A stretch of 32,143 bases of DNA from positions 1 through 32,143 of the IMG/VR virus record IMGVR_UViG_3300010233_000151. One strand, 5' to 3'. This DNA is from a virus. Within the stretch, counting starts at the first letter, position 1. Every line of letters begins with the position of its first letter. A program made the translations under genes and the position numbers. The notes under the pieces were generated by a model, which was not told the DNA's origin, made no database searches, and saw only the letters and a program-made list of their open reading frames with translations. This document shows, in pieces, positions 1-32,143 of the stretch.

Positions 1-716
1 ACGGAGCTTACAAAGCGATAGTAAAACATTGGGGAAGCATGGGTGCGTTTTGGACTGCTCTGTGGGGTGGAATAAAAAACATATTTCATGGTGCGTGGTC
101 GTTTATGAAGACCATCGTTGTCCTTATTGCGAATGTGCTGTTTGGTTGGTTAATTCCTTTCAACATCCTGAAGAATGGTATTGAAAACAGAATGAACGCT
201 ATAATGAACATTTTCAAGTCAATCCTCGGAGTTATACTGGCTATATTTTCGATGAATGGCTTCAAGATGTTTGAGGCTGGCAAAAACCTGATGCACGCTC
301 TGTGGAGTGGCATTAAGACAATGGCCCACCAGCCTATAGAGGCGATTGTGGCAATAGCTAAAAAAATACGTGGGTTCTTCCCATTCAGCCCGGCTAAGGA
401 AGGCCCATTGAGAGACATCCACAGGATAAGGCTTATAGAGACCATTGCCGAGGCTATTAAGCCTGCTGCGCTCATAGATAAGATGCGATCTGTTGCTGGT
501 CTTGTATTTAATTTCAAGGCAGCAGGAAGCGCAAGCGGTGGTGGATATGTAAGTGCTGCGGGAATACAGATAACATTTGCTCCTGTTTACCACGCGGCTT
601 CGGGTGGTGGTATAAATGACAAGCAAGCGTTTTTGTCTGAAGCTAAAAAGTGGAGCGCAGAATTGACTGATGTGGTTATGAAAGAGATTGATAAAAGAAA
701 CAGGAGGACTTATTAA
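1..716 (+). CDS. Tail tape measure protein, C-terminal part (5' end outside the window)
   Basis: The frame is open from the left edge, so the ATG at 39 is probably internal and the gene continues upstream. The visible part has several hydrophobic stretches. A segment then reads RGFFPFSPAKEGPLRD, a signature commonly seen near the C-terminus of phage tape measure proteins. After it come a Gly/Ala/Ser-rich linker and a charged helical tail. Tape measure proteins set tail length and may form the DNA channel at injection. The gene ends in TAATG, sharing a base with the next start, and sits directly before gpU-, gpX- and gpD-like genes as in P2-type tails. The family call rests on this context plus the C-terminal signature. 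Confidence 0.85.
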   Translation, partial: GAYKAIVKHWGSMGAFWTALWGGIKNIFHGAWSFMKTIVVLIANVLFGWLIPFNILKNGIENRMNAIMNIFKSILGVILAIFSMNGFKMFEAGKNLMHALWSGIKTMAHQPIEAIVAIAKKIRGFFPFSPAKEGPLRDIHRIRLIETIAEAIKPAALIDKMRSVAGLVFNFKAAGSASGGGYVSAAGIQITFAPVYHAASGGGINDKQAFLSEAKKWSAELTDVVMKEIDKRNRRTY

Positions 717-1576
717 TGTACCTACAACTTGGTAATATTGTTTTTGAAGCGTTGATCGGATTTACTGATTTCAAAAGGCAAATGGAAGCGACATTGCCTC
801 AACATGCACTTATCAATACTAAGCCACGTCTCGCTCGTACCGGAACGGAGTTGCAGGTTATAACAGGTACAGTACAGTTTCACTCAAGTTTCTGTGTTCC
901 CGAAGATGAAATACAGGCACTTGAGAATGCTTTGAATACAGGAGCTATCCTTCCATTCATTTATGGTAATGGTAGGGTTGTAGGCAACTTCGCCGTTTCT
1001 GCATTGACAGAAAACAGACTTCAGGAGAATGGGCGCGGAGACATAGTGATGGCTACTCTTGATATCACATTGAAGGAAAGCGTTGTAACAGATAGCACCG
1101 CAGCTAATCAAAAAAAATCTCAAGATTCCGCGTCTGCATTATCTAAAAACAATCCAAGCGCAGTAAGAGGTAAGTTGAATTATCCCGGTACTGATTCTAT
1201 GAAGGCAATTACTGCAATTACTGCTGCGCAATCCGAAGCTGGCAACATTGACACTCTTGCATCAAAAATTGCAAACACTCTTGGGTTCGCTACTCACGGT
1301 GGCAATATGATAGACTTGTCTCTTGACAATTTGGGTCGTGCAATGGGTGACGTTAGTAATGTTATGAATGGAAATGCAACGCTTGCTGGCCTCGCTCCAA
1401 ACTTGCCCGGCAGCATCAGTACAGTCCTTAATGGCATAGTAAACATGAGGGCCGTATTGCCCGTTACAGATATAAATGCTTTGATAAGCGCAAATGGTTT
1501 TCTTCAGGCATCTCTTGCGCAATTAAAGATTGATTCATCATCTATCAGTTCACAGTTAATATCAAGGAGGTTGTAA
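716..1576 (+). CDS. P2 gpU-like tail protein with long C-terminal extension
   Basis: The first ~125 residues match the P2 gpU family pattern: an LGNIVFE start, a KPRLARTGTELQ segment, an HSSFC segment, then PFIYGNG and a late TLKE motif. gpU-type proteins act at tail completion or as tail terminators. P2 gpU is about 159 residues, whereas this protein has 286. The extra ~150 residues are rich in Ala, Asn, Ser and Gly and have no recognisable domain. The start codon shares a base with the tape measure stop (TAATG), and the stop shares a base with the gpX-like start. The extension could be a lineage-specific virion decoration; that is inference. Confidence 0.8.
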   Translation: MYLQLGNIVFEALIGFTDFKRQMEATLPQHALINTKPRLARTGTELQVITGTVQFHSSFCVPEDEIQALENALNTGAILPFIYGNGRVVGNFAVSALTENRLQENGRGDIVMATLDITLKESVVTDSTAANQKKSQDSASALSKNNPSAVRGKLNYPGTDSMKAITAITAAQSEAGNIDTLASKIANTLGFATHGGNMIDLSLDNLGRAMGDVSNVMNGNATLAGLAPNLPGSISTVLNGIVNMRAVLPVTDINALISANGFLQASLAQLKIDSSSISSQLISRRL

Positions 1577-1797
1577 TGGCAGATGTTGTCTCTATACCAA
1601 TAACAGACGGGGAAACATGGTGTACTATAGCCAAGCGGTGCTATGGTGACGAAACGCTTACCAAGTACCTGATATATGCTAATCCAACTATCCCTGTAAC
1701 GGCAAGGATATACGGGTTCACTTCTATTTTTGCGCCAATACTTGATGCATCTGTTGCGCCAATACCCAAACAGTTATTCCCTCTATGGAAACAGTAA
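1576..1797 (+). CDS. P2 gpX-like tail protein (Phage_tail_X / LysM-like)
   Basis: This 73-residue protein has the gpX layout. An early GETWCTIAKRCYGD segment resembles the D-T-L-D-x-I-A-x-x-x-Y-G core of LysM-like tail X proteins. It is followed by I-Y-A-N-P and ends in a proline-containing tail, close to the ~67 residues of P2 gpX. Members are baseplate or tail-tip proteins that may contact peptidoglycan. The gene is coupled to gpU by TAATG and overlaps the downstream gpD-like start by 13 bases. Position between U and D is the P2 order and strengthens the call. Confidence 0.85.
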   Translation: MADVVSIPITDGETWCTIAKRCYGDETLTKYLIYANPTIPVTARIYGFTSIFAPILDASVAPIPKQLFPLWKQ

Positions 1798-3290
1798 GCC
1801 TTCCCATTCCTATATTTACCATCATATACAATGGTAAGGATATTACGCATGGCTTACAGCCGTACCTGATAAACCTTACCTATGATGATACTGTTCAGGG
1901 TGAAAGCGATCAAATTGAAATAACGCTTGAAAACGAGGATGGCTTATGGTCAAATGGTTGGTATCCTAACAAGGGCGACACGATAGATTGCTCTATAGGG
2001 CAGATGGATTGCGGTACATTTCAAGTTGACGAGATAGAGCTTAACGGCCCTCCTGATACCGTAGTTATACGTGCATTAACTACGATCATAGATAAAGACC
2101 TGAAGACCAAGAAAACAAAATCACATTCCAATAAAACGCTTCTGCAAATAGCGCAAGCTACTGCGCAGCACTCTAATCTGACACTTGTCGGAACCGGGAA
2201 TATACCGAGCGTTTTGATTGAGCATGTGACACAAAAAAGACTTACCGATTTAAAGTTCCTTCGTAAGTGCGCGGATAAGTATGGATGTATCTTTAGTGTT
2301 AAAAATACCAAACTTATATTCACTTCGATGTATGATTTGGAAAACAAACCACCATCTATTTCTGTTGATAAAACGCAGATGATAGACTATTCAATAAAAG
2401 ATAAAACATCTGAAACATACAAGTCGGCAGAGCTTCGTCATCACAATCCGAAGTCATCACAACTAATAACTTCTAAGTCTCAAATAAAAACAGTACAAAA
2501 TAATGAAGGAGTTTCTTATACCGAAATAACGCCCGGAGATACGCTGCTTGTGCATAGGAGAGTTGAGAACCAGCAGCAAGCAGATGAAGCAGTTAAATCA
2601 TCTCTGTATCGCGCAAACAGTAAGCAGCAAACAGGCACTATTAACATGCAAGGGACAGAGCTTGTCGTGGCTGGTAACAACATGGAAATTACGGGGCTTG
2701 GATATGTTGGTAGCGGTATTTGGCACATGATGAAATCGAAGCACAAAGTTGATAGGCAAAACTCTTGGCTCGTTGGTGTGGATATAAAAAGAGTTGCTGC
2801 GGTTAGTGTTGCCAAGCAGCAGTCATCAGGTGTTAAGTCGGGCAAGCCTGAACAATCTAAGGTTATTGTTCTTCAGAACAAAAACAACGTAAGCTATTCT
2901 AAAATAGTTGTAGGTTTTTCAGGTAAGCAAATATCCGCAGCAGACAAGTCGCTGCTTACGCTTATCTATAATGTATTGGTTGATTCAGGAAAGGGTTATG
3001 TCGCCAAAACTCTTAGTTACAATCAGGCAGAATCGCAGTACAATTCAGCCAATAAATACGCAGGTAGATTGTCTGCTCAAATATCAGAGGAATCGCAGTA
3101 CATAGCGGGTAGATTGTTCAATATATATAATGAAGATATTTTCGGCAGCATCAGCGACTATAGGGAGCAATCTCAAGTCAGCGCAGACATTGGTTCCCTT
3201 CAGGAATATATCAATAAACTGCTGGACGGAAAGCCTATAGATTCAAGCCCCGCGCTGCCGGGAGCAGGAAGTTTCACTCCAATAAATTGA
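1785..3290 (+). CDS. P2 gpD-like baseplate hub protein
   Basis: This 501-residue protein has the gpD/gp27 hub pattern. An N-terminal beta domain (IYNGKDITHGLQPYL, DQIEITLEN, W...GWYPNKGDTI) is followed by a GTFQVDEIE segment and a KTKKTKSHSNKTLLQIA region that fits the conserved centre of late control D proteins. The hub forms the central ring to which the spike attaches. P2 gpD is about 387 residues; the extra length is C-terminal and contains two ESQY...AGRL segments and a Pro/Gly-rich end. The start overlaps gpX by 13 bases. The stop lies immediately before a promoter for the spike gene. Confidence 0.85.
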   Translation: METVSLPIPIFTIIYNGKDITHGLQPYLINLTYDDTVQGESDQIEITLENEDGLWSNGWYPNKGDTIDCSIGQMDCGTFQVDEIELNGPPDTVVIRALTTIIDKDLKTKKTKSHSNKTLLQIAQATAQHSNLTLVGTGNIPSVLIEHVTQKRLTDLKFLRKCADKYGCIFSVKNTKLIFTSMYDLENKPPSISVDKTQMIDYSIKDKTSETYKSAELRHHNPKSSQLITSKSQIKTVQNNEGVSYTEITPGDTLLVHRRVENQQQADEAVKSSLYRANSKQQTGTINMQGTELVVAGNNMEITGLGYVGSGIWHMMKSKHKVDRQNSWLVGVDIKRVAAVSVAKQQSSGVKSGKPEQSKVIVLQNKNNVSYSKIVVGFSGKQISAADKSLLTLIYNVLVDSGKGYVAKTLSYNQAESQYNSANKYAGRLSAQISEESQYIAGRLFNIYNEDIFGSISDYREQSQVSADIGSLQEYINKLLDGKPIDSSPALPGAGSFTPIN

Positions 3291-3291
3291 G

Positions 3292-3323
3292 TTTGACATT
3301 ATAAATAATTTGCCATACATTTG
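3292..3323 (+). promoter_or_regulatory. Bacteroidota-type promoter in front of the spike gene
   Basis: TTTG at 3292-3295, 20 bases, then TACATTTG at 3316-3323. This matches the -33 TTTG / -7 TAnnTTTG form. The first usable start (GTG 3329) is only 5 bases after the -7 box, so the message would be nearly or fully leaderless. It lies inside the tail operon and could boost V-W-J-I expression. Confidence 0.65.
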
Positions 3324-3328
3324 TGGGA

Positions 3329-4053
3329 GTGATCGCCTACGGCTATATATGTGGTGTTGACCCGTCAACAGGTAAAGTCCAAGTAGAACTGGACGAAGAT
3401 TACGATGTTGAAAAGGGAACTAAGTTTGTAACTAATTGGCTCCCCGTTTCTTTCCCATTCACTCACGCTGATAAGTCCACATTTCCTTTCGACATAACCT
3501 CTCACGTATGGGTTATGTTTTCTGACGAAGAATGGGAAGACGGTATAGTTGGTGGATGTATTTATGATGCTAATAACACTCCCGATTCTGATGCTGGCCC
3601 CGACATTCATAAAATAACTTACAAAGATGGAAGTTATATAAAGTTTGACAGGTCTTCAGGTAAATATACCGTCAATGTAACTGGCGATATTAACTTCAGG
3701 CAGCAGGCAAGGTTGATGTTATTAGCGGTGGCGATGCCACAATAAATTCTTCTGCCAAAGCAAAAATAATTGCAGCTACCGAAATAGATGCTACAGCACC
3801 ATTCATCAAACTGACTGGCGACATACAAGTAACCGGAACATTAGAAGTTAGCGGAGCAGCAGTAGTTGCTTCTCTTGGCATAGGTGGTGGTGGTGGTATT
3901 GATTCGGGTGGCAATATGTCTTTGGCGGGAAGCATGTCGGCAGCAGGCGGTGTTGTTACAGGTGCGGATGTTGTTGCTGGCGGTAAGTCTCTGAAATTAC
4001 ATATTCACGGTGGAGTTCAAACAGGGTCAGGAGTAACCTCAACGCCAATATGA
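3329..4053 (+). CDS. P2 gpV-like baseplate spike, interrupted by an apparent -1 frameshift
   Basis: The first frame gives an OB-fold baseplate V N-terminus (VDPSTGKVQVEL, LPVSFPF, VWVMFSDEEWEDGIVGG) up to GDINFR and then stops at 3745. The neighbouring frame continues from about 3700 as AAGKVDVISGGDATINSSA and runs to a TGA at 4051-4053. It contains beta-spike repeats and ends LHIHGGVQTGSGVTSTPI, the HxH apex typical of gpV/gp45 spikes. Restoring one G near 3699-3700 joins both into about 241 residues (P2 gpV: ~211). The TGA overlaps the next ATG as ATGA, which supports the joined reading. The start is GTG 3329, or possibly GTG 3323, which overlaps the promoter. Real mutation, sequencing error and programmed -1 shift remain open; no canonical slippery heptamer is visible. 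Confidence 0.85.
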
Positions 4054-4481
4054 TAATATACGGAATTATATCGGACGTGTCTACTCCTAATTGGCAGATG
4101 GGCTTATCTCTTGGTCAGATACTTACTGACGAAGACGATATACAAATGTGCATCCATAATATTCTTTTCACGAGGAAAGGAGATTTGGTTTTGGACAGCG
4201 AATTTGGCAGTCTTATTTTCGACTATATAGACCTGCCTGTAGTTAAGTTGATTCCAAATGTAATTGCTGAAACTATCGCTGCAATTACTCTATACGAGCC
4301 GAGGGTTATTGTTGATACCATAACCTATTCAGTAAGCGATGATTTCAGCAACATACGATTCAACATTATTTGTACGGTAATAGCATCGGGTGTTCAAATA
4401 CCGTACACTTTCGATGCTGGTCAAGATACCATAAGTAGGGTTAGGTCTTTCAGCGATCAATTTTCAAATCAGTTTATATAA
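4050..4481 (+). CDS. P2 gpW-like baseplate wedge protein (gp25-like)
   Basis: This 143-residue protein carries the gp25/gpW pattern: an early DIQMCIHNILFTRKGDLVLDSEFGS segment matching the I..IL.T..GE...P.FG core, then DLP...LIPNVIAETIAAITLYEPRV, where the EPR triplet is the family hallmark. gp25-like proteins form part of the baseplate wedge that triggers sheath contraction. It overlaps the spike stop by ATGA and hands over to the gpJ-like gene through TAATGG. Length is slightly above P2 gpW (~115). Confidence 0.9.
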   Translation: MIIYGIISDVSTPNWQMGLSLGQILTDEDDIQMCIHNILFTRKGDLVLDSEFGSLIFDYIDLPVVKLIPNVIAETIAAITLYEPRVIVDTITYSVSDDFSNIRFNIICTVIASGVQIPYTFDAGQDTISRVRSFSDQFSNQFI

Positions 4482-5608
4482 TGGCTATAGATACAACCAC
4501 CATACCGGATTTCATTGTCGCAGACGCTAATCAGATATTAGCCGACTGCGTTGCTTTCTTTGAGGGCCAGTCCGGTAAAAAGCTACAGAGAGGGCAGGTT
4601 GAAAAAATGATCGTAAATCTGATCGCGTATCGCGAGAAGATAATAAAAGACCAAATAAATTCATCTTGCTCTACACAGCTACTTCGTTTTTCTTCAGCAC
4701 CAATGCTGGATTATCTCGTTGAGCTTGTTGGCGTTATCAGAATACCCGCGCAAGCAGCTACGGTTCAGCTACAGTATGATGTAGTAATGGGTCATACTGG
4801 CGTGACTGTTCCTGCCGGACACCGTGTGGGTTCTGTAGATGGCAAGGTTGTATTTGAAACCATAGTAAGCACATTTATACCTGTAGGAACCTACGAGGTA
4901 TTTATAGAGGCTGCTTGCCAGTCTACTGGCGTTATAGGCAACGGGTATGGTGTAGGCACTATAACAAGCATATTAGACCCATTGGCGTTCCTTGTTGACG
5001 TTACCAACCCTGCCGCTACGGATGGAGGGTCTGACCAAGAGACTGACGATCACTTGAGAGATCGTGCGAAGCTGGCCCCGGATGCATTCAGTAACGCGGG
5101 GTCTGTGGAGGCTTATAAGTATTGGGCCAAGACAGCACACCCATCTATTATAGATGTTGCCGTTACGCAGCCAACGCCGGGTACTGTTAAGCTGTGGCCC
5201 TTGATAGCATCAGGAACTACACCATCTCAAATAACTGACGCTGTACTGGCTGTATGCAGTCAAGACCACGTAAGGCCGTTAAGCGATACTGTACAGGCTG
5301 CCACGCCTACTGCTGCCAATTACGATATTGTTGTAAATCTTACTGCATTCACAGGGGGTGTAGATGCCACTATAATAAACTCTGTAACCGCCGCTTTGAC
5401 TTCGTATGCGCAAGCTCAAAAACTTCTTTTGGCTCAAAGTATTTCTGTGGCAAAGCTGATAGACATATGCATGAGAGATGTTGATTCTCTTGGCAACAAT
5501 ACAGTATTTGATGTTGCCGTACCTACACCTTCTGCGAATGTCGCAGTAGGTGCAACGCAATGGGCGAATATTGGAACGATAACAGTAAACATAGTAGGAC
5601 ATCACTAA
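4481..5608 (+). CDS. P2 gpJ-like baseplate assembly protein (Baseplate_J)
   Basis: This 375-residue protein shows the Baseplate_J order. An N-terminal helical part contains MLDYLVELVGVIR. A beta region follows with VTVPAGHRV, TG.IGNGYGVGTI and NPAATDGGSDQETDDHLRDRAKLAPDAFSNAGSVEAYKYWA, then TQPTPGTVKLWPL. The DGG...ETD...RDR motif and the AGS...Y..WA segment are strong markers of the family. It forms the wedge periphery with gpW and gpI. The upstream and downstream junctions are TAATGG and a one-base gap, consistent with a single translation-coupled operon. Confidence 0.92.
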   Translation: MAIDTTTIPDFIVADANQILADCVAFFEGQSGKKLQRGQVEKMIVNLIAYREKIIKDQINSSCSTQLLRFSSAPMLDYLVELVGVIRIPAQAATVQLQYDVVMGHTGVTVPAGHRVGSVDGKVVFETIVSTFIPVGTYEVFIEAACQSTGVIGNGYGVGTITSILDPLAFLVDVTNPAATDGGSDQETDDHLRDRAKLAPDAFSNAGSVEAYKYWAKTAHPSIIDVAVTQPTPGTVKLWPLIASGTTPSQITDAVLAVCSQDHVRPLSDTVQAATPTAANYDIVVNLTAFTGGVDATIINSVTAALTSYAQAQKLLLAQSISVAKLIDICMRDVDSLGNNTVFDVAVPTPSANVAVGATQWANIGTITVNIVGHH

Positions 5609-5609
5609 A

Positions 5610-6272
5610 ATGGGAGATCAGAACATTTTACCAAATAGCATTAAAGGAGAGAACACAAACATCCTTGAACTACTTATAGAGAATAGGTTTGATGCTATTG
5701 ATATAAGTTCCACGCTCGTCTATCTCGTAGACAGCGTATCTTCCGTTGCGCTGCCATATCTCGCAGAGCAATTTGATGTATCGTATGAATTTAACCAACT
5801 CACTACAGACCTTGATAAAAGGAACCTCATTAAAAATGCAGTTGACCTCAAGAAGTATATAGGAACTCCATATGCCATTAAGAAGTCCATGCAGGCTCTT
5901 GGGTACGGCGGTGCTGATCTCGTAGAGGGTGCTGGTACTGTTGGAGACGGTCACGATTGGGCGCGCTTCAGGGTGGTTGTTGATCTCGGAAATCAGGGTG
6001 GTGTAAATGGAGTTTCGGACAACCTCCTTACTTTCCTGATAAACAAGTATAAGAATGCGCGTAGTCAATTCCTTGATATTTCATACAAGGCTAACCTGTC
6101 TGAATACATGCCATTGATATCTGACGCGATGACTGTAGAGGCACATACCGATGTGTCCGATACAATCAACGTGAGTGGTTTCAAGTATGACGGAACCTAT
6201 AAGTATAATGGTGTAAAAAAGTATCGCCCCGGATTTGAGGACTTACAAATACAAATCATAAACGTACCATAA
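5610..6272 (+). CDS. P2 gpI-like tail protein (Tail_P2_I)
   Basis: This 220-residue protein follows gpJ with one base between them. It has the gpI layout: an N-terminal LPNSIKG segment, then LPYLAEQFDV matching the L..LA..F.V core, DKRNLIKNAVDLKKYIGTPYAIKKSMQALGY matching the R..i.....h...GT..ai...l..lG core, and a C-terminal beta region. gpI connects the baseplate wedge with the tail fibres. The end (FKYDGTYKYNGVKKY) carries short K-Y-(D/N)-G repeats, a feature seen at fibre-attachment ends. It is coupled by TAATG to the next gene. Confidence 0.88.
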   Translation: MGDQNILPNSIKGENTNILELLIENRFDAIDISSTLVYLVDSVSSVALPYLAEQFDVSYEFNQLTTDLDKRNLIKNAVDLKKYIGTPYAIKKSMQALGYGGADLVEGAGTVGDGHDWARFRVVVDLGNQGGVNGVSDNLLTFLINKYKNARSQFLDISYKANLSEYMPLISDAMTVEAHTDVSDTINVSGFKYDGTYKYNGVKKYRPGFEDLQIQIINVP

Positions 6273-6724
6273 TGCAACAGCAAAAAACGAAAATGCCTGA
6301 AGTAAAAGGCAGGGTAAACATAAAAGCATATCGTGGTGAAACCAATGAGCTTGCTTGGGAAGACACCGTAGACAACTTGGTTGTTGCTCTTGGCGAATCT
6401 ACCATACTGTATTCGTTAGACCCCAACAACGTCACGAACAGAACCATTACGCAGGTAGCGTTTGGAACTAACGGAACAGCTACTACGTTGGGAGATACAG
6501 CAATTACTAATCAGTTCATAAAGGCTATAGGAGCGACCACGCATCCTACCGCCACGTCAACCCTAATAGCATTCACGCTGGAAACAACGGAAGGCAATGG
6601 TATGACGATACAGGAGCTTGGCTTGGTTGGTCACGACAATGTTTTGTTTTCTCGGTTAACGAGGAATGGCATTGTTAAAACATCAGACATAAGGCTTGTG
6701 TGTACGTGGACTTTATCTTATTAA
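6272..6724 (+). CDS. Putative tail-fibre or baseplate-tip protein
   Basis: This 150-residue protein has no domain I can name with certainty. The pattern VKGRVNIKAYR, then NLVV, VAFGTNGTATTLGDT, an EGNGMTIQELGLVG segment and LFSRLTRNGIVKTSDIRL resembles small phage proteins found between gpI and the fibre genes. In these the GxxxT...T.L motif and the I.E.GL...+LF.R...........+ pattern recur. The position directly after the gpI-like gene, with a shared base, suggests a structural connector for the fibre. No signal peptide or TM segment is seen. Confidence 0.6.
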   Translation: MQQQKTKMPEVKGRVNIKAYRGETNELAWEDTVDNLVVALGESTILYSLDPNNVTNRTITQVAFGTNGTATTLGDTAITNQFIKAIGATTHPTATSTLIAFTLETTEGNGMTIQELGLVGHDNVLFSRLTRNGIVKTSDIRLVCTWTLSY

Positions 6725-6752
6725 TTTATCATTCTTTAATTAAACTTTTGAC

Positions 6753-7463
6753 ATGGCAGACTTAACGGCAACATCAAGCGATGATAGTATATATCAAATA
6801 GAGAGCGCAGATGACGTTCAGGGTGGCGCAGGTGCTATAGCTAATCGTCAGGCGCAGAGCTTGTTGAATAAAATAACATTCAATAAAGACCTGTACAATG
6901 GTGCAAATGCGCCAACGGTTCTTGTTCAGGTGTCAGATATGACGCTTAGTAGCGGAGGATGCAATAAGATGTATGTTATGCTGCTTGGAGAGGGCGACAT
7001 ATCATCTATAACATTGCCTGTGCTGTCTACATGCAAGACAGGAGATACACTCATATTTAGCGGCTCCGCGAATGGTGGTGCTATGACTGTGGTTCCTCAA
7101 GGTTCCGATAAAATAGTTGACCGCTACCTAAATTCTACTTCACTTTATATTGGGCCAAGAGAATCTGTATGCATGAGAAAAGGCCCGGCTGGATGGGTTA
7201 TAGTTTGGCACGAAGGGTTGGAGGTTCCGGCTGGCACTATTGTCTTAATTCCTCATGGAATAGGCATAGATACTGTAGGTTATCTTAAATGCGATAATAG
7301 CTATGTAGACCGGGTTGCTTATGCAAGGCTGTTCAATATCGTGCAAGACCACTATATAGCTTATTCTACACCACACATTACACAGTTTGGGTTGCCAAGC
7401 TACCCAAGCATAAGTGCTAATGGTGCAGGTGGCCCTGCTGCTGACTACTGGATTAAATACTAA
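6753..7463 (+). CDS. Tail fibre / tail-tip protein with collar-like C-terminal domain
   Basis: This 236-residue protein has a beta-rich N-terminal half. Its C-terminal segment (VPAGTIVLIPHG, GYLKCDNSYVDRVAYARLFNIV, then FGLPSYPSI) follows the phage tail collar pattern GW..CDG....r..Y..LF....F.LPD. The final YWIKY matches the W.IKY endings common on collar-domain fibres. A receptor-binding or tip role is therefore likely. Mature collar fibres usually have an RGR after the F.LPD motif, which is shortened here. The next gene, the lysozyme, starts 4 bases after the stop. Confidence 0.75.
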   Translation: MADLTATSSDDSIYQIESADDVQGGAGAIANRQAQSLLNKITFNKDLYNGANAPTVLVQVSDMTLSSGGCNKMYVMLLGEGDISSITLPVLSTCKTGDTLIFSGSANGGAMTVVPQGSDKIVDRYLNSTSLYIGPRESVCMRKGPAGWVIVWHEGLEVPAGTIVLIPHGIGIDTVGYLKCDNSYVDRVAYARLFNIVQDHYIAYSTPHITQFGLPSYPSISANGAGGPAADYWIKY

Positions 7464-7467
7464 TTAT

Positions 7468-7983
7468 ATGAACGAACAATTAAAGATGCTGCCCGAAGAT
7501 TGCGAACTCACTAAAGGGTATGAAAAACTAAGGCTCACAGCCTACAACGACAACCCTCACGACCCATCAAAAGGTAAGTGGACATATGGGTATGGTGCAA
7601 CTCACAAGATGGATGGTACGCCAGTTCAAGACGGCGACACTATAACGGAAGAAGAAGCACTTGACTTACTCGTACTCTGCATGGCTGAAGCTCAAACAAA
7701 AGTAAAGCAGCGCGTTCATGTAGAGCTTACTAAGCAACAATACATTCCGCTTGTAGACTTTGCATTCAATGCAGGCTCCGGCTATCACAATAAGCTCTTA
7801 GAGTATCACGACTACGATCTTTGGCACAACATCAACGAAGGTCTTGACGGAGATGAACTTTTCAACTACTGGACGACCTGCGCAATCACTCAAGGGGGCA
7901 TAAAGCTCGGAGGATTAATACGCCGCAGAAAATCACAAGTCACTTATTTTCAGACAGGAGAGCTTAATTTCTTTGAAGATTAA
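7468..7983 (+). CDS. GH24 phage lysozyme (endolysin)
   Basis: This 171-residue protein hydrolyses the peptidoglycan glycan backbone. I start at ATG 7468, because longer readings overlap the fibre gene. The T4-lysozyme catalytic set is visible: Glu19 in GYEKLRLTAYND, Asp28 nine residues later, and Thr39 in WTYGYG (equivalent to E-D-T). FAFNAGSG matches the FN.G segment that follows in the family. There is a short insertion between Asp28 and Thr39 compared with T4. No signal peptide or SAR-type N-terminus is visible, so release through a holin is expected. The lysozyme lies far from the holin and spanin candidates near 19840-20757. Confidence 0.9.
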   Translation: MNEQLKMLPEDCELTKGYEKLRLTAYNDNPHDPSKGKWTYGYGATHKMDGTPVQDGDTITEEEALDLLVLCMAEAQTKVKQRVHVELTKQQYIPLVDFAFNAGSGYHNKLLEYHDYDLWHNINEGLDGDELFNYWTTCAITQGGIKLGGLIRRRKSQVTYFQTGELNFFED

Positions 7984-7992
7984 GTAATTTTG

Positions 7993-8023
7993 TTTGGTTT
8001 TTAATAAGAGTTTGCTATATTTG
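7993..8023 (+). promoter_or_regulatory. Bacteroidota-type promoter for the ribbon-helix-helix-like gene
   Basis: TTTG 7993-7996, 19 bases, TATATTTG 8016-8023. This is a full match to TAnnTTTG. The start codon at 8053 lies 29 bases downstream. Confidence 0.75.
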
Positions 8024-8052
8024 TACCAACAATAAAGCAAACTCTTATTTTT

Positions 8053-8274
8053 ATGAGCAGTACGATAAAACCAAAAACATCCGTAAAACCTAAAAAGGCA
8101 GCCAAAAAGCGCGGTGTTGGAAGACCCGGTATCTTCAAAGACCCGGTAAGAAAGACTATAGACCTTGAAAAGTCCGTAGCTAACAAAATACGCAAAACAC
8201 ACAAGGTAAGCGTGTCTGCATTTGCAAGAGAAGCCATTGATGAAAAGATGGAGCGAATGGAGCCTAAAAAATAA
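8053..8274 (+). CDS. Small basic protein with ribbon-helix-helix-like C-terminal half
   Basis: This 73-residue protein has a Lys/Pro-rich disordered N-terminus (KPKTSVKPKKAAKKRGVGRPG). Then comes a segment RKTIDLEKSVANKIRKTHKVSVSAFAREAIDEKMER, which fits a short beta strand and two helices of CopG/Arc-type DNA-binding proteins. A role as DNA-binding regulator is plausible but rests only on this pattern. The gene has its own strong promoter and is followed by a perfect palindromic terminator, so it is a monocistronic unit between the tail operon and the leftward ATPase gene. Confidence 0.65.
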   Translation: MSSTIKPKTSVKPKKAAKKRGVGRPGIFKDPVRKTIDLEKSVANKIRKTHKVSVSAFAREAIDEKMERMEPKK

Positions 8275-8288
8275 TCAATAATATCATT

Positions 8289-8334
8289 AATTAATAAAGC
8301 CCTCTTTTAATATTAAAAGAGGGCTTTATTAATT
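8289..8334. terminator. Bidirectional palindromic terminator
   Basis: This is a perfect 46-base palindrome centred between 8311 and 8312, with core AAGCCCTCTTTTA and its complement. It sits between convergent genes ending at 8274 (+) and 8345 (-). T-rich stretches follow the GGG on both strands, so it can stop transcription from both sides. Confidence 0.85.
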
Positions 8335-8344
8335 GTCAGAAACA

Positions 8345-9353
8345 CTACACCATTTCCTCTGAAGCCCCGGCAGGTGGTGCGGCCTCTGAAGCGGGTGTAG
8401 ACCCTGTTTCTTCGGGCGTTTCAACCTTAGTTTCCGGTTGCTCTGTTTCTGCTGGTGGAACCACTTCTCCGGCAGGTGGTGGCGGGGCCGTTATCTTATC
8501 AAACATTTCCTTACCAATAGCCTGTATTTCAGGCACAGTCACGAGATGCTTTGCAGCAGCCTCTTTAACGGCCTTCAACTCCTGTACGGTAGTGCATTTT
8601 TTGAACTCTGCAATAAGCGCATCTACATCCTCTTTAACTATAGGGACTTTAACGCTACCCTCGCACCATTTTTTAATCAATGCACCTGTCTCTGCTGTTA
8701 TTACAAATGGAGCCTTGCCATCGAATAACCTGCTGCGGTCTTTGGTAGAGACCGCGTAGTGGTTCTGATCTATCTCAAGGTTGATAGTAAGCTCATACTC
8801 CCAACCTTTACGCGTTTGGTCTTTCAGGCCAGCCTTTACGGGCTTCTGAATTGATTTGCCAGCCCTGTTAATGTCGTCAACAAGTATGTATGCTTCGTCC
8901 TTCCTTACGGTGCATATGACATGGCATTTGCTCTCAAGTATAGCAGTCTTGAACTTCTCGTGTCTCGGTGTCATTTCCTTCCATGCTACCTGAAAAGAAC
9001 CTCCCATTTCGCCTACGGTATCAAGGATGCCACCTTCTCCGAGCCATTCGTGAGTAATGCTATCAATTATAATAACCTCGTCACCAGCATTTTCGCAATC
9101 TACTATTGCGTCAACGTGAATATGGGGCTTTGATGGAGATAACATTATACATACCCAAGTCTTCGTACAGGTCTGCGCTCCTGTTCTCGGAATCAATAAT
9201 TGTTATTTTTGACCAATCGCCGCATATCCCATATGCCATCAAGAGTGCGCCGTATGTCTTACCGCCTCCCGATAACGCAGCAATGCCTACGCGTATTTTT
9301 GCCATTTTACGAGCGACAGGTCGCCGCTTACCGTATTCTTGTTCATCTGCCAT
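8345..9353 (-). CDS. RecA-like P-loop ATPase (AAA_24 / Sak4-like), interrupted by an apparent frameshift
   Basis: The first frame (9353 downward) begins MADEQEYG and contains Walker A ALSGGGKT (Lys32) and an IIDSENRSADLYED segment, then stops at 9111. The adjacent frame picks up at HIHVDAIVDC and holds Walker B EVIIIDSITHEW, a conserved pattern of phage Sak4/AAA_24 ATPases used in DNA recombination or repair. Removing one base in the CCCC run (plus-strand 9124-9127) fuses them into about 335 residues. The last ~60 residues are Pro/Glu/Ala-rich and likely disordered. The gene has its own promoter divergent from the helicase promoter. It could be a real mutation, a programmed +1 shift, or a homopolymer sequencing error. 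Confidence 0.8.
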
Positions 9354-9373
9354 AGATATAAAAATTTAGGAAA

Positions 9374-9405
9374 CAAATGTACAAAATGAATTTGTAAATA
9401 TCAAA
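9374..9405 (-). promoter_or_regulatory. Leftward promoter for the RecA-like ATPase gene
   Basis: On the minus strand TTTG (9405-9402), 20 bases, TACATTTG (9381-9374). The start codon at 9353 is about 20 bases further on. It overlaps the rightward helicase promoter, so the two polymerases cannot bind together. Confidence 0.75.
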
Positions 9406-9422
9406 CTTTTATTTTTACTTTG
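9391..9422 (+). promoter_or_regulatory. Rightward promoter for the SF2 helicase gene
   Basis: TTTG 9391-9394, 20 bases, TTACTTTG 9415-9422 (one mismatch to TAnnTTTG). The helicase ATG at 9430 is 7 bases after the box, so a leaderless or nearly leaderless mRNA is expected. Confidence 0.6.
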
Positions 9423-9429
9423 TAGCCTA

Positions 9430-10836
9430 ATGATTACATTAAGAGACTATCAGGATTTAATGGTATCAGGCGTAAGGAAAGAGTACGCTGCCGGGAAAAG
9501 GAAGGTGTTGCTTCAGGGGCCGACAGGATGTGGAAAAACAATAATATTCAGCCACATAGCGCGCACTACAGTCCAAAGATCATACAAGGTGCTTATACTG
9601 GCCCACAGAATAGAACTGCTTGAACAATGTGGTTCCAAGCTCACGTTGAATGATGTAGATCTTGGGTTTGTAAATCCGAAATATTCACATAATCCATTTG
9701 CAAAAATACAGGTCGGAACTATTCAAACAGTAGTTAAGAGGATGCATAATATGCCAAACTTCTACCCTGACCTGATAATAGTAGACGAGTGTCATCGGAT
9801 TATGGGAGATACCTACAGGAAAATTCTAAGGTACTATAATAAATCCCGCCTACTCGGAGTAACAGCCACGCCAATAAGGCTTGATGGTAAGTCTCTCGGA
9901 GATGTCTTTGAGAGCATGGTACTTGGCCCTACAGTATTGGAATTAATAAGCAGGGGTGCGCTGGTAAGACCCATCACTTACGCGCCAATAGAACAGTTTG
10001 ATTTTTCTGACATCAGAACAGTCGCTGGTGACTACGACAAGAAAGAGCTTGAAAAAAGAGTAGACTTACCAAAGATCACAGGCAACGCAGTATCTCATTA
10101 CAAAATGATATGCCCCGGAACATCGGCTGTCGCCTTCTGCGTTAGCATAGACCACGCAAAGCATGTCGCCGCAGACTTCAGGGCCGCAGGGTATATGTTT
10201 GAGCATATAGATGGCACTATGGATTCTGAAACTCGCGGCAATATACTCAAGGCTGTAGCTGAAGGAAGGCTTACTGGCATAACAAGCGTTGACCTTATAA
10301 CGGAAGGATTTGATGCGCCAATGCTTCAGACTGCTATAATACTGCGACCAACAGAAAGTGTTGGGTTGTATATACAAATGGCAGGTAGGGTTTTGAGACC
10401 GTTCCCCGGCAAAGAGGTTGCCTTTATATTAGACCACGCTGGATGCACATTAAATCATGGTTTAATTACAGAAAATCAAGGCTGGTCTCTTGTTAAAGAA
10501 GGAGACAGCAAGAAAAGAACGCGTGGACAAAAGGAGAAGCTAATAAAGGTAAAGCAATGTCCCAAGTGCTATCTCATGCACCCGCCAGCGCATGGGTGTC
10601 CCGGCTGCGGATATATATACGTTATACAAGGCGATATTCCTAATGTAGACGAATCAAGAGGGCTTCAGGAAGTCACCACAAAGACGATGCTCATGCTTAA
10701 AAAACAAAGAGCAAAGGAAGTGGGCATGGCAAAGACTTACGAAGAACTTGAGGCAATAGAGATGGTCAGAAATTACAAGAAAGGATGGGCTAAATCTGTT
10801 TGGTTAGGTCGCAATAAAAAACTTAATTTGGTATAA
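9430..10836 (+). CDS. SF2 DEAD/DEAH-type helicase with C-terminal zinc ribbon
   Basis: This 468-residue protein has a full SF2 motif set: Q-motif region RDYQ, Walker A GPTGCGKT (residues 30-37), DECH box at about 117-120, GVTATP (motif III) near 143-148, TEGFDAP, and QMAGRVLRP (motif VI) near 315-323. After the helicase core a CPKC ... CPGC pair (about 376 and 390) fits a zinc ribbon. The layout resembles phage UvsW/RadD-type helicases that unwind branched DNA in replication and recombination. It is divergent from the RecA-like ATPase gene, forming a recombination pair. The start is the first ATG after the promoter. Confidence 0.92.
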   Translation: MITLRDYQDLMVSGVRKEYAAGKRKVLLQGPTGCGKTIIFSHIARTTVQRSYKVLILAHRIELLEQCGSKLTLNDVDLGFVNPKYSHNPFAKIQVGTIQTVVKRMHNMPNFYPDLIIVDECHRIMGDTYRKILRYYNKSRLLGVTATPIRLDGKSLGDVFESMVLGPTVLELISRGALVRPITYAPIEQFDFSDIRTVAGDYDKKELEKRVDLPKITGNAVSHYKMICPGTSAVAFCVSIDHAKHVAADFRAAGYMFEHIDGTMDSETRGNILKAVAEGRLTGITSVDLITEGFDAPMLQTAIILRPTESVGLYIQMAGRVLRPFPGKEVAFILDHAGCTLNHGLITENQGWSLVKEGDSKKRTRGQKEKLIKVKQCPKCYLMHPPAHGCPGCGYIYVIQGDIPNVDESRGLQEVTTKTMLMLKKQRAKEVGMAKTYEELEAIEMVRNYKKGWAKSVWLGRNKKLNLV

Positions 10837-10839
10837 AAG

Positions 10840-10870
10840 TTTGTTTTTTACAAAACTAAAATTATATTTG
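10840..10870 (+). promoter_or_regulatory. Bacteroidota-type promoter for the 10891-14887 block
   Basis: TTTG 10840-10843 in an AAAAGTTTG context, 19 bases, TATATTTG 10863-10870. The 46-codon gene starts 20 bases downstream, and no terminator is seen before 14887. Confidence 0.78.
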
Positions 10871-10890
10871 TAGTTCTAAATTAATCCCCG

Positions 10891-11031
10891 ATGCAAAATA
10901 CTCCCAAAACAAGCATACTGAAGGTGTTATACCGCCTCTTGAAAAAGATAAGACCAGCTACACGCCCAATCCACAAAAAGAAATTAATGCGTCAGGGATT
11001 GCATTACTATCGTTGCTACGGTAGCGAATAA
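10891..11031 (+). CDS. Small basic protein of unknown function (46 aa)
   Basis: An ATG 20 bases after a strong promoter opens a 46-codon frame beginning MQNTPKTSILKVLYRLLKKI and ending CYGSE. The product is very basic (many Lys/Arg) with one possible amphipathic helix and no recognised domain. The promoter spacing and clear start support a real gene, but it could also be a leader peptide for the downstream operon. Confidence 0.5.
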   Translation: MQNTPKTSILKVLYRLLKKIRPATRPIHKKKLMRQGLHYYRCYGSE

Positions 11032-11067
11032 ACAAACTTTTATTATTAACATTTTAATACTCCAAAA

Positions 11068-11475
11068 ATGAGTGTAAACAAATCTATAGGAGAGGGTACG
11101 CTGTCTCCTATACCAATCAAGAGAGAGATTGAGAGAAAAACATGGGTAGACCGAGAGGGTCGCATCATATTCAAACATGTGCATGACCACGCTGGCAACT
11201 TACCTATAACGCATGGTGAGATTGAGACCTGTTCAATCAATGCAGATGGCAGGTCTTGGATTCTTCTTGTAACGCCTTACTTCAACAGGGAAACCCGCAG
11301 GCGCATCAATAGCGACAACAGAATGAATTGCCGCAAGCTCACGATGGGCCGCAAGCAATTCCGTATCAAAAGGCATAGCGGCGTTATGCTGCCGACCCGG
11401 ATGATTAAGTGGGTAACAACATTCCTTAACAGAGCAATTTCATCACTTGGCCTCTTTAGAAAAAAGAAAAATTGA
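11068..11475 (+). CDS. Hypothetical protein (135 aa)
   Basis: I do not recognise a family. The protein begins MSVNKSIGEGTL, has a central beta-rich segment with several aromatic residues, and a strongly basic second half (RRRINSDNRMNCRKL, GRKQFRIKRHSG), ending in RKKKN. The basic character and its position before a VRR-NUC nuclease and a primase suggest a nucleic-acid-related role, but this is only inference. It is 36 bases downstream of the small upstream gene and probably shares its promoter. Confidence 0.6.
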   Translation: MSVNKSIGEGTLSPIPIKREIERKTWVDREGRIIFKHVHDHAGNLPITHGEIETCSINADGRSWILLVTPYFNRETRRRINSDNRMNCRKLTMGRKQFRIKRHSGVMLPTRMIKWVTTFLNRAISSLGLFRKKKN

Positions 11476-11767
11476 GGCTGTCGCTAAGGTAGACATCCCA
11501 AACAAATACAGGGAGCCGCGCAAGACGGATACACCTATGACTGATGCGCAGCGCAAGGAGTACAGACAAGCCCATCCAAACGCAAAGCCGGAGGACTTGT
11601 TTGTAACCCTTGTCACTCCGGTTTTGTTTTGCAAGAAAGGAGATACATTGCTGGTTATAACCGAAGACATAGGCGACCACAGGAATGTTATTATCTGCGC
11701 AAACAAACAAGACGAAAGGGTATCAGTTAAAATGTCGGAGGTTGATATAATTACGCCACATGAATGA
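11447..11767 (+). CDS. Hypothetical protein (106 aa), TTG start
   Basis: The frame overlaps the end of the preceding gene by 29 bases and overlaps the VRR-NUC start by 8 bases, so it fits a coupled operon. The first possible start is TTG 11447; an ATT at 11471 is an alternative and the first internal ATG is late. The product has a charged N-terminus and then a beta-rich C-terminal half (PEDLFVTLVTPVLFCKKGDTLLVI, VSVKMSEVDIITPHE). No family recognised. Confidence 0.55.
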   Translation: MASLEKRKIEAVAKVDIPNKYREPRKTDTPMTDAQRKEYRQAHPNAKPEDLFVTLVTPVLFCKKGDTLLVITEDIGDHRNVIICANKQDERVSVKMSEVDIITPHE

Positions 11768-12149
11768 GACTAACGTATCAAGGGATATAATGCTTGCTAT
11801 CGGAGCAAAATGTAGAGATGTACGCATCTTCAGAAACAATGTTGCGCTGGCGTGGGTTGGCAAAACAATTTCCAATAAAGATGGTGTATTGAAGTTGGCA
11901 AATGCAAGACCACTACATGCTGGCTTGTGTCCCGGCAGCAGCGATCTCATTGGGTGGAAAAAAACAACTATCACTCCTGATATGGTAGGCAAAGAGGTAG
12001 CCATATTCCTTGCTATAGAGGTAAAGAAGTCTTCTAAAAGCACAGCGTCCGAGGGGCAATTAAATTTTTTAGAGCAGGTAAAAAAGAATGGTGGCATTGG
12101 AATAATCACAGTAACAGCAGACGAGGCTATAAGGCTTCTTGAAAAATAA
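11760..12149 (+). CDS. VRR-NUC domain nuclease
   Basis: This 129-residue protein matches the single-domain VRR-NUC proteins of phages. RNNVALAWVG fits the RNN.G....G opening, LCPGSSDLIGW carries the catalytic G.sD pair, and FLAIEVKK carries the catalytic E.K. A Q.NFLEQVKKNGGIGII segment follows, as in the family (Q..f...v...Gg). These enzymes are PD-(D/E)XK nucleases thought to cut branched or junction DNA. It lies between an unknown protein and the primase in a replication block. Length is typical. Confidence 0.9.
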   Translation: MNETNVSRDIMLAIGAKCRDVRIFRNNVALAWVGKTISNKDGVLKLANARPLHAGLCPGSSDLIGWKKTTITPDMVGKEVAIFLAIEVKKSSKSTASEGQLNFLEQVKKNGGIGIITVTADEAIRLLEK

Positions 12150-12151
12150 AT

Positions 12152-14887
12152 ATGAAGTACGACTTCCCTGAACTCAAACGCCGCGCTGACATTCTATCAA
12201 CCGTCAGCAACTATGTCTCTCTCAAAAAAGACGGAGCCAATTGGGTTGGCTGCTGTCCATTCCACGATGAAAAAACATCATCATTTGTAGTCTCTGTTTC
12301 AAAAGGAATATTCAAGTGTTTTGGCTGCGGTAAAGCTGGTGACGCATTGGATTTTTTACAAGCGCAAGGCTTCACTCTTGAAGAAATAAATGAGATGATA
12401 ATGGGCGATAGGTTTTTGCCATCCAAAGTTCAGAAGGTAAAAAAAACCATTGCTGCTAAAAAATGGGCGCAGGCCGTGCCTACATCCCCGTGTAGCGACT
12501 TTACGCATTACAGGCTTGGATTGCCTGTCAAGGTTTGGGCGTGGCTGGACGCATCAGGAAAAGTATTTGCTTACGATTGCCGATTTGAGAGAGAAGAAGA
12601 AGGCCGCGTCACCAAGCAAGTATTACCACTTACATATGCCACAGACGGAACCTACAGCGAATGGAGATGGATGGGTATGCAAGACTCAAGACCACTCGCC
12701 AATCTGCCTAAAATACTGAAGGATTCAGACCGTTCCATTATGATCGTAGAGGGCAGAAAAACGATGGAAGCAGCAGAGCAGCTACTATCGAAACCAATAC
12801 TCACCACATGGCAAGGCGGCGGTCATGCAGTTAAACAAACCGATTGGTCGCCTCTGTACGGCAAGAAGATAATTATTTGGCAAGACAACGACCACCCCGG
12901 CTATATGACAGCCTGCGAAATAGCGGAGATACTGAAGCCTCATTGCGACACTATAAAATTTGTTCATAATCCTGAAGAAGCGCAGAAGGGTTGGGACGCA
13001 GCAGATGCCCTCGCAGAAGGTTGGGACGCTGAAAGAGCGCGTAAGTATGTCAATAGCAACATACACGCAGAGCCGCAGGTAAAATTCAATGACAAGGCCC
13101 AAGAATCGCATGTAGACCCGTATGAGATTGAAGCTCCGAGCCATGTTAAAAAACAACACAAAGAACCTGCTGCATCCCTACCTGACAGACCGCTAAATCC
13201 TGATGTGATAAATACAGAATCTCAACCGCCTACAGAGCCGCAGGATGATAACGACACGGGTATATTATGCGCTCACTTCAGATTCTTGGGATTCGTGAAT
13301 AAGGATGGCAAGCTGACTTATTGTTTCTACTGCAACAGGTCTCGGACTGTAGTTAGGCTATCCACGTCAAGCATGGGTAAAGGTGCGAATCTTATTGATA
13401 TTGCGCCTCTTGAGTTTTGGCAAGAGAACTTCCCCGGCAAAGCAGGTTTTGATCTCGCTGGCGCGGTTAATTGGCTGGTCGGAACATCGCAGGCTATAGG
13501 TATGTTCAGCGTGTCTAAGATACGGGGCAGAGGGGCTTGGATTGAAGGCGAAAGATTCGTCTATCACTCCGGCGACATTGTGTATGTAGATGGCAGAAGA
13601 TTCACGTTAAATGAATACCGCAGCAAGTATATATACGAGGTCGGAAATCCTTTGGGAATTGACCTAAGCAACCCATTGCCGAGAGAGCAGGCAAACGTAT
13701 TCCTTCAGATGTCCAAGCGGCTGAAATGGGAACGAGACATCAACGCTTACCTGTTCGCCGGATGGTGTGTTATAGCCCCTATTTGCGGGTTGCTGAAATG
13801 GAGACCTCACGTATGGATAACAGGCGGTTCGGGGAGTGGTAAGTCTTGGATTCTCAAGAACATCCTGAAGGCTGTAATAATGAATACTGGCATCTATGTT
13901 CAAGGGGCCACATCCGAAGCTGGCCTGCGTCAATCATTGATACAAGATGCGCTGGCTGTGGTCTATGACGAAGCTGAAAGCGAGGACAGGTCAGATCAAG
14001 AACGATTTCAAAAGATACTCAATCTTGCCCGGTCTTCATCTTCGGAGGATGGGGGTAATATCATAAAGGGAACTGTATCGTCCGGCGCAGATGTGTATAG
14101 CATACGTTCCTGCTTCGCCTTCGCCTCTATAGGTATGCAGGTATCTATGCAGAGCGACAAGTCCCGTATCACGCCGCTATCGCTTGTGGCGTATGCTCAA
14201 ACGCCGGAAGGAGAGATTGAGAGAATAAGCCATTTTGACGAACTGAAAAAGTTCATGCGAGAAAAATTTCCTGAAGACTTCGGCACAAGGTTTCAGGCCC
14301 GGACAATACGCATGTTGCCTACGCTGCTGAAAAACATAAAAACATTCTCTGATGCTGCGGCTTCTATGCTTGGGCAGCAGCGCATGGGAGATCAGTTAGG
14401 GGCTATGATGGCTGGCGCATACAGCCTCGTAAGCGATGGTGAAATTGATTATGAGAAAGCTAAGGAGTGGATTAAAGACAAGGATTGGAGCGAGGAATAC
14501 GCACTCAAAGAACACAAGGACGAAAGAGACCTGCTGCAATTCCTATTGGAACAAACCATAAAAATAGAAGGCGCTCATACCACATGGGATAGAAGCATAG
14601 GCGAGGCTATAGATGTAGTGTTGGGAAGGGATGTAGATGGGCATATAGCCAAAGGCTCCTGTGAAATGTCGCTGCTGCGCTGCGGCATCAAGATAAAAGA
14701 CGGAAAGATGGTTGCCATAAGCAATTCATCAAACTACATCAAAAAAGCACTCCGCGAAACATCTTGGTCTAAAAACCATTCAACAATACTACTGCGCATA
14801 CCATTTGCTGTTAAATTAGAGAGCGAGAGATTCGGCAGCAGCTTATCTTCCCGTGCTGTAGGAGTACCAATTTCTTACATTGATTAA
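12152..14887 (+). CDS. Bifunctional primase-helicase (CHC2 zinc finger, Toprim, P-loop ATPase)
   Basis: This 911-residue protein begins with a CHC2-type zinc finger: Cys35, His38, Cys56, Cys59. A Toprim core follows, with MIVEGRK (about 197-203) and IIIWQDND (about 240-247), which provide the metal-binding Glu and Asp-x-Asp. A Cys-rich second motif lies near 372-395. A P-loop ATPase domain has Walker A GGSGSGKS (about 557-564) and Walker B LAVVYDEAE (about 600), resembling DUF927-type or SF3-like phage helicases. It would make primers and unwind DNA at the fork. It is 2 bases after the VRR-NUC gene. The exact helicase superfamily is uncertain. Confidence 0.9.
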   Translation: MKYDFPELKRRADILSTVSNYVSLKKDGANWVGCCPFHDEKTSSFVVSVSKGIFKCFGCGKAGDALDFLQAQGFTLEEINEMIMGDRFLPSKVQKVKKTIAAKKWAQAVPTSPCSDFTHYRLGLPVKVWAWLDASGKVFAYDCRFEREEEGRVTKQVLPLTYATDGTYSEWRWMGMQDSRPLANLPKILKDSDRSIMIVEGRKTMEAAEQLLSKPILTTWQGGGHAVKQTDWSPLYGKKIIIWQDNDHPGYMTACEIAEILKPHCDTIKFVHNPEEAQKGWDAADALAEGWDAERARKYVNSNIHAEPQVKFNDKAQESHVDPYEIEAPSHVKKQHKEPAASLPDRPLNPDVINTESQPPTEPQDDNDTGILCAHFRFLGFVNKDGKLTYCFYCNRSRTVVRLSTSSMGKGANLIDIAPLEFWQENFPGKAGFDLAGAVNWLVGTSQAIGMFSVSKIRGRGAWIEGERFVYHSGDIVYVDGRRFTLNEYRSKYIYEVGNPLGIDLSNPLPREQANVFLQMSKRLKWERDINAYLFAGWCVIAPICGLLKWRPHVWITGGSGSGKSWILKNILKAVIMNTGIYVQGATSEAGLRQSLIQDALAVVYDEAESEDRSDQERFQKILNLARSSSSEDGGNIIKGTVSSGADVYSIRSCFAFASIGMQVSMQSDKSRITPLSLVAYAQTPEGEIERISHFDELKKFMREKFPEDFGTRFQARTIRMLPTLLKNIKTFSDAAASMLGQQRMGDQLGAMMAGAYSLVSDGEIDYEKAKEWIKDKDWSEEYALKEHKDERDLLQFLLEQTIKIEGAHTTWDRSIGEAIDVVLGRDVDGHIAKGSCEMSLLRCGIKIKDGKMVAISNSSNYIKKALRETSWSKNHSTILLRIPFAVKLESERFGSSLSSRAVGVPISYID

Positions 14888-14893
14888 TAAAAG

Positions 14894-14924
14894 TTTGGTA
14901 AATTGAAAAAGTTTATTACTTTTA
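14894..14924 (+). promoter_or_regulatory. Bacteroidota-type promoter for the envelope module
   Basis: TTTG 14894-14897 in AAAAGTTTG, 19 bases, TACTTTTA 14917-14924 (last base off consensus). The ATG at 14939 follows after 14 bases. It sets the true start of the signal-peptide gene, excluding the longer reading from 14903. Confidence 0.65.
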
Positions 14925-14938
14925 CAAAAAAATATTTT

Positions 14939-15304
14939 ATGAAAAAAATAATAACTGGATTATTGTTTATTGTAAATGTCACTTCCTTCGCTCAAATCAA
15001 GGTAGATACAGCGTCATCGTCACTTAACTTATACAAGAAATCGCTGTCGTATAGTTCTTCAACATCAGGTACGATAACGATAGGGTCACCGTACCTTAGT
15101 TCAAGTGGCGGCATAGGCAGCAAGGACGCGCTTGGCAATTATGCAGAGCTTGAGAGGTGGGATGAACAAGGTAAGGTCATACGCGTTGACACAGCCATAG
15201 AAACTAAATATTATATACCCGCTTATGTAGGGTATAATCATAAAGGTATTCCGGTAAATATACCCGACCACTATAAAATTATTAGCATCATTCACAAGCA
15301 TTAA
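14939..15304 (+). CDS. Exported protein of unknown function with signal peptide (121 aa)
   Basis: I start at ATG 14939 because a longer reading would begin inside the promoter. The N-terminus MKKIITGLLFIVNVTSFAQ is a clear Sec signal peptide with cleavage after A-Q-like context (SFA/Q), the common Bacteroidota form. The mature part is Ser/Thr-rich (SSSTSGTITIGSPY) and then has VIRVDTAIETKYYIPAYVGY. No family recognised. It is the first gene of a block of exported and membrane proteins and may act in the periplasm or at the surface. Confidence 0.65.
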   Translation: MKKIITGLLFIVNVTSFAQIKVDTASSSLNLYKKSLSYSSSTSGTITIGSPYLSSSGGIGSKDALGNYAELERWDEQGKVIRVDTAIETKYYIPAYVGYNHKGIPVNIPDHYKIISIIHKH

Positions 15305-15322
15305 TTGCGCAAAACACCACTT

Positions 15323-15844
15323 ATGGAGAAGCCTAAAATTACAATCACGACACAAGAACCTTACCCGCATTTGCACACCACATTTGGGATAAGCGATGAA
15401 AGAATGCTTGAGTTAGCAAAGCAAATGTCGGAGCTTGAAGACAAAAAATGGAACCCTGAAAACTCAAATGTTCCACAAATGCTATCAGACGTTTTTGATC
15501 TCGCTGCCAACACAAGCGAGATAGCATTCCTTGCTTATCTTCATGGGCAAATACAAGAAAGCGATTGCCATGTGCCTATAAATTACGTGGCTGGTGGGCA
15601 GAATTTACAAGAAGCATTTGGTATTACACCCGAATGGATTATGAGAACAGAGCAAGGTATAAAGACTGCAATTGATGGAGCGAGAAGTTATCCCGATATA
15701 CTGTCACGATGCTCTGCTCTCGCAACAAACAAAGCTGAACTTATATGCATCATTGATTTTGTATGCACAATGAAGGAGAGGGGGATTATCGCAGAGATGA
15801 CAACAATGGAGTTTCCTATCAGCAACATCAAAGGAGAAGCGTAA
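15323..15844 (+). CDS. Hypothetical protein (173 aa)
   Basis: Start chosen at ATG 15323; a TTG at 15305 in the same frame is possible but less likely. The product is mostly helical and acidic, with segments FGISDERMLELAKQMSELED and GITPEWIMRTEQGIKTAIDGA. There is no signal peptide or TM segment, so it should be cytoplasmic. I do not recognise a family. It sits between two envelope-directed genes and reads on the same operon. Confidence 0.6.
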   Translation: MEKPKITITTQEPYPHLHTTFGISDERMLELAKQMSELEDKKWNPENSNVPQMLSDVFDLAANTSEIAFLAYLHGQIQESDCHVPINYVAGGQNLQEAFGITPEWIMRTEQGIKTAIDGARSYPDILSRCSALATNKAELICIIDFVCTMKERGIIAEMTTMEFPISNIKGEA

Positions 15845-15877
15845 TAATTTTTTTCACTCATAATAAAACAAACATTT

Positions 15878-16231
15878 ATGTTTACAGTAGACAGTTTATG
15901 GTTAGTAGCTGCCGTAATAGGAGCTTTAATTGGTGTCGTTGGAACCAAGTGGTACACCAAACACAAATCATCAGTAGATACCGCCCGACAAGAAGCCAAA
16001 GACGAATATGCCAAAGCAATAACAACAGTTCAAAACGACTACAAAGATGTCGTTAACAGGTTGTCGCTGGATGTGCAAAACGTTAAGAAGGATTTTACCG
16101 AAGGCATATCTGCGGTAAGGCAGAACATGGATGGACTTCACGACAAGCTGGACGACATTAGGCAAATAGTGTCACCTAAGCCTGTTCTCTCTCCTGCTCC
16201 TGCGCCCGGAGAGGCTGAACAACCAGCGTAG
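15878..16231 (+). CDS. Membrane-anchored coiled-coil protein with proline-rich tail (117 aa)
   Basis: The N-terminus (SLWLVAAVIGALIGVVGTKW) is a TM helix. A charged, helical stretch with heptad-like spacing follows (about residues 30-95), then a Pro/Ala/Glu tail ending in AEQPA. The layout, one TM and a coiled coil, is like i-spanins or phage inner-membrane structural factors, but no sequence family is recognised. The leader, TAATTTTTTTCACTCATAAT, nearly repeats the leader of the Nudix-like gene at 26361. A terminator follows at 16259. Confidence 0.6.
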   Translation: MFTVDSLWLVAAVIGALIGVVGTKWYTKHKSSVDTARQEAKDEYAKAITTVQNDYKDVVNRLSLDVQNVKKDFTEGISAVRQNMDGLHDKLDDIRQIVSPKPVLSPAPAPGEAEQPA

Positions 16232-16258
16232 AAACCAATACAGTATTGATTTTCAGAT

Positions 16259-16289
16259 AAAACTACCCTGCATTTTGTGGGGTAGTTTT
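16259..16289 (+). terminator. Rho-independent terminator overlapping a promoter
   Basis: Ten-base stem AAAACTACCC (16259-16268) pairs with GGGTAGTTTT (16280-16289), 11-base loop, then GTTTTTT. The T-rich end supplies the TTTG (16287-16290) of the next promoter. Confidence 0.85.
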
Positions 16290-16317
16290 GTTTTTTCAAA
16301 AGTTTGCCATACATTTG
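16287..16317 (+). promoter_or_regulatory. Bacteroidota-type promoter for 16337-20757
   Basis: TTTG 16287-16290, 19 bases, TACATTTG 16310-16317. An 18-base string TTTGCCATACATTTGTGG spanning this box is identical to that at the spike-gene promoter (3309-3326). Confidence 0.75.
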
Positions 16318-16336
16318 TGGAGCAACAATATATGAC

Positions 16337-16660
16337 ATGGGCCAACCTAACGACCAAACAAACAACATGAACTCATTTTTGCTGAAGGCTATAGGATGGA
16401 TTGCGGGGATTTCTGGTGTGCTTGTCAGTATTATTGGTATGCTCCTTTTGGGCGAAATAAGGGACATGAAAACCGATCTGAAAGACGCTCTCAAGGTAGG
16501 CACGGAGAATACAATACAGATGACCTCTATTAACAAAGACATCACAACAATACGTGGTGAGATAGAAGAACTGAAGGTTAAAATATTTCAACCGTCAAAT
16601 CTTTTTGCAACAAAAGTTGACGAAATAACAGTACCAAAACGCCGCAGGCAAACACAATGA
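16337..16660 (+). CDS. Membrane protein with one TM segment and coiled coil (107 aa)
   Basis: Start chosen at ATG 16337 because the longer TTG reading begins inside the promoter. Residues ~17-37 (AIGWIAGISGVLVSIIGMLLLG) form one TM helix. A helical charged region (IRDMKTDLKDALKVG..., RGEIEELKVKI) and a basic end (KRRRQTQ) follow. A holin-like or haemolysin XhlA-like protein has this size and shape; the sequence evidence is not specific. It overlaps the next gene by 4 bases. Confidence 0.6.
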   Translation: MGQPNDQTNNMNSFLLKAIGWIAGISGVLVSIIGMLLLGEIRDMKTDLKDALKVGTENTIQMTSINKDITTIRGEIEELKVKIFQPSNLFATKVDEITVPKRRRQTQ

Positions 16661-17025
16661 ATCTATCTGATTTGCAGTCGTTAGTAAACCAATACTTCCC
16701 CGATAACGGAGATGTGATTACTGCTGCAAAGGTGCGATATGTTCTTCAGACGATGTTGCTGTTCATATCCGGCGCAGACCTCAAGATGAAGGTCTATAAA
16801 ATAAAAACCTCTCCCGCCAACCCTGACGAGAAAGCACCCGGCACAACTCTATTTGATGCCAACCTCCAAAACATAACTCCGTATTCCGTAATGGGATATA
16901 ACGATAAAGCAATAGCATGGGTTAATAAGGGTATCACTTACGATGCCACAACCTGCTTTAACTTTTCAGGGTGGTCTGATGGGCCACTCGTAGACGGGGA
17001 TATTGTTGTCATAATCTATTTGTAA
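16657..17025 (+). CDS. Hypothetical protein upstream of the exported fibre-like protein (122 aa)
   Basis: The gene overlaps the previous stop (ATGA) and ends 1 base before the 800-residue protein, so it is part of the same operon. The product has a helical start (LSDLQSLVNQYFPDNGDVITAAKVRYVLQTML) and a beta-rich second half ending in DIVVIIYL. No signal peptide or TM is seen. Function unknown; it could be a chaperone or partner of the fibre-like protein, by position only. Confidence 0.6.
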   Translation: MNLSDLQSLVNQYFPDNGDVITAAKVRYVLQTMLLFISGADLKMKVYKIKTSPANPDEKAPGTTLFDANLQNITPYSVMGYNDKAIAWVNKGITYDATTCFNFSGWSDGPLVDGDIVVIIYL

Positions 17026-17026
17026 A

Positions 17027-19429
17027 ATGAAAAGACTGATTTTTATATTACTTGCTTTGCTGCCAGTAATAGCTTCGGCTCAAGGCGCATACACGCCCAA
17101 GAATCCTATCACGATGGATGGGTCTACAACCAACAGGGATGTTCATGCGCTGCGCGCTGTACTTGCAGATAGTGATATGGTAGTGAAGGGATATAAAGTG
17201 CTTACAGAGTATGATACCGTTGGTATGACAGGCGGCAGGCAGTTAATAACATTTACCTATTATTCCACCCATTCTTCGGGGCTGGCATGGATGCGCCGAG
17301 GCAATACCTTTGGGCTTCCATCTGATACATTAGGTAATTGGGATGCAGCCAAAATAGTGTTTATAACCAAGGGCCTGCCTGCAATGATATTAGACACCTT
17401 TCAGAATGTATCTATGCCGGGAAGTGATACAATAAAAGGGAATATCAATTCACCTAATCTAACTGCAAATACTGCTGTTATATTAGACGCAAACAAGAAT
17501 CATGTATCAAGCGCCACTACTTCTGCTGAATTGGCTCAAATTCATGGGTTGACTGCCAGCAGAAATAGTTCTACCGTTGGGCTAAGGAGCGTAGATGCTA
17601 ATATGCAGGTAAATGAGATAGAGGATAGCGTCATTACTATTGTGACGGATGGTGGTATAGACAGCTTGAAATCTGCATCAGCACCTAAACGCATATTTAC
17701 AGGCAGCTCTACTAAAACAGAGATACTGCCCGATACTGCGAGTGTAGCTGTAAGCCATTGGTATTGGTTTATTAATAATAGCTCTGGGAGTATTACTATA
17801 AAAACGTTTAATGGTTTTGTTATATCTACCATTACGGGTGGCAAGCCGAGATACTTAGAGTTATCACTCGTATCGGGTGTCAAAACTTGGGTTCAAATTT
17901 TAGATACTACTATAGCTGGCATCAGCGGGTTGACAAGTAACAATGTAGATCAAATAACTGTGACCTACCCCAACTTTGTATTTACTGCGGGAAGCCCAAT
18001 AAAATTTGGAACCACTGATGCTAATGCGTTGAATCTGTATACAAACAATATAAGCAGAATGACTATAGCGAGTTCAGGGAGCATAACCTATACTAATGAT
18101 CTTAATAATCAGCAAAGTATTTCAGCAAATACTACGGCTACAGGTTTGCAATTACAAAACTTAAATACCGCATCAGCAAGTAATCAATCCTATTCAGAAG
18201 CAGTAGTATTTACAGGTTATGGATGGAAAACAAACTCTACGGCTTCATCCCAATCAGTTTCTCTACGGCAGTACATGATACCTGTACAAGGTGCCGCTAA
18301 CCCGACAGCTAAAATGGTGTTTGAAAAGAATATTAACGGAGCAGGCTACTCGTCAATATTTGAAATGAACTCGGACGGGACATATAAAGCTCCCGGCTAT
18401 ACTACCAATAATGGCCTACTTATAACGGATGGTTCAGGTAATGTTTCTCAAACAGGAGCAGGCACAAGTACGCAGGCATTCTTGGGTGGTGGCGCAGGGT
18501 TTGGGGCAATTAATTTAACATCAATGGTATCTGGTATTTTGCCAGTTGGCGGTGGTGGTACGGGAAGCGCAACGCAGAATTGGGTAGACCTCACCACTAC
18601 TCAAAGCGGGATAGTTGGTTTAAAAACATGGTCAACACTTCACACTTTTAATTCTACAAATACAGCATCGTCCGGCACAGATTACGGGCATAAAATAACA
18701 CCTACCTATAATCAAACAAGTACAGCTTCGGGCATTGATCTGTACATCAACAGAACCCAAACCGCCGCAGGTAGCGGTTTGCAATTGTCAATTGCGGCGG
18801 GGGCAGCCACAAAAAATTATTGGGCTGTAAAGAACGACGGGAGTATGTTCGTATCTGAATCGGGTAATAGCGTAGATATTGGCACATCATCTTCCGGAAA
18901 TGCGATTGCTTTATTGGGTGCTTCCGGTCATACTTGGGGTATTAATTTTGAATATCAAGGAGGCACACCTTTAGCTGCATTAAATCTTGATGATAATAAT
19001 AATAACTTTAGAGTTCAAGGTTATAATATATTAGTTGCATCAAGAACCGGAGCGACAAGATATGCCACATTTTTTGGCCCGACTACCGATTTGTTATTAG
19101 GCGCAGGTAGTACAGATAATGGTTTTGCTTTTGAAAATCCCGGTAGCACCAAACTTGGGGGCACTATTAATATTGCGGCAGGTGCAAATAAATCGGCAAG
19201 CACAGCAACACTTTCAAGCGGTACAGTTACGGTAAGTAATACAAGGGTTACAGCAAGTAGTTTAATACTTGTTTGGTATATAACACCGAGCGGAACATTA
19301 GCGTCCGGCTTGGCTACCCCGTCAGCTTCAATAGTAGCGGGAACATCGTTTGTAATAAATTCCCTGACCACGGCAGGTGTTGTCAATACTCTTGATAATA
19401 GTACAGTAGGTTGGCTTTTAATAAACTAA
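17027..19429 (+). CDS. Large exported fibre-like protein with signal peptide (800 aa)
   Basis: The first residues MKRLIFILLALLPVIASAQ form a Sec signal peptide with an A-Q cleavage context. The rest is beta-rich and low in charge, with many Ser/Thr/Gly/Asn. It has GILPVGGGGTG and KTWSTLHTFNST segments, which resemble the G-lP-v-a-nGGTG and (K)TF motifs of phage tail fibres. The C-terminus (TATLSSGTVTVSNTRVTASSLILVWYI..., ending GWLLIN) matches a recurrent fibre/spike C-terminal pattern. A signal peptide on such a protein is unusual, as tail fibres are assembled in the cytoplasm. It may be a surface adhesin or an exported virion component; both are inference. Confidence 0.75.
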   Translation: MKRLIFILLALLPVIASAQGAYTPKNPITMDGSTTNRDVHALRAVLADSDMVVKGYKVLTEYDTVGMTGGRQLITFTYYSTHSSGLAWMRRGNTFGLPSDTLGNWDAAKIVFITKGLPAMILDTFQNVSMPGSDTIKGNINSPNLTANTAVILDANKNHVSSATTSAELAQIHGLTASRNSSTVGLRSVDANMQVNEIEDSVITIVTDGGIDSLKSASAPKRIFTGSSTKTEILPDTASVAVSHWYWFINNSSGSITIKTFNGFVISTITGGKPRYLELSLVSGVKTWVQILDTTIAGISGLTSNNVDQITVTYPNFVFTAGSPIKFGTTDANALNLYTNNISRMTIASSGSITYTNDLNNQQSISANTTATGLQLQNLNTASASNQSYSEAVVFTGYGWKTNSTASSQSVSLRQYMIPVQGAANPTAKMVFEKNINGAGYSSIFEMNSDGTYKAPGYTTNNGLLITDGSGNVSQTGAGTSTQAFLGGGAGFGAINLTSMVSGILPVGGGGTGSATQNWVDLTTTQSGIVGLKTWSTLHTFNSTNTASSGTDYGHKITPTYNQTSTASGIDLYINRTQTAAGSGLQLSIAAGAATKNYWAVKNDGSMFVSESGNSVDIGTSSSGNAIALLGASGHTWGINFEYQGGTPLAALNLDDNNNNFRVQGYNILVASRTGATRYATFFGPTTDLLLGAGSTDNGFAFENPGSTKLGGTINIAAGANKSASTATLSSGTVTVSNTRVTASSLILVWYITPSGTLASGLATPSASIVAGTSFVINSLTTAGVVNTLDNSTVGWLLIN

Positions 19430-19441
19430 AAAAAAATAAAA

Positions 19442-19810
19442 ATGAAAAAAATAATAACAATACTTGCGATACTTGTAAGTATCGCGGCGAAAGCTCAAAC
19501 GGTACATATAGATACGATAAACAATCGGTCTTTTGTAAACGCAACATTAACGAGTGAAGTTAATGGAATTACCTGCCCTATGCCATGTATCGTAGTGGTA
19601 TATGGAGCATTTGATAATTGGGTGACTTCGAGTGCTATTGTGTATAAGATATACACAATAACTGGCGTTTTGTTCTCTGACGGAAATCTAATAATAGATG
19701 CCAATAGCAAGCCATTTAATTACAAAAATTGGGATGGCAATGACCCGAAACAGATTTATATATTTTTGCAATCAAATATAGCTGGTATCACCCTAACTTG
19801 GCAACCATAA
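19442..19810 (+). CDS. Exported protein of unknown function with signal peptide (122 aa)
   Basis: The N-terminus MKKIITILAILVSIAAKAQ is a clear signal peptide; it is closely similar to that of the gene at 14939. The mature part is about 103 residues, beta-rich, with a CPMPC pair that could form a disulphide or a redox centre. No family recognised. The gene starts 12 bases after the fibre-like protein and precedes a holin candidate, so it belongs to the envelope and lysis block. Confidence 0.65.
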   Translation: MKKIITILAILVSIAAKAQTVHIDTINNRSFVNATLTSEVNGITCPMPCIVVVYGAFDNWVTSSAIVYKIYTITGVLFSDGNLIIDANSKPFNYKNWDGNDPKQIYIFLQSNIAGITLTWQP

Positions 19811-19839
19811 TCGCTCACCTCTTTTTAAAAACAATTAAT

Positions 19840-20181
19840 ATGCCTGACCAAGCCACTTACAACGTCAACAAAAACTTCTTTCGCTCCATGCACTCCGAGG
19901 AAGGTAAAATATCTATCAAGAGGGTACTAAGCAGCGTCCTCACCATCCTGTTTGTATGGGTGGTGTACTTTGTCATCACAAAACAATACACCGTCCCTGT
20001 AGAGACCGCAGAGAAGCTACACAAGGATGACTACAAGATCATGTTCCTGATAGCCGGGTTCGTCTCTCTGTTATTGGGCGTAGCTACTATCAAGGATATT
20101 ATTTCAATAGTCAGCATGTGGTTCGGCAAGAAACAAGACACGCCACCGCCTGCTGCCCAAGACACGCCACCAACAACGTAG
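19840..20181 (+). CDS. Putative holin (two TM segments)
   Basis: I start at ATG 19840, since the longer TTG reading overlaps the previous gene. The 113-residue product has two TM helices (VLSSVLTILFVWVVYFVI and IMFLIAGFVSLLLGVATI) separated by a short charged loop, and a Pro/Thr-rich C-terminus ending DTPPTT. Two TMs, small size and an adjacent spanin fit a class II holin that releases the endolysin. There is no sequence motif that proves it. It is 3 bases upstream of the spanin-like gene. Confidence 0.6.
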   Translation: MPDQATYNVNKNFFRSMHSEEGKISIKRVLSSVLTILFVWVVYFVITKQYTVPVETAEKLHKDDYKIMFLIAGFVSLLLGVATIKDIISIVSMWFGKKQDTPPPAAQDTPPTT

Positions 20182-20184
20182 TAT

Positions 20185-20757
20185 ATGAAATATACGATAC
20201 TCGCCCTCGCGCTCTTATTGAGTGCGTGCGCCACCACCAACACGAAGCTCAACAAACTCAATGACAAGCATCCTATTGATGTTGCCAATTGGGTCACGAA
20301 GCAATTCCCTGTCAAGACTGACAGCACCCGTACAATTTTATACCTGCCGGGAAAGGAAATACCCGGCCCCACAAAATTTGTCGCTGTAAATTGCGATAGT
20401 TTTGAGAATGAATACAATAAGCTGAAGCAATACGCCACAGATCACTACAAGGATGTAGACCAGCGAAACAAGTGGCTTGCCAACCAGCTTAATTCATCTG
20501 CCATTCAGATACAATGTCCTCCCGATTACCACCGGATTGATACTATCAGGGACATGACCCGAATAGTGGAGGAATTAACCTCTAAAACAACGGCTCTGTC
20601 GCTGGAAAGAGATAAGGCTACTGCTGATGCCACCGCCTTTAAAAGTGAGCGTAATGAAGCCCGGAAGTGGCTATCATACTCTATATACGGTAATATTGCA
20701 CTTGCTATATTGCTACTTCTATTACTGTATATATGGTTTGTAAAACCAAAACGATAG
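20185..20757 (+). CDS. Unimolecular spanin candidate (lipoprotein with C-terminal TM)
   Basis: This 190-residue protein has an N-terminal lipobox LLSAC (acylated Cys15), so it is anchored in the outer membrane. The middle is helical and charged (residues ~60-160), and a C-terminal TM helix (IALAILLLLLLYIWF) followed by VKPKR would sit in the inner membrane. A single protein spanning both membranes is the definition of a u-spanin, as in phage T1, which disrupts the outer membrane in lysis. Position after the holin candidate and before a terminator fits. No homology search supports it here. Confidence 0.75.
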   Translation: MKYTILALALLLSACATTNTKLNKLNDKHPIDVANWVTKQFPVKTDSTRTILYLPGKEIPGPTKFVAVNCDSFENEYNKLKQYATDHYKDVDQRNKWLANQLNSSAIQIQCPPDYHRIDTIRDMTRIVEELTSKTTALSLERDKATADATAFKSERNEARKWLSYSIYGNIALAILLLLLLYIWFVKPKR

Positions 20758-20786
20758 GTTCCCTCTCCGGGATTCCATGCCTGCCT

Positions 20787-20808
20787 ACCCACCCTTGACC
20801 GGGTGGGT
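20787..20808 (+). terminator. Rho-independent terminator after the spanin gene
   Basis: Eight-base stem ACCCACCC (20787-20794) pairs with GGGTGGGT (20801-20808), 6-base loop, then TTGTTTTTT. It ends the 16337-20757 operon. Confidence 0.85.
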
Positions 20809-20825
20809 TTGTTTTTTAATAAAAG

Positions 20826-20856
20826 TTTGTTTTTTAAATAATCATTCGTATATTGC
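20826..20856 (+). promoter_or_regulatory. Bacteroidota-type promoter for a possible small RNA
   Basis: TTTG 20826-20829 in AAAAGTTTG, 19 bases, TATATTGC 20849-20856. The next ~80 bases have no gene longer than 8 codons and end at a terminator. Confidence 0.6.
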
Positions 20857-20861
20857 CTGTT

Positions 20862-20935
20862 ATTGGGCAGTCAGAACATGGAATTTCGCAATCTGCTTTT
20901 ATAATCGGGTACGTTGAAAAATGTACCCGATTTTT
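20862..20935 (+). ncRNA. Candidate small RNA between a promoter and a terminator
   Basis: Transcription from the promoter at 20826 would start near 20862 and end at the hairpin 20904-20931 with its T-rich tail. The ~75-base product holds only an 8-codon ATG frame (MEFRNLLL). It could be a regulatory RNA, a leader peptide or a decoy. Ends are inferred from the boxes. Confidence 0.35.
20904..20931 (+). terminator. Rho-independent terminator overlapping a promoter
   Basis: Nine-base stem ATCGGGTAC (20904-20912) pairs with GTACCCGAT (20923-20931), then TTTTTATTT. The T-rich end supplies the -33 TTTG (20937-20940) of the next promoter, as at 16287. Confidence 0.85.
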
Positions 20936-20936
20936 A

Positions 20937-20967
20937 TTTGCATTATACCAAACTTATATTATCTTCG
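20937..20967 (+). promoter_or_regulatory. Bacteroidota-type promoter for 20992-21656
   Basis: TTTG 20937-20940, 19 bases, TATCTTCG 20960-20967 (one mismatch to TAnnTTTG). The ATG at 20992 is 24 bases downstream. Confidence 0.6.
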
Positions 20968-20991
20968 CCTCCACAATCAACTGAAAATACT

Positions 20992-21174
20992 ATGTACACA
21001 CACGCAGTATCGCTTCTCGAGAAAGAGAAGAAACGGCTAACAGATGCAATTAACTTTGCACAAAAAGAGTTCCTGCTTACTAACCTATCCGCTTACCGAA
21101 GGGACTTAATTTCTGATAGGAGAAAGTTGGGGCAGATTGACAGGGCATTAAGCAAGCTAACATACATCATATGA
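20992..21174 (+). CDS. Small coiled-coil protein of unknown function (60 aa)
   Basis: Start chosen at ATG 20992 after the promoter; the longer frame would include a terminator hairpin and the promoter. The product is almost entirely helical and highly charged (SLLEKEKKRLTDAINFAQKEF, then RRDLISDRRKLGQIDRALSKL), consistent with a short coiled coil. It overlaps the next gene by ATGA. No family recognised. Confidence 0.6.
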   Translation: MYTHAVSLLEKEKKRLTDAINFAQKEFLLTNLSAYRRDLISDRRKLGQIDRALSKLTYII

Positions 21175-21656
21175 ACGACTGCATAGGCTCTCAAGCCGAT
21201 TATAAAAAACGCAAAGGTATATGCCTGTTGAAATTCTGTACATCTCGCGTGCATAAATCAAAAACCAACACACGCAGATATTGCGCCAAGCATCAGCGTC
21301 AATATGAAAAAGAACAAAACCCCGTTTCTTACTTTTTCTCTGTACTGAAACAGAATGCCCGGCGCAGAAATGTAAAGTTTGAGCTTACTGTAGATGAATT
21401 TCGCAAGTTCTGCGAAAAGACCAACTACATAGCCCTTAAAGGTAAAGGGGCTGGCAAGATGACCATAGATCGCAGAGACCCAAGAGAAGGGTATAACTAC
21501 AAGAATCTGCGCATCCTTGAGCATGGGCAGAACTCCCGCAAAAGATGGATTGACGAAAAGCTATACGGAAAGGGTCACGTAGAATTTGCACACGATTATG
21601 GTAACAGCAAATGCTTCGTTGAAACCCCTGACGAAGACGAAGAATCGCCTTTCTAA
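21171..21656 (+). CDS. HNH-like nuclease with N-terminal zinc-binding residues
   Basis: This 161-residue protein has several early Cys and His (Cys4, Cys18, Cys23, Cys38, His41) that could bind zinc. A basic helical stretch follows, then a segment MTIDRRDPREGYNYKNLRILE followed by HGQNSRKR. This has the 'I-D-R-x-d-p-x-x-G-Y-x-x-x-N-l-r' pattern of phage HNH and AP2/HNH-type endonucleases, including the Asn near the end. The usual first His is an Arg, as in some of those proteins, so activity is unsure. It shares the promoter at 20937. Could be a homing-type nuclease or junction-processing enzyme. Confidence 0.6.
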   Translation: MNDCIGSQADYKKRKGICLLKFCTSRVHKSKTNTRRYCAKHQRQYEKEQNPVSYFFSVLKQNARRRNVKFELTVDEFRKFCEKTNYIALKGKGAGKMTIDRRDPREGYNYKNLRILEHGQNSRKRWIDEKLYGKGHVEFAHDYGNSKCFVETPDEDEESPF

Positions 21657-21674
21657 AATAAATTTTAATAAAAG

Positions 21675-21706
21675 TTTGTTTTATTCATAAATAGTATTTA
21701 AGTTTG
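21675..21706 (+). promoter_or_regulatory. Bacteroidota-type promoter for 21723-23732
   Basis: TTTG 21675-21678 in AATAAAAGTTTG, 20 bases, TAAGTTTG 21699-21706. The ATG at 21723 follows after 16 bases. Confidence 0.75.
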
Positions 21707-21722
21707 ACAAAATATTAGAAAC

Positions 21723-21947
21723 ATGGCAACCGTAACTACGCAGCATTTAATACAAGACGACACGCTTGATAAATACTGGCATTTGATTTGCGAAGATGCA
21801 GTTGGAGATGGGGAATATACCTCTTGTGGCATTGCGGGGTTTGATGAATGGGGTTATCCCGAAGGGAAAAGAGTTAAAAGGGGCGGCGTTACATGCCCCG
21901 AATGTTTAAAAGTAATTAAGTATTACAAAAATCAAGTTAAGCTATGA
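21723..21947 (+). CDS. Small zinc-finger-like protein (74 aa)
   Basis: The protein has a WHLICED start and a second half with CGIAGF and VTCPECLKVIKYY; the Cys pair TCPEC with earlier Cys residues would make a small zinc-binding fold. This arrangement (a His/Leu-Ile start and a VTCPECL end) is common among short phage proteins of unknown role. It is probably a structural zinc protein rather than an enzyme. It overlaps the ASCH gene by ATGA, so both are translated together. Confidence 0.55.
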   Translation: MATVTTQHLIQDDTLDKYWHLICEDAVGDGEYTSCGIAGFDEWGYPEGKRVKRGGVTCPECLKVIKYYKNQVKL

Positions 21948-22639
21948 AAGCAATCACGCTTTACGCGCCACTCGCAGGATGCATGGCCCTCGGTTATAAG
22001 ACAATAGAAACACGCGCTCAAAACACCTTGCACAGAGGCGATGTGCTGATACATTCTTCAGCTAACACCCCGTTGACAATGCGTAAATTGTACACCGACA
22101 GACTATCAGGCCACAGAGGTATTCATGTGGCCCACGCTGTCAATAGTCTGCTGGATGGGTATATCATTGGGAAGTGCTGTATTGATGACACCATGAGGAC
22201 AGAAGACGCGTTATCGTATTTGGATGGATGCGTTAAGGCTGCTGTGTTATCAGATTATCGCAGAAGTGAAATCATTGCATACGGCGACTTCGCCCCCGGC
22301 AGGTGGGCTTACCTGCTATCCAAGCCCGTCCTGTTCTCTCGACCTGTTGCTAATAAAGGTAGCTTGGGGGTTTGGGAGACGATGAATAAACGCAATCTTG
22401 AAGTGGCGCGATTAGCCCCTCGCGGAATACCATTCGGTGCGCCTGAAGGACATGCGTGGGGTCTATATTACTTCGGTAAGCTGATTTCGCATCACAAATC
22501 AGAAGAAGAAGGAAATGAGTACATGAAAACGGTAATAGAATCCGGCAAGGGCCTGTGCTTAACGCCGCGCCTTTCTGAAATACAAAAAATAGAACAAGAC
22601 CTTTTTTATAACAACACAACTCACAGCAATGGAATTTGA
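21944..22639 (+). CDS. ASCH domain protein
   Basis: This 231-residue protein has the ASCH signature at its N-terminus: MKAITLYAPLAGCMALGYKTIETRAQN, then HRGDVLIHSSANT, with the conserved KTIETR and the RG..LIH.S pattern. Near residues 141-146 GSLGVWE fits the end of the domain. ASCH domains bind RNA or modified nucleotides, and some are nucleases or hydrolases. The last ~80 residues are less conserved. It overlaps the Toprim gene by 11 bases and the upstream zinc-like gene by 4. Confidence 0.88.
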   Translation: MKAITLYAPLAGCMALGYKTIETRAQNTLHRGDVLIHSSANTPLTMRKLYTDRLSGHRGIHVAHAVNSLLDGYIIGKCCIDDTMRTEDALSYLDGCVKAAVLSDYRRSEIIAYGDFAPGRWAYLLSKPVLFSRPVANKGSLGVWETMNKRNLEVARLAPRGIPFGAPEGHAWGLYYFGKLISHHKSEEEGNEYMKTVIESGKGLCLTPRLSEIQKIEQDLFYNNTTHSNGI

Positions 22640-23732
22640 TCTCACCAAGCGGTTCACCAAAGAACGCCGCGCACAGTTCGCAGGCATCCTCAAACAATTA
22701 GACCAAACCATCGGGTTTAAGGTATCATCTCGTGGATGGTGCTACATCATGGAGCAGAAAGGTTACATCAACAAAAACCAATTCGACAAGGTTGACAATG
22801 CCATCAACGACTGCCGGAAGCAAGGCTTACTGCCCGTAGACTTTGTTGCTGAAGAAAAAGCGCGTGAGTTTTCAGGTGTTGAAAGACCCAAACACAGCCA
22901 CATCGTTGACACCTTAGATTGGATGCTGCGCGATGCCCTGAACGGCAGCATCTACTACACTCCTGAATGGTGGTACGGCGAGGAATACTACATACAGGTT
23001 GTGGTTGAAAAAATTGACCTTGTTACCCTGTTTGAACCTGTTTGCAAGCAGTACAAAATACCTATTGCCAACGCTAAGGGATGGTCTTCTATCCTTCAGA
23101 GGGCAGAGTATGCACGCCGATTTAAGGAAGCAGAAGACAATGGCTTAAAATGCGTCCTCCTGTACTTCGGAGATCACGACCCGGACGGTCTACGCATCAG
23201 CGACACCATCCGCAAGAACTTGGAGCAAATACAAGAAATTCATTGGGATGATGGTGAAGATGGCTACGACCCAAGTGAGCTTATTATAGATCGCGCTGGC
23301 CTTAATTACGACTATATCATCGCCAACAACTTTACTTGGATAGATAACCTTATTACAGGCTCCGGTGGTAACCTTGCCAGCCCCAAGCACCCCAACTATG
23401 AACTGCCTTATGTTCAGGAGTATCTGCGCACTATAGGTGAGCGCAAATGCGAATCGAATGTGATAGTTACACGACCTCGCGAGGCACGTCAGCTTATCAC
23501 AAAAGCTATAGAAAAGTACCTCGGCCCCGGTGCGCCTGACCGCTTCCAAGAAAAGCGCAATATTGTCAAAAAGAGGTATCTATCCTGTATCAAACAGACT
23601 GGCCTTTATGAGCCGTTGTCCGATTATTTCAAGGGTAAAATTGAGGTGAAAGACCCCGGATGGAGCTATCACGACAATGAAACAAACCACGATTGGACAG
23701 GCGAAGATATAGACGACATCGAACTGGATTAA
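22629..23732 (+). CDS. Toprim-domain protein resembling topoisomerase VI subunit A (Spo11-like)
   Basis: This 367-residue protein has a helical N-terminal part (RGWCYIMEQKGYI, ...INDCRKQGLLP) and a Toprim-type core: VVVEKIDLVTLFEP supplies the Glu and YFGDHDPDGLRISDTI (about 179-194) supplies the Asp-x-Asp. Both elements and the IPIANAKGWSS segment resemble Spo11/TopoVI-A Toprim regions. I did not identify the catalytic winged-helix tyrosine with certainty, so cleavage activity is not shown. The gene overlaps ASCH. A role in DNA cleavage or topology is inference. Confidence 0.65.
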   Translation: MEFDLTKRFTKERRAQFAGILKQLDQTIGFKVSSRGWCYIMEQKGYINKNQFDKVDNAINDCRKQGLLPVDFVAEEKAREFSGVERPKHSHIVDTLDWMLRDALNGSIYYTPEWWYGEEYYIQVVVEKIDLVTLFEPVCKQYKIPIANAKGWSSILQRAEYARRFKEAEDNGLKCVLLYFGDHDPDGLRISDTIRKNLEQIQEIHWDDGEDGYDPSELIIDRAGLNYDYIIANNFTWIDNLITGSGGNLASPKHPNYELPYVQEYLRTIGERKCESNVIVTRPREARQLITKAIEKYLGPGAPDRFQEKRNIVKKRYLSCIKQTGLYEPLSDYFKGKIEVKDPGWSYHDNETNHDWTGEDIDDIELD

Positions 23733-23759
23733 TTTTTAAATATTTAAAAACAAAATAAC

Positions 23760-24239
23760 ATGAAAAGAGCAGAAATAGTTGCAATGCAACTCAAGGAAAG
23801 ATGCAACAATACATTCCCGGCAGATACAGCAGATGGCGTGCTGGATGATATATCTACCTATAAAAGAGAAATCTACGCAAGGGCCGTTGTAGATACCCTT
23901 GAATTTGATGTTTTCAGCCAGCTTGATAAACTTAATGTACATCGTTGCGAGAGCCACGAAGGATTTAATCAACCTCTTACAAAATGGTCTAACGCGGAGT
24001 GGGGATGCGCTATCGCAGGAGAGGTTGGCGAGATGTGTAATTTACTCAAAAAGCAAATGAGAAATCTTACCAGCGAAGACAAGACCATTGATGATGTGGA
24101 AATTGCAGACGAAATGGCTGATGCGATAATATACATTCATTTGCTGGCTACCAAAATGAATATTGACTTACCTCAAGCTATTGTAAACAAGTTCAATATG
24201 GTTTCCGGCAAAATAGGTTATAAATTAAAACTTAAATAA
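23760..24239 (+). CDS. MazG-like nucleotide pyrophosphohydrolase
   Basis: This 159-residue protein has a C-terminal MazG-type helical bundle. WGCAIAGEVGEMCNLLKK gives the ExxE metal-binding motif (about residues 88-92), and IADEMADAIIYIHLLA gives the second acidic pair ExxD/DE..D. MNIDLPQAIVNKFN follows as in the family. These enzymes hydrolyse non-canonical or stress-related nucleotides. The first ~80 residues are an unrelated helical extension. No promoter is seen, so it is read from 21675. It lies upstream of a promoter at 24242. Confidence 0.82.
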   Translation: MKRAEIVAMQLKERCNNTFPADTADGVLDDISTYKREIYARAVVDTLEFDVFSQLDKLNVHRCESHEGFNQPLTKWSNAEWGCAIAGEVGEMCNLLKKQMRNLTSEDKTIDDVEIADEMADAIIYIHLLATKMNIDLPQAIVNKFNMVSGKIGYKLKLK

Positions 24240-24241
24240 AG

Positions 24242-24273
24242 TTTGATAATTACAGAAACAGTTATTATATTGC
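24242..24273 (+). promoter_or_regulatory. Bacteroidota-type promoter for 24291-27131
   Basis: TTTG 24242-24245 in AATAAAGTTTG, 20 bases, TATATTGC 24266-24273. The ATG at 24291 follows after 17 bases and excludes an earlier TTG at 24243. Confidence 0.68.
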
Positions 24274-24290
24274 ACACTCAAAACAAACGC

Positions 24291-25496
24291 ATGGAACCAA
24301 CATTAAGATCGCGATTAAATGACCTGCTCTTTGCCGAGTGGCTTAACCAAGCGATAGGCAATCCCAAGAAGCACGCCTTGAGAAACCACTTTATTATGGA
24401 GATATTCTTAATGGACGTGTGGGCATACGAAATCATAATCATACTTTATTCATCAGGAGAGGTGAATACTGACGAAATTGTAAACATAGTGATGGTTCTG
24501 TCTAAGATAAAAAGAGATGACCCCGGCGCAGATATTAGAGCCATCACTTATGATTTGATAAAAGTTATAATAGGGGTAGTGGACAGGTATATTGGTGTTG
24601 CAGCAAAAAACCTGATAGAACACAAGCAGGCAAACAGGTTTTGCCATAAGATAAACGAGCTTCTAAATGTCTTTGGTGAAAAACGCGCATTTGGCCCAAC
24701 AAGAGATCGCATTGCTGAAATACTATCAATATTTATGATTCCGGTTCACTTGCTACCACCCATACAACCAAAGGAATCCTACCTTAATTACACAAGCCAA
24801 ATACTTCACAACATCACAAAAGAGGTAGGCGTTCCGCTATCTGTATTGATGGCAGATATACCCGAAGAAGATGCCCTCACTCGCAGAAGGATGTATGAGC
24901 AGGTTTGCTACAGAGGCAGCAGAACCGAACCCGTAGACGACTTACATATCAACTTTGAGGAATTACACAAGATATGGAAGGGACTGCCGATATATGAGGC
25001 GCAAGCTCCGAATATTAAATGGGGCGAGTATGCGGATGACGCTATAAAGAAAATGGATGCCCTTCGTGGAGGCATAGAACGAGTAACTTTCTCTGCAACT
25101 ATCCCTGAAGAATTAATGCAAAGTATTTTATCATTAACCAATAAAAACAATTCCTGTATGGACAACAAGAACATGACTGCGCCTGATACGCGCACCGACA
25201 AGCAAAAGAAGCGCGACCAAATGAAACAGCTTGAGAATCAGATAGATCGCCTCAATAACCACAAACTCGCTCTGTCAAAACTATCCGACAGAGAGGGCGC
25301 ACCAAAACTTCATGTGTCATACGAGCGTGCGCATGTTGCCGCAGAAGTCGGTACTGATATAAAGGGTCTTAATGCAATAGGTATTGGTCTCGCCTGTGAT
25401 GCCCACATTTCTGCGGCTACTTACATGAAGCTCTACCTTTCTGAAGTTGACGAAACCATTACTGACCTTCAGAAACAACTCGACCAACTCACATAA
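24291..25496 (+). CDS. Hypothetical protein (401 aa)
   Basis: Start chosen at ATG 24291, because the TTG at 24243 overlaps the promoter. The N-terminal ~280 residues are helical, mostly hydrophobic and charged alternately, without a motif I recognise. A break near Met-Asp-Asn-Lys-Asn (about 290) is followed by a coiled coil (KQKKRDQMKQLENQIDRLNNHKLALSKL) and a last helical part ending in LQKQLDQLT. There is no stop between, so I treat it as one gene; two fused modules are possible. It abuts the DUF3127-like gene with a shared base. Confidence 0.65.
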   Translation: MEPTLRSRLNDLLFAEWLNQAIGNPKKHALRNHFIMEIFLMDVWAYEIIIILYSSGEVNTDEIVNIVMVLSKIKRDDPGADIRAITYDLIKVIIGVVDRYIGVAAKNLIEHKQANRFCHKINELLNVFGEKRAFGPTRDRIAEILSIFMIPVHLLPPIQPKESYLNYTSQILHNITKEVGVPLSVLMADIPEEDALTRRRMYEQVCYRGSRTEPVDDLHINFEELHKIWKGLPIYEAQAPNIKWGEYADDAIKKMDALRGGIERVTFSATIPEELMQSILSLTNKNNSCMDNKNMTAPDTRTDKQKKRDQMKQLENQIDRLNNHKLALSKLSDREGAPKLHVSYERAHVAAEVGTDIKGLNAIGIGLACDAHISAATYMKLYLSEVDETITDLQKQLDQLT

Positions 25497-25909
25497 TGGA
25501 ACTAACCGCAATTGGATATATCTGTCAGGTAGAGCCTGTTAAACAAATCTCTGAAAAATTCTCCACACGGGAATTTGCAATAGAGATCAAAGAGGAATTT
25601 AATGGACAAACCTATTCGCAGTTTGGTAAATTCCAATTAACAGGCTCTAACCGGGTAGATATGATTGACAACCATTCTATAGGTGACAAGGTAAAAGTCA
25701 GCTTCAATATACGTGGCAGAGAATGGCACATAGAAGGCCAGCCTAAGAACTACTATACCTCGCTTGATGTGTGGAAAATAGAAGCACTTGCGCAAGTATA
25801 TGAGCCTATTCCTCCACCACCACCTCCGACTATCGTTTACGGCCCCGGCGCATCTGCTGCTGACTTTCAAAATTCACCTTCCGAAAACGTAGACGACCTA
25901 CCATTCTAA
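25496..25909 (+). CDS. DUF3127-type single-strand DNA-binding-like protein
   Basis: This 137-residue protein fits DUF3127, a Bacteroidota family with an OB-like fold: MELTAIGYI, then TREFAIEIKEEF, GDKVKVSFNIRGREW and YYTSLDVWKIE. A proline stretch (EPIPPPPPPT) follows, and the C-terminus is VDDLPF, very close to the acidic DDDIPF tip through which SSB proteins recruit partners. It is therefore a good candidate for the phage SSB, supporting the RecA-like ATPase, helicase and primase. The start shares a base with the previous stop. Confidence 0.82.
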   Translation: MELTAIGYICQVEPVKQISEKFSTREFAIEIKEEFNGQTYSQFGKFQLTGSNRVDMIDNHSIGDKVKVSFNIRGREWHIEGQPKNYYTSLDVWKIEALAQVYEPIPPPPPPTIVYGPGASAADFQNSPSENVDDLPF

Positions 25910-25930
25910 CTATTACAAATCCCATATTCA

Positions 25931-26329
25931 ATGGCAACTGAAAAATTTGACCTACAAAAATTCAAAGACGGCGCGAAACTTATAACGCGCTGTGGTGTTA
26001 AAGTTAAAGATAGCAAATTCTTTGACGCACCAAGTTTTCTAAAGCCTGTAGTGGCGTTGCTTGAAGGTGCTGTCATTATTCATTGTGATTGGGAAGGACG
26101 CATCATTGATAGAGACACAGATGACAACCACGATTTGCTTATCTACATAGAGCCTATCACCAAGTATTACAATTTGTGGCCCGACTTTATCAAGCCTTGT
26201 TTTTTTGACACCATCGAAGAATGTAAAAGAACAGGTGGCCCCAACTCAAGCGTTAAGCCATTATGCATAATGGAGTTAGTAGTTGATGGGCGATTAGTAA
26301 CTTCGCAGCCAATTTATCATTACACTTAA
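25931..26329 (+). CDS. Hypothetical protein (132 aa)
   Basis: The N-terminus FDLQKFKDGAKLITRCGVKVKD resembles a common phage family whose start reads D-L-x-x-x-x-x-G-x-x-x-x-T-R-x-G-x-x-V. The rest is beta-rich with VVALLEGAVIIHCDWEGRII, then an aromatic-rich part. The function of that family is unknown. There is no TM or signal peptide. It is 21 bases after the SSB-like gene in the same direction. Confidence 0.6.
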   Translation: MATEKFDLQKFKDGAKLITRCGVKVKDSKFFDAPSFLKPVVALLEGAVIIHCDWEGRIIDRDTDDNHDLLIYIEPITKYYNLWPDFIKPCFFDTIEECKRTGGPNSSVKPLCIMELVVDGRLVTSQPIYHYT

Positions 26330-26360
26330 TTTTTCACTCACAATAAAAAACAGCAACTTT

Positions 26361-27131
26361 ATGAAGTATGCAGCTATTTATGTTTGCGGGTTTCTGATGA
26401 CACCCGATGGCAAACACGTTCTTTTGATGACAAAGAACTACCCAACAGACTACAAAGGCGAAGGTCGCCTGAAGTGGCAACACGGCCTGATGAACGGCGT
26501 AGGTGGTCGCGCGCAAGAAGGCGAAACGCCAGCACAAGCGATGATACGCACCTTCCAAAAAGAAACGGGTGTAGATAGCAAAACAGCCGAGGTAAACTGG
26601 ATGCCATTCGCAGACCTTACCTACAATGACGACAAGGGCTTAGGAATTGTCCAATTCTTCTGCGCCAAAGCACCAACCGAGGCTGTTTTTGCTGATGCCA
26701 AGTCCCTCACGGACGAAACACTCCACATCATCCCGGTTATCCATGTAGGGATGCACAACATCGTGCGCAATCTCGCATTCTTAACGGCTATGGCTGCATT
26801 GTTCCAACCCGGCGCATATGCAATGATGGCAGATGACAGCATGAAGGCTGATCTCGGAGTAAGCATGGCTAACAAGCCGGCTACCTATCTTGACCCCGCA
26901 CAAAAGGAAGGTCAGGACGAGGCAGAAAACAATGCTGCCGGGTCAAAAGGTACTGATACCGCACCCGCCGAAAGCATTCCCTCCGGCCCTGCTGAAAAAA
27001 CTCCGGCCCCACCCGCCGAAACTCCATCAACCCCGCCATCAACCCCGGAAGAAAAACCCGAAGAAACCGCAGGTACTCCACCAGCGTCAACTGAAGGTGG
27101 GCAGCCCGGCGAAGAACCTACGCATATATAG
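26361..27131 (+). CDS. Nudix-like hydrolase with degenerate box and proline-rich tail
   Basis: Residues 1-~165 have Nudix layout. The box G-x5-E-x7-R is present (Gly49, Glu55, Arg63), but the following REUxEExGU reads R-T-F-Q-K-E-T-G-V, so the first Glu of REUxEE is Thr64 and the next is Lys67. Only Glu68 of the metal-binding set remains, so activity is doubtful. After about residue 180 the chain is a Pro/Glu/Ala/Thr-rich disordered tail. The last coding 55 bases (27062-27116) recur inverted at the right edge of the window. Leader resembles that of the gene at 15878. Confidence 0.75.
   Translation: MKYAAIYVCGFLMTPDGKHVLLMTKNYPTDYKGEGRLKWQHGLMNGVGGRAQEGETPAQAMIRTFQKETGVDSKTAEVNWMPFADLTYNDDKGLGIVQFFCAKAPTEAVFADAKSLTDETLHIIPVIHVGMHNIVRNLAFLTAMAALFQPGAYAMMADDSMKADLGVSMANKPATYLDPAQKEGQDEAENNAAGSKGTDTAPAESIPSGPAEKTPAPPAETPSTPPSTPEEKPEETAGTPPASTEGGQPGEEPTHI
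27062..27116 (+). repeat. 55-bp inverted repeat, left copy
   Basis: This is identical to the reverse complement of 32089-32143, and possibly longer, since the right copy meets the window edge. It encodes ETAGTPPASTEGGQPGEE in the Nudix tail and the same peptide in the minus-strand edge gene. Confidence 0.9.
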
Positions 27132-27200
27132 TATAAATATCTTATGTGGAAGTGTTTAATAATCAATGATTTACAACATGATAAACAATAGCTATTTAAC

Positions 27201-27257
27201 TATTATAGTATAGTGTATTAGTATTGATAATCAATGTTAATACACTATACTATAATA
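27201..27257. repeat. Inverted repeat with 20-base arms and nested palindrome
   Basis: Arm TATTATAGTATAGTGTATTA (27201-27220) and its exact complement (27238-27257) flank 17 bases that contain the palindrome ATTGATAATCAAT (27223-27235). It could extrude as a cruciform or be bound by a dimeric protein. Confidence 0.8.
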
Positions 27258-27508
27258 ATACATAATAGCGTTAATAAGCTATTGTATATAATAACAGTTT
27301 GATTAATAGTGCTATTTGCTATGCTGAAACGCTTTATTTTGGGCTTTATGGCAGCATATGCTCCCATATGCCCAAATATGGGCGTATTAGCACGGAAACA
27401 AGGCAATACAGCGCGATAATGGGAAAGTAACCCAATACCACAGAAAGCCCCCATGCAAAGGATTTAAAGCCAGTAAATAAGTATTGAGACCATGCCAGCA
27501 TGTAAAAA

Positions 27509-27539
27509 ATAAGCGTAAACACGCATTGTTTACGCTTAT
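27509..27539. repeat. Inverted repeat of the GTTTACGC element
   Basis: ATAAGCGTAAAC (27509-27520) and GTTTACGCTTAT (27528-27539) are exact complements with a 7-base gap. Confidence 0.8.
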
Positions 27540-27894
27540 AACATTGATAATCAATTAATTACAACACTAACATATTAAATTAAATTAATCAATGTTTACG
27601 CTGGTTTACGCTTAACTAATTGATTATCATACCTATTACTATAAATGTATTCAATGTAAACAGGATAGTATATTATATAGAGCATTCAAATAAAAACAAA
27701 CTAACATACATTTAAAGGTCTTTACTCTCTATATAGTTTTATATTTTCCGTAAAATCGTTACAAAAACCATAACTGATTGATTATCATAACAAATTACGT
27801 CAGCAGGCGTAAACGCATTATAATAATAAACAGTATAATTAAGTATTAACTAATTGGTTATCAATACATTGATATTTATAATTAATAATAAATA

Positions 27895-27934
27895 TTTGTT
27901 TACGCTCTGTTTACGTTTACATCTTAGATGTAAA
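27895..27934 (+). promoter_or_regulatory. Weak promoter with palindromic operator for the HTH gene
   Basis: TTTG 27895-27898, 19 bases, TACATCTT 27918-27925 is a weak -7 match. A perfect 9-1-9 palindrome TTTACATCTTAGATGTAAA (27916-27934) covers the -7 region, which suggests repression, perhaps by the HTH protein itself. Confidence 0.45.
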
Positions 27935-27951
27935 ATGATTAATATTGTACT

Positions 27952-28200
27952 ATGGAAACAGTAACAATGTATGAATTATCCCTGTCTTTGCGCGTAACGC
28001 GTCAAACCGTTTACAAATGGGTAAAAGATGGGAAAATTGCCCGACAATGGGACAATGAAAGGAAAGTATATGTAGTGCCAAATATTAAGGCAATGCCAGT
28101 GTATAAGAATGCCAAAGAACGGCTATTGATATGCTTGCCATGTGTGGGTATATCTGTAGTAAAAATAAAACCCCGATACAAATATAAGTATCGGGGTTAA
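27952..28200 (+). CDS. Small HTH (MerR/excisionase-like, HTH_17) DNA-binding protein
   Basis: This 82-residue protein has MYELSLSLRVTRQTVYKWVKDGKIARQW (residues 6-33), a typical HTH_17 helix-turn-helix as found in excisionases and MerR-type regulators, followed by a wing-like KVYVVP. A short basic C-terminus follows. The last ~10 residues are encoded by a hairpin (28169-28198) that serves as the terminator of the convergent minus-strand operon. The promoter carries a palindrome. It may bind the adjacent repeats, acting as an origin or directionality factor; that is inference. Confidence 0.7.
   Translation: METVTMYELSLSLRVTRQTVYKWVKDGKIARQWDNERKVYVVPNIKAMPVYKNAKERLLICLPCVGISVVKIKPRYKYKYRG
28169..28198 (-). 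terminator. Terminator of the minus-strand operon, inside the HTH gene 3' end
   Basis: Ten-base stem AACCCCGATA/TATCGGGGTT, loop of 10. The T-rich tail (TTTTATTTTTA) follows on the minus strand, and plus-strand sequence after it is A-rich. It stops transcription of 28219-29507 and lies within the last codons of the HTH gene. Confidence 0.85.
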
Positions 28201-28218
28201 AAACTATCATTTCCTGCT

Positions 28219-28353
28219 TTATCTATGGGCGTGCAGTATTCGCGTTTCGGGTTGGTAATGTTCCACCTTTGCAGCTAATACCCATACAAAAACAGTAAGG
28301 GTTATTAAGAACAAACCAGCGCAAATTATAAAGAACATTTTAGCGTTTCGCAT
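28219..28353 (-). CDS. Small membrane protein (44 aa)
   Basis: The ATG at 28353 opens a frame with MFFIICAGLFLITLTVFVWVLA (residues 6-27), a single TM helix, and ends AHR. It overlaps the end of the next gene upstream by 14 bases (that gene's stop is at 28340-28342). Codon usage is ordinary for the region and the frame fits between the operon and its terminator. Function unknown. Confidence 0.45.
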   Translation of the reverse strand: MRNAKMFFIICAGLFLITLTVFVWVLAAKVEHYQPETRILHAHR

Positions 28354-28501
28354 ATTGTGGGATATTAACTGTTAGTGAATGAATGACTGAAGCCAGCGCG
28401 GGAAAATTACAGAGGATTAAAATACTACATGCTGCAAATACTGTAGCTCTGTAAAGCATTAATAAAAACGCTTTATTGTTTCGTCTTGGTGTTGATCTCA
28501 T
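28340..28501 (-). CDS. Small protein with hydrophobic segment (53 aa)
   Basis: The ATG at 28501 begins MRSTPRRNNKAFLLMLYRAT, a basic N-terminus followed by a hydrophobic stretch (VFAACSILILCNFPALASV) that could be a TM segment or a signal peptide with A-S-V context. It lies 25 bases after the 28527 gene's stop and overlaps the next small gene by 14 bases. Function unknown; the call rests on frame, spacing and membrane character. Confidence 0.4.
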   Translation of the reverse strand: MRSTPRRNNKAFLLMLYRATVFAACSILILCNFPALASVIHSLTVNIPQYAKR

Positions 28502-28526
28502 TTTGTGCTGGTTTGTTTGTTAATAA

Positions 28527-29507
28527 TTATAAATTGATTTCCTTTTGCACTAATGCCGCGAAGTCATCGTCTGTAAAGTCGAAATATTCGGATTCTACAT
28601 AAAATCCAAATTCGTCATCAATTGATTGGGCTTCGCTATTGTTACTGTCCGAATCTTCAATATCAATAAGTAAAATTTCATTTAATTCTGTAGTGCCTAC
28701 ACATATTTTGCTTACATCCCCATGAATAGTAATAACTACATCTTTACATGGGTATTCTATTCCCTTGTATTCTGTAGTATCGGTGCTGGTTACATGCGGA
28801 ATAAAAGGAAAATTCTTTGCTTTTATAGTCCAATAAATCACATCCCAATTAATGCCTATTGTCGCATCATGCGCGTGCTTTAATTCTTGCAATACTTCGC
28901 GCGCCTGATTATCTGTCAAATAAATTTCCCAGTCTTCGCCTTGTTGGATTACATCCTCTACAGTCCATTTGATAACTATAGTGTCTTTATCCTCTGTCAC
29001 TTCAGTCATGTATTTTGATGTGGTGCAAAATTTACCATCCTCAAAAAAATCATAGTCGTTAGCGTTTATCGTGTCTGCTATACCTTGAAGGCTTGTTATA
29101 TGCTCATATTCACTTCTCAATAAAATTTTGTAGTCTTCAAGTAAAGACTGCAAAAAGTCACTTTCAAAATCTTGCAATCCATCCGCGCCATCTTCAGCAC
29201 CCGCGAAACGCTGGTTATATTCGTCTAAAAACAAAGACGCTGTAAGATATGTTTCGCACATATTACCATGTTCTTTAAGTATTTTATTAGCGCAATCGTT
29301 GGCATTGGTAATAAATTCACCACTACAATAATTGCCTCTGTCAATATCAAAGCCATCTAATTTAATACCGATATTGCGCGCGTCTTCATAAATGAAATCC
29401 CACCATTCAAACTCTGTATTAATGTCAGAAAATTCGGATATTGCTTTTTGCTGTGCTATCTCTGATAGTTCAGAGTATTTATAAGTATTGATAGTATATT
29501 GTTTCAT
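28527..29507 (-). CDS. Phage hypothetical protein with WWDF/YED N-terminal motif (326 aa)
   Basis: The N-terminus YKYSELSEIAQQKAISEFSDINTEFEWWDFIYEDARNIGIKL matches a recurring phage-protein pattern (Y.ELS..A..KA......f.WW.f.YEDa..ig). After that come acidic helical parts and a C-terminal region very rich in Asp/Glu (about residues 270-320). No enzymatic motif is seen. The leader is A/T-rich without a promoter, so it is read with the two upstream genes from 30180. Function unknown. Confidence 0.65.
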   Translation of the reverse strand: MKQYTINTYKYSELSEIAQQKAISEFSDINTEFEWWDFIYEDARNIGIKLDGFDIDRGNYCSGEFITNANDCANKILKEHGNMCETYLTASLFLDEYNQRFAGAEDGADGLQDFESDFLQSLLEDYKILLRSEYEHITSLQGIADTINANDYDFFEDGKFCTTSKYMTEVTEDKDTIVIKWTVEDVIQQGEDWEIYLTDNQAREVLQELKHAHDATIGINWDVIYWTIKAKNFPFIPHVTSTDTTEYKGIEYPCKDVVITIHGDVSKICVGTTELNEILLIDIEDSDSNNSEAQSIDDEFGFYVESEYFDFTDDDFAALVQKEINL

Positions 29508-29521
29508 AAAAGTTTGATTTT

Positions 29522-29833
29522 TTAAATTGTTACTATTGATGTGTTAGGCAATACGGATTCAATCATATTCTTGATGCGGGCAAGTAAGGAAATTTCAGCG
29601 TCTTCAAATGAGCATGTAAATAATTCGCTGGTAAGTTCTTGTTGATGGCTTCCATCCGCTTCATTATGGAAATAACCTACTTGTATTTTATTATACAAAT
29701 CCTCATTCCATTCACTTTGCTTTGCGCTGTATTGGTTTTTTAATTGTAGCGCGTCTTGCATTGTGTCCATTACTTGCAAAAGGTTGTAAATTTGCGCGTC
29801 TTGTGCTTGCTTAATTGCTTGTTGGTTTTCCAT
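29522..29833 (-). CDS. Hypothetical protein (103 aa)
   Basis: The product is helical and Gln-rich at the start (MENQQAIKQAQDAQIYNLLQ) and has FTCSFEDAEISLLARIKNMI near the end. No family recognised. The leader AAAAACTTACAACA precedes the ATG and also occurs before 30160 and 31273. The gene is 14 bases upstream of the 28527-29507 gene in transcription order. Confidence 0.55.
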   Translation of the reverse strand: MENQQAIKQAQDAQIYNLLQVMDTMQDALQLKNQYSAKQSEWNEDLYNKIQVGYFHNEADGSHQQELTSELFTCSFEDAEISLLARIKNMIESVLPNTSIVTI

Positions 29834-29851
29834 TGTTGTAAGTTTTTATGA

Positions 29852-30160
29852 TTAAAGATTGATTAAATAATTAGAGATAAATCTGCCATATTTTACGCTA
29901 TCAATAAGGTCAATTAATTTGCATTGTTTGCGGTCTATTGCATCTGCTTTGCGCGTATATTTCGCAGCGTCTTTGCTATTGCCGTAAATAAGGAATGATG
30001 ACGCATTATTGGCGTATTCATTCGCCAAATCGTTAAGCTCTGTAATGTGGGTTTGTAATGGTTCTAAAATGGCTTTTATTTCGTCTTCATTCATGTATTC
30101 AGTATATATCCAATATTGATACGCCTTTTGTAGTGTTGCTATAATTTGTTTGTGTGTCAT
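29852..30160 (-). CDS. Hypothetical protein (102 aa)
   Basis: The product is helical and contains LNDLANEYANNASSFLIYGNSKDAAKYTRKADAIDRK. No family recognised. It has its own promoter at 30180-30210 and the leader AAAACTTACAACA directly before the ATG. It is the first gene of the operon 30160-28219. Confidence 0.58.
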   Translation of the reverse strand: MTHKQIIATLQKAYQYWIYTEYMNEDEIKAILEPLQTHITELNDLANEYANNASSFLIYGNSKDAAKYTRKADAIDRKQCKLIDLIDSVKYGRFISNYLINL

Positions 30161-30179
30161 TGTTGTAAGTTTTAGAATA

Positions 30180-30210
30180 CAAAATTAATTAAAGTTTGAT
30201 TAATTCCAAA
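30180..30210 (-). promoter_or_regulatory. Leftward promoter for the 30160-28219 operon
   Basis: On the minus strand TTTG (30210-30207), 19 bases, TAATTTTG (30187-30180), a full match to TAnnTTTG. The ATG of the first gene is 20 bases further. Confidence 0.7.
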
Positions 30211-30241
30211 TTTTATTTTATCAAACTTAAATTAAACAAAA

Positions 30242-30263
30242 AACCCGCTAAGATTAGCGGGTT
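30242..30263 (-). terminator. Terminator after the 30296-31273 gene
   Basis: Ten-base stem AACCCGCTAA/TTAGCGGGTT with a 2-base loop, followed on the minus strand by TTTTGTTT. It ends the 31273 operon before the next promoter. Confidence 0.82.
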
Positions 30264-30295
30264 AACGTACCTGTTAAGGATTTGCTTACTTACAA

Positions 30296-31273
30296 CTATT
30301 TCCAACCTTGAGACGCTGCAAAGGTCTCTATTTCGTCTATTTCTATCTTATGGCAACCTATATGTAAATAGGTCGGGTTAATTTCCTTTACTTCATATTG
30401 ATGCATAAACTTTTTGCCACAATTACCACCCTTGCACCCACCCAACGAAATAACGCGAGTAACATGGTGGTAAAATGCGCGCGCTACGTCAATAGGTATC
30501 AGGACATTTTGAGACGTTTGCACGTTTTCCCCGTCTCTTATCAGGCGTAGATAATCATAGGGAAATTGAGACTGCAAAGCATAGTTTTTATACAAATCCC
30601 CTATTTCGTAGTTACGCCACTTTGCAAGGTTTTCGTTAAATTCCTTTGTAGCTTTCTTTGCCTGCTTTGCCTTATCTGCTTTGATTTTTGCAGCGCGCGC
30701 CAGTATAATCTGCTTATTCTTTTCCGCGTCACGCTCTGTTAACAAGGTCTTGATATACCTATTTTCAGAGATACCGAAAAAGCCAATATAGGCGCGGATT
30801 TCGGATATAATGGTGTTTATCTTTTCAATATATATTTCTTTCTTTCGTGCTGTAGCTAATTTGGTATAGCACGCTTCCAATTCATAGTCCCATTGCTTCA
30901 GGTTATTCATGTGAAAATCCCCTACGCCATACGGGGTTGAGTTAGCCGTTAAGGACTTAACAAATTTGCGCTCTATAAAAGATGTGCCCGGCAAATCCTT
31001 CATAAGGATAACAGGCAAATGATTTGCGCGGGAAACTATAGATATATGCTTCGATGTAGTGTTGGAATATGTTTGTGTAGTAAATAGACATACTTTTTCT
31101 AAGGTCTTTGGATTGGTGCAAATTTGGGCAATTGGAAAATGACTGCCATACGAATAGATTACGCTGCCATTGAAGTAAAAATTATCCGATGGATTGCGTG
31201 CGCTGTCTTGGTGTTGGTTAGCCCAAAGATGGGCAATTTCTGAAATGTCGGTAAATACTGTTTTTTGTCTCAT
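30296..31273 (-). CDS. Phage hypothetical protein (325 aa), possibly DUF8033-like
   Basis: The N-terminal segment (IAHLWANQHQDSARNPSDNFYFNGSVIYSYGSHFPIA) is a pattern I associate with a family of phage proteins of unknown function. A long charged helical stretch follows (about residues 140-225, with KADKAKQAKKATKEF). The C-terminal ~70 residues hold CKGGNC and other Cys/His that may bind zinc. It has its own promoter (31305-31336) and leader motif. Confidence 0.6.
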   Translation of the reverse strand: MRQKTVFTDISEIAHLWANQHQDSARNPSDNFYFNGSVIYSYGSHFPIAQICTNPKTLEKVCLFTTQTYSNTTSKHISIVSRANHLPVILMKDLPGTSFIERKFVKSLTANSTPYGVGDFHMNNLKQWDYELEACYTKLATARKKEIYIEKINTIISEIRAYIGFFGISENRYIKTLLTERDAEKNKQIILARAAKIKADKAKQAKKATKEFNENLAKWRNYEIGDLYKNYALQSQFPYDYLRLIRDGENVQTSQNVLIPIDVARAFYHHVTRVISLGGCKGGNCGKKFMHQYEVKEINPTYLHIGCHKIEIDEIETFAASQGWK

Positions 31274-31304
31274 TTTGTTGTAAGTTTTTAGTGTTAAGAA
31301 TACA

Positions 31305-31336
31305 CAAAGCTAAAAAATGAAAATCAATTTATCAAA
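31305..31336 (-). promoter_or_regulatory. Leftward promoter for the 31273 gene
   Basis: On the minus strand TTTG (31336-31333) in AAAGTTTG, 20 bases, TAGCTTTG (31312-31305), a full match to TAnnTTTG. The ATG at 31273 lies about 32 bases further, after the leader motif. Confidence 0.75.
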
Positions 31337-31364
31337 CTTTAATTAAAAATAGTTTTCGCCAAAT

Positions 31365-31395
31365 AATAAAACCCGCTACTATAGCGGGTTTTATT
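31365..31395 (-). terminator. Terminator after the 31418 gene
   Basis: Fourteen-base stem AATAAAACCCGCTA/TAGCGGGTTTTATT, 3-base loop, followed on the minus strand by TT-rich sequence. It separates the 31418 gene from the next promoter. Confidence 0.8.
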
Positions 31396-31417
31396 GGAAA
31401 AATATTTTTAGTTTGAT

Positions 31418-31795
31418 TTATTGCACGTCTTTAATTTCTAAAAATTCGCGCAATATGGCAGTATATGCAGGCGCGGAAAAATCACGTATGAAATTGAATA
31501 GAAAATCATAGTCAATACTTGCGCTCTGAATGCTTGCCAAGCAATTTAATAAATCCCTTTGCATTTCGTGTAGCTTGAATTTTTCACCCCCTTTATGTTT
31601 CTGCTTTGTGTGGGGCTTTGTAGCTTCAGATAGCGCGGGATTACCAGCGATATACTTGTAATAAATTTGGGCAATTTTTTTAATATCCCCACTTTGCACA
31701 TCTGATATTGGCAGATTTGGGGGCAATGATTTAAGGAACTCAATCTCTTGGGCTGTCATGCGTCCCGTTGGCTTCAGTATAATTTGTCTTGGCAT
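31418..31795 (-). CDS. Hypothetical protein (125 aa) behind a repeat-rich leader
   Basis: The product begins MPRQIILKPTGRMTAQEIEFLKSLPPNLP, then has a basic, helical middle (HTKQKHKGGEKFKLHEMQRDLLNCL). No family recognised. No TTTG/TAnnTTTG promoter is seen upstream; instead the leader contains direct repeats of AAATCCACC (31798-31919). The frame stays open through those repeats without an ATG, so the annotated ATG is the best start but not certain. Confidence 0.5.
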   Translation of the reverse strand: MPRQIILKPTGRMTAQEIEFLKSLPPNLPISDVQSGDIKKIAQIYYKYIAGNPALSEATKPHTKQKHKGGEKFKLHEMQRDLLNCLASIQSASIDYDFLFNFIRDFSAPAYTAILREFLEIKDVQ

Positions 31796-31797
31796 TT

Positions 31798-31919
31798 GGT
31801 GGATTTTGGTGGAGATCAGCCGAGGGTGGATTTTTCCAGCTTGGGGGAGTTTTCCCTTTTGGTGGATTTTGACATCGGTGGATTTCCGGTTAGTGGAAAT
31901 TTTATATTTGGTTGATTTT
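31798..31919. repeat. Direct repeats of GGTGGATTT in the leader of the 31418 gene
   Basis: Copies on the plus strand at 31798-31807, 31825-31834, 31861-31870 and 31877-31886, with looser ones at 31808-31817 and 31910-31919. Spacing is uneven. Confidence 0.6.
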
Positions 31920-31938
31920 CAATACTGTGTTAAAAACA

Positions 31939-31972
31939 AACTGGCCCCCTTTTGGTAGATCGGGGGCCAGTT
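31939..31972 (-). terminator. Terminator for the edge gene
   Basis: Eleven-base stem AACTGGCCCCC/GGGGGCCAGTT, 12-base loop, followed on the minus strand by TGTTTTTA. Confidence 0.85.
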
Positions 31973-32007
31973 CTTATATGGAAATTGATAACAGCCCATT
32001 TTAAGCC

Positions 32008-32143
32008 TTACGACTGCGCTGGTGGCTGTTCACCTGCGGGAACTGCTTCCGGGGCAGAGAGTGGGTCTGCTGGCGCAGCAGGAGGCATTTCTTCGCCGGG
32101 CTGCCCACCTTCAGTTGACGCTGGTGGAGTACCTGCGGTTTCT
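32008..32143 (-). CDS. C-terminal end of a gene with proline-rich tail (enters from right edge)
   Basis: The minus-strand frame is open from the edge to TAA at 32008-32010, and a terminator follows. The ~44 visible residues are Pro/Ala/Glu-rich, beginning ETAGTPPASTEGGQPGEE, identical to the Nudix protein's tail, then MPPAAPADPLSAPEAV. What the upstream part of the protein is cannot be seen. The shared part is the 55-bp inverted repeat. Confidence 0.7.
   Translation of the reverse strand, partial: ETAGTPPASTEGGQPGEEMPPAAPADPLSAPEAVPAGEQPPAQS
32089..32143 (-). repeat. 55-bp inverted repeat, right copy
   Basis: Exact reverse complement of 27062-27116, cut by the window edge, so the true repeat may be longer. 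Confidence 0.9.

Follow-up and report, generated by a model that had tools for sequence, protein, structure and literature searches.

We propose that an AT-rich, gene-free region at positions 27132-27951 of the window is the replication origin of this phage. The window is the whole 32,143-nucleotide stretch that we analyzed, a linear virus fragment from IMG/VR. An earlier note on this DNA had suggested that the region may be the phage origin, and this emerged as the best-supported reading on grounds that the note did not hold, namely a layout shared with a replication module in related phages and a natural swap between two relatives, loci L069 and L070. We estimate a probability of roughly 80% that the region is an origin of the initiator-helicase/iteron type that resembles phage-inducible islands (PICIs) in layout. 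Two words recur in the region, GTTTACGC, which we read as iterons, and a longer second element first described as ATTGATnATCAAT. The features of the region and of the adjoining gene are listed here, with the strand in parentheses and a dot where no strand applies.

27132-27951 (.): proposed replication origin, AT-rich and gene-free (ORF list, GC, duplex stability)
27161-27173 (+): IHF-consensus-like site AATCAATGATTTA, a match to WATCARNNNNTTR
27178-27292 (.): long AT-rich palindrome with 28-nt and outer 23-nt arms and the second element at its tip (RNA fold of 27132-27320, z -4.9)
27292-27304 (-): IHF-consensus match AATCAAACTGTTA, not of the second-element family
27509-27539 (.): perfect inverted iteron pair of the left set, 13-nt arms and 5-nt center (inverted-repeat search)
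27549-27561 (+): IHF-consensus-like site AATCAATTAATTA inside a second element
27594-27611 (+): two direct GTTTACGC iterons 10 bp apart, left set
27612-27806 (.): AT-rich gap between the iteron sets, GC 0.24, candidate melting site
27613-27629 (-): second element TGATAATCAATTAGTTA, IHF-like
27771-27787 (-): second element TGATAATCAATCAGTTA, IHF-like
27807-27814 (-): single inverted iteron, right set
27853-27874 (.): second element with one mismatch; IHF-consensus matches at 27859 (+) and 27862 (-)
27898-27916 (+): two direct iterons 11 bp apart, GTTTACGC and GTTTACGT, right set
27916-27934 (.): small palindrome TTTACATC-TTA-GATGTAAA between the right iteron set and the HTH start codon (read in the sequence; paired in a DNA fold)
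27952-28200 (+): 82-aa HTH_17 protein adjoining the region, with a terminator-like hairpin over its 3' end

The region differs in composition from the rest of the record. Its GC content is 27%, compared to 42% for the whole record, and of the record's 200 least stable 100-bp windows, 172 begin inside or at the region. No plausible ORF lies inside these 820 bases, as the note had stated. Transcription is convergent just to the right. GC skew, a check that the note had proposed, and third-position skew gave no clear origin signal in this record and were uninformative. Rfam and tRNA scans were empty. DNA searches with the region or with composite motifs against phages, plasmids, and viral contigs returned nothing useful and no DNA-level relative.

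The first word is concentrated in two sets. About seven copies in both orientations had been reported, and we found six exact copies of GTTTACGC (27513-, 27528+, 27594+, 27604+, 27807-, and 27898+) plus one copy with a single mismatch, GTTTACGT (27909+). There are no exact copies in the rest of the 32,143-base record, which is a linear IMG/VR fragment and not a whole genome. The word is far above chance, as claimed: 1000 dinucleotide shuffles of the 820 bases gave a mean of 0.02 copies and a maximum of 1. An inverted repeat of this word, described as 12 bases long, is real and has perfect 13-nt arms (27509-27521 and 27527-27539). The iteron sets at 27509-27611 and 27807-27916 flank a gap of 195-203 bp with a GC content of 0.24, a layout that is a feature of PICI origins.

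The second word required more revision. The count of five ATTGATnATCAAT elements was overstated, as only two copies are exact (27223 and 27543); the others are inexact, with one mismatch at 27853 and two mismatches at 27155, 27619, and 27777. The claim that the word exceeds chance was borne out, since its core TTGATNATCA gave six strand-hits at four sites compared to a shuffle mean of 0.01. The second word is better described as an oriented, IHF-consensus-like element than as a palindrome. In an oriented alignment it reads roughly TTGATAATCAATTAGTTA and matches the IHF consensus of E. coli, WATCARNNNNTTR, in the form given in PMC8407004 and elsewhere, a fit that we noticed after the second element had been seen. 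Matches to this consensus number seven in the 820 bp, compared to 0.16 expected by local shuffling and 13 in the whole record; these are not seven independent hits because the copies are partly repeats of one another. Other phage DNA (1.57 Mb) contained at most three IHF-consensus matches per 800 bp. The pattern TGATAATCANNNNGTTA occurs twice in the window and, in a set of 110 fetched loci, is confined to the arrays of L011 and L022/L057.

A 20-base-arm inverted repeat with the second element nested in it had also been described. The repeat and the nested element are real, but the arms are longer than stated. They span 28 nt (27201-27228 and 27230-27257), are 93% complementary, and have the second element at their center. 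An outer pair of 23-nt arms (27178-27200 and 27270-27292) encloses them. We set aside the idea that this palindrome is a telomere-resolvase site because of its odd single-base center and because no resolvase was seen in the fragment.

The window carries the genes of a tailed phage. Tail, baseplate, and endolysin genes occupy positions 39-7983, and the lack of tail genes that would mark a satellite is not a feature of this record. After the tail and lysis genes comes a replication module, whose products are a ResIII-type helicase, a VRR-type nuclease, a CHC2/Toprim primase-helicase of 911 aa, a DUF3127 single-strand-binding-like protein, and a topoisomerase-like protein that shares 60-64% identity with its counterparts in Chryseobacterium and Cellulophaga phages. 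This identity, together with the DUF3127 protein, points to a probable host among the Bacteroidota. Three genes of the module recur in the relatives described below.

9430-10836 (+): ResIII/DEAD-type helicase of the shared replication module
11760-12149 (+): VRR-type nuclease, also of the shared module; phages Dolphis and Jeremy have it annotated as VRR-Nuc
12152-14887 (+): CHC2/Toprim primase fused to an AAA+ helicase and a C-terminal domain, proposed iteron-reading initiator (Pfam/PHROG; fold match to SCCmec Cch and SaPI5 PriRep)

Conservation in related phages had been named as a check on the origin, and it gave support. Scans with the primase or the HTH protein as single proteins turned up no relatives. 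An alignment-based primase scan identified 80 viral loci, most of which also carry the helicase and the nuclease. The two-set iteron layout recurs with this helicase/VRR-nuclease/primase-helicase module, often immediately 3' of the primase-helicase gene. We scored arrays, defined as five or more copies of an 8-mer within 400 bp, in a panel of 42 loci made non-redundant at 80% primase identity. Dense arrays were present in 24 of the 42, including some clusters (L055, L029, L068, and L074) that consist of other words and may be coding repeats. The best array window fell within -200 to +400 of the primase stop in 10 of these 24 loci, compared to 3.4% of windows (binomial P about 3e-9). Array words of the GTNAC/TGTNNNC type were found in 16/24 loci versus 54/1850 windows, a count that is descriptive because the word class was chosen after the arrays had been seen. 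The words resemble one another across relatives (TGTTTACGC, TGTTTACAC, TGTTACGC, and TGTAACGC). Many relatives had no clear array within the sequence examined, and there was none near the primase of PY223, Jeremy, ZRG1, or Mwe-JY13.

Individual relatives show the arrangement too. L022 and L020 each have an AT-rich, gene-free stretch with direct and inverted GTTTACAC repeats, and that of L022 contains IHF-like sites. In Bdellovibrio phage phi1422, an isolate, seven GGTAACAC words lie directly after the primase, and words of this type form two sets around an AT-rich stretch there. Arrays also lie beside the primase gene in Synechococcus phage S-H1 and Acinetobacter phage Acjo_20; the TGTTACAC-type array of Acjo_20 (L109:1500-1960) is upstream of the gene, not downstream. 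The largest gap between iteron sets in the relatives compared is about 70-210 bp and is usually more AT-rich than the locus. Examples are L028 (150 bp, GC 0.24), L022 (106 bp, 0.21), L011 (102 bp, 0.23), and L058 (182 bp, 0.40 in a locus of 0.59); the gap is not AT-rich in L040 and L059. Phages reached through the topoisomerase-like gene have little else in common with the window in the sequences compared, except for L011, which has TGTTTAC repeats and the second element TTGATAATCATTAAGTTA. The L011 contig begins 417 bp upstream of its topoisomerase gene and no primase was found in it, so it is neutral on the identity of the initiator. L036 and L040 have primases that are 86% identical and slightly different iterons (TGTTACGC and TGTCACGC), making them a possible pair for a recognition test.

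The gene to the right of the array bears on two other readings of the region. Adjacency to an HTH gene had been used as an argument for the origin, but its standing as a defining neighbor is not supported: matches to PF12728 are scattered in the relatives, and in neither L022 nor L020 was one identified next to the array. The neighboring HTH gene is probably not essential. A single-sequence model of its product was poor (pLDDT 52) and was left out of the analysis. If the region were instead the operator of this gene, the words would be regulator sites for its autoregulation. The gene begins immediately downstream of the array and is apparently transcribed alone, with the transcript ending in the terminator-like hairpin. 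However, 820 bp would be excessive for one 82-aa gene, the first word is confined to the region within this record, and L022 and L020 have arrays with no such gene identified beside them. We consider an operator very unlikely.

An attachment site (attP) would assign the iterons to arm-type sites, the second element to IHF sites, and the HTH_17 protein to an excisionase. The protein does show excisionase-family similarity, IHF-like sites are present, and the direct repeats have a 10-11 bp spacing like that for recombination directionality factors (PMC7498355). Direct pairs with this spacing would suit head-to-tail binding by excisionase-type proteins (PMC7498355, PMC5859096). Yet no integrase is among the annotated proteins of the window, itself a fragment, and the region lacks the tRNA T-arm sequence TTCGA. 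No prophage with this primase was found in 395 Bacteroidota genomes, a result that weighs little because the search had no positive control. Phages of varied composition also carry the layout together with the replication module, and we regard an attP as highly improbable.

The arrays tend to be close to terminase genes, so a packaging site had to be considered. In a cos or pac site the small terminase would read the repeats and IHF would bend the DNA, as IHF does at cosB of phage lambda. Where the large terminase was mapped, the arrays of the relatives mostly lie 5' of the terminase genes, within ~0.3-2.5 kb of them. In the AT-rich L062-64 and L080-99 groups the array is several kb from the primase (7-9 kb or more) and nearer the terminase. 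The window itself combines IHF-like sites with an HTH_17 protein that is weakly similar to small terminases, but no terminase is visible in it, and two iteron sets that flank AT-rich DNA are a better fit to an origin. The comparison of L069 and L070 bears on the choice between the two readings. Their primases are 91% identical, and a 1937-bp block of 82.6% identity runs through the primase to the end of the array, with the sliding-clamp gene next (66%). The two loci thus share iterons, primase, and clamp, but their small and large terminases are unrelated. This natural swap indicates that the array stays linked to the replication genes rather than to the terminase. It counts against a packaging site, and we judge that reading unlikely.

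The primase-helicase of the module is the candidate initiator for the proposed origin. Its structural model (mean pLDDT 87, from an alignment of 53 sequences) gave SCCmec Cch (5dgk) as the best solved fold match for residues 373-911, with a Z score of 16.3, 431 aligned residues, and an rmsd of 7.1. MCM helicases and SaPI5 PriRep (Z 14.5) followed, and Foldseek also listed PriRep1 with dsDNA; because MCM entries lie within 2 Z units of Cch, the fold match alone identifies an AAA+ helicase of a broad class. Among the matches listed, the alignment reaches residue 911 for Cch and 896 for SaPI5 PriRep (7om0). The primase part consists of Zn_ribbon_DnaG and Toprim domains and is not of the archaeo-eukaryotic type that SaPIbov1 and SaPI5 have.

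The proposed origin shares features with several known systems. The alpha protein of satellite phage P4 is likewise a primase-helicase-initiator fusion with iterons, and the P4 iteron word, GGTGAACAG, is similar to words of the TGTTTACAC type. The origins of iteron plasmids and of lambda have short repeats, AT-rich DNA, and IHF-like bending sites, as the window does. Their initiators, however, are Rep or O proteins rather than primase-helicases, and their iterons are regularly spaced on the same strand, whereas those of the window are in mixed orientation. The closest resemblance in layout is to the pri-rep-ori of PICIs and SaPIs, where a primase and an initiator helicase are fused or adjacent and two iteron sets flank an AT-rich region (PMC6092414, PMC7581432). 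In PICIs this region lies 3' of pri-rep, and its describers knew of no other bacterial replicon organized in this way (PMC6092414). SaPI Rep reads iterons directly downstream of its gene, and the PICI/SaPI initiator does so with its C-terminal domain (PMC7581432); the helicase part of the window protein matches the fold of SaPI5 PriRep and Cch. The SCCmec protein Cch2 also binds direct repeats downstream of its gene (PMC7581432). The window differs in that it belongs to a tailed phage that carries tail and lysis genes of its own, its array is 12.6 kb from the primase-helicase gene rather than immediately 3' of it, and IHF-like sites are added. Its primase is DnaG-type (CHC2/Toprim), unlike the archaeo-eukaryotic primases of SaPIbov1 and SaPI5 (PMC7581432). 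SCCmec Cch and Cch2 lack a fused DnaG-type primase and belong to a staphylococcal cassette element, not a phage.

By analogy with these systems, we infer that the window's own primase-helicase (12152-14887) reads GTTTACGC. Its C-terminal part would bind the iterons, and the protein would assemble on both sets (27509-27611 and 27807-27916), on either side of the gap at 27612-27806. It would then melt the AT-rich DNA, load, and prime, as described for SaPI Rep proteins. The second element (TGATAATCAnnnnGTTA) may be a bending site for a host protein of the IHF/HU family, and the long palindrome may be an accessory structure. The protein-element pairings, melting, bending, and origin activity are all put forward conditionally, as the relatives show co-occurrence and not function.

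The relatives also suggest a broader model, which we favor, if less firmly than the origin itself. A large, widespread family of autonomous tailed phages may use satellite-type origins, in which a DnaG-type primase fused to a Rep/Cch-like helicase reads related iterons (TGTTTACGC, TGTTTACAC, TGTTACGC, TGTAACGC, and similar words) arranged as two sets with a melting gap between them, and in which the origin is able to relocate away from the gene. Most metagenomic phages lack a mapped origin. If the model is true, the origin of the whole family could be located from sequence by finding the primase-helicase and then a TGTNAC-type array. It would also extend to free-living tailed phages a layout known to its describers from phage-inducible islands alone (PMC6092414). 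Paired variation in iteron word and initiator would offer a ready test of DNA recognition by these helicases.

We made several further observations on the record. Its last 55 bases (32089-32143) are the exact reverse complement of the tail codons of a NUDIX gene (27062-27116), in frame in both directions. The segment between these inverted copies may be invertible, or the contig may have been cut at the repeat; 55 is a common assembler word length. At 8345-9353, two overlapping minus-strand frames match consecutive stretches of phrog_1366 (positions 6-74 and 74-272). A frameshift or a sequencing error thus seems to have divided a RecA-like gene here. A perfect 46-bp palindrome at 8289-8334 lies between convergent genes and is probably a two-way terminator. 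Finally, proline/alanine/glutamate-rich tails end several unrelated phage proteins (8345-9196, 15878-16231, 19798-20181, and 26361-27131).
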